NCBI RefSeq assembly: GCF_001423265.1
Contig: NZ_LMND01000012.1
Coordinates: 69,501 to 133,500, forward strand
Direction of reading: 5' to 3'
Length of the DNA: 64,000 bases
From: Methylobacterium sp. Leaf108
GTDB taxonomy: Bacteria; Pseudomonadota; Alphaproteobacteria; Rhizobiales; Beijerinckiaceae
Shown: one piece after another, positions 1-64,000 of the stretch
Position numbering within the stretch: the first letter of the stretch is position 1
How the letters are laid out: every line of letters begins with the position of its first letter
Notes under the pieces: generated by a model
Database searches by the model: none
What the model was told of the DNA's origin: nothing
What the model saw: the letters and a program-made list of their open reading frames with translations, nothing else
Position numbers and translations under genes: made by a program

Positions 1-43
1 GCAGCCGGCGCCCGGACGGCAACGCGCGGCCTCGATCCGTCAC
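1..43 (-). CDS. Possible first codons of a further minus-strand gene, cut by the window edge
   Basis: A GTG at 43-41 overlaps the TGA stop of the polysaccharide deacetylase gene (42-40) in a GTGA arrangement, and the frame stays open to the window edge for 14 codons (V T D R G R A L P S...). Such overlaps are common in this operon. In related genomes an RNA pyrophosphohydrolase (RppH, Nudix) often follows here, but that is recall of gene order. The visible residues do not identify the protein. Confidence 0.3.
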   Translation of the reverse strand, partial: MTDRGRALPSGRRL

Positions 44-1245
44 GGGGCCGCGCTGGTGAGGCGGGCGCCGGCCGCCGGGCCTCGCAGTGCCGCGCTCACC
101 GGAACGAGGCGCACGCCGCGTGCTTCGAGATCGCGCGACCAGCGGGCGATACGCTCGATCGTCATCGGCATGCCCCCGGCCGAGGCCAGGACGAACCCCT
201 TGGCCTTGGCCTCGGTCTCGAGCCGGGCGAGTTCGCGGTCGATCGCCTCCGGACGCGGCACCGCATCGACCACGATCTCGGCACGCGCCACCGGCGTCTT
301 GGTCTTGGCCGCCACCGTCAGGGCCTGGCTGCGCGGGGAGGCGCCGTCGTCGAGGAAGCCCAGACCGCGCTGGCCGAGGTCGCGCATCACCGGCTCGAGG
401 GCGGCGGCATCCGCGGTGAACTTGGCGCCCATGAAGTTGACGACGCCGATGAAGCCGCTGAACCGGCTCATCGCCCAGGCGAGGCGATCCAGCGTCTCGG
501 CGGGCCGCGAGGTGGTCAGCAGCGTCTGCGGGCCGGGATCGCTGTCGGGATAGTCGAACGGCTCCATCGGCGCGTGCAGAAGCACTTCGTGCCCGGCCTC
601 CCGCGCCCTCGCGACGGAACGTTCGAGCTCGGTGCCGTAGGGCGAATAGGCGAGGCTGACGGCAGCGGGCAGCTTGGCGACGGCGCTGGCCGTGGCCGCC
701 TGGCCGACGCCGAGGCCGGTGACGACGAGGGCGATGCGCGGGCCGCCGGTGACGCCGGCGAGGGGCCGGGCGTAGACGTCGAGGGAACGGCGACGGCCCT
801 CCCCGATCTTGGGCACCGATCCGTGGCGGCTGCGCTCCACCAGCCGCGGATCGGGCGCGGCGGCGAGCGTCACGCCCGCCTCGTTCGGAACGCGGATGAT
901 GACCGCATCGGTGGGAGCGGCGGTGCCGAGGGGACGCACGACGTTGACGCCCGAGGCGCCTTCGACGTCGCTGGCGGAACTGGGACCGGAGGCGACCCGC
1001 TCGGGGGGCGGCGCCGGAACCGTGGCCGCTTCGGGCTCGCGCAGGCTGATGACGGCGTGCGCCCGTGGCTCGCCGCCCTGGGGATCGCCTGTGACGGCCA
1101 GAACGCTGCCGCCGATCACGACCGCGGCCGCGAGCGCCCCGAACGCCGTCGCGCGGGAGGGGCGCTGCCGCAGCAACGCGCGCAACCGCTCGGCCTTCGA
1201 CACGGGCTGTCCGAGGGGACGGGTCAGGATGTCGTCGGAGGCCAC
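40..1245 (-). CDS. Divergent polysaccharide deacetylase family protein
   Basis: A 401-residue protein with a short cytoplasmic N-terminus, one membrane segment at about residues 34-52, a Pro/Ala-rich linker, and a C-terminal domain starting at about 165 that resembles the divergent polysaccharide deacetylase family (YibQ type, NodB-like fold). It is probably anchored in the inner membrane and acts in the periplasm on a cell-envelope polysaccharide; the substrate is unknown. The start is GTG, with a GAGGAAG ribosome-binding sequence just upstream on the minus strand. It lies downstream of ctpA in the same direction, an arrangement common in alphaproteobacteria, which suggests a cell-wall role together with the EnvC-like protein and CtpA. 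Family assignment is good; the function is inferred. Confidence 0.85.
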   Translation of the reverse strand: MASDDILTRPLGQPVSKAERLRALLRQRPSRATAFGALAAAVVIGGSVLAVTGDPQGGEPRAHAVISLREPEAATVPAPPPERVASGPSSASDVEGASGVNVVRPLGTAAPTDAVIIRVPNEAGVTLAAAPDPRLVERSRHGSVPKIGEGRRRSLDVYARPLAGVTGGPRIALVVTGLGVGQAATASAVAKLPAAVSLAYSPYGTELERSVARAREAGHEVLLHAPMEPFDYPDSDPGPQTLLTTSRPAETLDRLAWAMSRFSGFIGVVNFMGAKFTADAAALEPVMRDLGQRGLGFLDDGASPRSQALTVAAKTKTPVARAEIVVDAVPRPEAIDRELARLETEAKAKGFVLASAGGMPMTIERIARWSRDLEARGVRLVPVSAALRGPAAGARLTSAAP

Positions 1246-1393
1246 GCCTGCCTGCTTCCTCGGCCGTGGAGCGCACGCCGGCCGTCATCCCCGTCCATCA
1301 ACGAACGAGGCGGCCTCCAGCGTCGGTCCGCACCGACATTGGAGGCCGCCATGGTTAACGTCCGGCTAAGACCCGCGAGGGCGGCCCTCGGGG

Positions 1394-2716
1394 CTAGTTG
1401 GGAACGGCTGCCTTCGGGGTGTTGGCGGCGCCCTTCTGGACACCGCGCAGGAGGTCGGTGGCCGCGATCAGCTGCTTGTCCTTGGCCGGATCCGGCGGGA
1501 CATAGGCCGAGGAACCGCCGCGCTCCTCGGTGTCCTTCTGCTTCAGGTGGCCCTTGAGGCCGGCCTCGCCCTTGGTCTCGTCCTTGCCCTTCAGCTCGTC
1601 GGGGATCTCCTGCGTGACCTCGACGTCCGGCTCGATGCCCTTGGCCTGGATCGAGCGGCCCGACGGCGTGTAGTAGCGCGCCGTGGTCAGGCGCAGAGCG
1701 CCGCTGCCGCCGAGCGGGATGATCGACTGCACCGAGCCCTTGCCGAACGAGCGGGTGCCGAGCACCGTCGCGCGCTTGTGGTCCTGCAGGGCGCCGGCGA
1801 CGATCTCGGACGCCGATGCCGAGCCGCCGTTGACGAGGACGACCACCGGCCGGCCCTTGGTGTAGTCGCCGCCCTTGGCCGAGAAGCGCTGGGTCTCGTC
1901 GGCGTTGCGGCCGCGGGTGGAGACGATCTCGCCGCGGTCGAGGAAGGCGTCGGAGACCAGCACCGCCTGGTCGAGGAGGCCGCCGGGGTTGTTGCGCAGG
2001 TCGAGCACGTAGCCCTTGAGCTTCTCCGGACCGATCTCGGCGGTGACCTTGTCGATCGCCGTGCGAAGGCCGTCGAAGGTCTGCTCGTTGAACTGGGTCA
2101 GGCGGATGTAGCCGACGTCGCCGCCCTCGATCCGCGACCGCACCGGCTTGATCTTGATGACGTCGCGGTTGAGCGTGACCAGCAGGGGCTCCTTGGCCTC
2201 CTTGCGGCTGATCTTCAACTTGACCGGGGAATTGACCGGGCCGCGCATCTTGTCGACCGCCTGGTTCAGGGTGAGCCCCTGGACCTGATCGTCGTCGATC
2301 TGGGTGATGATGTCGTTGGTGAGGATGCCGGCCTTGGAGGCGGGGGTGTCGTCGATCGGTGTCACGACCTTGATGAGGCCGTCCTCCATCGTGACCTCGA
2401 TGCCGAGGCCGCCGAACTCGCCGCGCGTCTGCACCTGCATGTCGCGGAAGCTCTTGGAATCCATGTAGCTCGAATGCGGGTCGAGGGAGGTCAGCATGCC
2501 GTTGACGGCCGCCTCGATCAGCTTGGCCTCGTCGGGCTTCTCGACGTAGTCGGTGCGGACCTTCTCGAACACGTCGCCGAACAGGCTGAGCTGGCGATAG
2601 GTCTCCGCGGAGGCCGCCACCGCGCTGGTTCCGGAGAGCAGGTGCGTCTGGGTCGCGACGATGGATGTACCGGCGCCCAGGAACGCGCCGACCAGAACCA
2701 GGGAAATCTTGCGCAT
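1394..2716 (-). CDS. ctpA: S41 family C-terminal processing peptidase
   Basis: A 440-residue carboxyl-terminal processing protease that cleaves periplasmic proteins from their C-termini. A hydrophobic export signal or anchor lies at residues 6-22, a PDZ domain at about 90-170, and the S41 protease domain after it. The Ser/Lys dyad is visible as Ser301 in GSASASEI and Lys326 in FGKGS, 25 residues apart as in known tail-specific proteases. The ATG at 2716-2714 shares one base with the TAA of the upstream EnvC-like gene, so the two are translationally coupled. An upstream in-frame start would add 13 residues before the export signal and is less likely. Coupling with an EnvC-like activator suggests a shared role in controlling peptidoglycan hydrolysis. 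Confidence 0.93.
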   Translation of the reverse strand: MRKISLVLVGAFLGAGTSIVATQTHLLSGTSAVAASAETYRQLSLFGDVFEKVRTDYVEKPDEAKLIEAAVNGMLTSLDPHSSYMDSKSFRDMQVQTRGEFGGLGIEVTMEDGLIKVVTPIDDTPASKAGILTNDIITQIDDDQVQGLTLNQAVDKMRGPVNSPVKLKISRKEAKEPLLVTLNRDVIKIKPVRSRIEGGDVGYIRLTQFNEQTFDGLRTAIDKVTAEIGPEKLKGYVLDLRNNPGGLLDQAVLVSDAFLDRGEIVSTRGRNADETQRFSAKGGDYTKGRPVVVLVNGGSASASEIVAGALQDHKRATVLGTRSFGKGSVQSIIPLGGSGALRLTTARYYTPSGRSIQAKGIEPDVEVTQEIPDELKGKDETKGEAGLKGHLKQKDTEERGGSSAYVPPDPAKDKQLIAATDLLRGVQKGAANTPKAAVPN

Positions 2717-4092
2717 TATCCGCGAACCTTCTCGCTGGGGCTTTTGGCCCACCAAGGCTCCGGATCGATGGAGCCCCCGTCCTTCTTGAACTCGACGTAG
2801 AGCGTCGGATCGTTACGCTCGCCGCCCGGCGATTGGGGACCGGGGCCGCCTTCCCCCATCACCGCCACAGGCTCCCCGGCCAGCACGAACTGCCCGACGT
2901 CGACGTTGATCTGATCCATGCCCGCCAACACGAGATAGTAGCCATCGCCGGCGTTGATGATCAAGAGTCGCCCGTATGAGCGAAATTGTCCGGCGAAGGA
3001 GACCCAACCGTCGGCGGGCGAGGACACCACCGCCTTGGGACGGGTCGCCAGGGAGATGCCGCGGGTGCTGCCGCCGGTGCCGTCGGGCTGGTTGAAGGTC
3101 CGCACCAGGGTCCCGCTGACCGGGCGTGGCAGGTCGCCGCGGGCGTCCGCGAACCGGATTTTCGGCGAGAGACGTGCGGGATCGCGCAGGCCGGCTGCGG
3201 CAAAACGCTCCTGGGTGGCGCGGGCTTCGCGCGTCTCGGCGGCGCGGGCCTCCTCCGCCGCCTTGCGGGCGGAGGCGACCTCGGACTCCATGCGGTCGAG
3301 CAGATCCTTGAAGCTGCGCGCCTGGACCGCCAGCGCGGCGATGCGCGTCCGCTCGGCGGCGAGCCCGCCCTCGACCTCGGCGAGGCGGGCGCGCCGGGCG
3401 GTCACGAGGGCGTTGAGGCGCTGCTGCTCCTTCGCCCAGCCGGCGAGGTCGTTGGTCAGGGCCTCGCGGTCCGAGGCGATCTGCCCGCGCAGGCGGACCA
3501 TCTCGCCGAGGTCCGCGGCCAGGGTCTCGGCCTCGCCGCGCAGTTCGGGCACGATGGCGCCGAGCAGCATCGATGTGCGGATGACCACGAGGACGTCCTC
3601 GGGCTGCACCAGGACGGCGGGAGGCGGGCGGCGGCCCATGCGCTGCAGGGCGGCGAGGATCTCGGCGATGACGCCGCGGCGGGCCTCCAGGGAGCGCCGG
3701 ATCGCCTCCTCGCTGGCGCCGAGCGTCTTGAGGCGCTCTTCGAGGCGCGTCATCCGGTCTTCGGTGGCCTGGGACTGCCGGGCGGCGTCGAGGAGGGCGG
3801 CGTTCAGCTTGGCGCGATCCCCGCCGATCGCCGCGACCTCCGCTTCGAGCTGCGCCCTGGCGGTGTTGGAGGCGGCCAGGGCCTCCTCGACGCGCTTGAG
3901 GTTCTCGGCCCGGCGCGCCTTCTCGTCGAGGCTGCGCTGGATCGCCTCGACGGCCTCGGGCGGTTTCTCGGGCGGTTTTTCGGGCGACGGTCCCTGCGCG
4001 ACGGCCGGGGCCGTGAGAAGGCACAACAGGCCGGCGATCCCACTGCGCGCGCCGTCCCGACCGATCCAGTTTCGACGCCGCGTGCCGATCAT
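2716..4092 (-). CDS. EnvC-like murein hydrolase activator (degenerate M23/LytM domain)
   Basis: A 458-residue protein with a signal-like segment (about residues 13-30), a Pro/Glu/Lys repeat (PEKPPEKPPE), a long coiled coil rich in Glu, Arg and Ala (about 40-300), and a C-terminal LytM fold. The usual M23 zinc ligands are missing: the G-H-x-x-x-D site reads TRGISLA, the HG(x)nYAHL region reads NAGDGYYLVLAGM, and the HLHFE site reads TLYVEF. This is the pattern of EnvC, which activates amidases at the division septum rather than cutting peptidoglycan itself. The ATG at 4092-4090 overlaps the rlmH stop (ATGA). The periplasmic location and amidase-activating role are inferred from the family. Confidence 0.85.
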   Translation of the reverse strand: MIGTRRRNWIGRDGARSGIAGLLCLLTAPAVAQGPSPEKPPEKPPEAVEAIQRSLDEKARRAENLKRVEEALAASNTARAQLEAEVAAIGGDRAKLNAALLDAARQSQATEDRMTRLEERLKTLGASEEAIRRSLEARRGVIAEILAALQRMGRRPPPAVLVQPEDVLVVIRTSMLLGAIVPELRGEAETLAADLGEMVRLRGQIASDREALTNDLAGWAKEQQRLNALVTARRARLAEVEGGLAAERTRIAALAVQARSFKDLLDRMESEVASARKAAEEARAAETREARATQERFAAAGLRDPARLSPKIRFADARGDLPRPVSGTLVRTFNQPDGTGGSTRGISLATRPKAVVSSPADGWVSFAGQFRSYGRLLIINAGDGYYLVLAGMDQINVDVGQFVLAGEPVAVMGEGGPGPQSPGGERNDPTLYVEFKKDGGSIDPEPWWAKSPSEKVRG

Positions 4093-4589
4093 GATTCGTC
4101 GGGGTTGCCGCGGTGATAGGGGTGGCCGGAGAGGATGGTCAGCGTGCGGTAGACTTGCTCCAGGACGAGCACCCGCACAAGCCCGTGCGGCAGCGTGGCG
4201 GCCCCGAACGAGAGGGTCAGGTCGGCGCGGCGGCGCACCTCGGGGTCGAGGCCGTCGGCCCCGCCGATCGCGATGACCAGGACGGGACGCTGCCCGTCGC
4301 GCCAGTCGGCGATGCGCCCGGCGAGGGTGGGGCTCGGCAGATCGCTGCGTCCGCGCTCGTCGTAGGCGAGAAGCACGCCGGCCGCGGGGCATTGCGCGAG
4401 GATCGCCGTGCCTTCCTCGGCACAACGGTCGGGCGCCCGCCGTGCCCTGCTCTCCGCGATCTCGACCACGTCGCAGGCGGAAAAGCCGAGCCCGCGCGCG
4501 ATCGGGATCGCACGATCGCGGTAGCGTGCGGCAAGGTCGCGCTCCAGTCCGGCCTTGAGGCGTCCGACAGCGACCACGAGGAGGCGCAA
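4089..4589 (-). CDS. rlmH: 23S rRNA pseudouridine-1915 N3-methyltransferase
   Basis: A 166-residue SPOUT methyltransferase that methylates pseudouridine 1915 in helix 69 of 23S rRNA. The length matches RlmH, and the C-terminal knot region contains the family motifs IGGADGLDP and LVLEQVYRTLTI. The start codon is TTG (4589-4587), preceded by GGGAGA at a five-base spacing. The ribosome-binding segment is part of a perfect 18-bp tandem duplication (4588-4623). The gene sits between rsfS and the envC-like gene, the usual alphaproteobacterial order nadD-rsfS-rlmH-envC-ctpA. Its stop overlaps the next start. Confidence 0.95.
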   Translation of the reverse strand: MRLLVVAVGRLKAGLERDLAARYRDRAIPIARGLGFSACDVVEIAESRARRAPDRCAEEGTAILAQCPAAGVLLAYDERGRSDLPSPTLAGRIADWRDGQRPVLVIAIGGADGLDPEVRRRADLTLSFGAATLPHGLVRVLVLEQVYRTLTILSGHPYHRGNPDES

Positions 4590-4623
4590 GGCAGTCTCCC
4601 GGTGTAAGGCAGTCTCCCGGTGT
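4588..4623. repeat. 18-bp perfect tandem duplication covering the rlmH ribosome-binding site
   Basis: Two adjacent identical copies of aaggcagtctcccggtgt (plus strand) at 4588-4605 and 4606-4623. Read on the minus strand each copy contains GGGAGACTGCCTT. The copy nearer the gene supplies the ribosome-binding site and the first two bases of the TTG start of rlmH. In the outer copy the equivalent codon is TTA and cannot start translation. Confidence 0.9.
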
Positions 4624-4646
4624 GCAGGCGCGGGGACGGTGCGCTC

Positions 4647-5084
4647 TTAGCCTGCCAGCAGGCCCAGGGGGCGGTCGACGCCCCACATCTTCTCGAGGTT
4701 GTAGAAGCCCCGCACCTCGGGCCGGAAGATGTGGACGATGATGTCGCCGGCATCGATCAGCACCCAGTCGCAGGCGGGCAGTCCCTCGACGCGGGCACCA
4801 CCGAAGCCCTTCGACTTCATGTCCTGAAGGATGCGATCGGCGATGGCACCGACATGACGCTGCGAGCGCCCGGAGGTGATGATCATCGCATCGGCCAGCG
4901 AGGTCTTGCCGGCGAGGTCGATCTCGATCGTATCTTCGGCCTTCATGTCCTCGATACAATCGAGGGCGAGCGCGCGCAGATCGCCGATCTTCCGGTCGGT
5001 GGCGGCGTCGGAACCCGGGGTTCCTTCTTGGGTCGGGTCGGACAGAGTCTCGGTTCCTCGAAATGATGGTGGCGTCGCACTCAT
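4647..5084 (-). CDS. rsfS: Ribosome silencing factor
   Basis: A 145-residue RsfS/YbeB/Iojap family protein. Family members bind ribosomal protein uL14 and block subunit joining during starvation. The conserved core is clear: DLAGKTSLADAMIITSGRS and GDIIVHIFRPEVRGFYNLE near the C-terminus, followed by LEKMW. An N-terminal stretch of about 35 residues precedes the domain. The ATG at 5084 lies two bases after the nadD stop (5087-5089), so the genes are probably co-translated. The nadD-rsfS-rlmH order is conserved widely and supports the assignment. Confidence 0.95.
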   Translation of the reverse strand: MSATPPSFRGTETLSDPTQEGTPGSDAATDRKIGDLRALALDCIEDMKAEDTIEIDLAGKTSLADAMIITSGRSQRHVGAIADRILQDMKSKGFGGARVEGLPACDWVLIDAGDIIVHIFRPEVRGFYNLEKMWGVDRPLGLLAG

Positions 5085-5086
5085 CT

Positions 5087-5770
5087 TTAGCCTGTTTGCG
5101 GGAGATTGATATCATCCCGCCGCATTTTCAATCCTTCGTCCTGCATCTCCGCCTGCCGACGGATCAGCGTCGACGACAGCGTCGAGCGCGGCCCGTGCAG
5201 GAACACCCAGGCCGGTGGCGTCCGCGCGGCGAGGGTCGAGGCATCCCGCTCGGGCAGGCGCCAGCGGTCGAGCACCTGCGCGGCCCGCCCGCTGGGCGCC
5301 GACAGCGTGAAGCCGGGCCGGTCGATCACCGCGATCGGCATCAGGGCGGCGATCTCGGCGAATCCCTGCCAGCGGTGGAAGTTCGCGAGACTGTCGGCCC
5401 CCATGATCCACACGAAGCGGACCTGGGGCAGGCGCGCAACCAGGTGGCGCAGGCTCTGGCGGGTGTAGCGGGCGCCGATCCGGCTCTCGAAATCCGTCAC
5501 CGCGATCCGCGGATGGGCGGCGATGCGGGCCGCGGCCGCGACCCTGGCGGCGGCCGGCGCGAGACGACCGCGGTCCTTGAGCGGGTTGCCCGGGCTCACC
5601 ATCCACCAGACCCGGTCGAGGGCGAGGCGACGCAGCGCGACGAGGCTCACGTGGCGGTGGCCGGAATGGGCCGGATCGAACGATCCGCCGTAGAGGCCGA
5701 TCCGCATGCCGGGAAAGGCCGGCGGGAGCGGTGCCGGCAGGACGAAGTCAAGCCGGCGCGGAAAGGGCAT
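5087..5770 (-). CDS. nadD: Nicotinate-nucleotide adenylyltransferase
   Basis: Transfers AMP from ATP to nicotinate mononucleotide to make deamido-NAD in NAD synthesis. The nucleotidyltransferase motif GGSFDPAHSGH is present near the N-terminus, and the second motif SSTLIRR near the C-terminus. The ATG at 5770 gives 227 residues, with an extension of about 20 residues (PFPRRLDFVLP...) before the catalytic fold that is typical of Hyphomicrobiales NadD. A GTG at 5794 would add eight residues. Neither start has a clear ribosome-binding site, so the exact N-terminus is uncertain. The gene leads directly into rsfS. Confidence 0.93.
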   Translation of the reverse strand: MPFPRRLDFVLPAPLPPAFPGMRIGLYGGSFDPAHSGHRHVSLVALRRLALDRVWWMVSPGNPLKDRGRLAPAAARVAAAARIAAHPRIAVTDFESRIGARYTRQSLRHLVARLPQVRFVWIMGADSLANFHRWQGFAEIAALMPIAVIDRPGFTLSAPSGRAAQVLDRWRLPERDASTLAARTPPAWVFLHGPRSTLSSTLIRRQAEMQDEGLKMRRDDINLPQTG

Positions 5771-5812
5771 CGACCCGGGCCCAGGAGCTGACACGCGACG
5801 GACGCGCGCGCG

Positions 5813-7114
5813 TCACGGGCGGGTCTGCCCGCTCCCGTGGACGCGGTACTTGAAGGTGGTGAGCTGCTCGACGCCGACCGGGCCGCGGGCGTGCATCCGG
5901 CCGGTGGCGATGCCGATCTCGGCCCCGAAGCCGAACTCGCCGCCGTCGGCGAACTGGGTCGAGGCGTTGTGGACGACGATGGCCGAATCGACCTCGGCCA
6001 GGAACCGCGTCGCCTCGCCGCCGTCCTCGGTGACGATGGCGTCGGTATGGTGCGATCCGTAGGTCTCGATGTGGTCGATGGCGGCGCCGAGCCCGTCGAC
6101 CACGCGCACCGCGATGACGGCGTCGAGGTATTCGGTGCGCCAATCGGCCTGCGTCGCCGCGCTCACCCGCGCATCGACGGCCTGCACCGCCTCGTCGCCG
6201 CGCACGGCGCATCCGGCGTCGATCAGCGCCTCCACGAGGGGGCGCAGATGGGTGCCGGCGCAGGCCCGGTCCACCAGCAGCGTCTCGGCGGCGCCGCAGA
6301 TGCCGGTGCGGCGCATCTTGCTGTTGAGGACGATGGTGCGGGCCATGTCGAGATCGGCCTCAGCCGCGACGTAGACGTGGCAGATGCCGTCGAGATGCGC
6401 GAACACCGGCACCCGTGCCTCGGCGTGGACCCGCTCGACGAGCCCGCGTCCGCCGCGGGGCACCAGGACGTCGATGCAACCGTCGAGCCCCGAAAGCATC
6501 GCGCCCACCGCCGCGCGGTCGCGGGTGGGCACGATCTGCACGGCGTCGGCGGGAAGGCCGGCGGCCTCCAGGCCCGCGCGCATGACGGTGGCGATGGCCA
6601 GCGACGTGCGGTGGCTGTCCGAGCCGGCGCGCAGGATCGCCGCGTTCCCGGCCTTGAGGCAGAGGGCGCCGGCGTCCGCGGTGACGTTGGGCCGGCTCTC
6701 GAAGATCACGCCGATGACCCCGAGCGGCACGGCGATGCGCTCGATCAGGAGTCCGTTGGGCCGTTCGAAGGCGGCGACCTGGCGACCGACCGGATCGGGC
6801 AGCGCGCCGATCTTCTCGACGGCCTCGGCGATGCCGGCGAGGCGCACGGGATCGAGGGTCAGGCGATCGATCAGCGCATGAGTCTGGCCGGCGGCCCTGG
6901 CGGCGGCGACGTCGTGGGCGTTCTCGGCGAGGATCGTGTCGCCGGCCGCGCGCAGGTGTTCGGCCACGAGCCGCAGGGCGACGTCCTTGGTCTGGGCGGA
7001 GGCCAGCGCCATCAGGCGGGCGGCGGCGCGGGCGCGCCGGCCGATGCCGTGCATCGCGTCGGTGAGGTCGGTCGCGACGGAAGGGTCGGATCTCAGATTC
7101 GCAATGGGCACCAT
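5813..7114 (-). CDS. proA: Glutamate-5-semialdehyde dehydrogenase (gamma-glutamyl phosphate reductase)
   Basis: A 433-residue enzyme that reduces gamma-glutamyl phosphate with NADPH to glutamate semialdehyde, the second step of proline synthesis. It has the aldehyde dehydrogenase fold. Visible family motifs include [23 protein letters not shown], given here only as positions of about 132-154, and the catalytic cysteine in [12 protein letters not shown]. The length is normal. It lies 88 bases downstream of proB in the same direction and makes the classical proBA pair. The intervening stretch shows no obvious terminator. Confidence 0.95.
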
Positions 7115-7202
7115 CGTATTCCTGGCAGCGTCCCCCGCGACGGGTCCCGCGCTGCCGGCCCGTCATGCCACCCGGTATGGGGCAAAACAAGCACGGCGTG
7201 CT

Positions 7203-8324
7203 TCACTCGCCCACCATCGCCATGTCGTCGCGATGCACCATTTCCGCCCGCCCGGGATGGGTGAGGAGGTCGGCGATCTCGCGGCTGGGACGGCCGATGA
7301 TACGGGCGGCCTGGGCGCTGTCGTAGGCGACGAGCCCACGCCCGAGGGTGCGGCCGGACACGTCGCGGATGATGACCGCGTCGCCGCGCCCGAAGCTGCC
7401 CTCGATCCTCGTGACGCCCACCGGCAGCAGGCTGGCCCCGCCCTGCAGCGCCCGGGCGGCGCCGTCGTCGATGACGAGGATGCCGCGCGGTTCGAGGGAG
7501 CCGGCGATCCAGGTCTTGCGGGCGGCCACCGGGTTGGAGCCCGACAGGAACCACGTGCAGCGCCCGCCCTGGAGGATGCTGCGCAGGGGATTCTTCTCGC
7601 GTCCGTCGGCGATGACCAAGTGGGTGCCTCCACCCGTGGCGATCTTGGCCGCCTCGACCTTGGTGCGCATGCCGCCCCGCGACAGTTCCGAGGCCGGGCC
7701 GCCGGCCATCGCCTCGATGGCCGGCGTGATGCGCTCGATGAGCGGCAGGTGGCGGGCATCGGGATCGCTCGCCGGAGGGGCGGTGTAGAGGCCGTCGATG
7801 TCCGAGAACAGCACCAGCACGTCGGCGCCGATCATGGTGGCGACCCGGGCGGCGAGCCGGTCGTTGTCGCCGTAGCGGATCTCGCTGGTGGCCACCGTGT
7901 CGTTCTCGTTGACGACGGGCACGGCACGCACTTCGAGGAGCTTGAGCACCGTGGCGCGGGCGTTGAGGTAGCGCCGGCGCTCCTCGGTGTCCTGCGGCGT
8001 CACCAGGATCTGGCCCGCGACGATGCCGTGGTGCCCGAGCGCTTCGGACCAGTAGCGCGCCAGGGCGATCTGGCCGACGGCCGCCGCCGCCTGGCTCTCC
8101 TCGAGGCGCAGGACGCCCGGCGCATAGCCCAGCACCGTCCGGCCGAGTGCGATGGAGCCCGACGAGACCACGAGGACGTCGACGCCCCGCGCATGCAGGT
8201 CGGCCACGTCCTCGGCCAGCGCCGCCAGCCAGGCGTGGCGCAGCCGCCCGCGACCGCGATCGACGAGAAGCGCCGACCCGACCTTGATGACGACGCGGCG
8301 GAAATCCTGGAGGGAAGGAGTCAT
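7203..8324 (-). CDS. proB: Glutamate 5-kinase
   Basis: A 373-residue kinase that phosphorylates glutamate in the first committed step of proline synthesis. An amino-acid kinase domain (about 1-260) begins with [14 protein letters not shown] and contains the family motif [20 protein letters not shown] (about 140-159). A C-terminal PUA domain (about 280-360) is also present, as in most bacterial ProB. The ATG at 8324-8322 overlaps the TGA of vapC (8323-8321), so its translation can depend on the toxin cistron. obgE-proB-proA is the usual order in related genomes; here vapBC lies between obgE and proB. Confidence 0.95.
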
Positions 8325-8725
8325 GGGGCAGGTCGGTACGCGGGCTCGATGTCCGTGTGCACGAAGTCGTTGCCCTTGAACAGCAAGGGTAGCCCATGGA
8401 CCCTGGCGACGGCGTAGGTGAGGCAGTCGCCGAGGTTGAGCCTAGCCGGGTGACCGCGGCCCTTGCCAAAGCGAATGAAGGCCTCCGATGCGCTTTCGAA
8501 CATGGTGGCGTCGAAGGCGACGATCGTGATGCTTCTGCGTGAGACGAACCGATGAAGCATGCTTTCGGCATGGCCTGGAGCATGGCTTTCGAGAACCATG
8601 CGGGTTTCGACCAGCGTCGGCGCCCCGACGATGGCTCTCCGGATAGCCAATAATCTCAGGAAGGCATCTGCTTCGGGCTCAGCGGCCAGGATTGCGAACA
8701 TCGCCGACGTATCGAGAGCAAGCAC
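8321..8725 (-). CDS. vapC: VapC-type PIN-domain toxin
   Basis: A predicted 134-residue PIN-domain ribonuclease toxin. Acidic metal-binding residues typical of the family are visible: LALDTSAMF at the N-terminus, LVETRMVLE near residue 40, and [11 protein letters not shown] near residue 100. The chosen start is GTG at 8725-8723, 10 bases after the vapB stop, because PIN toxins begin directly with the first aspartate motif. A longer frame reaching 8788 would overlap vapB and place about 20 odd residues before the fold. No strong ribosome-binding site is seen, which fits translation coupled to vapB. Its stop overlaps the proB start. The RNA target is unknown. Confidence 0.85.
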
Positions 8726-8735
8726 GTCGGGACGC

Positions 8736-9050
8736 TCAGATCGGGAGGCCGCTCTCGTCGTAGAACGAGCTATGATCGGACGTGGCACCCGGCGCGATGT
8801 GTCTGGATGTCTCCCGCACTAAAGCGCGCAGGGCTTCGTAATCATCACGTTGTTCCGGGGTCATTTCCTCAACCGTCGGGATGCGAAAAGGGCCACGTGC
8901 GTGGTCTGGTGCCGAAGGCTGCGACCTCTCGTCGAGGGACGCTCGCAGCGAGGCGACGACGGCCTCGCCGAGGCTCGTACCGCGGCGGTCGGCGAGTTCC
9001 TGAGCGAGAGCATAAGCCTCGTCGCCCTCGACGATCAGCGTCTCCGTCAT
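8736..9050 (-). CDS. vapB: VapB-type antitoxin (Rv0623/PSK-operon family)
   Basis: A 104-residue antitoxin. The N-terminal segment (ALAQELADRRGTSLGEAV) matches the ribbon-helix-helix-like Rv0623 type of VapB that binds operator DNA. The C-terminal part with Pro and Glu (TVEEMTPEQRDDYEALRAL) would wrap the toxin. The ATG at 9050 has GAGAGGAG just upstream. The gene starts 25 bases from a pair of perfect direct repeats (9075-9104) that could be its operator. It precedes vapC in the same direction, as is standard for this toxin-antitoxin type. Confidence 0.85.
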   Translation of the reverse strand: MTETLIVEGDEAYALAQELADRRGTSLGEAVVASLRASLDERSQPSAPDHARGPFRIPTVEEMTPEQRDDYEALRALVRETSRHIAPGATSDHSSFYDESGLPI

Positions 9051-9074
9051 CGCCGTCTCCTCTCAGCCATCTTG

Positions 9075-9104
9075 AGCCAAGCCTATCCAAAGCCAAGCCT
9101 ATCC
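9075..9104 (-). promoter_or_regulatory. Two 14-bp direct repeats upstream of vapB, candidate operator
   Basis: The plus-strand sequence agccaagcctatcc occurs at 9075-9088 and again at 9091-9104, with aa between them (16-bp period). It lies between the obgE stop (9125) and the vapB start (9050). On the minus strand, TTGGCT, 16 bases, then CAAGAT could serve as -35 and -10 elements within the repeats. Binding by VapB or the VapBC complex is inference from how such operons are usually controlled. Confidence 0.55.
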
Positions 9105-9124
9105 TAGGCGGCCCATCTCGTCAC

Positions 9125-10255
<1,131 letters not shown>

Positions 10256-10270
10256 TCATTGCGCGTCGGA

Positions 10271-10290
10271 CGATCCTTCGGAAAGGATCG
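10271..10290 (-). terminator. Perfect hairpin between rpmA and obgE, possible attenuator
   Basis: An eight-base perfect stem (CGATCCTT and AAGGATCG) closes a four-base loop. No run of T follows on the minus strand, so it is at best a weak or factor-assisted terminator. It could reduce read-through from the ribosomal protein genes into obgE. Confidence 0.35.
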
Positions 10291-10309
10291 CCCGTGACGA
10301 TGCGGATGC

Positions 10310-10576
10310 CTACTCGGCGGCTTCCTGCATCGGGATCACCGCCACGAAGGCGCGACCGCGCTTGACCTGGAACTCGACCCGGCCATCCGCCTTGGCGAAC
10401 AGGGTGTGGTCGGTGCCGATGCCGACGTTGACGCCGGGGTGGAACTTGGTGCCGCGCTGGCGAACGATGATGTTGCCGGCGATCACGGCTTCCGAGCCGA
10501 ACTTCTTGACGCCGAGGCGCTGGCCGGCGGAATCGCGGCCGTTGCGGGACGAGCCGCCTGCTTTCTTGTGGGCCAT
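10310..10576 (-). CDS. rpmA: 50S ribosomal protein L27
   Basis: An 88-residue bL27. The N-terminus [16 protein letters not shown] is typical of the tail that reaches the peptidyl-transferase centre, with no Firmicutes-type propeptide. The core [19 protein letters not shown] and GTKFHPG follows. It lies 42 bases downstream of rplU on the same strand, and both are likely transcribed from the promoter at 11154-11183. The length is normal. Confidence 0.97.
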
Positions 10577-10618
10577 CTGGATGTGCTCCGAATTGGTGTT
10601 GCGTCGCTGGGGCGGTGA

Positions 10619-11014
10619 TCAGGCTTCGGCGGAGGCGAATTCGCCCTCGGAGCTCTTCACGGTCTTGGCCCTGCGCTCGGGCGCCTTCGACGACTTGCCG
10701 CCGGCGCTGATCTCCATGATCCGCACCACGGTGTGGTGCTGGCGGTGGCCGCGCTTGCGCCGCGAGTTCTGCCGGCGGCGCTTCTTGAAGGCGATGACCT
10801 TCTTGTCGCGGCCGTGGCTGACGATCTCGCCGACGACGCTGATGCCGCTCAGCATGGGGGCACCGACCTCGGTGGCGCCTTCGCCGTCGGCGAACAGCAG
10901 GACCTCGCCGAAGGTAACGGCCGAGCCCTCTTCGCCCTCGAGCGTGGCGATGGTGATGGTGTCGTTGGCGGCAACGCGATACTGCTTGCCGCCCGTCTTG
11001 ATGACTGCGAACAT
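10619..11014 (-). CDS. rplU: 50S ribosomal protein L21
   Basis: A 131-residue bL21. The N-terminal core [18 protein letters not shown] is unmistakable, and the RNA-binding basic stretch [16 protein letters not shown] occurs at about residues 77-92. After the normal end of the domain (about residue 105) a Lys/Ser/Glu-rich tail of about 25 residues follows ([18 protein letters not shown]...), which many L21 proteins lack but several alphaproteobacteria have. It is the first gene of the rplU-rpmA unit, with a promoter and a strong leader hairpin upstream. Confidence 0.96.
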
Positions 11015-11112
11015 CGTTCTCTCTCGTGTTCTCTGCCGGCCTCCGGCTGGCGCCTGGGCCGTCTTCTTGTTCAGGTCATCCGCGGCACCGGTCGAGCGAT
11101 GCGCGAACGCGA

Positions 11113-11145
11113 AACGCGCGGACTTCTGCGAGGAAGCCGCGCGTT
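11113..11145 (-). promoter_or_regulatory. Strong hairpin at the predicted 5' end of the rplU-rpmA mRNA
   Basis: Arms AACGCGCGG (11113-11121) and CCGCGCGTT (11137-11145) pair perfectly, with a further GAAG/CTTC step after a one-base bulge and a six-base loop. The expected transcription start from the adjacent promoter is around 11147, so the transcript would begin in or just before this stem, about 100 bases ahead of the rplU start codon. It could stabilise the mRNA or be a ribosomal-protein autoregulation site; this is inference. Confidence 0.5.
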
Positions 11146-11153
11146 GCTCCGGT

Positions 11154-11183
11154 TCGTTAGGCTCGATCGACGTGATTTGTCAA
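11154..11183 (-). promoter_or_regulatory. Predicted sigma-70-type promoter of rplU-rpmA
   Basis: On the minus strand TTGACA (11183-11178) is followed after 18 bases by TAACGA (11159-11154). The -35 element is a perfect consensus match. Its position upstream of rplU and the absence of other genes make it the likely housekeeping promoter of the L21-L27 unit. Confidence 0.65.
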
Positions 11184-11505
11184 GGACGGCAAACTGGTGG
11201 TCGCCGGCTGTTCGTCCGCGCGGACAGCTTCCGCGATCGACGGACCGCGCACGATGATGGCCAGCAGAATTCAAGCTTGTGCACCGAGTTCGTTCAGAAC
11301 TGGCCCCGGTTCTCAGCCGTCTCGTATCAGGTCGCGCGCTTCGGATCGACCAAGCTGAAGGGGCTTTCCTCTCTACCTTCGGGGGAGGGACCAAGGATGG
11401 AGGCGGCTGGGCAACCCTCCGCGTCAGACCAGCGAAAACGCCGCCGCCTCCCAGCAAGGGGTAAAAGCGGCGCGAAAATTTCGCCGGAGCGTCACGCAGT
11501 GGGCC

Positions 11506-13056
11506 TCACCGCTTCATCAACCCACCCAGCACGTTGCGCAGGATCGCGTTCCCCACCTGCGTCCCTACCGTCCGCGCCATCGAGCGGGCGGCGTTGCCGA
11601 TCACCTGTTCGGCGAGGCTCTGGGGCGGGCGGCGGCCTTTTCCCGTCGCCGGCTTGCCACCGAACATTCCGCCGACGAGGCCGCCGAGCATGCCCGTCAG
11701 GCCACCCTCCGACTCCTGCGCCGCCTCGGCGCCGCCCGCGTCGAGCCCCTTGCGCTTGGCCAGGATCTCGTAGGCGCTCTCGTTGTCGATCGCCTGATCG
11801 TACTTCCCCCGCAGCGGGCTCTTGGCGATGAGGTCGGCGCGCTCGGCCGGCGTCAGCGGCCCGACCCGGCCCTGGGGGGCCGCGATCAGCGCGCGCTCCA
11901 CCACGGAGGGCGTGCCCTTGGCCTCCAGAAAGCTGACCAGCGCTTCGCCGACGCCGAGTTCGGTGATGGCTTTCGCCACGTCGAAACCGGGGTTCTGGCG
12001 AAACGTCTCGGCGGCGGCCTTCACGGCGCGCTGGTCGCGCGGGGTGAAGGCGCGCAGCGCGTGCTGTACCCGGTTGCCGAGCTGGCCGAGCACGGTCTCG
12101 GGCACGTCGAGCGGGTTCTGCGTCACGAAGTAGACGCCGACTCCCTTGGAGCGGATCAGGCGCACCACCTGTTCCACGGCGTCGAGCAAGGCCTTGGGCG
12201 CGTCGTCGAACAGCAGGTGCGCCTCGTCGAAGAAGAACACCAGCTTGGGCTTGTCGAGATCGCCCACTTCGGGAAGCTGCTCGAACAGCTCGGAGAGCAT
12301 CCACAGCAGGAACGAGGCGTAGAGCCTGGGCCGCTGCATCAGCTTGTCGGCGGCCAGGATATTGACGATGCCGCGCCCGTCGCGGTCGCGCTTCATGAAG
12401 TCGTTGAGGTCGAGCGCCGGTTCGCCGAAGAACCGGTCGGCCCCCTGGTTCTCCAGCATCAGGAGCTGGCGCTGGATCGCGCCGACCGATGCGGCCGAGA
12501 CGTTGCCGTACGTCCCCGAAATCTCCTTCAGGTTCTCGGTGAGGTAGAGCAGCAGCGCCCGCAGGTCCTTGAGGTCGAGCACCGGCCACTGGTTGTCGTC
12601 CGCGACCCGGAAGGCAATGTTGAGCACGCCCTCCTGGGTGTCGTTGAGTTCGAGGAGCCGCGCCAGCAGCAGCGGCCCCATCTCGATGACCGTGGCGCGG
12701 ATCGGATGGCCCTGGTCCCCGAACAGGTCCCAGAACACCGTGGGAAACCGGTCGGGCTCGTAGGTGATGCCGAGTTCCTGCGCCCGCTTGACGAAGACGG
12801 GCTTGGCTTCTCCGTCGGCGGCCAGCCCCGAGAGGTCGCCCTTGATGTCGGCGGCGAAGACCGGGACGCCGGCGTTGGAGAATCCTTCCACCATCACCTG
12901 GAGGGTCACGGTCTTGCCCGTGCCGGTGGCGCCGGCCACGAGGCCGTGGCGGTTGGCGAGCCTGAGGGTCAGGGCCTCCGGCTTGGCGCCGCTCTTGCCC
13001 ACGAGGATCTTGCCGTCGAGGATTTTGCCGTCGAGATCCTGGCTGTCGCCCTGCAT
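11506..13056 (-). CDS. HerA-like ATPase (helicase HerA-like/DUF853 family)
   Basis: A 516-residue P-loop ATPase of the FtsK/HerA group. The Walker A motif GATGTGKT is at residues 42-49, and the Walker B region [15 protein letters not shown] is near 275-289. The family motif [13 protein letters not shown] follows the P-loop. The C-terminal part is Gly/Ala-rich with small hydrophobic repeats ([13 protein letters not shown]). Homologues are widely conserved in proteobacteria, with no settled role; DNA translocation or pumping is inferred from the family. The ATG at 13056 was chosen because upstream in-frame residues are low-complexity and lie before the first conserved residues. It stands alone in its orientation. 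Confidence 0.8.
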
Positions 13057-13283
13057 GATCGTCCGCTCCAAACCTCGTGCCGTGCGCAAAGGCGCGGCGC
13101 CTGCGGTTATGGCGGTCGCCGGCCGTCTTTTCCAGGCCGACCGCATCGGGACGGCGTACGTCGAAGCGTGGCGTAAACGATGTTTCGTGCCGCCGCGTGC
13201 CGAAACACCTCCGGCGTGCGTTACCTCCCCACGAGATCGCCTGCCTCCGGTTCGGACACGGCGCATCTCACGGAGGATACCGC

Positions 13284-13646
13284 GTGAAACAATCGATCAC
13301 CCTGGCCGCCGGCCTCATCGCCGCCGGCCTTTTCTTCGCGCCCGCAGCGGTGTCGGCGGCCCCCATGCCCGTCCCGACCGCCGACGTGGCACCCCTGGCG
13401 ACGGATACCGTCCAGTACGGTTACGGCCGCCGCGGTTATGGCGGCGGTTACGGTCGTGGCGGTTACGGTCGTGGCGGCTACGGCAATCGTGGCTACGGTC
13501 GTGGCGGTTACGGCGGTCGCGGCTACGGTCGTGGCGGTTACGGTGGCTATGGCCGGGGTGGCTATGGCCGCGGCCCCGCCCGCATCGGCATCGGCCCGGG
13601 CAACATCCTCGGCGGCGGCCCCGGCTACATCGGCCGCGGCTTCTGA
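13284..13646 (+). CDS. Small secreted Gly/Tyr/Arg-repeat protein
   Basis: A 120-residue protein with a signal peptide (about 1-25: [17 protein letters not shown], then APAAVSAA) and a mature part made mostly of GYGRGG-like repeats (about residues 47-98), ending in a Gly-rich tail. Translation probably begins at GTG 13284, with CGGAGGA seven bases upstream. The repeats are translated, not a non-coding array. Similar Gly/Tyr-rich exported proteins are common in Methylobacterium and relatives, with no known function; an envelope-associated or structural role is a guess. Confidence 0.7.
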
Positions 13647-13821
13647 TCGGACCACGGGCGCGCCGCGGACTCGCGGGGCGCCCGACCGGATGTCGAGGTC
13701 CGAGCGCGGCCCGTTGCGCCGCCCTGCTCGAATATCCCGGTCCATCGGGGCTCCCTCGCCCGGCCGCCCTTGATTTCACGGCGGCGAGGCTCGAAGGACG
13801 AGCTTCCTTTTCGGCGGAGCC

Positions 13822-14217
13822 TTGGACATGGACGAATTGATCACCCGCGTCACGAGCGTGACCGGCCTCGATGCGGCGACGGCGCAGACGGCCCTCGGCC
13901 ACATCCTGGCCTTCCTGCAGAAGGAAGGGCCGGCCACCGAGGTCGCGCAGCTGCTCGCGGCGATGCCGGGATCGGAAGCCCTCATCGCCGATTCCAACGC
14001 GGGCGAGGGTGGCGGCGGCGGCCTGATGGGCATGCTCGGCGGGATGATGGGCGGCGGCGTCATGGCGCTCGGCCAGAAGCTGATGGCGGCCGGCGTGCCG
14101 ATGGGTCAGATGCAGCCCCTCGGGCGTGAATTGTTCGCCTATGGCCGCGAAAAGGCCGGCGAGGACGTGATGGGCCCCATCGTCGGCTCCATCCCCGGCC
14201 TCAACCAGTTCGTCTGA
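13822..14217 (+). CDS. Small DUF2267-like protein
   Basis: A 131-residue protein that begins MDMDELITRVTSVTGLD and continues with helices resembling the DUF2267 fold (ATAQTALGHILAFLQKEG, VAQLLAAMPG). A flexible Gly/Met-rich segment (GGGGGLMGMLGGMMGGG) lies at about residues 57-80. No signal peptide is seen, so it is probably cytosolic. An ATG at 13828 would drop the first two residues. The family assignment is moderate and the role unknown. Confidence 0.6.
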   Translation: MDMDELITRVTSVTGLDAATAQTALGHILAFLQKEGPATEVAQLLAAMPGSEALIADSNAGEGGGGGLMGMLGGMMGGGVMALGQKLMAAGVPMGQMQPLGRELFAYGREKAGEDVMGPIVGSIPGLNQFV

Positions 14218-14241
14218 CCGGACCGCGCGGTGCTTCGGCGG

Positions 14242-14255
14242 CTACCCTTCGGTAG
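14242..14255 (+). terminator. Short hairpin after the DUF2267-like gene
   Basis: The stem CTACC/GGTAG closes a CTTC loop 24 bases after the stop. There is no T-run, so terminator strength is doubtful. Confidence 0.3.
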
Positions 14256-14414
14256 AGGTCGCCGGAACGGGTCGCCCTGCGCCTTAAGCTCCTCTGTCGC
14301 CACGCGAAGATCTGTCATAAAAGCGTTCCCGCTTCGTGATTGATGGAAGCGGTCGAGGCACGAGGCCGACGGCTCCACCGGGAGCCAGCCCAGGCGCCTC
14401 GCAGGGCGGATCCG

Positions 14415-15434
14415 ATGGTCCCGAATTTCGCGCGTGACGCCTCGGCGGCGTGGCTCAACGGCTGGGAGGCGCATGTGCACGCCCCCCTCGCCCGGTTCCG
14501 GCAGAAGCGGGTCGACGCGGGCCTCGCCGCGTTTCCGGGCCTCGGCTTCCTGCCGCCCGGCGGTGTCCCGATCAAGTTCAAGCCGCGCCTCAAGAGGCCG
14601 CTGGCGGCGCCGGGCCTCGACCCGAGCCTCGGCCGGATCGGCAACCTCGAAGTGCGTCTGGCCACATCCGTGCCCGACATCCGCCGGGCGCAGCGCCTGC
14701 GCTACCGGGTGTTCTACGAGGAGATGTCGGCGATCCCCACCGGGATGACCCTGCTCGCGCGCCGCGACATCGACGATTACGACACGGTCTGCGACCACCT
14801 CCTCGTCATCGACCACGCCGCCACCGAGGCCAAGCCCTTCCGCAAGCCGCGCCCGAAGGTGGTGGGCACCTACCGCCTGCTGCGCCAGGACGCCGCCGAC
14901 CGCAACTTCGGCTTCTACACCGCCGGCGAGTACGACATCGCGCCGCTGCTCGCGGCCAACCCCGGCAAGAGGTTTCTCGAACTCGGCCGCTCGTGCGTCC
15001 TCAAGCCCTATCGGACCAAGCGCACGGTGGAGCTGCTGTGGGCCGGCATCTGGGCCTATGTCCAGCATCACCGCATCGACGCGATGCTCGGCTGCGCCAG
15101 CCTGGAGGGCACCGACCCCGATCGGCTGGCCTTGCCCTTGAGCTTCCTCCACCACCACGCCCGGGCGCCCGACGCCTGGCGCGCGCGCGCCCTGCCCGGC
15201 CGCTACGTGGCGATGGACCGCCTCGCCCGCGAGGCGATCGACCCGAAGGCGGCGCTGCAGGCACTGCCGCCGCTGATCAAGGGCTACCTGCGCGTCGGCG
15301 CCACCTTCGGCGACGGCGCCGTGGTCGATCACCAGTTCGGCACCACCGACGTCTTCGTGGTGCTGCCGGTCTCGGCCATCGCCGCCCGCTACATCGACCA
15401 CTTCGGTCCGGCCGCGAACCGCAGGGCCGCCTGA
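14415..15434 (+). CDS. GNAT-family N-acyltransferase, OlsB-like
   Basis: A 339-residue protein of the hemolysin-like/Acetyltransf_5 group of GNAT enzymes, to which OlsB belongs. OlsB adds a 3-hydroxyacyl chain from acyl carrier protein to ornithine in ornithine-lipid synthesis. Diagnostic segments are LEVRLATSVPDIRRAQRLRY, RVFYEEMSA, VVGTYRLL, and FLELGRSCVLKPYR. The ATG at 14415 has an AGGGCGGA sequence just upstream; an in-frame start at 14340 is less likely. An olsA partner is not in this window. The next gene is a membrane acyltransferase, but whether they work together is unknown. Confidence 0.65.
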   Translation: MVPNFARDASAAWLNGWEAHVHAPLARFRQKRVDAGLAAFPGLGFLPPGGVPIKFKPRLKRPLAAPGLDPSLGRIGNLEVRLATSVPDIRRAQRLRYRVFYEEMSAIPTGMTLLARRDIDDYDTVCDHLLVIDHAATEAKPFRKPRPKVVGTYRLLRQDAADRNFGFYTAGEYDIAPLLAANPGKRFLELGRSCVLKPYRTKRTVELLWAGIWAYVQHHRIDAMLGCASLEGTDPDRLALPLSFLHHHARAPDAWRARALPGRYVAMDRLAREAIDPKAALQALPPLIKGYLRVGATFGDGAVVDHQFGTTDVFVVLPVSAIAARYIDHFGPAANRRAA

Positions 15435-15552
15435 CACGGGCGGCCCGACCCGACGGGACAGGCTTGCTCACCCCGCCGCGCCACGACTAAACCCGCGGGG
15501 CGGACGGGGCCTCGACGCCCCTTCCGCCGAGGCGTGGAGGAACGGGGCGCCC

Positions 15553-16701
15553 ATGCGCGGCTATCGGTACGAGGCCCTCGACGGGGTGCGCGGGATCGCG
15601 GCGCAGGCGGTGCTGGTGAGCCATGCCCTCGGGATGGCCTATCCGCACCTCGAGGCACCGGTGGCCGGTGTCGTCGAGTGGGTCGGGCGCCTCTCGGTGA
15701 TGGTGTTCTTTTCCCTGAGCGGCTTCGTGATCGCCACGAGCCTGTCGCGCCTGATCGCGCAGGACCGCGACCGGTTCGTGCTGCACTACGCCGTCCACCG
15801 CGTCGCCCGGATCTGGCCGCCCCTGATCCTGGCCATCGTCGTCACCTTCGCGGTGGGCGCTATCGGCCATGCCGGGCTGCCGCTGCTGACCCGCACCGGC
15901 GATCCCTACCGCCTCGACCTCGTCGCGTTCCTGCGCGGCGTCACGCTGACCTTCGGGCCGGGGGACGCCACCTTCGTCATCGACCGGGCGCTGTGGTCCC
16001 TACGCCAGGAGGTCTACCTCTATGGTGTCGCGGCCTTCGCCGCCCTGGCCCTGGTCCGGACCGGGCTCGTGCGCCTCGTGGCAGGGACGGTGGTGGTCGG
16101 GATGATCGCCATCACCGCCGACCGATTCTTCTACCCGCAATCCCTCGCCCTGTTCGCCGCCGGGGCCGGCGCCGCACTGTTCGGCCACCGCCTGGGGGCC
16201 TGGGCGGACTCGGGCCTGCTGTGGCCGGCGACCGCCCTGCTTCTGGTGCTCCCCCTCGCGACGGTGAGCGACCCGGGCTACGTCGACGCCTTGAGCGACC
16301 ACCGCGGCCTGCTCGCCTACCAGGCCGCCCTCGGCCTGCCGCTGGCGCTGTGCCTCTTGAACCTCGCGACGCGGGACGGCCCAGCCACCCGCCTGTTCAC
16401 GGCCTGGCGCGGGGCGGCGGCGTTCTCCTACACGCTCTACGTCATCCACGTGCCGGTCATGACGCTGGTGTTCTCGCTCCGGGCCCACCAGGGCTGGGTG
16501 CCCGGCGCGCTCGGGACGGTGCTCACCCTCCTCGTCGCCCTCGCGGTGGCGCAAGGCCTGTCCTACGTGGCGGCCCGGTTCGTGGAGCGTCCGCGCCAGG
16601 TCCGGGCGCTGATCTTTCGCGCCCTGGGGGTGGTCGGGCATGCGCCCCGCCCGGCTCAGGCCGAGGCGTCGCCCACCAGGGCGGCCAAGCCCTCCCGGTA
16701 G
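15553..16701 (+). CDS. Acyltransferase-3 (OafA/NodX-type) membrane protein
   Basis: A 382-residue integral membrane protein of the acyltransferase-3 family, which transfers acyl groups to sugars of exported glycans. It begins with the typical YEALDGVRGIAAQAVLVSH, whose Arg and His are the conserved pair, and continues with FFSLSGFVIA and about ten hydrophobic segments. Near the C-terminus FSYTLYVIHVPVM is another family landmark. The acceptor is unknown. Its last 46 bases overlap the end of the convergent epimerase-like gene. Confidence 0.85.
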   Translation: MRGYRYEALDGVRGIAAQAVLVSHALGMAYPHLEAPVAGVVEWVGRLSVMVFFSLSGFVIATSLSRLIAQDRDRFVLHYAVHRVARIWPPLILAIVVTFAVGAIGHAGLPLLTRTGDPYRLDLVAFLRGVTLTFGPGDATFVIDRALWSLRQEVYLYGVAAFAALALVRTGLVRLVAGTVVVGMIAITADRFFYPQSLALFAAGAGAALFGHRLGAWADSGLLWPATALLLVLPLATVSDPGYVDALSDHRGLLAYQAALGLPLALCLLNLATRDGPATRLFTAWRGAAAFSYTLYVIHVPVMTLVFSLRAHQGWVPGALGTVLTLLVALAVAQGLSYVAARFVERPRQVRALIFRALGVVGHAPRPAQAEASPTRAAKPSR

Positions 16702-17525
16702 GTCGGGTAGGCGAGGTCGACCCCGAGTTCCTCGCGGATCAGCCGGTTCCGCACGCGCTTGTTCTCGCCGTAGAAGCTGCGGGCCATCGGGCTGAGATCA
16801 GCGGTCTCGAAATCCACCTCCGGCGGCAGCGGCAGTCCGGCGAGGGCGGCGGCGTATTCGGTGACCACCTGCGGCGGCGTCGGTTCGTCGTCGGTGACGT
16901 TGTAGGTCGCCCCCGGCCGCGGCCGGCGGATCGAGGCCATCAGCGTCGTGGCGATGTCGTCCACATGGATGCGGTTGAAGACCTGGCCGGCCTTGATGAT
17001 CCGCTGCGACTTGCCCTCGCGCAGTTTCACCAGCGGGTTGCGGCCCGGGCCGTAGATGCCCGACAGGCGGAACACCTGCACCGCCTTGCCGGTCTGCCGG
17101 CCGAGATCGCGCCAGGCCTCCTCCACCGCGAGGCGGCCGCGCGAGCGCGCGCTCTTGGGGATGGGTAGGGTGTCCTCGTCGATCCAGGCGCCGTCGTGGT
17201 CGCCGTAGACGCCGATGGTGGAGAGGTAGCCGATCCAGCCGATGCGGCTGTCGCGGATCGCGGCGCCGTAGCGACGCAGCACCGTGTCGCCGTCGCGGTC
17301 CGGTGGCGCCGAGACGAGGAGCGCGTCGGTCTCGGCGAGATCGGCCGCGATGCGCGGGTCGTCGGATTCCGGCCCGAAGGTGCGCATGGCGAACGTCGTC
17401 TCGCGGGCGATGGCGTCGGCACGGGCCCCGTCGGTGACGGTGGCCCGCACGGCGGCGAATTGGGCGCCCTCGCGTTCGGCGAAATGGCGGGCGGTGAAGC
17501 CGAGGCCGAAGACGAACAGGTTCAC
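16656..17525 (-). CDS. NAD(P)-binding epimerase/SDR-like protein (YeeZ type)
   Basis: A 289-residue Rossmann-fold protein. The nucleotide-binding turn is GLGFTARHF at the N-terminus rather than the classical GxxGxxG, as in YeeZ-like proteins. Downstream motifs fit extended SDRs: LSTIGVYGDHDG with the catalytic Tyr region, FRLSGIYGPGRNP, and RIHVDDIA. The probable start is GTG at 17525. It follows queG by 17 bases on the same strand and likely shares its transcript. The substrate is unknown. Confidence 0.75.
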   Translation of the reverse strand: MNLFVFGLGFTARHFAEREGAQFAAVRATVTDGARADAIARETTFAMRTFGPESDDPRIAADLAETDALLVSAPPDRDGDTVLRRYGAAIRDSRIGWIGYLSTIGVYGDHDGAWIDEDTLPIPKSARSRGRLAVEEAWRDLGRQTGKAVQVFRLSGIYGPGRNPLVKLREGKSQRIIKAGQVFNRIHVDDIATTLMASIRRPRPGATYNVTDDEPTPPQVVTEYAAALAGLPLPPEVDFETADLSPMARSFYGENKRVRNRLIREELGVDLAYPTYREGLAALVGDASA

Positions 17526-17542
17526 GGGGCTGGTCTCCGTCG

Positions 17543-18742
<1,200 letters not shown>

Positions 18743-18818
18743 CGGCGCTTCCCGGAACGGGGTCCGCGCCCGCCCGGGAAACGGCGTCCGTGCCGGATCG
18801 GGAGCCGCGCGAAGGACG

Positions 18819-19511
18819 TCAGAAATCGAGGTCCGCGTAATGGTCGGCCGGGGCCATGCCGGGCACACGGTCGGCGAGCAGGGTGCGGAAGGACGGGCGC
18901 GACTTCACCCGCGCGTACCAGTCCTTGGCGGTCTCGTCCTCGTCCCATGGCACGTCGCCGAGGTAATCCACGCAGGAGAGATGGGCCGCCGCCGCGAGAT
19001 CGGCATAGGTGAGATGGTCGCCCGACAGCCAGCGCCGCCGCCCCATCAGGTAGCCGATGTATTTGAGGTGGTAGCGCACGTTGGTGCGCGCGGCGCGGAT
19101 CGCGTGCATGTCCGGCGGACCGCCGCCCACCGCGCTCGTCATGAACCGCTTGTGGATCTTCTCCAGCACCAGGTAGCCGGTCACCTCCGCGTCGAACTTG
19201 ACGAGGAACCAGTCGAGCAGCCGGCGGACCTCGACCCGGTCGGCGGTGACCTCCGGCAGCAGGCGCCGGCCACTGAGGCCGAGCCCGCGGGTCTCGTCGA
19301 GATATTCCGCGATGATGCCGGGCCCCGGCACGGCCAGCCCCGTCTCCTCGACGAGGACCGGCGTGGTGCCGGCGGGATTGAGGAGCAGGAAGGCGTCGCG
19401 ACGCTCCCACGGCTTTTCTTCGACGAGGGCCGGCTCCATGCCCATCTCGGCCAGGACCAGGCGCACGAAACGTGAGTGCGGACAGAAGGGGGAATGGTGC
19501 AGCGTCGCCAT
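18819..19511 (-). CDS. Glutathione S-transferase family protein
   Basis: A 230-residue GST-fold protein. The thioredoxin-like N-terminal domain begins TLHHSPFCPHSRFVRLVLAE, with Ser/Cys residues at the glutathione site, and includes the cis-proline region AGTTPVLVEETG. The helical C-terminal domain holds HLTYADLAAAAHLSCVDYLG, the usual N-capping box. Substrate and physiological role are unknown. It lies upstream of queG in the same direction, with a gap of 76 bases, and is divergent from uppP. Confidence 0.85.
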   Translation of the reverse strand: MATLHHSPFCPHSRFVRLVLAEMGMEPALVEEKPWERRDAFLLLNPAGTTPVLVEETGLAVPGPGIIAEYLDETRGLGLSGRRLLPEVTADRVEVRRLLDWFLVKFDAEVTGYLVLEKIHKRFMTSAVGGGPPDMHAIRAARTNVRYHLKYIGYLMGRRRWLSGDHLTYADLAAAAHLSCVDYLGDVPWDEDETAKDWYARVKSRPSFRTLLADRVPGMAPADHYADLDF

Positions 19512-19738
19512 CGAGGCCGTTTCGGACGAGTTTCGGCGCGTCGGGCCGACGGGCCGTGTCGAAGCCCCTCGTGAACGGGCCGCGGTTGAGACTTATTGCT
19601 CGATCGTTGCCGCCTCATTAACACGCTCGACCTTTCACGGTAACCGTCCGTCAACCGCGATCGGACAAGCCTGCCCCGCGGCCCGCTCGACGGCGCGATG
19701 AACGCGACACCCAACCACCACGATATCGGGGCGATCAG

Positions 19739-20545
19739 ATGATGGATGCGGTCGGCATCGCGAAGGCGGTCGTGCTCGGCGTGGTGGAAGGCGCCACCGA
19801 GTTCATCCCGGTGTCCTCCACCGGACACCAGCTCCTGGTCGGGCACTTCATCGGCTTCAAGTCGCCCAACAACACCTTCGAGGTGCTGATCCAGCTCGGC
19901 GCCATCCTGGCGATCCTGACGGTCTACTTCCGCCGCCTGCTGGGCGTGGCGCTGGCCTTCCCCAACGATCCGCGGGCGCGCCGCTTCGTCTTCGGCATCC
20001 TGATCGCCTTCCTGCCGGCGGCGATCATCGGCGGCCTCCTGTCGAAATACATCAAGTACTACCTGTTCAACCCGTGGATCGTCTGCGCGACCCTGGTGGC
20101 CGGCGGCCTCGTCCTGCTCGTCATCGACGAGACCGACCTCGAGGTCGAGAAACGCGACGTGTTCGACTTCCCCCTGGTGATGGACCTCAAGATCGGCCTG
20201 TTCCAGTGCCTGGCCATGATCCCCGGCGTGTCGCGCTCGGGCGCCACCATCGTCGGCGCGATGCTGATGGGGGCCGACAAGCGCTCGGCCACCGAGTTCT
20301 CGTTCTACCTCGCGATGCCGACGATGGCCGGCGCCTTCGCCAAGGACCTGCTCGACAACTACAAGAACCTCACGGTGGACGACACCGGCCTCATCGTCAT
20401 CGGCTTCATCACCGCCTTCATCTCCGCCCTGATCGTGGTGCGCACGGTGCTCGACTACGTCTCGGCCCACGGCTTCCGGTTGTTCGCCTGGTGGCGGATC
20501 ATCGTCGGGTCGCTCGGGTTCGCGGGCCTGATCGTGTTCGGATAG
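19739..20545 (+). CDS. uppP: Undecaprenyl-diphosphatase
   Basis: A 268-residue membrane enzyme (BacA family) that dephosphorylates undecaprenyl pyrophosphate to recycle the lipid carrier for peptidoglycan and other glycans. The two catalytic signatures are clear: [14 protein letters not shown] at residues 17-30 and [10 protein letters not shown] near residue 162. About eight hydrophobic segments are visible. ATG ATG at 19739 and 19742 give two near-equal starts. It is divergent from the GST gene, with a 227-bp gap that must hold its promoter. Confidence 0.95.
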
Positions 20546-20660
20546 GCGTCGCGGCAACAGCCACAAGGCGATTGCCTCCACGCGGCCCGTCATGCGAGGG
20601 CTTGCAGCGAAACCGTGTCCGGCCACGCTCGGCCGGCGCATCGCTCGCGAGGCCCTGACG

Positions 20661-22493
20661 ATGGAAGACCGCCCCTTCGCCGACCTGTTTCCGCCGGCCA
20701 CCCGCGAGCGCTGGCTCGGCCTGGTGGAGGGCGTGCTCAAGGGCGGCGATTTCGAGAAGCGGCTAGTCTCGCGCAGCGCCGACGGCATCCGGATCGAACC
20801 GCTCTACGAGGCGGCCGAGCCGGTGGCCCAGCCGATGCGGGCGCCCGGCCCGTGGCGGATCTCCCAGCGCCTCGACCATCCCGATCCGGCCGCCGCCAAC
20901 GCGCTCGCCCTGGCCGACCTCGAAGGCGGCGCCGACGCGCTTACCCTGGTCTTTGCCGGCGCGCCGTCCGCCCGCGGCTACGGGCTCGAAGCCCACGACG
21001 TCACCGCCCTCGAGACCGCCCTGTCGGGCGTGATGCTGCCGCTCATCGGCTTGCGCCTCGACGCCGGCGTCCGTGGCATCGAAGCCGCGGAACTCGTCAA
21101 GGCCCTGGCCGAGGCCCGCGGCGAGGCGCTCGGCGCCCTCGACCTCGATCTCGGTCTCGATCCGATCGGCACCCTGGCGGCCACGGGCGCCGAGGCGGAC
21201 GAGGGTCTGTCGCAGGCCGCCGCGCTGCTGGCGACGTTCGATGCGGCCGGCTTCACCGGCCGCGCCATGCTCGCCGACGGGCGCCCCTATCACGAGGCCG
21301 GCGCCAGCGAGGGGGCGGAACTCGCCGCCGTGCTCGCCACCGCCGTGGCCTACCTGCGCGGCCTCGAGGCCTCCGGCCACGACCTGGCACGGGCGCGCGA
21401 CGCGATCGCCGTGCTGCTGGTGGCCGATGCCGACGAGTTCCTGACCATCGCCAAGTTCCGCGCCATGCGCCGGCTGTGGGCGCGGGTGGAGGCCGCCTGC
21501 GGGCTCGACCCGAAGCCCCTGCGCCTGCATGCCGAGACCGCCTGGCGGATGATGACCCGGCGCGAGCCCTTCACCAACATCCTGCGCACGACGCTCGCCA
21601 CCGCCTCCGCGGGCCTGGGCGGCGCCGATGCGGTCACCGCCCTGCCCTACACCCTGGCACTCGGCCTCTCAGACGGTTTCGCCCGGCGGGTGGCACGCAA
21701 CAGCCAGATCGTGCTGATCGAGGAATCCAACCTCGCCAGGGTCGCCGACCCGGCCGCCGGCGCGGGCAGCTTCGAGACCCTGACGCAATCGCTGGCCGAG
21801 AGCGCCTGGGCCGGCTTCCAGGAGATCGAGCGCGAGGGCGGCATCCTCGCCAGCCTCCGGGCGGGACACCTCCAGAGCCGGATCGCGGCGATGCGGGCGA
21901 CCCGCACCAAGGCGGTGGCGACACGCCGCGAGGCGCTCACCGGCGCCAGCGAATTCCCGAACCTCTACGAGAAGCCCGTCACCGTCCTCGACGTGCCGGC
22001 CGCCGCACCCATGCCGGCGGGCGAGGCCGCCCTGCCCTCGCACCGCCTCGCCGAGCCCTACGAGGCGCTGCGCGACACGTCCGATGCGCATCTGGCATCC
22101 TCGGGCAAGCGCCCGGCGGTGTTCCTGGCCAACCTCGGCCCGGTGGCGGTCTTCAACGCGCGCTCGACCTTCGCGGCCAACGCCTTTGCGGCGGGCGGCA
22201 TCGAGGCCCTGGGCAACGACGGCTTCGTCGAGCCCGCAGCCTTGGCCGAGGCCTTCACCGCATCCGGCGCGGCCATCGCCTGCCTGTGCTCGTCCGATGC
22301 GCTCTACGCCACCCATGCGGTGGTGGCTGCCGAGGCCCTGAAGGCGGCGGGCGCCCGCGAGATCTATCTGGCCGGCAAGCCGGGCGAGCTCGACGCGGCG
22401 CTCAGGCAGGCCGGCGTCACCGGTTACCTCCATGCCGGCGGCGACCTCCTCGCGCTGCTGGGGGCGGCGCTGGCCACGGCGGCCGCGGCCTGA
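20661..22493 (+). CDS. Methylmalonyl-CoA mutase small (beta) subunit
   Basis: A 610-residue protein homologous to the small subunit (MutA/McmB) of methylmalonyl-CoA mutase. The large subunit binds the substrate and cobalamin; the small one is structural and lacks the full cobalamin-binding DxHxxG motif. Visible landmarks are AAEPVAQPMRAPGPWRISQR, LRLHAETAWRMMTRREPFTN, and RNSQIVLIEESNLARVADPA. The start at ATG 20661 removes 23 residues of unconserved upstream reading frame. In methylotrophs this mutase closes the ethylmalonyl-CoA pathway for glyoxylate regeneration. The large subunit is not in this window. Confidence 0.9.
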   Translation: MEDRPFADLFPPATRERWLGLVEGVLKGGDFEKRLVSRSADGIRIEPLYEAAEPVAQPMRAPGPWRISQRLDHPDPAAANALALADLEGGADALTLVFAGAPSARGYGLEAHDVTALETALSGVMLPLIGLRLDAGVRGIEAAELVKALAEARGEALGALDLDLGLDPIGTLAATGAEADEGLSQAAALLATFDAAGFTGRAMLADGRPYHEAGASEGAELAAVLATAVAYLRGLEASGHDLARARDAIAVLLVADADEFLTIAKFRAMRRLWARVEAACGLDPKPLRLHAETAWRMMTRREPFTNILRTTLATASAGLGGADAVTALPYTLALGLSDGFARRVARNSQIVLIEESNLARVADPAAGAGSFETLTQSLAESAWAGFQEIEREGGILASLRAGHLQSRIAAMRATRTKAVATRREALTGASEFPNLYEKPVTVLDVPAAAPMPAGEAALPSHRLAEPYEALRDTSDAHLASSGKRPAVFLANLGPVAVFNARSTFAANAFAAGGIEALGNDGFVEPAALAEAFTASGAAIACLCSSDALYATHAVVAAEALKAAGAREIYLAGKPGELDAALRQAGVTGYLHAGGDLLALLGAALATAAAA

Positions 22494-22565
22494 GCGCCCA
22501 GCCCGCAACCGTTGTGGGCGCTTGGCGGTTTCCCGGGTCCACCAACACGGATCGAGGACATGACG

Positions 22566-22946
22566 ATGCGTCTCCTGAGCCTGGCAGCCCTGACCTCCGC
22601 CATCGCGGTCGCCGCAACGGGGCCGGTGGCCGCCAAGAAGGTCGCCGTCCCCGACCGCTACGACGGCAGCTGGAGCATCGAGGTCATCACCGAGGACGGC
22701 CCCTGCGACCGCGCCTATCGCTACGGCGTGAAGATCGATCGCGGGCAGGCGAGCTATGCGGGCGACGACTTCGACGTGCGCGGGCGCGTCTCCGGCAACG
22801 GCAGCGTCAAGGCGGTGATCGCGCGCGGGTCGGACAGCGCCAGCGTCGTCGGCCGCCTCGGACGTGAGGGCTTGGGCAACGGCACCTGGACCACAAACGG
22901 ACCAGTCCGTTGCACGGGTCGCTGGAACGCCGAACGCCGGGGCTAG
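22566..22946 (+). CDS. Small exported hypothetical protein
   Basis: A 126-residue protein with a signal peptide (MRLLSLAALTSAIAVAATG, then PVAA) and a mature beta-rich domain containing YDGSWSIEVITEDGPCDRAY and a second cysteine near the end (NGPVRCTGRW), which could form a disulfide. ATG 22566 was chosen because GAGGA lies at proper distance, whereas ATG 22560 is too close to it. Related small periplasmic proteins occur widely in Hyphomicrobiales; no function is known. Confidence 0.65.
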   Translation: MRLLSLAALTSAIAVAATGPVAAKKVAVPDRYDGSWSIEVITEDGPCDRAYRYGVKIDRGQASYAGDDFDVRGRVSGNGSVKAVIARGSDSASVVGRLGREGLGNGTWTTNGPVRCTGRWNAERRG

Positions 22947-23079
22947 CCCCGCGATCTGTGCCCCCGGCGTCACAGGCGCGACCCGGCATCACGATCTCGT
23001 CGTTCGGCCCTGTTCCGGCCGGATTCCCTGGTGAATACTCGGATGGCACCGATCTTAGCCATGCCTGAGGCCTTCCCCG

Positions 23080-23508
23080 ATGAAAGCCGTGCTGCTCAGC
23101 CTCGTGACCGTCGTCGCTCTCACGCCGCCGGTGCAGGCGGGGCCTCGGGTTCCCGGTAGCGCGCACGAGATGCTGCTTCCCCTGGAGCAGGCGGCCACCG
23201 CCTGTTTCGCCGAGACCGTGGCGGCCAACCCGCGCAGCATGGCCTTCGCGCGGGCCGGACGCTGGTACGAGGCGGCCAGCGTCACCGGCTTCCTATGCCG
23301 TCCGGAGGTCGACGCCATGGTCGGCGCGCACGACCGGCTCTACGGGCGCGGCACCGGCAACCGCTTTTTCAAGAACGCCTACGCCAGGCACCTCGGGCAG
23401 CAGCTGGCCGACCGGCTCAAGCCGTTCCTCGAGCGCACCGCGGTCGCCAACGCCGAACCACGCGATGGCGCCGCCTCCGATGCGAGCGGCAAGGGCACCG
23501 ACGAGTAG
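23080..23508 (+). CDS. Small exported hypothetical protein
   Basis: A 142-residue protein that begins with a signal peptide (MKAVLLSLVTVVALTPPVQA) and continues with a helical domain having two cysteines (ATACFAE and GFLCRPE). The C-terminal 20 residues are polar and low-complexity. It is not recognised. It is followed by a convergent gap and then the chemoreceptor gene on the opposite strand. Confidence 0.6.
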   Translation: MKAVLLSLVTVVALTPPVQAGPRVPGSAHEMLLPLEQAATACFAETVAANPRSMAFARAGRWYEAASVTGFLCRPEVDAMVGAHDRLYGRGTGNRFFKNAYARHLGQQLADRLKPFLERTAVANAEPRDGAASDASGKGTDE

Positions 23509-23675
23509 AGCGGGAAGCGATCCGCGACGTGGCGGAAGCGGCCCGGGGGTCGGGCAGACCGCGAGCCGCGTCGTACGGTGTCCTGTCGATCACGTCGTGG
23601 TGCGGAAACGGGCTTCGCTTGCGGGCCGCGCGGGCTCGGCGATGCGGTTCCGGCTCGATTCGAGCGGGAACCGTC

Positions 23676-25151
23676 TCAGGCCAGGGCCCTGGCCGAGACG
23701 GCGACCCGGCGAACCGAGGCGTCGATCTCTCCGGCGGTCTGCGAGATGCCCTCCATGCTCTCGCGTACGAGCTGTACGCTCTTTGCCGCGTTCTGCATGT
23801 TCAGGGACATGTCGCGGGTGACGGCGGATTGCTCGGTCACCGCCGAGGACACGCTCAGCGAGATCTCGCTCAGATGCGCGATGGTCGCGGTGATCGCCGT
23901 GATCGCGTCGACGGCCTGGTCCGTGGCCGCCTGCACGGCGCCGATCTGGGTGCCGATCTCCTGGGTCGCCCGCGACGATTGGGCGGCGAGCGCCTTCACC
24001 TCCGTGGCGACCACGGCAAAGCCCCGTCCCGCTTCGCCGGCCCGCGCCGCCTCGATGGTGGCGTTGAGTGCCAGGAGGTTGGTCTGGTCGGCGATGGAGC
24101 GGATCAGGCTCACGGCCTCGCCGATCCTGTCGGCGGCCGTTGTCAGGCCCGAGATGATGCCATTGGCTTCGCGGGCGCGCACGACGGCATCGTCCGCCGC
24201 GGTCCTCGCCTCCGTGGCGTGCCGGCTCAATTCCTCGATGGAGGCGGCGAACTCCTCGGCCCCCGCGGCGATGGCCTGGACGTTGCCGGAGGTCTCGACG
24301 GCGCTGTCCGTCGTCTTCTGGGCGCGGACGGCCACGTCGGACATCGCGTGGGTGATCGCCTCGATGTCGCCGTCGATGACCTTCTGGCCGGCGATCCGGC
24401 GCATGCGGTCGTTCACCTGCTGCGTCACGTCCGTCGCGAACTTGACGACCGAGGAAGGCCGGCCCTCCGCGTCGAGGATCGGGTTGTAGGCACCCATGAT
24501 CCACACGATGCGGCCGTCCTTGGCCTGGCGCTGGAACTCGCCGGCTTGATAGCGGCCCTCGGCGAGCGCCGCCCAGAAGGCCGCGTAGGCGGGGCTATCG
24601 CGCTCGGCTTCGCTGACGAAAAGGCTGTGGTGACGGCCGCGGACTTCCTCGATCCGGTAGCCCATGGTGGACAGGAAGTTCTCGTTGGCGTCGGTGATGG
24701 TGCCGTCGAGGGTGAAATGGATGACCGCCTGGGACCGGTCGAGCGCCGCGATCTGCCCCTGATAGACGGCGTCGCGGGCCTTCTGGGCGGTGATGTCGGT
24801 GGCGAACTTCACGATCTTGACCGGACGCCCGCGGCGATCGAGCACCGGGTTGTAGGACGCCTGGATGTAGATCGTCCGCCCGCCCTTGCCGACCCGCTTG
24901 AACTCGCGCGACTGGAACTGGCCCTGGCGAAGCTGCTCCCAGAACGCCCGGTACTCGGCGCTGTCCCGCTCGGCCTCGGGGACCAGCATGGCGTGCGGCC
25001 GCCCCTCGATCTCGTCGAGGCGATAGCCGATCACGTCGAGGAAGGGCTGGTTGGCCCGCAGGATGCGCCCGTCGAGCGAAAATTCGATCCGCCCGAGCGA
25101 CTTGTCGAGCGCACGCAGAACCGCGGAATCGGACAGGATATTGAGCGACAT
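23676..25151 (-). CDS. Soluble methyl-accepting chemotaxis protein with two PAS domains
   Basis: A 491-residue chemoreceptor without membrane segments. Two PAS-PAC modules (about 10-125 and 130-250) are closely similar to each other ([16 protein letters not shown] vs [28 protein letters not shown] vs [12 protein letters not shown]), so they arose by internal duplication. The signalling domain at about 265-485 has the hairpin-tip region [20 protein letters not shown] followed by GRGFAVVA, which contacts CheA and CheW. A cytosolic redox, light or energy sensor is likely; the cofactor is not evident. ATG 25151 was chosen; a TTG at 25181 would add ten residues. Confidence 0.9.
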
Positions 25152-25186
25152 GTTGGACAACCCAGGAGCGGCACTGGGCAATCCTA

Positions 25187-25329
25187 TCCCGGCATTGATA
25201 AAATTCGATTAAAATTGCCGCTTTTTGAGAGATATAACCAATTTGTCCGCATCGATGAACAATTCGAGAGTTCTATATCGGATTTGTACCGCCTAAAGTA
25301 TAAAATATACAATCGATATATGACGCTGG
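25187..25329. other. AT-rich intergenic pocket upstream of the chemoreceptor gene
   Basis: About 140 bases with long A/T runs, very different from both neighbours. It lies between the lepA stop and the chemoreceptor start and probably contains the chemoreceptor promoter. One plus-strand frame stays open through it but has no start of its own. Confidence 0.5.
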
Positions 25330-27135
<1,806 letters not shown>

Positions 27136-27273
27136 CGAGAATTGGCTCTCCGGCGCGGCGCGGCCCGTCGGCTTGAGGCGAGGGCCCGGCGCACGGTCTG
27201 TCGGCTTCTAGGAACGGACCCGCGAGATAGCAGTGCCGCCCGCCAGCGCCAAGCGAGCGTGGCGTCGCGCCGG

Positions 27274-29373
27274 TCAGAGCAGCGCGACGGTGGAGGAGAC
27301 GTCGGGGCTCTGCAGGGACGTGAGTTCGCCGAAGGTGCGCCTGGCCAGATCGCGGGCGATGGAGCAGCGCCGCTGCGCCGCCGTCGACTCAGGCCCCTCG
27401 GCCGCGGCGGCGAGCCGTCCGTAGGCGTTGGCGAGGTCGAGGAAGCCGAGGCGGGCGGCGGCCACAGCGATGGTCTGCGCTTCCCGGGCCGAGCTCGCGG
27501 CATCGCCTGCGGTCTCCAGGAGCGACATGAAGGCTCGCAGGGTGCCCTGGGCGGCGGCGAGGCCGAGTTCGGACCGCAGGCTATCGTAGCAGGCCCGCTC
27601 GAACACCGCCGGCCGGCTCGGGCGCTGACCGCCTTCACCGGCATCCAGGAGGACGAAGGCGGAGAGCTGCCGCGCCACCGCCTCGGCGAGGGAGGCGCGG
27701 TCGAACGGCTTGGCGAGGTGGTCGTTGATTCCCGCCTCCGTGAAGGCGCGCACCCGCTGGGGCATCACGTCGGCGGTCAGGGCGAGGATCGGCACGCGGC
27801 GCGAGGGATGCTGCAGGGCGCGGATGCGGCGGGCGGCGGTCAAGCCGTCCATCACCGGCATCACCATGTCCATCAGCACGAGATCGTAGGTCCGGGCCTG
27901 GACCGCCTCCACGGCGGCCAGGCCATCGCCGACGACGTCGACGACGCAGCCGGACCTTTCGAGCATCGCCCGCACCACCTCCTGGTCGATGGCGCCGTCC
28001 TCGGCCAGGAGCACGCGGGTGGGGCGCGTCAAGGCCACTTCCATCGCCGCCGGGGCGGGCTCGGCTTCGAGGGATGCCGGCAGCACCACGGAGAACCGGT
28101 AGGCGGCCGCCTCGCCGGGCCGGGTCGTCCGGTCGAGGCGCCCTCCCATCAGCCCGATCAAGCGCTGGGCCATGGCGAGGCCGAGGCCGCCGCCGTCGAT
28201 GAGGGCCGCCCGTGGCAGCACCGTGACGTTGGTCTGGTCGGGGACCGTCGCGACGATGGCGATGCGCAGCACGTCCGCCCCCTGCCCGAGGCGGGGGCCG
28301 AGGACCGAGAGGCGGATCGCTCCGGCCTGGGCCACGCCGACCGCGTCGTTGAGGAGGTTCAGGAGGATCTGGCGCAGGCGGCGCTCGTCGCCCGTCACCT
28401 GCGCGGGCAGGTCGTGGCCGAAGCTGGTGTCGAGGATCAGGCCCTTGCCCTCGGCGGCCGGGCGGACGAGGTCGACGACGCCGGCGATCACGGCCACCGG
28501 GGCGAAGCTGCGCCGTTCGATCCGCAGGTCGCCGGTCTCGGATTTCGCGTAGTCGAGGATGTCGTCCACCGCCACGAGCAGGGTCTCGGTGGCGGCCTCG
28601 ACGAGGGCGAGGTGGCGGCGCTGCTGCGGTTCGAGCGGGCCGCCGTCGGTGAGGAGGTCGATGAAGCCGCGGATGGCGGTGAGCGGCGTGCGGATCTCGT
28701 GGCTCATCAGGCCGATGAACTCGGATTTCGCGCGGGTGGTGTTCTCGGCCCTGGCCCGGCCGAGCTCGGCCGCATCGCGGGCCATGCGCCACTCGTCGGA
28801 CTGGTTGCGCCGCTCGGTGACGTCGCGCAGGCACGACAGGATGGTGGGGCCGCCCTCGGCCACGCCATCGGCCACGGGGTCGTTGACGGCCTCGACCCAG
28901 ATCCAGTGGCCGTCGGCATGGCGCATGCGCACCGCGAGGACCACGCTGCGGCCGGTCGCCTCGACGGCCGCGTCCGCCGCGTCGAAGGCCGCGAGGTCGT
29001 CCGGGTGGACGCGCCCGCGCAGGACGGTGGCGTCGCTGCCGGTACCGAACAGGCGCGCGAACGAGGGGGTCGCGTAGGTGGCGGGCTCGCCGGAACGGCG
29101 CAGCAGGACGACGTCGGTCATGCCCTGGGCGACGACCCGCTCCGGCGCCACCTGCAGCCGGGGGCCGTCCCCGTCCGGGGCCGACCGGCCTCGTTCGGCG
29201 GCGGCGATGGCGACGATGGTCGAGAGGCGCAGGCGCGCTTCCTCGGCCGAGCTTGGGTCGGCGGCGCTCCCCGGCAGGATCCGGGCGACGGCCCGGCTCC
29301 AGGCGCGGGCGAACCCGATCCTGACGGACCGCAGGAGGGTTCCGGGCGAACCGCCTTCACGCAACCGACTCAT
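27274..29373 (-). CDS. Hybrid histidine kinase with degenerate ATPase and HPt domains (probable pseudokinase)
   Basis: A 699-residue protein: N-terminal region, PAS/PAC domain (about 78-188), HisKA with intact SHEIRTP (His225), an ATPase-like domain (about 325-432), a receiver domain with Asp502 in LVLMDMVMPVMDG and Lys555, and a C-terminal HPt-like helical segment (about 590-660). The N-box reads NLLNDAV with Asp343 where Asn is expected. The G1 box DxGxGI and the F box are missing (ATVPDQ at 375-380); only G2 remains (GGGLGL). In the HPt segment Gln633 stands where the phospho-His should be (REAQTIAVAAARLG). Autophosphorylation is therefore doubtful, but the receiver looks functional. No membrane segment is seen. 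Confidence 0.85.
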   Translation of the reverse strand: MSRLREGGSPGTLLRSVRIGFARAWSRAVARILPGSAADPSSAEEARLRLSTIVAIAAAERGRSAPDGDGPRLQVAPERVVAQGMTDVVLLRRSGEPATYATPSFARLFGTGSDATVLRGRVHPDDLAAFDAADAAVEATGRSVVLAVRMRHADGHWIWVEAVNDPVADGVAEGGPTILSCLRDVTERRNQSDEWRMARDAAELGRARAENTTRAKSEFIGLMSHEIRTPLTAIRGFIDLLTDGGPLEPQQRRHLALVEAATETLLVAVDDILDYAKSETGDLRIERRSFAPVAVIAGVVDLVRPAAEGKGLILDTSFGHDLPAQVTGDERRLRQILLNLLNDAVGVAQAGAIRLSVLGPRLGQGADVLRIAIVATVPDQTNVTVLPRAALIDGGGLGLAMAQRLIGLMGGRLDRTTRPGEAAAYRFSVVLPASLEAEPAPAAMEVALTRPTRVLLAEDGAIDQEVVRAMLERSGCVVDVVGDGLAAVEAVQARTYDLVLMDMVMPVMDGLTAARRIRALQHPSRRVPILALTADVMPQRVRAFTEAGINDHLAKPFDRASLAEAVARQLSAFVLLDAGEGGQRPSRPAVFERACYDSLRSELGLAAAQGTLRAFMSLLETAGDAASSAREAQTIAVAAARLGFLDLANAYGRLAAAAEGPESTAAQRRCSIARDLARRTFGELTSLQSPDVSSTVALL

Positions 29374-29479
29374 GACACTCCGCACGCATGGAACCGACCG
29401 CGGGCGATCGGGCCCGCGGCCCGATCCTAGCGGCTCAGTCGTTTCGAATGCGTAGCGGCGCCGGCCGCTGGTCGTGCTG

Positions 29480-30271
29480 TCAGGCGGCCGGCCCGCCGGC
29501 CCCGGCACGGTCGGAGGCGGCCATCTCCACCAGGACCTTGCGCAGGCTGCCCATGTCCCGCACCGGGCTCGGATAGGGGATGCGGGCGGTGCGGTCGCCG
29601 GCCAGCAGGTCCATTCCCTCCGGGTCGATCCCTGTCAGCCGCCAGTTCGCCGTGGCGTCGCCCGCATAGGCCGCCAGGGCATCGGCGTGGTCGGCGTTCA
29701 TATGGGAGACGGCGCCCGCCTCGCCGGCGACGATCGCCTCGCACCCCGAGAGGTCGAGGAGGAGTTCGGCCTTGGTCAGGGTCGCGGCCTTGGCGAATCC
29801 CCCGTTGAGGTGGCCGGCGGTGGGCTCCAGGGCGAAGAACGCGAAGTCGGGAAAATCGGCGTAGAGCTTGGCCTTGGGGTGGCGCATCAGGAAGCGCTCC
29901 CGCGCCCGCGCCTCCTCCGTCCGGCGTACGAGGCCAGTCACCGTCAGGCGCGGATGGGCCAGGGGGTCGCCCTTGCCGCCGGCGCTGAACAGGAGCGAGG
30001 CGCGCGGGTCTTTGAGCAGGTTGCGGGTGTGGCCGGACAGGCGCGAGAGCAGCATCAGCGGCGTCCCGTCGACGTCGGTGGCCATCGTCACCAGCGAGGC
30101 GAAGGGGGTGCCGTCATCCGGATCGAGGGTGGCGAGCGCCCCCGAGCGGACGGTCCGCAGGAGGTGCCGGGCGAGCCCGATGGCGTCGAACGGCGCCTCC
30201 GAGGCCGGAAGCGGTTGCGCGGGGCCGCGACGCGGCTCGGAGAGGGGCGGTGGGGTCTCGTCGCTGGCCAT
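29480..30271 (-). CDS. HugZ-like pyridoxamine 5'-phosphate oxidase family protein
   Basis: A 263-residue protein with an FMN-binding split-barrel domain (about 28-170; ARHLLRTVRSGALATLDPDD, then FASLVTMATDVDG and LLSRLSGHTRN) and a C-terminal DUF2470 domain (about 180-260) with the conserved VSHMNADHADALAAYA. This two-domain form is typical of heme-utilisation proteins HugZ/HutZ, which degrade heme. Whether it acts on heme here is inferred. The gene is divergent from chvI. Confidence 0.85.
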   Translation of the reverse strand: MASDETPPPLSEPRRGPAQPLPASEAPFDAIGLARHLLRTVRSGALATLDPDDGTPFASLVTMATDVDGTPLMLLSRLSGHTRNLLKDPRASLLFSAGGKGDPLAHPRLTVTGLVRRTEEARARERFLMRHPKAKLYADFPDFAFFALEPTAGHLNGGFAKAATLTKAELLLDLSGCEAIVAGEAGAVSHMNADHADALAAYAGDATANWRLTGIDPEGMDLLAGDRTARIPYPSPVRDMGSLRKVLVEMAASDRAGAGGPAA

Positions 30272-30599
30272 GGCGGATCGAATTCCTCGAGTGCGGCGGG
30301 TGGGGTGAGCATAGCCCGGGCGGCCCGCACGTCACGGGGTCACGCCCCGCGACCTCTTCGCCGGAGGGCTCGCGGCACGGGGTGGCCGCCTGCGGAATAT
30401 CCCGCCCCTTACGGTCAAGCTACCACGACCGCTCGCTTTTTTAGATCGCACCGGCTACAGGGGATGACTCTCCGCGCGAATGCGGCCCGTCTCGGACACG
30501 GCCGCGACCGCGTTTTGCCGGACCCTTTCGCCAGGGCCGGATGCGGAGGCGCTGGCTCGTGACGGGCCCGTGGGCCGCATCCGAGCAATAGGGAACGCC
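30272..30599. other. Divergent intergenic region between the HugZ-like gene and chvI
   Basis: A 328-bp gap that should hold promoters for both directions. A short A/T-containing stretch with a TTTTTT run lies near 30438-30443. No clear -35/-10 pair, riboswitch or gene was found. Confidence 0.4.
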
Positions 30600-31310
30600 A
30601 TGCCGACCATTGCCCTCGTCGACGACGACCGCAACATCCTCACCTCCGTCTCGATCGCGCTGGAGACGGAAGGCTACCGCATCCAGACCTATACGGACGG
30701 CGCCTCGGCCCTCGACGGGCTCAAGCACTCGCCCCCGGACCTCGCGATCTTCGACATCAAGATGCCGCGCATGGACGGCATGGAGCTGCTGCGCCGCCTG
30801 CGGCAGAAATCCGACCTGCCGGTCATCTTCCTCACCTCGAAGGACGAGGAGATCGACGAGTTGTTCGGCCTCAAGATGGGTGCGGACGACTTCATCCATA
30901 AGCCGTTCTCGCAGCGCCTGCTTGTGGAGCGCGTCAAGGCGGTCCTGCGCCGGTTCGCGCCCAAGGACGGCCCGGGTGCGGCCGCCCGCGAGGCCGATGC
31001 TGCCGCCCGGTCCCTGGAGCGCGGCCTCCTGATGATGGACCCCGAGCGCCACACCTGCACCTGGAAGGGCGAGCCCGTGACCCTCACGGTCACCGAGTTC
31101 CTGATCCTGCAGGCCCTGGCGCATCGCCCCGGCGTCGTGAAGAGCCGCAACGCCCTGATGGACGCCGCCTACGACGACCAGGTCTACGTCGACGACCGCA
31201 CCATCGACAGCCACATCAAGCGGCTGCGCAAGAAGTTCAAGGTGGTGGACACCAACTTCGACATGATCGAAACCCTCTACGGCGTTGGCTACCGCTTCAA
31301 GGAAAGCTGA
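30600..31310 (+). CDS. chvI: OmpR-family response regulator ChvI
   Basis: A 236-residue two-domain regulator. The receiver has the acidic pocket LVDDDR and the phospho-acceptor Asp52 in [12 protein letters not shown]. The C-terminal winged helix (about 140-235) ends with [17 protein letters not shown]. Sequence and neighbours match ChvI/ExoR-pathway regulators that control acid response, envelope and exopolysaccharide genes in Hyphomicrobiales. The ATG at 30600 is preceded by AGGGAA; a longer reading frame upstream is not conserved-looking. The cognate kinase gene follows 21 bases later. Confidence 0.93.
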
Positions 31311-31331
31311 GGCGCGCCGCCCCTTCGATTC

Positions 31332-33110
31332 GTGCCGACCCGGACCACCGTGGCTCCCTCCGACGAGAACATTCCCCCGCGCGGCCTGCTGGCGTGGCCG
31401 CGCCTGCTGTGGCGCGGGATCGGGCAGAGGGCCTCCTCGAGCCTGACGCGGCGCATCGTCGTCCTCAATCTCGTGGGGCTCTTCGCCCTCCTGTTCGGCT
31501 TCCTCTATCTCAACCAGTTCCGACAGGGCCTGATCCAGGCCAGGGTCCAGAGCCTGCTGATCCAGGGCGAGATCATCGCCGGCGCGATCGCCTCCTCGGC
31601 CTCCGTGGAGACGGACGCCATCCGGATCGATCCCGACAAGCTCCTGCAGCTCCAGGCGGGCGAGCCCGGATCCTTGCGCGAGGAGAACCCCTCGCCGCTG
31701 ACCTTCTCCCTCAACCCGGAACGGGTGGCGCCGCTGCTGCGCCGCCTGGTGACGCCCACCGGAAATCGTGCCCGCGTCTACGACCAGGACGGCGGCCTCC
31801 TGTTCGACACCCGCACGCTGTCGGCCCGCGGCGAGATCGGGCGCGCCGACGGCCTGCCGCGGCATCGCCGCAACGTGCTCGAACAGGCCTACGACTTCGT
31901 CCAGGCGAAGATCTTCGGCGCGGTCCTGGGAGACCCCCCGGCGCAGCCCGACGAGGCCGGGCCGACCAACGGCCAATCCCTCAAGGAGGTCCAGGTCGCC
32001 CTTGCAGGGTCGCGCGGCACCGTGGTCCGTCGCAACCGGGCGACGGAGACCATCGTTTCGGTGGCGGTGCCGATCCAGCGCGGCGGCGTCGTGCGCGGCG
32101 CCCTGATGCTCTCGACGCAAGGGGGCGACATCGACCGGGTGATCGCCTCCGAGCGGTTCGGCCTGCTGCAGGTCTTCCTCATCGCCGCCCTGGTGATGCT
32201 GGTGCTCTCGATCCTGCTCGCCGGTGCCATCGCCGGCCCGGTCCGGCGCCTGGCCGACGCGGCCGAGAAGGTGCGCCTGGGGATCAAGTCGCGCGAGGAG
32301 ATCCCGGACTTCACCGGCCGCACCGACGAGATCGGCCACCTCTCGGGCGCCCTGCGCGACATGACCCAGGCCCTCTACCGCCGTATCGACGCCATCGAGA
32401 GTTTCGCCGCCGACGTCAGCCACGAGCTCAAGAACCCGCTCACCTCCCTGCGCAGCGCCGTCGAGACCCTGCCGCTGGCACGCAGCGACGAGTCGCGCGG
32501 GCGGCTCCTGGCGATCATCCAGCACGACGTGAAGCGCCTCGACCGCCTGATCAGCGACATCTCCGACGCCTCACGCCTCGATGCCGAACTGGCGCGGGCC
32601 GAGGCGCGACGGGTCGACCTGCGCAAGCTCCTCACCACCGTCGTCTCGGTGGCCAACGAGCGCAAGCGCGCCAAGGACGCCTTCATCCAGTTCGACGTCG
32701 ACGCGCCGCCCGGCGACGTCGAGGCGCCGTTCATGATCTTCGGCCACGACAGCCGGCTCGGGCAGGTGATCAACAACCTCCTCGACAACGCCCGCTCGTT
32801 CTCCCCCCCCGACGCCAAGGTCCGGGTCGCCCTGCGCCGCGTGAAGGGCGAGGTCGAGATGATCGTCGAGGACGAGGGCCCGGGTATTCCCCAGGACGCG
32901 CTGGAGCGGATCTTCGAGCGGTTCTACACCGACCGCCCCGAGCAGGGATTCGGCCAGAACTCCGGCCTCGGGCTGTCGATCTCCCGCCAGATCGTCCAGG
33001 CCCATCGCGGCACCATCCGCGCCGAGAACCGGCCCGGCCCCGCCGACGAGGACGGCGAGCCCACGATCCGCGGCGCCCGCTTCATCGTGCGCCTGCCGTC
33101 GCTGCGCTGA
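31332..33110 (+). CDS. chvG: Sensor histidine kinase ChvG
   Basis: A 592-residue inner-membrane kinase. Two membrane segments are at about 40-62 and 278-300, with a large periplasmic sensor domain between them. HAMP, HisKA (His364 in DVSHELKNPLTSL) and HATPase domains follow, with intact N-box (QVINNLLDNARSF), G1 (DEGPGIP) and G2 (GLGLSI). In related bacteria the periplasmic inhibitor ExoR binds this kinase. The start is GTG 31332. It is in an operon with chvI, and hprK begins nine bases after its stop. Confidence 0.93.
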   Translation: MPTRTTVAPSDENIPPRGLLAWPRLLWRGIGQRASSSLTRRIVVLNLVGLFALLFGFLYLNQFRQGLIQARVQSLLIQGEIIAGAIASSASVETDAIRIDPDKLLQLQAGEPGSLREENPSPLTFSLNPERVAPLLRRLVTPTGNRARVYDQDGGLLFDTRTLSARGEIGRADGLPRHRRNVLEQAYDFVQAKIFGAVLGDPPAQPDEAGPTNGQSLKEVQVALAGSRGTVVRRNRATETIVSVAVPIQRGGVVRGALMLSTQGGDIDRVIASERFGLLQVFLIAALVMLVLSILLAGAIAGPVRRLADAAEKVRLGIKSREEIPDFTGRTDEIGHLSGALRDMTQALYRRIDAIESFAADVSHELKNPLTSLRSAVETLPLARSDESRGRLLAIIQHDVKRLDRLISDISDASRLDAELARAEARRVDLRKLLTTVVSVANERKRAKDAFIQFDVDAPPGDVEAPFMIFGHDSRLGQVINNLLDNARSFSPPDAKVRVALRRVKGEVEMIVEDEGPGIPQDALERIFERFYTDRPEQGFGQNSGLGLSISRQIVQAHRGTIRAENRPGPADEDGEPTIRGARFIVRLPSLR

Positions 33111-33119
33111 TCGCGGCCG

Positions 33120-33644
33120 ATGCCGGTCGCCTCGCCCCTTCGTGAGACCGTGCATGCGACGGCCGTGGCGATCCGCGAGGCCGGCGTTCTGATCAGGGGC
33201 CAATCGGGGACGGGCAAGACCGCCCTCGCCCTGGCGCTCCTCGATCGGGCGGCGATGGGCGGCATCCATGCCGGTCTCGTGGGCGACGACCGCATCCGGC
33301 TCGAACGACACCATGGGCGCCTCGTCGCCGGTCCGCATCCGGATCTGGCGGGGCTCGCCGAGGTTCGCGGCCACGGCATCCGGCGCCTCGCTGCGACGCA
33401 CGACGCGGCGGTTGTGCGCCTCGTGGTCGATCTGGGACGCGATGACGAACGCCTGCCCGAGCACGGCGCGGATCGCGTCACCCTCCTCGACGTCGCCCTG
33501 CCCCGTCTCACCCTCGGACCAGGGCTCCTGCGGAGCGGTCTCGGGGTCCGGCTGGTCTTCGACGCCCTCGACACGCAGGCCGTGTGCGTTGCGGCGCAGA
33601 CGCACCTGCCGATTCTCGCAGCGTGGCATGACGGCGACCCGTAG
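33120..33644 (+). CDS. hprK: HPr kinase/phosphorylase, short alphaproteobacterial form
   Basis: A 174-residue protein equal to the C-terminal kinase domain only of Firmicutes HprK, as is normal in alphaproteobacteria. The Walker A motif GQSGTGKT is at residues 27-34. GDDRIRLER carries the next catalytic Asp pair, and AEVRGHGIRRL corresponds to the family signature. It would phosphorylate HPr on Ser64 and so control the regulatory PTS. It sits between chvG and the EIIA gene, the conserved cassette order. Confidence 0.9.
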   Translation: MPVASPLRETVHATAVAIREAGVLIRGQSGTGKTALALALLDRAAMGGIHAGLVGDDRIRLERHHGRLVAGPHPDLAGLAEVRGHGIRRLAATHDAAVVRLVVDLGRDDERLPEHGADRVTLLDVALPRLTLGPGLLRSGLGVRLVFDALDTQAVCVAAQTHLPILAAWHDGDP

Positions 33645-33769
33645 CCTCGGCACATCCACCATGGCATGATCGTGACGTTGTGCCGTACAAAACGTCGCGA
33701 CCGTCTTGCGCACGACATTGCGCTGCACAAAATGGCAGCGGCTTCTCGAGAGCGCTGGAACATGCGTCG

Positions 33770-34171
33770 ATGATTGGAATGGTGCTCGTCACCCACGGGC
33801 TGCTCGCGACGGAGTTCAAAGCCGCGCTCGAGCACGTCGTGGGTCCTCAGAAGCAGATCGAGACGATCACGATCGGCCCCGAGGACGACATGGAAACCCG
33901 CCGCCTCGACATCATGTCGGCGGTGGGCCGGGTCAACACTGGCAACGGCGTCGTCGTGCTCACCGACATGTTCGGCGGCACGCCGTCGAACCTCGCCCTG
34001 TCCTGTATGAGCGGCGGCTGCGTCGAGGTGGTCGCCGGCATCAACCTTCCCATGCTGATCAAGCTCGCCAGCGTCCGCGACGAGGAGACCCTCGGGGACG
34101 CGGTGCTCCACGCCCAGGAGGCGGGGCGCAAGTACATTAACGTCGCCTCGCGGGTCCTTGCGGGAAAATGA
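33770..34171 (+). CDS. PTS EIIA component of the mannose family (regulatory)
   Basis: A 133-residue EIIA-Man-like protein. The phospho-histidine is His9 in MIGMVLVTHGLLA, and the conserved loop VVVLTDMFGGTPSNLA follows near residue 60. Alphaproteobacteria with this cassette lack sugar-specific EIIB/EIIC partners, and none is seen here. It therefore probably serves signalling, receiving phosphate from HPr. The ATG at 33770 was chosen because residues before it are unconserved. The 125-bp gap after hprK shows no clear terminator. Confidence 0.9.
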   Translation: MIGMVLVTHGLLATEFKAALEHVVGPQKQIETITIGPEDDMETRRLDIMSAVGRVNTGNGVVVLTDMFGGTPSNLALSCMSGGCVEVVAGINLPMLIKLASVRDEETLGDAVLHAQEAGRKYINVASRVLAGK

Positions 34172-34265
34172 GCTTTCGCCGGACGCGGGAAGGGCTTAAC
34201 CACGGTTCCATCATGAGAGCGTGGCCGAAGCGACCGCGCCGAACCGAGGAAGCGGCCCGCACCCG

Positions 34266-34589
34266 ATGAGCGAGACCTTCGAGGCCGAGGACGACGATCT
34301 CCCACCGGTGCCCGAGGGCGGACTGCTGGAGGTCGTTCCTGTCATCAACCGACGTGGGCTGCACGCGCGCGCCTCCGCCAAGTTCGTCCAGACCGTCGAG
34401 CGCTACGACGCCCAGGTCACGGTCACGCGGTCCGGCGAGACCGTGGGCGGTCGCTCGATCATGGGCCTTCTCACCCTCGGCGCGGCCCAGGGGACGACCA
34501 TCGCGGTGACCTCGGTGGGGCCGGACGCCCGCGCCTGCATGGACGCGATCGTCGCCCTCCTCGCCAACCGGTTCGGCGAGGACGAGTAG
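34266..34589 (+). CDS. HPr-family phosphocarrier protein
   Basis: A 107-residue HPr. The PTS phospho-site is His33 in INRRGLHARASAKF, and the HprK target is Ser64 in GRSIMGLLTLGAAQG. An acidic extension of about 17 residues (SETFEAEDDDLPPVPEG) precedes the domain. An in-frame GTG at 34221 would add 15 more residues. It ends the chvI-chvG-hprK-EIIA-HPr cassette. Enzyme I (PtsP-type) must be encoded elsewhere. Confidence 0.93.
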   Translation: MSETFEAEDDDLPPVPEGGLLEVVPVINRRGLHARASAKFVQTVERYDAQVTVTRSGETVGGRSIMGLLTLGAAQGTTIAVTSVGPDARACMDAIVALLANRFGEDE

Positions 34590-34603
34590 TCCCGCCCCGC
34601 GGC

Positions 34604-35539
34604 TTAGCCGCGGATACGGTCGTCCTTCGGCACCGCGGCGACGACGCTGCGCCGATCCTCCGCCTGTTTCCACAGCACTGCGCCGGCGCCGGTTCCCAAG
34701 TGGATGCGGCCCGCGACGAGGCGTCCCGACCGTCTCACAAGGTCGACGCAGGCCTCGCCGCGCCGACCGAAGCGGCGGGTCACCACACGCACCATGATCG
34801 CCTGCGAGGGATCGTCGAGGATCGGTCGCGCCGACACGCGGGCGTCGAGGCCGAGGAAGTCCTCGACGGCATCGCGGATGCGGCCGGGGTCGACCACACA
34901 TTCGATCTCCGACCGGTCGCGGGCGATGGCATTCGGGGGGCGGATACCGAGGACGTTCCCCGCGGGGATATCGCGGCGGGCGCTCACGGCCGAGCGCAAC
35001 GGTGCCATCGTTCGTTCGAGCAGCGACGCGGCCGGCTCGATCTCGGCACCGGAGCGGTCGAGGCGCATTCCGAGGGCGACGAGGCCCTCGTCGAGGGCCT
35101 GCGCGACGGCGCCGGCATGGGCAGGATGGACGGTCGGGGCGAGGGTCAGGCCCGGCGGCTGCCAGGGCCGGACACGGCCACGCCCCCATACGGCCGACGG
35201 CATGACGAGGCCGACGACGCCCTCGATGCGGGTCCGTCCCGCCGACCCGGCGAGAGCGAAGGCGAACGCCGGCTCGACGCCGCGCTCCTGATGCTGCGCC
35301 GCCGCCAGCAGGTAGTCGGGATCGGCGAAGACCGGCGTGGGCACGCCCATGCGCGCGAGCAGGTCGCGCCAGGCCACCACCCGCTCGTCGGTGACCGCCG
35401 ACGCCTTCACGATCTCGACCGACCAGGTGTCCGGCCCGGGCCTGACGGGCTCCGCCTCCGGCCGCGGCCATCCGATGCCGCCTTGCCCGATGCCGCCTTG
35501 CCCGAGGCCACCTTGGATCACCCTGAACCTGTGTCGCAT
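34604..35539 (-). CDS. GNAT-like protein, BioF2/CelD type
   Basis: A 311-residue protein. The N-terminus carries short Gly/Gln repeats (GGLGQGGIGQGGIG) encoded by small tandem DNA repeats near 35475-35515. The segments WRDLLARMGVPTPVFADPDYL and, near the C-terminus, EACVDLVRRSGRLVAGRIHLG and AGAVLWKQA recall the double-GNAT fold of CelD/BcsL and BioF2-like proteins. The catalytic role is unknown and the match is moderate. It is convergent with the HPr gene, with only 14 bases between their stops. Confidence 0.55.
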   Translation of the reverse strand: MRHRFRVIQGGLGQGGIGQGGIGWPRPEAEPVRPGPDTWSVEIVKASAVTDERVVAWRDLLARMGVPTPVFADPDYLLAAAQHQERGVEPAFAFALAGSAGRTRIEGVVGLVMPSAVWGRGRVRPWQPPGLTLAPTVHPAHAGAVAQALDEGLVALGMRLDRSGAEIEPAASLLERTMAPLRSAVSARRDIPAGNVLGIRPPNAIARDRSEIECVVDPGRIRDAVEDFLGLDARVSARPILDDPSQAIMVRVVTRRFGRRGEACVDLVRRSGRLVAGRIHLGTGAGAVLWKQAEDRRSVVAAVPKDDRIRG

Positions 35540-35673
35540 GCAATCGTCCTGATCCCGGGTGGGGATGTCTCGATCCGGGACGCCGCCGCCGTCACGGCGC
35601 GTCCCTCACCACCCGGGTACCAAGATCGATGCCGGCTTGCCGCCGACCGGGACCGGGACCGCCGAAGGCCGTT

Positions 35674-36762
35674 TCAGCCGCCGGGGATCGCCAGGGGGTT
35701 GGCGGTGAGCGCCGCCGCGTCCGGCGCGTCGAGGCGCGGACGGCCGAGGAAGGCGTCCCACAGACCCTGGACGAAGGCGGTGTCGAGGTCGCGCACGATC
35801 AGGACGAGACGGGAGCGGCGATCGGAATCCGGCCAGGCCTCGAGGACCACGGGGGTATGGATGATGTGCTGGACGCCGTGGACGACGACGGGGCGATCGG
35901 GCGAATCGGCGAGTCCGACCAGTCCCTTCAGGCGCAGCAGCTTGGGGCCGTGGGCCGAGCGCAGCAGATCGAGGAACATCTCGAACGCCGGGCGCGGCAC
36001 CGGTGTCTCGCTCGTCAGCGTGAAGGCACGGATCGCCGCGTCGTGGCGGTTCACGTCGTGGTGGTGATGCCCATGATGGTGGTGGTGGTGGTCCACCGCC
36101 TCCGCACCGAGCCAGGCGCGCACGTCCGCGCTCTTGCCCTCGACGCCGAACAGCCCTCCGAGAAGATCGGCCGCGGCGACGTCGCCCTCGTGGATGCCGG
36201 CGCCGGGGTTGAGGGCGGCGAGCCGCCCGCGCAGGGCCGCCCCGCCATCGCGGGCGAGATCGGCCTTGGCCACGACGATCCGGTCGGCCACCGCCGCCTG
36301 GCGCAGGGCCTCGGGATGGGCGTCGAGGGTGGCCTCGCCGTTGACGGCATCGACCACGGTGACGACGCCCTGCAGCCGGTACCGCATCACCAGATAGGGG
36401 TGGTAGATCAGTGCGTGCAGGATCGGCGCGGGGTCGGCCAGGCCCGTCGTCTCGATGACGACCCGGCGGAACGGCGTGACGCGGCCGTTGTCGCGCTTGC
36501 GCAGAAGGTCCTCGAGGGTGGCGATGAGGTCGCCGCGCACGGTGCAGCACAGGCAGCCGGCGCCGAGCAGGATCATGTCCTGGTCGACCGATTCGATCAG
36601 GAGGTGGTCGAGCCCGATCTCGCCGAACTCGTTGACGATGACCACCGTGTCGGCCAGCGCCGGGTCGCGCAGCAGGCGGTTCAAGAGGGTCGTCTTGCCG
36701 GCTCCGAGGAAGCCGGTGAGGACGGTGAGCGGGATCGGGTCCGGGCGGCGCGCGTCTGTCAT
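35674..36762 (-). CDS. CobW/COG0523-family GTPase with histidine-rich metal-binding loop
   Basis: A 362-residue G3E GTPase. The P-loop TGFLGAGKTTLLN is at about residues 15-27, and the metal-site motif CLCC follows (GAGCLCCTVRGD). The family Glu motif is VNEFGEIGLDH. A histidine run (DHHHHHHGHHHHD) at about 232-244 links the GTPase and C-terminal domains. Members are metal chaperones for zinc, cobalt or other metals. The window also contains cobaltochelatase genes, but they are 17 kb away, so zinc handling is just as likely. Confidence 0.9.
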   Translation of the reverse strand: MTDARRPDPIPLTVLTGFLGAGKTTLLNRLLRDPALADTVVIVNEFGEIGLDHLLIESVDQDMILLGAGCLCCTVRGDLIATLEDLLRKRDNGRVTPFRRVVIETTGLADPAPILHALIYHPYLVMRYRLQGVVTVVDAVNGEATLDAHPEALRQAAVADRIVVAKADLARDGGAALRGRLAALNPGAGIHEGDVAAADLLGGLFGVEGKSADVRAWLGAEAVDHHHHHHGHHHHDVNRHDAAIRAFTLTSETPVPRPAFEMFLDLLRSAHGPKLLRLKGLVGLADSPDRPVVVHGVQHIIHTPVVLEAWPDSDRRSRLVLIVRDLDTAFVQGLWDAFLGRPRLDAPDAAALTANPLAIPGG

Positions 36763-36813
36763 GCGGATCGCCTTACGCTGGTTTTCCCGCCCCCGTCACC
36801 CGCGCCCGGGCGC

Positions 36814-38328
36814 TCAGTCGCGCGCGGCGCGCCCGGCGGCGGCCTTGGTCGTCCCCGGTTTCTCGGGCTTCTTGTCGCCGGCTTTGGCCGCCGGTTTGGC
36901 CGGGGTCGCCTTGGCCGGGGTCGCCTTGGCCGCATTCGGTTTGGCCGGCTTGACGGCCTCTGCCTTCACCTTCGCGCCGCCCGCCAGGACGGGCGTGGTC
37001 TCCACCGCGGTGTAGGCGCTGGCGGACGCGGGCGTTCCGGGCCGTGTCTTGACGGTCGCCTTCGCCGTGCTCGAAGCGGGCTTGTCCTGGATCGCCCGGG
37101 TCTTCGCCTGCTTGGCCTCGCGGGCCGCTTCGCGCTTGGCCTTGCCCTCCTCCAGCTTGGCGGTGCGGGCGGCGGCCTTCTCGGCCTTGTCCGCGTCCTC
37201 CTGCTGGCTGAGGGCGATGGCGCCCTCGGCGGGATCGCGGCCGATCCAGACCAGGATCGGCTGCAGGGGCGCGCGCGGGGGCAGCGCGCGGTTGCGCAGG
37301 GCGGCACTGTTCATGGTGGCGAAGGCGAGGGCGGCGGGGAGCGGCGAGACCGAGGCCATCAACTGGGTGTTGGCCTGGTCGGCGGCGGCGCCGGCGACCA
37401 CGGCGGCCTGGCCGGAGTCCACCGGCATCGGCTTGCGGCGGTCGCAGATGTAGGGGCGCATGTCCGGCGGCTCGGAGATCGCGGAGGTCGGCAGCGTCTC
37501 GAGGGTCGCGGCCCCCCAGCCGGGCGATTGGGTGAAGCCGTAGTCGAACAGGTCCGCCGCCTTGATGTCGCGCTCGCGCGCGCTCGGCTGGCCCATCACC
37601 ACGGTGATGATGCGCCGGCCGTTGCGGGTGGCGCTCGCCACCACGTTGAAGCCGCCCGAGCAGATGAAGCCGGTCTTCATGCCGTCGGTACCGGCGTAGC
37701 GCCCGAGCAGGCCGTTGTGGTTGGCCATGACGGAGCGGCCGAACTGGATGGCACTGATGGAGAAGAGCGGGCGGGAATCGGGGAAGTCCCGGATCAGGGC
37801 GCGCCCGAGCACGGCCATGTCCCGCGCCGTCGTCCACTGGCGTGGGTCGGGCAGTCCGTGCGGGTTGGTCCAGCGGCTCTCGCGCATCCCGATCCGCTGG
37901 GCCGTCTCGTTCATGGCGGCGGCGAAGCCCTCGACCGAGCCGCCGAGGTTCTCGCCGATCGCGTAGGCCACGTCGTTGGCCGACTTGACCATGATGATCT
38001 TGAGGGCGTTGTCGAGGGTGAGCTGGGTGCCCGGCTTGAAGCCCATCTTCGAGGGCGGCTCGGCCGCCGCCTGGGGCGAGATGGTGATCAGCGAATCGAG
38101 GCTCACCTTGCCCTGGCGGACCATGTCGAGGGCGACATAGGCGGTCATCAGCTTGGTGACGGAAGCCGGGAACCACGGGTCGGTGGCGCCCTGGGCATGG
38201 ATCACCTTGCCCGAATCGACGTCCACCACCAGCATCGGTGCGGTGACCGCCTGCGCCGCACACGGCGCGAACAGGCCCGCCGCAGCGGTGAGCCCAAGGA
38301 CGAAGCGCCTCAAGAATCGGTTCGACAT
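36814..38328 (-). CDS. D-alanyl-D-alanine carboxypeptidase (PBP5/6 family) with long basic tail
   Basis: A 504-residue periplasmic enzyme that trims the terminal D-Ala from peptidoglycan stem peptides. A signal peptide (1-27) is followed by the S11 peptidase domain with SVTK (Ser56, Lys59), SAN (Ser116-Asn118) and KTG (218-220). An SPOR-less C-terminal region from about 365 onward is rich in Lys, Ala and Pro, with repeats such as KATPAKATPAKPAAKAG, resembling a histone H1 tail. The tail may hold the enzyme to the wall or to anionic polymers; this is inference. It lies upstream of the CobW-family gene on the same strand. Confidence 0.9.
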   Translation of the reverse strand: MSNRFLRRFVLGLTAAAGLFAPCAAQAVTAPMLVVDVDSGKVIHAQGATDPWFPASVTKLMTAYVALDMVRQGKVSLDSLITISPQAAAEPPSKMGFKPGTQLTLDNALKIIMVKSANDVAYAIGENLGGSVEGFAAAMNETAQRIGMRESRWTNPHGLPDPRQWTTARDMAVLGRALIRDFPDSRPLFSISAIQFGRSVMANHNGLLGRYAGTDGMKTGFICSGGFNVVASATRNGRRIITVVMGQPSARERDIKAADLFDYGFTQSPGWGAATLETLPTSAISEPPDMRPYICDRRKPMPVDSGQAAVVAGAAADQANTQLMASVSPLPAALAFATMNSAALRNRALPPRAPLQPILVWIGRDPAEGAIALSQQEDADKAEKAAARTAKLEEGKAKREAAREAKQAKTRAIQDKPASSTAKATVKTRPGTPASASAYTAVETTPVLAGGAKVKAEAVKPAKPNAAKATPAKATPAKPAAKAGDKKPEKPGTTKAAAGRAARD

Positions 38329-38626
38329 CAGGCCTGTCTCGACGGGGACGATCGCGACGGGGCGGTCCCGTCGCGGCGTGCGGTCTTCGGATGGGGCGGC
38401 GTGCCCGCCCGGTCGTCCGGACGTGACCGCAGGGGCGATGACGGGTCCGCCGCACCCGCCACGAGGCCACTCCAACCCGTGTTCCGTGGCGAGAGCATGG
38501 CGAAGATGGCCGCCCCGCGCGGCCATGCACAGGCGGGTGTGGTGGCGTCGGCCCCGCGCGGGGTCTATGGGCTCGCACTCGACCGGCCACGTCGGCCGGC
38601 CCTATCGACCGTTCTACGGGAACGCG

Positions 38627-39259
38627 ATGTCCTACGCCGTCAAGGAACTCTTCCACACGCTCCAGGGCGAGGGCGCACAGGCCGGGCGCGCCGCCGTGTT
38701 CTGCCGGTTCTCGGGCTGCAACCTGTGGTCCGGCCGGGAGGAGGATCGCGCGGATGCCGCCTGCCGCTTCTGCGACACCGACTTCATCGGCATGGACGGC
38801 GACGGCGGCGGGCGTTTCGCCGACGCCGACGCGCTGGCCCGGGCCATCGCCGCGACCTGGGGCGGCGGCGACCACCACCGCTACGTGGTCTTCACCGGCG
38901 GCGAGCCGCTGCTGCAACTCGATGCCGCCCTGATCGACGCGGTCCATGCCGCCGGCTTCGAGATCGCCGTGGAGACCAACGGCACCCTCGCGGCGCCAGC
39001 GGGGATCGACTGGATCTGCGTCAGCCCCAAGGCCGGCAACCCGCTCGTACAGACGAGCGGCCACGAACTGAAGCTGGTCTATCCGCAGGCCGGGTTCGAT
39101 CTGGCGGCGCTCGCCGCCCTCCCCTTCCGGCATCACTGGCTCCAGCCGATGGACGGGCCCGACCGCATCGCCCATACGCGGGCGGCGGTGGAGGCCTGCC
39201 GCGGCGACGCCCGCTGGCGCCTGTCGCTGCAGACGCACAAGATCATCGGCATTCCGTAG
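38627..39259 (+). CDS. queE: 7-carboxy-7-deazaguanine synthase
   Basis: A 210-residue radical-SAM enzyme that converts carboxytetrahydropterin to 7-carboxy-7-deazaguanine. The cluster cysteines follow the CX14CX2C spacing of one QueE subclass (C-NLWSGREEDRADAA-C-RF-C) instead of CX3CX2C. FTGGEPLLQLD is the SAM-binding GGEP motif, and VSPKAG is also typical. The ATG at 38627 gives the usual start SYAVKELFHTLQGEG. queD and queC follow on the same strand. Confidence 0.93.
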   Translation: MSYAVKELFHTLQGEGAQAGRAAVFCRFSGCNLWSGREEDRADAACRFCDTDFIGMDGDGGGRFADADALARAIAATWGGGDHHRYVVFTGGEPLLQLDAALIDAVHAAGFEIAVETNGTLAAPAGIDWICVSPKAGNPLVQTSGHELKLVYPQAGFDLAALAALPFRHHWLQPMDGPDRIAHTRAAVEACRGDARWRLSLQTHKIIGIP

Positions 39260-39309
39260 CGGGCCGGCGGGTCGGAAACAGGTCGTCCGAATCAGGTAGA
39301 GTGCGTGTC

Positions 39310-39666
39310 ATGAAGATCACCCAAGCCTTCACGTTCGAGGCGGCCCACCGCCTGCCGCACGTGCCCGAGAGCCACCGCTGCCACCGCATGCACGGCCACT
39401 CCTACCGGGTCGAGCTGACCCTGACCGCGCCGGTCGATCCCCATACCGGCTGGGTCGTCGACTTCTTCGACGTCGAGACCGCCTTCGCGCCGATCCTGGC
39501 CCGGCTCGACCACTACTGCCTCAACGAGGTCGAGGGGCTGGAGAACCCCACCGCCGAGCACATCGCGGCCTGGATCTGGCATCGCACCAAGCCGTCCCTG
39601 CCGGTGCTGTCGTCGGTGCGGGTGTTCGAGACGCCGATGTCCTGGGCCGAGTACGAGGGCGACTAG
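39310..39666 (+). CDS. queD: 6-carboxy-5,6,7,8-tetrahydropterin synthase
   Basis: A 118-residue enzyme that converts dihydroneopterin triphosphate to carboxytetrahydropterin for queuosine synthesis. The zinc-binding histidines are in FEAAHRLPH and HGHSYRVE, and the catalytic cysteine is in [20 protein letters not shown] is the C-terminal signature. It lies 50 bases after queE and 4 bases before queC, so it is clearly operonic. Confidence 0.94.
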
Positions 39667-39670
39667 CGCC

Positions 39671-40378
39671 ATGACCGACGAGGGCGCCCTGGTCCTGTTC
39701 TCGGGGGGACAGGATTCCACCACCTGCCTCGCCTGGGCGCTGGCGCGCTACCCACGCGTCGAGACCCTGGGCTTCGAGTACGGCCAGCGCCACCGCATCG
39801 AGATGGACTGCCGCGCCCGGCTGCGGACCGGCATCGCCGCCCTCGATCCGGCCTGGGCGGCGCGGCTCGGCGACGACCACGTGGTCGCCCTCGATGCGCT
39901 GGGCGCGATCTCGGAGACGGCGCTCACCCGCGACACCGCCATCGCCATGGCGGCGGACGGGTTGCCCAACACCTTCGTGCCGGGCCGCAACATCGTCTTC
40001 CTGACCTTCGCCGCGGCCCTGGCCTATCGCCGCGACCTGCGCCGCATCGTCGGCGGCATGTGCGAGACCGATTTCTCCGGCTATCCCGATTGCCGCGACG
40101 ACGCGATCAAGGCGCTGCAGGTGGCGCTCAACCTCGGCATGGACCGCCGCTTCGTCCTCGAGACCCCGTTGATGTGGATCGACAAGGCCGCAACCTGGGC
40201 GCTGGCGAAGGCCACCGGCGGCCAGGGCCTGGTAGAGCTGATCGTCGAGGACACCCACACCTGCTACCTCGGGCAGCGCGGCGAGCGCCACGACTGGGGC
40301 TACGGGTGTGGGACGTGCCCGGCGTGCGAGCTGCGGGCGAAGGGGTATCGAGCGTTTATAACGGAGACGACAGACTGA
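39671..40378 (+). CDS. queC: 7-cyano-7-deazaguanine synthase
   Basis: A 235-residue ATP-dependent enzyme that makes preQ0. The PP-loop motif [14 protein letters not shown] is at about residues 8-21, [10 protein letters not shown] follows, and the zinc site near the C-terminus is [13 protein letters not shown]. The final codons (AFITETTD) are noticeably less GC-rich than the rest. The AT-rich DUF262-HEPN island begins directly after, so the last few residues may be island-derived. The enzyme appears complete. Confidence 0.94.
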
Positions 40379-40470
40379 AACGTCTTCTAGCGTAGAATTG
40401 TTCGCGTAGTAGGACTCTTTCAAGGAAATGCAATTAGAAGATGATTTAACCAAATTAGCAGGAGAGACCT

Positions 40471-41547
40471 TTGGCACTCGGAAGCGCAGCAGAAATTGAA
40501 CGCCGATTCGAGCAATCCCAAAATGACCTAGTTTTGCAAACGTCGGATTTTTCACTTCAAGGTTTGAAGGAGATGGTTGATAGCGAGATTATCGATCTAT
40601 CTCCGAAATATCAGAGGAGAGAGCGTTGGGAGGTCGAGCGTCAATCTGAATTGATCGAGTCGTTTCTCTTAAATGTTCCCGTTCCTCCGATCTATCTCGC
40701 AGAAGAAGAGTATGGCGTATATTCAATAATTGATGGAAAGCAAAGAATTTCAGCAGTTTCTGACTACTTGAACAATGCATTTGCTATTAAAGGTTTGACT
40801 GAGTTTCCAGAGTTAAATGGCGCGCGTTTTCGAGATCTTCCGAAAACACTCCAAAGCGCACTTCGTGTTCGCCCCTATTTGCGCGTAATTACACTTTTGA
40901 AGCAATCTCACCCACGGCTAAAATATGAGGTATTCATTCGATTAAATCGCGGGGGGATTCGATTAAATAATCAAGAGATAAGAAATGTCGCATTTCGGGG
41001 AAATGCGAACGATGCAATTTATACAGCTGGAGAAAACATCCTTTTAAGATCTGCGCTAAAAATAGATGGTCCAAAATCCGCTGCTTTCCAGCAAATGCAA
41101 GACGCTGAATACGTTCTACGCTTTCTGACGCTGCGTCAATCTTGGGAAAATTTCTCCGGAAGCCTTTCTCAGTCGATGGATGAGTTCATGATGACACATC
41201 GTGACGTCCGAGGAGCGGAGCTAGAAGCACTTATTTCACCATTCGAAAACGCAATAAGTAGAACAGCGTCGCTTTGGGGGGAAATGGCATTTCAGCGATG
41301 GGATGGTCAGCGCTGGCGTCAACAGGCGTTGGCAGGATTGTACGATGCTGAAATGATTGCTTCTTCCCTGATCAGCAACGAACAAGTGAATTTGATATCA
41401 GGAGAGCGGCCACGACTTATTGAAGAAACAAAACGCCTTTTCTTAGATTCTGAGTTTGAGGAGGCAGTACGGCTTGGAACAAACACTCCATCAAGGATCA
41501 AATTGAGGATTGAAAAAGTCCGCGATATGCTTCTGAATTTAGCGTGA
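40471..41547 (+). CDS. DUF262 domain protein (ParB/sulfiredoxin-like nuclease fold)
   Basis: A 358-residue protein. The DUF262 core is clear: SPKYQRRERW (44-53), SELIESFLLNVPVPPIYL (59-76) and SIIDGKQRISAV (85-96), the last being the signature usually seen as DGQQR. In GmrSD-type restriction systems this domain binds or hydrolyses nucleotides and controls DNA cleavage. No DUF1524 HNH domain follows, so the effector may be the adjacent HEPN protein. The start is TTG 40471, with GGAGAG at 40461. The AT-rich codons differ from those of the neighbours. The stop is nine bases before the next gene, indicating an operon. Confidence 0.8.
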   Translation: MALGSAAEIERRFEQSQNDLVLQTSDFSLQGLKEMVDSEIIDLSPKYQRRERWEVERQSELIESFLLNVPVPPIYLAEEEYGVYSIIDGKQRISAVSDYLNNAFAIKGLTEFPELNGARFRDLPKTLQSALRVRPYLRVITLLKQSHPRLKYEVFIRLNRGGIRLNNQEIRNVAFRGNANDAIYTAGENILLRSALKIDGPKSAAFQQMQDAEYVLRFLTLRQSWENFSGSLSQSMDEFMMTHRDVRGAELEALISPFENAISRTASLWGEMAFQRWDGQRWRQQALAGLYDAEMIASSLISNEQVNLISGERPRLIEETKRLFLDSEFEEAVRLGTNTPSRIKLRIEKVRDMLLNLA

Positions 41548-41556
41548 GTACAGATC

Positions 41557-42480
41557 ATGAGTATAGCTCGCGGTGAATTTCTGAGAAGCCTTGAAGGAAT
41601 AAATGAGGCAATAAGTCTCGAATATTTGGCTCAGGGCGCGACGCAAACCACAATTACACCGGGAGTATTTGTTCTCCGTCGCGGCATTCTCATTTCCAGT
41701 TTGATTGCACTGGAAACATTCGTCAGAGATCGAACGGTGGAAGCGCTCCGAACTCTTGAGCGCTGGCCATTATCCTATGAAGATCTTCCAGAAAAACTGC
41801 GAATAGCAGCAAGACTAAACGCATTATCAAATCTTCAACAATTCGCGAAAATGTTAAAACGTCAAGAAGAAGATTTTGAACTAGAACTTAGAACTGAAAT
41901 ATCCAAAATGGCCTCAGGACATGGCACAGTTCAGCAATTTAGTAAATTTGTCGCGGGAGACTATACTGGTAATATATCGGACCTTGGATTGAAAGATCTT
42001 TTATCGAGCTTGCAAGTTGCGGACTGCTGGAATACATTCCGGACGTTTGTTTCTGATGCCGGCATCGGCGTACCTTCAGTTCAAGAGCTCGTAAAAGGGA
42101 TAGTGCGAAAACGCCATCGTAGCGCACACTCTGCAAGCTATTCTCCAAATGCCGGAGATATAGTGAACTTAAGCACTGACCTTTTATGCGTTGGCCTTTG
42201 TTTCGATGCATCAGTTTCATCCTCAATGGAGCAATCGCTATTTGCTGCCGATCAATGGTCAGACGGAAAATGCAAATGGCGTGATGGAGTAAACCTCTAT
42301 TTCGCTGAGCCATACAATCGTCGAGTACGCGTACTCAAGTCTGGCCAAGCAAGGGCTTTCCGAATTGCAAATGATCTTACCGAAGCAAAACTCTCGATTC
42401 CTCGGGCAACTCCTGGACAAATTTCTCTTTTGATTGAAAGAGATATGTCAGGGAGACCGGTTAAATGGGATATCATGTAA
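41557..42480 (+). CDS. HEPN-domain protein, putative ribonuclease effector
   Basis: A 307-residue protein. An N-terminal helix pair with RRGILISSLIALETFVRDR (41-59) resembles the first helices of MAE_28990- or RiboL-PSP-type HEPN proteins. The catalytic-type motif RHRSAH (186-191), of the form RHxxxH, occurs in VRKRHRSAHSA. HEPN proteins with this motif are usually metal-independent RNases in toxin-antitoxin, abortive infection or restriction contexts. A C-terminal domain of about 100 residues (from about 205) is not recognised. It is probably cotranscribed with the DUF262 gene. The exact family needs a profile search. Confidence 0.65.
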   Translation: MSIARGEFLRSLEGINEAISLEYLAQGATQTTITPGVFVLRRGILISSLIALETFVRDRTVEALRTLERWPLSYEDLPEKLRIAARLNALSNLQQFAKMLKRQEEDFELELRTEISKMASGHGTVQQFSKFVAGDYTGNISDLGLKDLLSSLQVADCWNTFRTFVSDAGIGVPSVQELVKGIVRKRHRSAHSASYSPNAGDIVNLSTDLLCVGLCFDASVSSSMEQSLFAADQWSDGKCKWRDGVNLYFAEPYNRRVRVLKSGQARAFRIANDLTEAKLSIPRATPGQISLLIERDMSGRPVKWDIM

Positions 42481-42509
42481 ATTTTTAATGATAAATTTTT
42501 AAAACGAAT

Positions 42510-42980
42510 CTATAATCCACTAATATAAAAAATGATTTCTCGCCGATGCGGTCGATCCCGGTGCTCGATCAGGTAGATCCCCTGCCACGTCCCGAGACCC
42601 ATCCGGCCGCAGACGACCGGCACGGCGATGCTCGCATCCGTCACCATGGTGCGGATGTGGGCCGGCATGTCGTCCGGCCCCTCGCTCCCGTGGACATAGG
42701 CTCTGTGGCGCGGCGCCAGCCCGTCCAGCGCCGTCATCAGGTCGGTGCGCACGTCGGGATCGGCGTTCTCCTGGATGGTGAGGGAGGCGGAGGTGTGCCG
42801 GCAGAACACCGTCAGCAGACCCTGCGTGATGCCGCTGCGGGCCACGAAGGCCGCGACCGCCTCGGTGATCTCCGTGAACCCCGGACCGGGCGTCGCGACG
42901 GCGATGCGGGCGCTCGCCTGCCGCGAGACCGCTCCGTCCGAAAAGTCGGTGATGTCTCCGATCCTGCCCTCGCCCGTCAT
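42510..42980 (-). CDS. YjbQ family (UPF0047) protein
   Basis: A 156-residue protein of the UPF0047/YjbQ family, some members of which show weak thiamine-phosphate synthase activity. Conserved parts are FCRHTSASLTIQENADPDV, YVHGSEGPDDMPAHI and GTWQGIYLIEHRD. The C-terminal residues IIFYISGL lie in AT-rich DNA of the island and differ from the usual GC-rich coding of the locus. The ATG at 42980-42978 overlaps the ligase stop in ATGA, so it is translationally coupled to the DNA repair genes. Confidence 0.88.
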   Translation of the reverse strand: MTGEGRIGDITDFSDGAVSRQASARIAVATPGPGFTEITEAVAAFVARSGITQGLLTVFCRHTSASLTIQENADPDVRTDLMTALDGLAPRHRAYVHGSEGPDDMPAHIRTMVTDASIAVPVVCGRMGLGTWQGIYLIEHRDRPHRREIIFYISGL

Positions 42981-44794
42981 CGCGTCTCCTCGCTCATGGC
43001 GGCACCCGGCGCGATCTCACGCTCGCCCCGCGCCAGGATGCGCTCCAGCACGTCGATCCGGTCGGCCTCCGCCGAGGGCTTGTCCCAGCGGATGCGGCTG
43101 ACGCGTGGAAAGCGCATGGCCACCCCCGACTTGTGCCGGGTGGAGCGCTGCACGCCCTCGAAGGCGATCTCCAGCACCAGCCCGGTCTCCGGCCCGTAGG
43201 CGACCTCGCGCACCGGGCCGAACCGCTTCGTGGTGTTGTTGCGGACGTAGCGGTCGAGCTTGGCCAGTTCGGCGTCGGTGAAGCCGTGGTAGGCCTTGCC
43301 CACCGGCACCAGTTCCTCGCCGCCGCCCTCCACCGTGCGCCAGCAGCCGAAGGTGTAGTCCGAGTAGAACGACGAGCGTTTCCCGTGCCCGCGCTGGGCG
43401 TACATCATCACCGCATCGACCACGTGCGGTTCGCGCTTCCACTTCCACCAGGGCCCCTTGGGCCGGCCGGGCAGGTAGGGGCTGGTGCGCCGCTTCAGCA
43501 TCACGCCCTCGATGGCGTCGGCATCCGCCCCGGCCCCGGCCGACGCCGGATCGGCGCGCGCCGCGGCCAGGTCCTCCCAGGTCGCGAAGGGCACCAGCGG
43601 CGACAGGTCGATGCGGGCGTGGTCGAGGCCGCCGACGAAGGCCTCGAGCCGGGCGCGCCGCTCGGTGAAGGGCATCTCGCGCAGGTCCTCGCCATCGGCC
43701 GTGAGAAGGTCGTAGGCCCGCACGTGGGCGGGAAACTCCTCCAGCAGCTTCCCCGTCACCGACTTGCGGTTGAGCCGCTGCTGCAGGACGTTGAAACTCT
43801 GGACGCGCTCGTCACGCAGGATCAGCAATTCGCCGTCGAGGGTGCCCTCGAAGGCGATGGCCTCGGCGAGGTCCGGAAAGGCACCGGAGATGTCCTCGCC
43901 GGTGCGCGAGTAGATGCGTGCCACCTGTGTGCCTTCGGCGTCGCGCCCGCCCGCAAGCTGGACGCGGATGCCGTCCCACTTCCACTCGCCGGAGAAATCG
44001 GCCGGGTCGAGCTTGTCGAAATCGGTCTCCTCCTCGATCGGGTGCGACAGCATCGGCGGCCGGAACGGCGCCGGGTTGAGGGTCTGGGGCCGTTCCCCCC
44101 TGCCCTCCACCCAGGCGAACAGGGTCGCGTAGGGGGGCTCGAGCCCGTGCCAGACCTCCTCGACCGCATCGGCCTCGTGCCCGCCGAGCGCCCCCACCGC
44201 GGTCTTGGCGAGCCGCGCCGAGACGCCGACCCGCAGCGACCCGGTGATGAGCTTCAGCAGCGCCCACCGCCCGGTCTCGTCGAGGGCATCGAGCCAGTCG
44301 GCGATGTGGCCGGGGAGATCGGACTTCTTCGTCGTGGCGAGGGTGTCGACGACCTCCCCGAGGGTGGGGATGTGGGGCGGCGGGTCGTTGTGGCCGATCG
44401 GGGGGGGACTCCCCTCTCCCTCGTGGAGAGGGATCGGGGTAGCCGAGCGCCCCCGGGCTGCGCCGAGCGGAACCACACCCACCTCCACCGTCTCCCCACG
44501 AGGGGGAGGAGAGGCCGCCGAGGGTCCCGGCCAGATCAGCGCCGTGGTCTCGGCGAGATCGCCGACGTAGTTGTACGACAGGCGGAACAGCACCGGGTCG
44601 ATCCGCGCCTCCACCAGCCCGCGGATCATCCCCGCCTTGGCCTCGCGGAAGGTCAGCCCGCCGGTCATCGCGGCCAGCGCGTAGCCCCGCTCGGGATCGG
44701 GGGCATGGGCGAAATAATCCTGCAGCAGGCGCAGCTTGGCGTTGCGGCGCGGCTCGTAGGCGAGCCGGTCGAGGAGATGGGCGAAGTCGTTCAT
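42977..44794 (-). CDS. ATP-dependent DNA ligase (cisplatin damage response type)
   Basis: A 605-residue ligase. The nucleotidyl-transferase lysine is Lys272 in SGEWKWDGIR, and later motifs include DGELLI, EGVMLKRR and PWWKWKR. The N-terminal DNA-binding domain (1-240) is interrupted at about residues 95-133 by an insertion encoded by a palindromic element (44409-44511), in frame and without stops. The family acts in interstrand crosslink or cisplatin damage repair beside an MBL-fold exonuclease and often an Lhr-type helicase. The ATG at 44794 overlaps the exonuclease stop. Confidence 0.9.
   Translation of the reverse strand: MNDFAHLLDRLAYEPRRNAKLRLLQDYFAHAPDPERGYALAAMTGGLTFREAKAGMIRGLVEARIDPVLFRLSYNYVGDLAETTALIWPGPSAASPPPRGETVEVGVVPLGAARGRSATPIPLHEGEGSPPPIGHNDPPPHIPTLGEVVDTLATTKKSDLPGHIADWLDALDETGRWALLKLITGSLRVGVSARLAKTAVGALGGHEADAVEEVWHGLEPPYATLFAWVEGRGERPQTLNPAPFRPPMLSHPIEEETDFDKLDPADFSGEWKWDGIRVQLAGGRDAEGTQVARIYSRTGEDISGAFPDLAEAIAFEGTLDGELLILRDERVQSFNVLQQRLNRKSVTGKLLEEFPAHVRAYDLLTADGEDLREMPFTERRARLEAFVGGLDHARIDLSPLVPFATWEDLAAARADPASAGAGADADAIEGVMLKRRTSPYLPGRPKGPWWKWKREPHVVDAVMMYAQRGHGKRSSFYSDYTFGCWRTVEGGGEELVPVGKAYHGFTDAELAKLDRYVRNNTTKRFGPVREVAYGPETGLVLEIAFEGVQRSTRHKSGVAMRFPRVSRIRWDKPSAEADRIDVLERILARGEREIAPGAAMSEETR
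44409..44511 (-). repeat. Palindromic element inserted in frame within the DNA ligase gene
   Basis: Imperfect inverted arms at 44409-44429 (ctcccctctccctcgtggaga) and 44491-44511, whose reverse complement is similar (ctcctccccctcgtggggag). They share the core ccctcgtgg and enclose about 60 bases with further GC-rich pairing (cgcccccgggctgcg). The translated product, with LHEGEG and PPPRGE, looks like the protein readings of palindromic repeats known in other alphaproteobacteria. The element lies in a linker of the N-terminal domain. Confidence 0.7.
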
Positions 44795-45828
44795 GCCGCG
44801 ACCTCGGCCGCCGGCTCGGCTTCGCCCTCGTCGCCGTAGCCGAGCATGTGGAGGGGCTTGGCCGCGATGCCCTGCGTCCCGCACCAATGCACCAGGGCGT
44901 CCTCCTGGCCGTGCGTCACCCAGACCTCGCCCGCACCCGTCTCGGTGATGGTGCGGCACAGGTCGGGCCAGTCGGCGTGATCGGAGATCACGAGGGGCAG
45001 TTCGGCGCCCTTCTGCCGGGCGCGGGCCCTCACCCGCATCCAGCCCGAGGCGAAGGAGGTCACCGGATCGGGAAACTTTCGCGACCACACGTCCTGGATC
45101 GCGGACGGCGGGCACAGCACGATGGCGCCCTGGAGCTTTGCCCGGTCGGCCGCCACCACCTTGGGCGTATCGCCCAGCGGGATGCCCTCGCGCTTGTAGA
45201 GATCCGTCAGCTTCTCCATGGCGCCGTGGAGATGGATCGGCCCGTCGTAGCCGGCCTGCCGAAGCAGCGCCATCACCCGTTGCGCCTTGCCCAGCGCATA
45301 GGCCCCGACGATGTGGGCGCGCTCGGGAAACAGCGCGACGGAGGCCAGGAGCCTGTCGACCTCGCCCCTGGTGTCCGGCATCCGGAACACCGGCAGGCCG
45401 AAGGTCGCCTCGGTGATGAAGACATCGCATGGCACCACCTCGAACGGCAGGCAGGTGGGATCGGGCGCACGCTTGTAGTCGCCCGACACGACGACGCGCA
45501 GGCCACCCGATTCCACCGCGATCTGGGCGGAGCCGAGGACGTGGCCGGCGGGCACGAAGCGCACGGTGACGTCGCCGATGCGGATCGGCTGGCCGAGCTG
45601 CGCCTCCTGGCGCGTGTCGCAGAACGCTTCGCCGTAGCGCACCGCCATGATGCGCAGGGTCTCCCCCGTCGCCAGCACCCGGCCGTGGCCGGACCGGGCG
45701 TGGTCGGCATGACCGTGGGTGATGAGCGCCCGCGGCACCGGCCAGGTCGGGTCGATGTGAAAATCGCCGCCCGGGCAGTACAGGCCCTCGCGGGTCAGGG
45801 TGAGGAGATCGCTGGCGCTTGGGGTCAT
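44791..45828 (-). CDS. Ligase-associated DNA exonuclease (metallo-beta-lactamase fold)
   Basis: A 345-residue nuclease of the MBL/beta-CASP-related group. The metal site motif THGHADHARSGH is at about residues 37-48, later ligands are in PAGHVLGSAQI and SGDYKR, and the C-terminal histidine is in LVISDHADW. Such proteins are encoded with ATP-dependent DNA ligases and contribute to DNA damage resistance. The start is ATG 45828. Its TGA overlaps the ligase ATG. It is divergent from the methyltransferase gene, with about 60 bases between starts. Confidence 0.9.
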   Translation of the reverse strand: MTPSASDLLTLTREGLYCPGGDFHIDPTWPVPRALITHGHADHARSGHGRVLATGETLRIMAVRYGEAFCDTRQEAQLGQPIRIGDVTVRFVPAGHVLGSAQIAVESGGLRVVVSGDYKRAPDPTCLPFEVVPCDVFITEATFGLPVFRMPDTRGEVDRLLASVALFPERAHIVGAYALGKAQRVMALLRQAGYDGPIHLHGAMEKLTDLYKREGIPLGDTPKVVAADRAKLQGAIVLCPPSAIQDVWSRKFPDPVTSFASGWMRVRARARQKGAELPLVISDHADWPDLCRTITETGAGEVWVTHGQEDALVHWCGTQGIAAKPLHMLGYGDEGEAEPAAEVAA

Positions 45829-45891
45829 GGTCGCGGCTATGTAGGGCGATCCGGAACAGGCCGCGACCCTCCCACCCATGACCCCAGCACG

Positions 45892-46839
45892 ATGACCCCA
45901 CAGACCTCGTCCGGCGATCTCCTGGCCGACCGCCGCTACGGCTACGGTGCCGCCTGCCTCGCGGAGGGCGACGTCGCGGCCGCCGCCGAGATGGCCGAAC
46001 AGACATTGGAACGGGCGCCGCGCTTTGCGCCCGCCTGGTTCCTGCTCGGCCGTGCCAGGGAGGCGCAGCATCGGGCGGGTGGTGACGAGGGCGCGTTCCA
46101 TGCGGCGCTGCGCGCCTACGCCAACGCCCTCGATCTCGACCCGGAGGATGGGCAGGGCGCCCGTCTCCACCTCGCGCGGATGGGCGAGGGCGCGGCGATG
46201 GAGGCGATCACCCCGGCCTACGTCCGCGCCCTGTTCGACGGCTACGCGCCGCGGTTCGAGCGCCACCTCGTGGACGACCTCCACTACCGGGGTCCGTCCA
46301 TGCTGGTGGCGGCCCTGGACCGCGCCGCCGGGGCGGCGGCCCCGTTCGCGGTCGCACTCGACCTCGGCTGCGGCACCGGGCTGGTGGGCGAGGCCCTCGG
46401 CGGCCGGGTCGCGCATCTCACCGGCGTCGACCTCTCGCCGGGGATGCTGGCACACGCCGAGCGCGCCGGGCGCTATCGCCGGCTGGTGGCCGGGGACCTG
46501 CGCAGCTTTCTCGCCACCGAACCGGCGGACGCCTTCGACCTCGTCGTATCGGCGGACGTCTTCATCTACGTCGGCGATCTGGCAGCGGCCCTCTGCGCCA
46601 TCGCCCGCGTCCTGCGGGTGGGGGGCTACGCCGCCTTCACCGTCCAGTCGCCCCCCGGCCCGGGTGTCGAGCTGGGGCAGGATGGGCGCTACGCCCACGG
46701 CGAGGGCGCGCTGTCGCAGGCCATCGCGGCGGCCGGTCTCGATCTGCGCCTCGCGGAGGAGGCCGCGATCCGGCGCGAAAGCGACGCCGACGTGCCCGGC
46801 CGCGTCGTCGTGCTCCGGCGCCCCGATCCCGGCGCGGCC

Positions 46840-46851
<12 letters not shown>
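45892..46851 (+). CDS. TPR-repeat SAM-dependent methyltransferase
   Basis: A 319-residue protein. An N-terminal TPR-like helical part (about 15-95; AEQTLERAPRFAPAWFLLGR, ALRAYANALDLDPED) is fused to a class I methyltransferase domain (about 110-310) with the SAM motif ALDLGCGTGLVGEAL and the acidic TGVDLSPGML. The substrate is unknown. The ATG at 45892 was chosen; an earlier ATG at 45878 is followed by a stop after five codons. Its end overlaps the convergent hybrid kinase gene by 12 bases. Confidence 0.8.
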
Positions 46852-50247
<3,396 letters not shown>

Positions 50248-50708
50248 GTCACTGTCGTTCCCCGGTGCCCGGACGGCCTCGTCGTGCCGGGAAAGTGCCG
50301 CGCGGCCGTACGCGCAGGACGATGTCTCGGATGAGGGTCGGCCAGCGCCTTGCCGTGCAACCCTCGGTGCCTTCGCTCTAGCAGGTACGACGATCCCTAC
50401 CAGACCGTTGACGGGCGCTCGCTCCCGCGGTCGCTCGGCATGCGGCCTAACCCGATCGGCCGAGGGCGTGGGGACGAGGAGTTCGCTCCCCCCCGCTCGC
50501 GACGGTCCGCGCCCTGCGTGATGCAACCGGTTTGCGGTATCTCTGTTGCTAAGCTGGCCCGCGTCGGCCGGCCGATGCCTCCCCCGCTCGCAGCCCGGTT
50601 CGTCGCCGGGGAAGGGGGCAGGACGGCCATACGGCCTTTCGGCCCCTGCCGTTGTCGATCGAGCGGATCCGGGGCCGGCGGCACCCCGGGACATTTTTGG
50701 AGCACCGG
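50248..50708. other. Divergent intergenic region between the hybrid kinase and the DUF1275 gene
   Basis: A 461-bp gap. It should contain both promoters, but no convincing -35/-10 pair, repeat or small gene was found. The GGAG at 50699 is the ribosome-binding site of the DUF1275 gene. Confidence 0.4.
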
Positions 50709-51509
50709 ATGGCAGACCAGAACAACAAGTCGTTTCCCGCCAGCGGCAAGACGCGGATTCCCCTCGCGCTCGCCCTCTCGGGCCTGGCGGGCTGCGCCGA
50801 CTCCATCGGGTTCCTCGAATACTCGCAGCTCTTCATGTCGTTCATGAGCGGCAACACCACCCGGTTCGGGGTGTCGGTCAGCCTCGGCGACTGGGAGAGC
50901 ACCGCCCGCGTCGCGTCCGTGATCCTGATCTTCTGCTTCGGGGCCTTCGCCGGGACCCTGATCGCGGCCTGGGTCGGCCAATGGCGCCTGGCGGTGCTCC
51001 TGTCGCTGCAGGCCCTTCTGCTCACCGCGGGCCTCGTGATGCCCTACGGCACCTTCGCCTGGCCGCTGCACGCCTACCCGATCGTCCTGGCGCTCGGCCT
51101 CCAGAACGCGACCCTGCAGGACGAGGCCGGCCGCAGCCTGGCCCTCACCTACGTCACCGGCGCGGTGGTGCGGTTCGGGACGGGGCTCGCCAACCTGCTC
51201 CTGCACAAGCCGGCCCCCTCGTTCTGGATCCAGGCGCCGTTGTGGGGTGCCCTGAGCGCCGGCGCGGTGGTCGGTGGCGTCCTTCAGAACCGCTACGGCG
51301 AGGACGCCTTCCTGGTCCCGGCCGCCCTGGCGGGCGTGCTGGCCGTCATCGCCCTGGTCATGACGCTGGCAAAGCCCGGCAGCGCCTACGTGACGAGCGC
51401 CTCGGCCCCCGCGCCGGATGCCCCGGCCAGCGCTCCGCCGGTCGGCGCCCCCGCCCTCGACAAGCCCTACGACGTCGAAGTCCACGGCTCGCCGGGACGC
51501 CGCCCCTGA
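50709..51509 (+). CDS. DUF1275 (YoaK) family membrane protein
   Basis: A 266-residue protein with about six hydrophobic segments and the family features GLAGCADSIGFLEYSQLFMSF and SGNTTRFG near the N-terminus, and LTYVTGAVVRFG in the middle. The last 35 residues are a soluble Pro/Ala-rich tail. The family is widespread and of unknown function. ATG 50709 is preceded by GGAG. It is convergent with arfB. Confidence 0.85.
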   Translation: MADQNNKSFPASGKTRIPLALALSGLAGCADSIGFLEYSQLFMSFMSGNTTRFGVSVSLGDWESTARVASVILIFCFGAFAGTLIAAWVGQWRLAVLLSLQALLLTAGLVMPYGTFAWPLHAYPIVLALGLQNATLQDEAGRSLALTYVTGAVVRFGTGLANLLLHKPAPSFWIQAPLWGALSAGAVVGGVLQNRYGEDAFLVPAALAGVLAVIALVMTLAKPGSAYVTSASAPAPDAPASAPPVGAPALDKPYDVEVHGSPGRRP

Positions 51510-51517
51510 TCGGAGCC

Positions 51518-51940
51518 TCAGTCGCCGCCGGCCTCGCCGCGCAGGCGTTTGGTGGCGCTGCGCTTCGACTTGTCGTCGAGGCGCCGCTTCTTCGACGCCA
51601 GCGTCGGGCGGGTGGCCCGGCGCGGCGTCGGCGGCACCGCCGCCTCGGCCACGAGTTCGGCGAGGCGCTCGCGGGCGTCGGCGCGGTTGCGGTCCTGCGT
51701 CCGGAACCTTTGGGCGCTGATGACGATGACGCCGTCCACCGTCAGGCGCCGCCCGGCCAGCCGCATCAGGCGCACGGCCACCGCGTCCGGCAGGGAGCTC
51801 GAGCGGCGGGCATCGAAGCGCAGTTGCACGGCGGTGGAGAGCTTGTTGACGTTCTGGCCGCCGGGGCCGGAGGCGCGGACGAAGGTCTCCTCCAGCTCCG
51901 CCTCGTCGATGGCGATGTGGGGGGTGCATTGCAGGACCAT
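51518..51940 (-). CDS. arfB: Alternative ribosome-rescue peptidyl-tRNA hydrolase
   Basis: A 140-residue release-factor-like protein (ArfB/YaeJ) that hydrolyses peptidyl-tRNA on ribosomes stalled at mRNA ends. The GGQ motif is at residues 27-29 (ASGPGGQNVNK). The basic C-terminal tail (about 105-135; KKRRLDDKSKRSATKRLR) inserts into the mRNA channel in homologues. The ATG at 51940 has GGGGGAG five bases upstream; a GTG two codons earlier is too close to that site. Confidence 0.93.
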   Translation of the reverse strand: MVLQCTPHIAIDEAELEETFVRASGPGGQNVNKLSTAVQLRFDARRSSSLPDAVAVRLMRLAGRRLTVDGVIVISAQRFRTQDRNRADARERLAELVAEAAVPPTPRRATRPTLASKKRRLDDKSKRSATKRLRGEAGGD

Positions 51941-51958
51941 CGGCACTCCCCCGCCGGT

Positions 51959-52243
51959 TCAGGCGGCGTCGGCCGGCGTGCGGGCGCGCACGGCCAGGGC
52001 GTGCAGCCCGCGCTGGAAGGCGGGCTCCAGGAGGGCGTTGACGAGGCGATGACGCTCGACCCGGCTCTTGCCCTCGAAGGCCGCGGAGACCACGTCGAGC
52101 CGGAAGTGTGTCTCACCCGCCTCCCGCCAGCCGCCGTGGCCGGCGTGGAGATGGGATTCGTCGACGACATCGAGGCTCACCGGCGTCAGCGACGCCTCCA
52201 GCGTCCGGGCGATCCACGCCTTCAGCGTTTCTGTCTCGGCCAT
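51959..52243 (-). CDS. BolA family protein
   Basis: A 94-residue BolA-like protein. The fold's conserved helix and loop are recognisable: HLHAGHGG, THFRLDVVSAAFEGKSRVER and HRLVNALLEPAFQRGLHAL. BolA proteins work with monothiol glutaredoxins in iron-sulfur cluster handling. The start ATG 52243 has AGAGGG upstream. It is divergent from the J-domain gene, an arrangement conserved in alphaproteobacteria. Confidence 0.9.
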   Translation of the reverse strand: MAETETLKAWIARTLEASLTPVSLDVVDESHLHAGHGGWREAGETHFRLDVVSAAFEGKSRVERHRLVNALLEPAFQRGLHALAVRARTPADAA

Positions 52244-52360
52244 CGTCACCCTCTTTTCGGTCCCCGCACCGGCTTACCGGCGTCAACCCCCGATGTCGGC
52301 ATGCGTCATCAGGCCCGGCGCCCTTGTGTCCCCGGGCGCCCCCCTCATAATCGCCTTGTC

Positions 52361-52987
52361 ATGGATCTCAACTCGCGCCTGTTCGACCGTATCCGCATCA
52401 AGCCGACCTGCGACGAGCCCAAGGCGGCCGCCGCCGCGTCGTGCGAAACGCCCGGCTGCCAGAACGCCGGGCTCTATCGCGCCCCCAAGGGGCGCAAGGC
52501 GGAAGGCCAGTACTGGCGCTTCTGCATCGACCACGTGCGCGCCTACAACGCGACGTACAATTATTTCGACGGCATGAACGACGCCGCGGTCCAGGCCTAT
52601 CAGAAGGACGCGGTCATCGGCCATCGCCCGACCTGGGCGATGGGGGTCAACCCCGCCACCCGCGCCGGCAAGACCGACGCGCCCGAGGCGAACCGCGATT
52701 GGGCCTACGTCGACCCCCTCGGGGTCCTGCGGTCGGAAGGCGTCGGCGCCAAGACCCGGCGCGCCGCGCCCGAACCGATGCGACCGCGCCATTCCGCCAA
52801 GGTCCTGCGCGCCCTCGACGTGCTCGGGCTCGACGAGGGAGCCGATACCGCCGCCATCAAGGCGCAGTACAAGGTGCTGGTGAAGCGCTTCCACCCGGAC
52901 GCCAACGGCGGCGACCGGTCGTTCGAGGAGAGGCTGCGCGACATCATCAAGGCGCATGACACCCTGCGCGCGGCCGGCCTGTGCTGA
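52361..52987 (+). CDS. J-domain (DnaJ-like) protein of the cobS neighbourhood
   Basis: A 208-residue protein. The N-terminal part has conserved cysteines and aromatic motifs (CETPGCQNAGLYRAPKG, YWRFCIDHVRAYN, YFDGM) typical of an alphaproteobacterial family. A C-terminal J-domain (about 150-208) carries HPD at 178-180 (KRFHPDANGG), needed to stimulate DnaK ATPase. Its client is unknown; constant linkage to cobS and cobT suggests an indirect relation to the chelatase. Confidence 0.88.
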   Translation: MDLNSRLFDRIRIKPTCDEPKAAAAASCETPGCQNAGLYRAPKGRKAEGQYWRFCIDHVRAYNATYNYFDGMNDAAVQAYQKDAVIGHRPTWAMGVNPATRAGKTDAPEANRDWAYVDPLGVLRSEGVGAKTRRAAPEPMRPRHSAKVLRALDVLGLDEGADTAAIKAQYKVLVKRFHPDANGGDRSFEERLRDIIKAHDTLRAAGLC

Positions 52988-53226
52988 CCGGTCGGACCGT
53001 CCCGGCACGATCGATGCACGCCCGCCGTTTTCCGGGCCGGGTACGGTAATTTGCCCGACGGGCCCTATATGCGATGAACGATCCCTTCGTTCGCAGTCTT
53101 GGCGTCAGACGCCGGCCGTGGTGAAGGGACATGCCGCGCCGCTCATCCGCGGATGCGGCACCCCGCCCGAGACACACCCTGCGAGGACCGAGCCCGAGGG
53201 CCGGCCCCGCCCCGACGAGGTCACGT

Positions 53227-54210
53227 ATGCTCTCTGACGACACGCCCGCCTCGCTCCCCGACCGGACCGTCTCGGTCCGCGACGTGTTCGGCATCGACAT
53301 CGACCTCAAGGTCCCGGCCTTCTCGCAGACCGACGAGCACGTGCCCGACCTCGACCCGGACTACCTGTTCGACCGCGAGACCACCCTGGCGATCCTGGCG
53401 GGCTTCGCGCGCAACCGCCGCGTCATGGTCACCGGCTATCACGGCACCGGCAAGTCGACCCACATCGAGCAGGTGGCCGCGCGCCTGAACTGGCCCTGCA
53501 TCCGGATCAACCTCGACAGCCACGTCTCCCGCATCGACCTCGTCGGCAAGGACGCGATCGTCGTGAAGGAGGGCAAGCAGATCACCGCCTTCCAGGACGG
53601 CATCCTGCCCTGGGCGTTGCAGAACAACGTCGCGCTGGTGTTCGACGAGTACGACGCCGGCCGGCCCGACGTGATGTTCGTGATCCAGCGGGTGCTCGAG
53701 GTCTCGGGCCGCCTGACGCTGCTCGACCAGAAGCGGGTCATCCGCCCTCATCCGGCCTTCCGGCTGTTCGCCACCGCCAACACGGTGGGCCTGGGCGACA
53801 CCTCCGGCCTCTATCACGGCACGCAGCAGATCAACCAGGGCCAGATGGACCGCTGGTCGATCGTCACGACGCTGAACTATCTCGCCCACGACCGCGAGGT
53901 CGACATCGTCCTGTCGAAGGCACAGCACTACCAGCGCGACGGCGGCCGCGACATCGTCAACCGCATGGTGCGCGTCGCCGACCTCACCCGCAACGCCTTC
54001 ATGAACGGCGACCTGTCCACCGTCATGAGCCCGCGCACCGTGATCACCTGGGCCGAGAACGCCGAGATCTTCGCCGATGTCGGGTTCGCGTTCCGCGTCA
54101 CCTTCCTCAACAAGTGCGACGAGCTCGAGCGCACCCTGGTGGCTGAGTTCTACCAGCGCGCCTTCGGCAAGGAATTGCCCGAGAGCGCGGCGAACGTGGC
54201 CTTGAGCTGA
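53227..54210 (+). CDS. cobS: Cobaltochelatase subunit CobS
   Basis: A 327-residue AAA+ ATPase subunit of the aerobic cobaltochelatase CobNST that inserts cobalt into hydrogenobyrinate diamide in cobalamin synthesis. Walker [10 protein letters not shown] is at 70-78, Walker B LVFDEYD is near 137-143, and a sensor region follows ([13 protein letters not shown]). The start ATG 53227 is preceded by a 239-bp gap in which no cobalamin riboswitch was recognised. cobT follows after an inserted DUF29 gene. Confidence 0.95.
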
Positions 54211-54228
54211 CGACGATAGGAGGACGCG

Positions 54229-54723
54229 ATGGGTGAGCCGGCTCTGAAAGGCGCGCCGCTTACCGATGGAGCGAGCCCCTCCGGAGGGCGGACGCGCCAC
54301 GAGGACGACCTCTTTACCTGGGTTCAGGAGCAGGTCGCCCTGCTCCGGGCCGGTGCGGTCGAGACGATCGACGTCGCGAACATTGCGGAGGAGCTCAACG
54401 ACGTGGGTGCCGAGCAATACGATCGTCTCGAAAGCGCCCTCGAAGTCCTCTTGATGCACATGCTGAAATGGGACCATCAGCCGGAACGGCGCAGTCGGAG
54501 CTGGGTCCTCACGATCGTCGAGCAGCGCAAGCGCGTCGACAAGGTCCTTCGCAAGAATCCCGGGTTGAGGCCCCGCATCGCCGAAGCGGTCGAAGATGGT
54601 TTCGACCTCGGCCGGGTGCGCGCGGCTCGCGAGATGAAACGCGATTTGGATACCCTTCCCGATCCGTGCCCCTACGACTGGGACGCGATCACCTCGCGGC
54701 CATTCTCTTTGGCCGAGGCATAG
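54229..54723 (+). CDS. DUF29 family protein inserted between cobS and cobT
   Basis: A 164-residue protein matching DUF29: DDLFTWVQEQVALLRAG, ANIAEELNDVG, and LESALEVLLMHMLKWDHQPE are characteristic. The strong AGGAGGA at 54218-54224 and the short gaps (18 and 27 bases) show that it is translated within the cobS-cobT transcript. DUF29 proteins are abundant in methylobacteria and cyanobacteria and have no established function. It is not part of the usual cobST order. Confidence 0.85.
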   Translation: MGEPALKGAPLTDGASPSGGRTRHEDDLFTWVQEQVALLRAGAVETIDVANIAEELNDVGAEQYDRLESALEVLLMHMLKWDHQPERRSRSWVLTIVEQRKRVDKVLRKNPGLRPRIAEAVEDGFDLGRVRAAREMKRDLDTLPDPCPYDWDAITSRPFSLAEA

Positions 54724-54750
54724 GCGCTCGAACCGGAATCACCCTGAAGA

Positions 54751-56652
54751 ATGTCCATCTCCAACCGCAAGACCGGTGACCGCCGCGAGCCCGTCTCCGA
54801 GCCCCTGAAGCGTTCGGTGGCCGGCTGCCTGCGCGCCATCGCCAAGCGCGCCGAGGTCGAGGTGACCTATGCCAGCGACCGGCCGGCGCTCACCGGCGAC
54901 AAGGCCCGCCTGCCCGAGCCTCCGCGAAAACTGACGCCCGGGGACGTGGCGATCCTGCGCGGCAACGCCGATTCCATGGCGCTCCGGCTCGGCTGCCACG
55001 ACGTCGGCGTCCATCGCCGTCTCGCCCCCGAGAACGCGGCGGCGCGGGCGGTCTACGATGCGGTCGAGCAGGCCCGCGTCGAGGCGATCGGCTCGCGGCG
55101 GATGTCGGGGGTCGCCAGCAACATCTCGGCGATGCTGGAGGACCGCTATCACCGCGGCGGCAAATACGAGGACATCACCGACCGCGCCGACGCACCGATG
55201 GAGGACGCCGTCGCCCTGATGGTGCGCGAACGCCTCACCGGACAGGCGCCGCCCCTCGCCGCGCGCAAGATCGTCGAGCTGTGGCGCGAGCACATCGAGG
55301 GCAAGGCCGGCACGAACCTCGACGGCCTGCTCGGGTCGATCGAGAACCAGCGCCATTTCGCCCGCACCGTGCGCGAACTGCTGTCCTCCCTCGACCTGGC
55401 CGACGAGACCCCCCTCGATCCGGACGACGACGACAACGACGACGACAACGATTCGCAGGACGACGAGCAGCAGCCCAGCGACGGGGATGCCGAGGAGCAG
55501 TCGCAGGGCGACAAGGCCGAGATGGATTCCTCGGAGGAGGCCTCCGACGACCTCCAGGAGGGCGCCACCGAATCCGCCGACGCGCCATCGGGCGAACTGC
55601 CCGACGAGGCCGAGGACGCGGAATCGGAGGAAGCCTCCGAGTCATGGCGGCCGCCGCCCACCAAGGTGAACGAGGCACGCGGCCCCGACTACAAGGTGTT
55701 CAACCCCCGCTTCGACGAGATCATCCACGCCGAGGATCTCTGCGACGGCGAGGAGCTGGCGCGCCTGCGCAGCTACCTCGACAAGCAGCTCGCCCATCTC
55801 CAGGGCGTCGTCGGGCGCCTCGCCAACCGCCTGCAGCGCCGGCTGCTCGCGCAGCAGAACCGCGCCTGGGACTTCGACCTCGAGGAGGGCCAGCTTGACC
55901 CGGCCCGGCTCGTGCGCGTGGTCACCGACCCGTTCCAGCCGCTCTCCTTCAAGCAGGAGAAGGACACCAACTTTCGCGACACGGTCGTCACGCTGCTCCT
56001 CGACAATTCCGGTTCGATGCGCGGACGCCCGATCACCGTGGCGGCGACCTGCGCCGACATCCTGGCCCGCACGCTGGAGCGCTGCGGCGTCAAGGTCGAG
56101 ATCCTGGGCTTCACCACCCGCGCCTGGAAGGGGGGGCAGTCGCGCGAGGCGTGGCTCTCGGCCGGCAAGCCCAACACGCCCGGCCGCCTCAACGACCTGC
56201 GCCACATCGTCTACAAGTCGGCGGACGCCCCCTGGCGCCGCGCGCGAAAGAACCTCGGCCTGATGATGCGCGAGGGCCTGCTCAAGGAGAACATCGACGG
56301 CGAGGCGCTGGACTGGGCGCACAAGCGGCTGCTCGCCCGCACCGAACAGCGCAAGATCCTGATGGTGATCTCCGACGGCGCCCCGGTCGACGATTCGACC
56401 CTGTCGGTGAACCCCGGCAACTACCTCGAACGCCACCTGCGCTGGATGATCGAGGACATCGAGACCCGCTCGCCGGTGGAGCTCCTGGCCATCGGCATCG
56501 GCCACGACGTGACGCGCTACTATCGCCGCGCCGTGACGATCATCGATGCGGAGGACCTGGGCGGCGCCATGACCGAAAAGTTGGCGGAATTGTTCGAGGA
56601 GGATGCCAAGGATACCGGCCGTCCCGTCCGGAAGGGCGGCGGCCGTCGCTGA
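54751..56652 (+). CDS. cobT: Cobaltochelatase subunit CobT
   Basis: A 633-residue subunit of the aerobic cobaltochelatase. The N-terminal domain (1-200) is followed by a long acidic stretch rich in Asp, Glu, Ser and Gln (about 205-310) and a C-terminal von Willebrand A domain with the metal site DNSGSM at 418-423. It assembles with CobS into the motor that acts on CobN. cobN is not in this window. Only five bases separate its stop from the stop of the convergent AEC transporter gene. Confidence 0.95.
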
Positions 56653-56657
56653 CGGGC

Positions 56658-57548
56658 CTACACCCGTCCCAGCACCCACAGCCAGCCGGCGGTCGAGAGG
56701 ATCGCCAGCAGGGTCGAGGCGAGGATCGCGGCGGCGATAGGACCCTTCTCGGTGCCGTAGCGGTTGGCCAGCAGGTAGGCGTTGATGCCCACCGGCATCG
56801 CCGCGAACAGCACCGCCACGCCGGCATAGGCCGGCGGCATGGTGAAGACGTGGAAGGCGAGCACCCAGACCACCAGGGGATGGATGCCGAGCTTGAGTGT
56901 CGCGATCGACAGGGCGCCGGGCAGGTCGTGGACGAGGCGGTAACGGCGCAGGCCAGCGCCCAGCGCGATGAGGGCGCAGACCGACGCCGTGCCGGCCACG
57001 GCGTCGATGAGTTGCTTGGCCGGCCCGGACGGGACGATCGCGAACTGTCGCAAGATGAGCCCGAGCACCAGGGCGACGATGATCGGGTTGCGCACCAGCA
57101 CCCACGCCAGCCCGCGCAGGCGCGCCAGGAACGACTTGTCCCCGTCAGCCTCGATGAGGAAGGTCGCGGCACCCATCATCAGCGGCAGATGCACGGCGAG
57201 CAGCATGAACAGCGGGAAGGCTCCGGCCTCGCCGTAGGCCTGCAGGATCATCGGCACGCCGACGAAGACCGTGTTCGACTGGCTGGAGGCGAAGCCGTGC
57301 AGGACGGCGCCGCGCCGGTCGATGCCCCCGCGTCGCCGTGCGATCAGCGAGCCGATCGCCCAGGCCACCGCCGCCCCGCCGAAGTAGCTGATCCAGTAGC
57401 TCGGGGTGATCTCCCCCGAGAGCCCCGGCCGCGTCAGGGTATCGAGGATCAGGGCGGGCACCGCGAGGGCGAAGACGTATTCCGAGAGTCCGTCGCTCAC
57501 CCGTTCGGACAGGACCCCGGCCAGGGCCGCCGCCCAGCCGAGGAGCAC
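56658..57548 (-). CDS. AEC-family transporter (auxin efflux carrier type)
   Basis: A 296-residue membrane protein with about ten hydrophobic segments and AEC features (ASSQSNTVFVGVPMI, AAMPVGINAYLLANRYG). The only usual start in frame is GTG 57548 (MLLGWAAAL...). However, the 14 codons upstream encode TGIVALIVPIFGIV, which looks like the genuine first transmembrane helix of the family. They are bounded by an in-frame TGA at 57594-57596 and have only a CTG (57590) as possible start. Either a CTG start is used, or the gene has a 5' lesion. The substrate is unknown. Confidence 0.75.
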   Translation of the reverse strand: MLLGWAAALAGVLSERVSDGLSEYVFALAVPALILDTLTRPGLSGEITPSYWISYFGGAAVAWAIGSLIARRRGGIDRRGAVLHGFASSQSNTVFVGVPMILQAYGEAGAFPLFMLLAVHLPLMMGAATFLIEADGDKSFLARLRGLAWVLVRNPIIVALVLGLILRQFAIVPSGPAKQLIDAVAGTASVCALIALGAGLRRYRLVHDLPGALSIATLKLGIHPLVVWVLAFHVFTMPPAYAGVAVLFAAMPVGINAYLLANRYGTEKGPIAAAILASTLLAILSTAGWLWVLGRV

Positions 57549-57621
57549 GATCCCGAAGATCGGGACGATGAGGGCGACGATGCCGGTCAGGTGTCACTCG
57601 CTGACGACGGAGGGAAAACGC

Positions 57622-57662
57622 GAAAAGACCGCTGCGCGCGTCAGGCGCGAAGCGGTCTTTTC
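57622..57662 (-). terminator. Rho-independent terminator of rpmB, possibly bidirectional
   Basis: A perfect 12-bp stem, GAAAAGACCGCT (57622-57633) and AGCGGTCTTTTC (57651-57662), with inner GCGC pairing. T-rich sequence follows on the minus strand after the stem (TTTTCGCGTTTT). It lies 80 bases after the rpmB stop and just upstream of the AEC gene. Confidence 0.8.
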
Positions 57663-57678
57663 GATGGACACAACCTCG

Positions 57679-57706
57679 ATCCGATCCTTGGGATCCGATC
57701 CTTGGG
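57679..57706. repeat. 14-bp perfect tandem duplication in the rpmB 3' region
   Basis: The unit atccgatccttggg occurs at 57679-57692 and 57693-57706. It lies between the rpmB stop and its terminator. No function is evident. Confidence 0.85.
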
Positions 57707-57742
57707 GCCGGCACGCGCTTCGACGTGCCGACGCATCGCCGG

Positions 57743-58048
57743 TCAGGCGGCGACCGGGGTCTCGACCTCGGCGAGCTTCTTGTGCAGCTCGCGCTTGATG
57801 AGGCGGGCGGCCTGCGACAGCTCGATCTCGCGGGCCTTGATGAGGAAGGCGTCGAGGCCGCCGCGGTGCTCCACCGAGCGCAGGGCGTGGGCCGTGACGC
57901 GCAGGCGCACCCGGCGCTTGAGGGCGTCCGACTGCAGCGTGACCTGGCACAGGTTCGGCAGGAACCGGCACTTGGTCTTGCGGTTCGAGTGGCTCACGAG
58001 GTGGCCGGTCTGCACGGCTTTGCCCGTGAGTTCGCAACGGCGCGACAT
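57743..58048 (-). CDS. rpmB: 50S ribosomal protein L28
   Basis: A 101-residue bL28 of the alphaproteobacterial long type. The start [20 protein letters not shown] is diagnostic, as is [20 protein letters not shown], whose two cysteines do not form a CxxC zinc site. The rest ([19 protein letters not shown]) matches the family. ATG 58048 is the only start giving the conserved N-terminus. A sigma-70-type promoter (58174-58203) and a strong terminator flank it. Confidence 0.97.
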
Positions 58049-58373
58049 GATCAGAAATCCCGTTTTCGTTTCGCGAAGGCCGGCCGGCTCGGCGGGAGGC
58101 TGTCCCCGCACCGCGAACGAAAGCCTCACGCACGCCCGATCCGATCGACCGGCGCTGTCATTGGAGGCGCGATGCTATAGGGGCTGGGGAGGGTATCCGT
58201 CAAGGCTGACGATGGGTCGATCAGGGCCATCGGGTGGCCCCATCGTCGGGACGGGTTGTAGCGTTGAGATTTGTGACTGCCACTCTTAATCACGACTGCC
58301 ATGCGGTGAGTCAGGATAGTTCGACTCGGCTGTCGAGCCATCTACAAGGCACGGTCCAGAAGTCGTTGTATTT
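58049..58373. other. Intergenic region between rpmB and the HNH-like gene
   Basis: A 325-bp gap. The rpmB-proximal part holds its promoter and untranslated leader. From about 58260 the sequence becomes mixed in composition, marking the left edge of the AT-rich HNH insert. No other gene was seen. Confidence 0.5.
58174..58203 (-). promoter_or_regulatory. Predicted sigma-70-type promoter of rpmB
   Basis: On the minus strand TTGACG (58203-58198), an 18-base spacer and TATAGC (58179-58174). The arrangement equals that of the rplU promoter (18-base spacer). It lies about 125 bases upstream of the rpmB start. Confidence 0.65.
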
Positions 58374-59249
58374 ATGACAATAAAACATGTCTCCGGCGAT
58401 GGTTATTGTATTTACTGCGGCGCAAGTTGTGACGTGGGCCTTCTCACGAAGGAACACGTGATACCGGACTCGCTCGGAGGCAAGTTAATATATGATGGTG
58501 CAAGCTGCATGATTTGTGCGGGCATTATTTGCGCTGTAGAAGATCATGTGTGCGGCAAAGTTTTAAAAAACTATAGATTTATAAAAAGATTCAAATCAAA
58601 AAGAAAACAGCCTTTAACGAGACAAGCAACATCAATTATAGAAGATATTCCACATACTATTGATCTAGATCGACACCAACTCCCTGGCTTCGTAACCCTT
58701 CCTTGCTTTAGGCCGCCACAAATTTTGCTTGGTGAAGCCCCAAGCGAGATATACCAAACAACCATGCTCAGAACGTGGAAACGAGCTCCAGCGGTCTTTT
58801 CCGAGAAAAATTTCAATCCGAAAAGAGTCATCTACCGAACCGATATACGTTTTGATTATTTTTTACGCTTTGTTGCCAAAATTCTTCATTCTTATACCAT
58901 GGCGATCATGGGTCGAGGAAGTTTTGAACCGATGTTAATCGATCTAATTCTTGGAAAATATAAATACCCATCATATCTTATTGGCGGCATGCATTGGACT
59001 CCACTACCCACGCAGGAATTAAGACAAGAAATCGAAGTAGTCTACCATCGAATAAATAAAGATATATACCTTATCGGGCGCTTGAGGATTTTAAGTAATT
59101 TAGGGCGCGTGGATTTTACGGATGGATCACCCGTTTATCTCGGCGTGATTGGTAAAATCCCGCATGCCAGTCAAATGCAATACAGTAGCGCGGTCTACGA
59201 AGACGGTCTTGACGCGCTGGTAAAAAAATTCTCGTTCGACGTTAGTTAA
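58374..59249 (+). CDS. HNH-like zinc-finger endonuclease domain protein in an AT-rich insert
   Basis: A 291-residue protein. The N-terminus has a treble-clef HNH pattern: CIYC (12-15), KEHVIPDSLGG (26-36) and CMIC (45-48), followed by AVEDHVCGKVL. The remaining 230 residues are not recognised. The codons are AT-rich and unlike the flanking genes, indicating transfer. It stands alone between rpmB and the DUF3108 gene, which are usually adjacent in this group. A restriction or defence nuclease is a reasonable guess, since HNH domains of this type occur in such systems; the sequence does not prove it. Confidence 0.65.
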   Translation: MTIKHVSGDGYCIYCGASCDVGLLTKEHVIPDSLGGKLIYDGASCMICAGIICAVEDHVCGKVLKNYRFIKRFKSKRKQPLTRQATSIIEDIPHTIDLDRHQLPGFVTLPCFRPPQILLGEAPSEIYQTTMLRTWKRAPAVFSEKNFNPKRVIYRTDIRFDYFLRFVAKILHSYTMAIMGRGSFEPMLIDLILGKYKYPSYLIGGMHWTPLPTQELRQEIEVVYHRINKDIYLIGRLRILSNLGRVDFTDGSPVYLGVIGKIPHASQMQYSSAVYEDGLDALVKKFSFDVS

Positions 59250-59700
59250 ATTATCTTATTCGGGGCTACTACGATAGTGAGCGCAATTCACACAATGCAA
59301 AGAGGCTCTTCGGAAGTCACCCAAAGACGACGGCATCCTCATCGTCTGGATATTTTCCTGATGTTCTAGCCGCGTTTATACTTGCATACACTACAACTGA
59401 TGCTTGCCTGAAATCAGCAGATCTGCAGTACGACTTTCCCGTAGCACTTGCGATATCAACGTCACAATCAGGACGAATATCCTCCAAAAGCCCGCGGCGC
59501 GGGGCGCTCTTCGCGCCCCGTATCATCGACGATCGAGCGTTCACCCCATTCTCCTGCGGGCGGCGCCCGGCCGTGGCGACACGCTCGAACGATGTGTTAA
59601 CCATCAACGGGCGACGATGCGAGCGTCGGGTCAGGTCGGCCCGTCCGGCGGCACGCATGCGACGTCGCGCGGCCTCGCGAGAACCCGAGTTCCTGAGCCC
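59250..59700. other. Right flank of the HNH insert and upstream region of the DUF3108 gene
   Basis: A 451-bp stretch. The first 240 bases are AT-rich and contain a possible 69-codon minus-strand reading frame (59317-59526). A perfect hairpin lies at 59500-59520 (CGGGGCGC, five-base loop, GCGCCCCG), close to the point where the normal GC-rich composition resumes. The promoter of the DUF3108 gene is presumably between 59520 and 59700. Confidence 0.45.
59317..59526 (-). CDS. Possible small protein or gene remnant at the edge of the HNH insert
   Basis: A 69-residue reading frame starting at ATG 59526 (MIRGAKSAPRRGLLEDIRPD) and ending KYPDDEDAVVFG. Its amino-acid composition looks more protein-like than random, and it lies in atypical DNA. 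No ribosome-binding site or family is recognised. It may be a remnant of a larger transferred gene. Confidence 0.25.
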   Translation of the reverse strand: MIRGAKSAPRRGLLEDIRPDCDVDIASATGKSYCRSADFRQASVVVYASINAARTSGKYPDDEDAVVFG

Positions 59701-60564
59701 ATGAGCGCCACGCGCCTTCTCGTCATCGCCTTCGCACTCACGACGGTCGCTGCCGTCCCCGCCCACGCGAAGCCGAAGGCCAGCCCCGCCCTCGTCACCG
59801 TCGAGTACGGCGTCAACCTCGCGGGCATCCCGATCGGGACCGCGCAGGTCTCCGGCTCGTTCGAGGGCACCCGCTACCGGATGGACGTGTCGGCGCGTCT
59901 CACCGGCCTCGTCGGCGCGGTCACCGGCGGCATGGGTTCGGCCCGCGCCAGCGGCCTCATCACCGCCGCACCTCAGCCGAGCACCTTCGCCATCGCCACC
60001 AAGACGTCGAACGCCGGCATCGCCGTACGGATGGCGCTGGCCGGCGGCAACGTCACCCAGGCCGAGATCACGCCGCCGCTCGTCGACCTCGGCGACCGCG
60101 TGCCGATCACCGCCGCCAACCGCAAGGGCGTGATCGACCCCGCCAGCGCCCTGATGATGCCGGCCATCGGCAAGGGCGCCCTCACCGACCCCGAGAACTG
60201 CAACCGCACCCTGCCGGTGTTCGACGGTGCCACCCGCTTCAACGTGACCCTCAGCTACGGCGAGACCCGCATGGTCGAAAAGCCCGGCTATTCCGGCCCG
60301 GTGCTGGTCTGCAACGCCCGCTACCAGCCCATCGCCGGCCATCGGCCCGACCGGCCGGGCGTGAAGTTCATGGAGGACAACCGCGACATGTCGGTGTGGT
60401 TGGCGCCCGTGGACGGTACCCGCGTGCTGCTGCCGGTGCGTATCGCGGTGCGCACCACCATCGGCACCAACATCATCGAGGCGACCCGCTGGGTGCGCAG
60501 CGGCGGCGCCACCACCGCCGCCACTCCGGGCTCGGGCGCGGTCGCGAGCCTCGACGGACGATAG
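59701..60564 (+). CDS. DUF3108 domain protein, periplasmic
   Basis: A 287-residue exported protein. The signal peptide (1-23) ends VPAHA. The DUF3108 domain begins VEYGVNLAGIPIGTAQVSGS and includes YRMDVSARLTGLVGAVTGG. Two cysteines (ENCNRT and VLVCNARY) may form a disulfide. The family is conserved next to rpmB and the SUV3-like helicase in Hyphomicrobiales; the role is unknown. ATG 59701 gives a clean signal peptide. Confidence 0.85.
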   Translation: MSATRLLVIAFALTTVAAVPAHAKPKASPALVTVEYGVNLAGIPIGTAQVSGSFEGTRYRMDVSARLTGLVGAVTGGMGSARASGLITAAPQPSTFAIATKTSNAGIAVRMALAGGNVTQAEITPPLVDLGDRVPITAANRKGVIDPASALMMPAIGKGALTDPENCNRTLPVFDGATRFNVTLSYGETRMVEKPGYSGPVLVCNARYQPIAGHRPDRPGVKFMEDNRDMSVWLAPVDGTRVLLPVRIAVRTTIGTNIIEATRWVRSGGATTAATPGSGAVASLDGR

Positions 60565-60569
60565 GGCGG

Positions 60570-60950
60570 ATGCGCGGCATCGCGTCCCCGGCAATTCTGG
60601 CGCTCCCGGCGATCCTGGTCGCGCTCATGACCGGGCCGGCCCTGGCGGAGGTGCTCGAGTCCGGATCCTCCTGCGGCGGGGACGCCTATTCCTCCGCGCA
60701 GGTGATCGAGGGCCGGCCGCCGCGGCGCGGGCCGCTCACCACCGTCCCCGACACCCTCTGCGCCGACGTAGCGCCCCGCGCCGGCTCGACCCGGATCGAG
60801 ATCTACGGCGTACCGGGTTTGGGCGACGTGCCGGGCCTGGGCGACCCCGGCCGCGACGACGGCATGGTTGGCGCCGGGCAGGGTCGCGCCCCATATGAAG
60901 GGGATCGCGCTCCGGCGCGGCGTTCCGCGCCACGGTATCGGAGCGACTGA
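60570..60950 (+). CDS. Small exported hypothetical protein
   Basis: A 126-residue protein that starts at ATG 60570, five bases after the DUF3108 stop. A signal peptide (about 1-26, ending GPALA) precedes a short mature chain with two cysteines (GSSCGGDAY and DTLCADV) and a polar, probably disordered C-terminal half. It is not recognised. It is probably cotranscribed with the DUF3108 gene and the downstream helicase. Confidence 0.55.
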   Translation: MRGIASPAILALPAILVALMTGPALAEVLESGSSCGGDAYSSAQVIEGRPPRRGPLTTVPDTLCADVAPRAGSTRIEIYGVPGLGDVPGLGDPGRDDGMVGAGQGRAPYEGDRAPARRSAPRYRSD

Positions 60951-61026
60951 CCCTCGTCGTTTCCTCGCGCGATCCTCGATCTCACGCGCCGACGGCCTCT
61001 TCGCCCCAAGGGACCGCTCCCTCACG

Positions 61027-64000
61027 ATGACCCGCCGTTCCCTCCCCCCGCAGGCCCGCTCGCGCGGCGTCACGGCGGTGCTCGGGCCGACCAATACCGG
61101 CAAGACGCATCTGGCCATCGAGCGGATGCTGGCGCATCAGACCGGCATGATCGGCCTGCCGCTGCGGCTGCTGGCGCGGGAGGTGTACCTGCGCGTCGTG
61201 GCTCGGGTGGGGGTCGACAAGGTCGCCCTCGTCACCGGCGAGGAGAAGATCAAGCCGGACCGGCCGCGCTACTGGATCTGCACCATCGAGGCGATGCCGC
61301 GCGACCTCGACCTCGCCTTCGTCGCCATCGACGAGATCCAGCTCGCCGCCGACATGGACCGCGGCCACGTCTTCACCGACCGCCTGCTGCACCAGCGCGG
61401 CCGCGACGAGACCCTGCTGATCGGCTCGTCCACCATGCTGCCGCTGGTGCAGTCGCTGATCCCCGGCGTCGAGACCACGACCCGGCCGCGCCTGTCGAAA
61501 CTCACCTTCGCGGGCGACAAGAAGCTCTCGCGCCTGCCACGACGCACCGCCATCGTCGCCTTCTCGGCCGAGGAGGTCTACGCCATCGCCGAGCTGATCC
61601 GGCGCCAGCGCGGCGGGGCGGCGGTGGTGCTCGGCGCCCTGTCGCCGCGCACCCGCAACAGCCAGGTGGAGCTCTACCAGTCCGGCGACGTGGACTACCT
61701 CGTGGCCACCGACGCGGTCGGCATGGGCCTCAACCTCGATGTCGACCACGTCGCCTTCGCCGCCAATTGGAAGTACGACGGCACCCGCTTCCGCAAGCTG
61801 ACGCCCCCCGAGATGGGCCAGATCGCCGGACGGGCCGGGCGCCACCTGTCGGACGGCACCTTCGGGTCCACCGGCCGCTGCCCGGGTTTCGAGCCCGAGA
61901 TGGTCGAGGCCCTGGAGAGCCACAGCTTCGAGCCCCTGCGCGTCCTGCAATGGCGCAACCCGGACCTCGCCTTCGATTCTCTCAAGGCCCTGCAGGAAAG
62001 CCTCGACGAGCATCCGCACGAAAAGGGCCTGACCCGCGCGCCCATGGGCGAGGACCAGTCGGCCCTGGAAATCCTGATGCGCGAGGACGACATCCGCGAC
62101 CTCGCGCAGGGACGGGCGGCGGTGCAGCGGCTGTGGGACACCTGCGGCGTGCCCGACTACCGCAAGGTCCATCCCCAGACCCATGCCGACCTCGTGGCCC
62201 AGCTCTACCGCTTCCTCATGCGGGGGATGGCCGGGCGCATCCCCGACGACTGGTTCGCCAAGCACGTCGCCATGATCGACCGCATCGACGGCGACATCGA
62301 CGCGCTGTCCCAGCGGATCGCGCAGGGGAGGACCTGGACCTTCGTCGCGAATCGCCCCGACTGGCTTCGCGATCCCCTGCATTGGCAGGGCGAGACGCGT
62401 CGGGTAGAGGACAGGCTGTCCGATGCCCTGCACGAGCGCCTTGCGAGCCGTTTCGTCGACAGGCGCACCAGCGTCCTGATGCGGCGCCTCAGAGAGAAGA
62501 CGATGTTGGAAGCTGAGATCACCGCCGGCGGCGATGTCACCGTCGAGGGGCAGCATGTCGGCCACCTGCATGGCTTCCAGTTCGTGCCCGATCCGGGCGC
62601 GGAGGGCCATGAGGCCAAGACCTTGCGCAGTGCCGCCGAGAAGGCCCTGGCCGGCGAGATCGAGGCGCGGGCCGAGCGGTTCTCGGCGGCGGCCGATTCC
62701 GTCGTCGTGCTGTCGCACGACGGCGTGATCCGCTGGACCGGCGACCCCGTCGCCAAGCTGACGCCCGGCGACAAGCTGTTCGAGCCGCACATCCGCCTCC
62801 TGGCCGACGAGCAGCTCACCGGCCCCGCCCGCGACAAGGTCGAGGCACGGCTCACCGCCTGGCTCAAGGCGCATGTCGTGCGCCTGCTCGGGCCACTGAT
62901 GGAGATCGAGACCGCGGCCGACCTCGTCGGCCTGTCCAAGGGCATCGGCTACCAGGTGGTCGAGGCGCTCGGCGTCCTCGAGCGGTCGAAGGTGATGCAC
63001 GAGATGCGCAGCCTCGACCAGGACGGCCGCGGCGCCCTGCGCCGTCATGGCGTCCGGTTCGGCGCCTACCACATCTTCCTGCCGGCCCTCCTCAAGCCGG
63101 CGCCGCGCACCCTCGCGGCCCAGCTCTGGGCCCTCAAGAACGGCGGCCTCGACCAGCGCGGCCTCGACGAGATCGCGCATCTGGCCGGCTCTGGCCGCAC
63201 CTCGATCAAGGTCGACCCCGAGATCGCCAAGGGCCTCTACCGCGCCGCCGGCTTCCGGGTGTGCGGCGAACGGGCCGTGCGCGTCGACATCCTCGAGCGC
63301 TTGGCCGACCTGATCCGCCCGGCCATCGCCTACCGGCCCGGCACCACGGCGGGCGACGCGCCGGCGGGAGCGGCCGACGAGGATACCTTCGTGCCGACGG
63401 TGGGCATGACCTCCCTGGTCGGCTGCTCGGGCGAGGATTTCGCGTCGATCCTGAAGTCGCTGGGCTACGCGCCCGAAACCCGACCGGGTACGGCGATCAC
63501 CGTGCCGCTGATCCCGGCGGCGGCCACGAAGCCGATCTCGCCGGCCGCCGCGGCCGAAGCCGGCGACGAGCCCCGCGATGGCGATATCGCCGCGGCGGCA
63601 CAGGACGGCGAGAGCGCCCCCGAGCCGACCGCCCCCGACGCGGAAGCGGGCGGGACCGTCGAGGAGATGCCGGTGGAGCCGGATTCGGTCGCCGCGCCCG
63701 AAGCGATCGCCGAGGCCGAAGAAACCTTCGCGCCTGAAGTAACCACCGCGCCAGAAGAGATCGCCGAGGCCGGCTCGCAGGTCGTTCCGGGCTCGACTCC
63801 CGATTCCGTCCTGCCCGACGAGACGCCGGCCGCGGTCGAAGACGCCGTCGCCGAGACAAGCGCCGAAGTCGCATCGGACGATGCGGCGGCCGGGCAGGAG
63901 ACCGCCGAGCAGGAGACGCCCGAGCCGGTGGCCGATGCGGCTGCGATTGCCGGCGATGTCGACGTGGTCGCCGGGGATGCCTCGTCGGAATTGGTCGAGG
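61027..64000 (+). CDS. SUV3-like ATP-dependent RNA helicase, 3' end beyond the window
   Basis: A partial protein of at least 991 residues, open to the right edge. The helicase core begins at once: Walker A LGPTNTGKTH (19-28), DEIQLAADMDRGH as motif II, SSTMLP as motif III, and VATDAVGMGLNLDVD with GRAGRH as C-terminal motifs. This resembles mitochondrial SUV3, an RNA-degradosome helicase. From about residue 790 onward the chain becomes a long Ala/Glu/Asp/Pro-rich, probably disordered tail typical of the alphaproteobacterial homologues. The start is ATG 61027. Its gene order after rpmB and DUF3108 is conserved. Confidence 0.9.
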   Translation, partial: MTRRSLPPQARSRGVTAVLGPTNTGKTHLAIERMLAHQTGMIGLPLRLLAREVYLRVVARVGVDKVALVTGEEKIKPDRPRYWICTIEAMPRDLDLAFVAIDEIQLAADMDRGHVFTDRLLHQRGRDETLLIGSSTMLPLVQSLIPGVETTTRPRLSKLTFAGDKKLSRLPRRTAIVAFSAEEVYAIAELIRRQRGGAAVVLGALSPRTRNSQVELYQSGDVDYLVATDAVGMGLNLDVDHVAFAANWKYDGTRFRKLTPPEMGQIAGRAGRHLSDGTFGSTGRCPGFEPEMVEALESHSFEPLRVLQWRNPDLAFDSLKALQESLDEHPHEKGLTRAPMGEDQSALEILMREDDIRDLAQGRAAVQRLWDTCGVPDYRKVHPQTHADLVAQLYRFLMRGMAGRIPDDWFAKHVAMIDRIDGDIDALSQRIAQGRTWTFVANRPDWLRDPLHWQGETRRVEDRLSDALHERLASRFVDRRTSVLMRRLREKTMLEAEITAGGDVTVEGQHVGHLHGFQFVPDPGAEGHEAKTLRSAAEKALAGEIEARAERFSAAADSVVVLSHDGVIRWTGDPVAKLTPGDKLFEPHIRLLADEQLTGPARDKVEARLTAWLKAHVVRLLGPLMEIETAADLVGLSKGIGYQVVEALGVLERSKVMHEMRSLDQDGRGALRRHGVRFGAYHIFLPALLKPAPRTLAAQLWALKNGGLDQRGLDEIAHLAGSGRTSIKVDPEIAKGLYRAAGFRVCGERAVRVDILERLADLIRPAIAYRPGTTAGDAPAGAADEDTFVPTVGMTSLVGCSGEDFASILKSLGYAPETRPGTAITVPLIPAAATKPISPAAAAEAGDEPRDGDIAAAAQDGESAPEPTAPDAEAGGTVEEMPVEPDSVAAPEAIAEAEETFAPEVTTAPEEIAEAGSQVVPGSTPDSVLPDETPAAVEDAVAETSAEVASDDAAAGQETAEQETPEPVADAAAIAGDVDVVAGDASSELVE

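Follow-up and report, generated by a model that had tools for sequence, protein, structure and literature searches.

Results

The ligase gene and its palindromic element

Within the window, by which we mean the whole 64-kb stretch of DNA that was analysed, the reading frame of an ATP-dependent DNA ligase gene runs unbroken from end to end (Table 1). The source genome measures 4.47 Mb. The ligase matches the TIGR04120 profile with 834.1 bits against a curated cut-off of 400, and K272, W, D and G275, which we take to be the nucleotidyl-lysine motif, are invariant in all 36 aligned ligase rows. The gene upstream is presumably a 'ligase-associated exonuclease'. Related ligases among solved structures number 33; an AlphaFold2 model based on 36 close relatives had a mean pLDDT of 49.7, too low for placing the linker, and was therefore kept out of the evidence.

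Table 1. Genes and sequence features at the ligase locus, in positions of the window.
Feature	Position	Strand	Basis
ATP-dependent DNA ligase, cisplatin damage response type, 605 aa	42977..44794	-	TIGR04120, Pfam DNA_ligase_A_M and DNA_ligase_A_C
Gene upstream of ligase, 345 aa	44791..45828	-	Open frame; overlaps ligase start
Ligase linker, residues 93-135, recurrent insertion site	44390..44518	-	Length variation across 94 genus loci
Type-e palindromic element, member of a dispersed family	44404..44518	.	Similarity to genome copies; inverted repeat
Inverted repeat, first arm	44403..44430	.	
Inverted repeat, second arm	44492..44519	.	

The linker in the N-terminal part of the ligase contains an imperfect palindrome of about 115 bp, which encodes residues 93-131 and has two 28-nt arms that are 82% complementary. 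An in-frame inverted-repeat element inside this linker had been claimed in a preliminary description of the sequence, and the arms together with the open frame of 605 aa confirm it. That description had picked out the right element and drawn it slightly short (44409-44511, residues 95-133), since similarity to other copies lengthens it to about 44404-44518 and shifts the encoded residues accordingly. The best ungapped inverted-repeat score of the element, 13, was equalled by 2 of 500 dinucleotide shuffles and was attained in 4 of the 983 131-base windows laid over the 64 kb, the element itself included. The top inverted repeat of the same scan lies at 57591-57721 (score 16) and by eye is a T-flanked, terminator-like hairpin. 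The DNA folding energy of the element is not exceptional (z -0.48; 62 of 200 shuffles fold equally well or better), because the sequence is very G+C-rich.

The preliminary description had staked its reading on further copies in the genome and on the lack of a conserved segment common to all orthologous ligases. Both were found: other copies exist, and the orthologues do not share the segment. The genome holds seven further matches to the window's element, which we call type e, at E<=1e-3 and 71-86% identity, a level at which these copies are old; three of them (71-74% identical) span most of the element's length, and the arms are common to the copies while the loop differs. Terminal inverted repeats, as in MITEs, are present, and the type-e copies yielded no transposase and no clear target duplication. 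When occupied and near-empty orthologous sites were compared by eye no clear target-site duplication was seen, the IS-type search covering PF01797. A pattern search for CCCCTCTCCC...GGGAGAGG in the same genome returned nothing, and Rfam gave no match for four element loci. One record in the plasmid collection, from Methylobacterium bullatum, was matched in five places, and the place listed carries no annotated feature. Elsewhere in the window, a 53-nt segment at 11382-11434 weakly matches part of a type-e copy (E 3e-5).

Recurrent insertion into the linker

Linkers could be read in 94 of 99 Methylobacterium-group genomes, the match lying at a contig end in the other five (G014, G022, G042, G092 and G098). 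They range from 21 to 357 nt, all of them multiples of three and none with a stop codon; 49 are at least 60 nt long and 45 are shorter. Beyond the genus, 25 linkers from the 89 other genomes of the family with a match (L110 is a genus duplicate) are likewise multiples of three without a stop, and 13 of the 25 reach at least 60 nt. In G022, G042 and G092 the ligase gene is split between two contigs, with the break near the linker, as a repeat could cause.

In an alignment of 75 ligases (74 of 80 loci plus the window sequence), only residues 94-129 vary greatly in length. The remainder shows single-residue gaps, two rows with a block of at most 18 residues at 139-141, and a C-terminal end that varies by up to 8 residues, where the matches were cut. 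The upstream exonuclease-like gene, which served as a length control, never differs in length by 45 nt or more among the 74 loci covered out of 80. As judged from these comparisons, the linker is a recurrent site for several element types, which goes beyond what the reading of a single sequence could show.

Types and dispersal of the inserts

The 49 long genus inserts appear to fall into at least eight types by manual typing, which consisted of DNA clustering followed by labelling by hand: a (18 inserts), b (7), c (3), d (7), h (3), and e (that of the window), f and g (1 each), with composites a+f (2), d+b (1) and e+b (1) and four inserts without clear type. The 18 type-a and 3 type-c rows separate unaided in the script clustering, which by itself places b, d, e, h, both a+f rows and others in one group of 23 because G+C-rich arms are common to types b, d, e, f and h; the split among these five is therefore manual. 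Nested or paired elements occur in four linkers (L026, L040, L041 and L046).

Three types (a, b and c) are high-copy dispersed families. Type a gave 77, 84, 91, 11 and 11 matches in G010, G067, G043, G000 and G051, type b gave 65, 78, 41, 1 and 0 in G040, G008, G019, G075 and G033, and type c gave 59, 53, 14, 8 and 0 in G033, G060, G025, G010 and G000, all of these being match counts rather than copy numbers because palindromes often match both strands and at most 40 candidates per genome were scored. Among type-c copies, CGTC is found near an end in 21 of 22 compared with 13 of 22 in the control. Neither tag is in excess in type e (GTAG 0 of 7, control 2 of 7; CGTC 2 of 7, control 4 of 7), and types a and b have no clear excess of GTAG or CGTC. 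A profile search for the Y1/RAYT domain PF01797 found none in the window's genome; the domain occurs in 13 of 99 genus genomes and is absent from the match-rich G008, G010, G033, G040, G043, G060 and G067. Mobilisation by a present-day RAYT/Y1 transposase is unlikely.

On a tree built from the ligase core with the linker removed, the typed linker states of 112 rows require 33 changes, compared with a minimum of 48 changes in 200 label shuffles, which indicates inheritance plus frequent change of linker types. This count is without seven rows that have no clear type (L020, L021, L031, L038, L105, L106 and L111); with these treated as a state of their own, there are 40 changes over 119 rows. Sister species often differ in insert type, and one small clade mixes a (L012, L014), d+b (L040) and e+b (L041). 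Judged by eye, L023 and L039 resemble remnants of type a: each has the start of its left arm fused to the right arm, a shape that would be expected from deletion between short repeats.

Constraint on the predicted insert peptide

The ligase frame is open in every one of the 49 genus inserts, whereas each of the other five is open in 17-33 of them. By a counting method that presumes homology among inserts of one type, dN/dS of the inserts is 0.85, 0.77, 0.67 and 0.64 for types a, b, c and d, whereas the ligase cores of the same rows give 0.07, 0.14, 0.12 and 0.11; the core of the window ligase against six relatives gives 0.13-0.21. The enzyme is thus conserved and the insert peptide close to neutral. 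Copies outside the ligase that cover at least 85% of the reference (34 of 36 for type a, 7 of 39 for b and 13 of 22 for c) are uninterrupted in the ligase frame in 22 of 34, 5 of 7 and 6 of 13 cases, respectively. We infer that the insert-bearing ligase is made and active.

Copies in other genes

Among 104 copies outside the ligase (a 36, b 39, c 22, e 7), six passed a test for an in-frame position inside a gene, which required that one and the same open frame give the best score to either side of the copy; none of the seven other type-e copies of the window's genome passed. The test omitted the partial matches of G051, G000, G019 and G075 (L142, L143, L147, L148, L152, L156, L157, L161, L162, L166, L167, L170, L171, L174, L177, L180, L183, L186, L189, L192 and L195). 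A looser in-frame test flagged, ligases aside, L007, L142, L155, L157, L162, L167, L175, L177, L187 and L188, several of which sit in frames of only 50-63 aa. L007, of type e, lies just ahead of a frame that by eye resembles dihydrolipoamide dehydrogenase.

One of the six passing copies (L223) has poor coding scores. Single in-frame copies are seen in a penicillin amidase-like gene (L155), a CobN-like gene (L225) and a PepSY_TM-like gene (L232, below the cut-off). The remaining two are in an ImuB-like DNA polymerase gene: L221 matches the IMS family, and L213 matches, within Pfam, DUF6504 alone and was also matched by the ImuB-like query. The C-terminal linker of this gene, read in 31 loci (L210 yielded nothing), measures 60-147 nt in 27 and 258-369 nt in four (L213, L366, L369 and L370), all four matching the element library, L366 over 25-32 nt only. 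Because L213 had been picked for holding an element, the fair count is 3 of 30. In this linker, which belongs to a second repair-type gene, element types also differ among genomes.

An intergenic dock

The surroundings of one type-b copy in G008, picked since both flanks scored as coding, define an intergenic spacer that behaves like the ligase linker. Six of the seven relatives carry an element there, of four types altogether: b in G008, a in G088 and G004, d in G003 and G034, and e in G084. By eye, the same spacer in G075 has a short hairpin only. The 16-20 kb stretches around the spacer (n=7) contain two further elements, both in G008, and the 20 kb stretches around the ligase (n=7) contain one. 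Over a stretch of about 100 kb around the spacer, the seven element sites of G008 comprise the dock, one site held in common with G003 (same type) and five private sites, the comparison here being with G003 and G075 only (72 and 78 kb aligned). The corresponding stretch around the ligase, compared with G003 and G034 only (about 50 kb), has one further G008 site, which is private (1 of 2). Docks look like a minority of element sites. The genome G075 (4.7 Mb; L397, L403) shows a mere hairpin or remnant at both docks and a single type-b match; it may have lost its elements.

Discussion

Sequence comparison documents copies elsewhere in the genomes, several types per site, a kept frame, absence from many orthologues, a near-neutral peptide and a conserved enzyme core. 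We consider it likely that a dispersed palindromic element of about 110 bp, MITE- or REP-like, was caught in frame by a length-tolerant linker that serves as a long-lived dock. The linker would repeatedly receive different palindromic elements, genus- and family-wide, some of them arriving beside or inside earlier ones, and the inserted elements would then erode to small in-frame remnants, with loss proceeding through deletion between short repeats. Selection would preserve the frame and purge stops while the peptide otherwise drifts, so that the enzyme core stays conserved. Insertions into genes would probably be mostly lost, and the ligase linker would tolerate them where frame and stops permit. 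Both the spacer and the ligase linker have taken up different types time and again, which suggests that a palindrome draws in other palindromes or is swapped for them; we infer that elements preferentially settle on, or take the place of, a palindrome already present at a tolerant site. In a stronger form of this reading, which we rate as somewhat doubtful, palindromic elements of Methylobacterium would move chiefly onto, or in place of, resident palindromes. Fixed chromosomal docks, including the one in the ligase gene, would then cycle through unrelated types over species time without RAYT, each turn adding new peptide to a repair protein.

The serious rival to palindrome targeting is tolerance only, in which elements insert at random anywhere and the ligase linker is among the very few harmless in-frame coding positions, with no targeting or exchange of palindromes. 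This is a real possibility that falls short of being probable. It accords with insert peptides that are close to neutral, with a protein length that varies at one place, and with the fact that most other element sites are private. However, spacers should on this account accept inserts widely, yet one spacer has taken up four types in six of seven relatives while its surroundings, seven stretches of 16-20 kb, hold just two further elements; the nested or paired elements in four linkers also speak against it. A further way to obtain variety is gene transfer instead of new insertion, with homologous recombination through the conserved flanks swapping whole linkers between species. Such swapping would explain why close relatives differ in type although their ligase cores are similar, and why the core tree shows frequent changes of typed state, but the element families are dispersed within the carrier genomes, which means that a local source suffices, and we regard recombination as unlikely.

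A selected function of the insert, such as tuning of linker length or binding of a partner, might be read from dN/dS values somewhat below 1 and from inserts of one type that persist across clades. Against this, nearly half of the genus linkers (45 of 94) are shorter than 60 nt, length and sequence vary widely, and the peptide evolves almost at the rate of silent sites, which makes such a function very improbable. Slippage or local expansion of the linker, without any mobile element, would fit its G+C-richness and variable length; this origin was rejected and has next to no chance of being correct, because the inserts match dispersed copies over at least 100 bp (types a, b, c and e).

At this single gene position nature has run dozens of replicates, among them different types, nestings, remnants and short sites, and it has done so in a free-living genus from which many isolates have been named. 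Three questions become testable with them: by what route elements move without RAYT, whether a palindrome attracts others of its kind, and how an enzyme is affected by a palindrome that is translated.

Relation to known systems

The preliminary description likened the element to those of Rickettsia, and the likeness holds for a dispersed palindromic element in frame in the linker of a DNA-repair ligase. Rickettsia palindromic elements are described as dispersed palindromes of 100-150 bp that are often in frame within genes (PMC10969869, PMC2229807). By description, ours resemble them in being palindromes of about 115 bp with copies elsewhere and open in the host frame. They differ in that the hosts are free-living and G+C-rich, that most sampled copies lie outside genes, and that one gene position is re-used by several types. 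In Wolbachia, inserts like the Wolbachia palindromic elements (WPE) are reported in frame in the repair genes addA, addB and priA; the genes and host here are others, and that account, as far as the portion consulted goes, describes no multi-type site (PMC4224334).

According to a 2013 report, some of the GTAG- and CGTC-tagged REPs, which are short palindromes, occur in replication and repair genes, including a DNA ligase of Opitutus terrae, and CGTC REPs lack a dedicated transposase (PMC3733652). Type c is possibly a member of the CGTC-tagged REPs, whereas the window's type e, which lacks tag excess and is longer than a single REP, is unlike the GTAG/CGTC REPs. The same 2013 report (PMC3733652), along with long linkers in 49 of 94 genus loci and ImuB-like inserts in 3 of 30, gives no support to the first view of the ligase insert as an isolated oddity. 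REP palindromes also serve as landing sites for IS elements (PMC1525189); such IS elements carry a transposase, whereas here short elements would appear to land on, or replace, short elements. For M. extorquens, the genome paper names one IS-related MITE of about 400 bp (PMC2680597). The titles and beginnings of abstracts searched, which cover subscription journals thinly and so count as weak evidence, name no such insert in a Methylobacterium ligase.

In-frame palindromes in Rickettsia and Wolbachia have thus been published before, as have REPs within repair genes, one of them a ligase gene; what is new is the genus-wide, multi-type dock within one gene.
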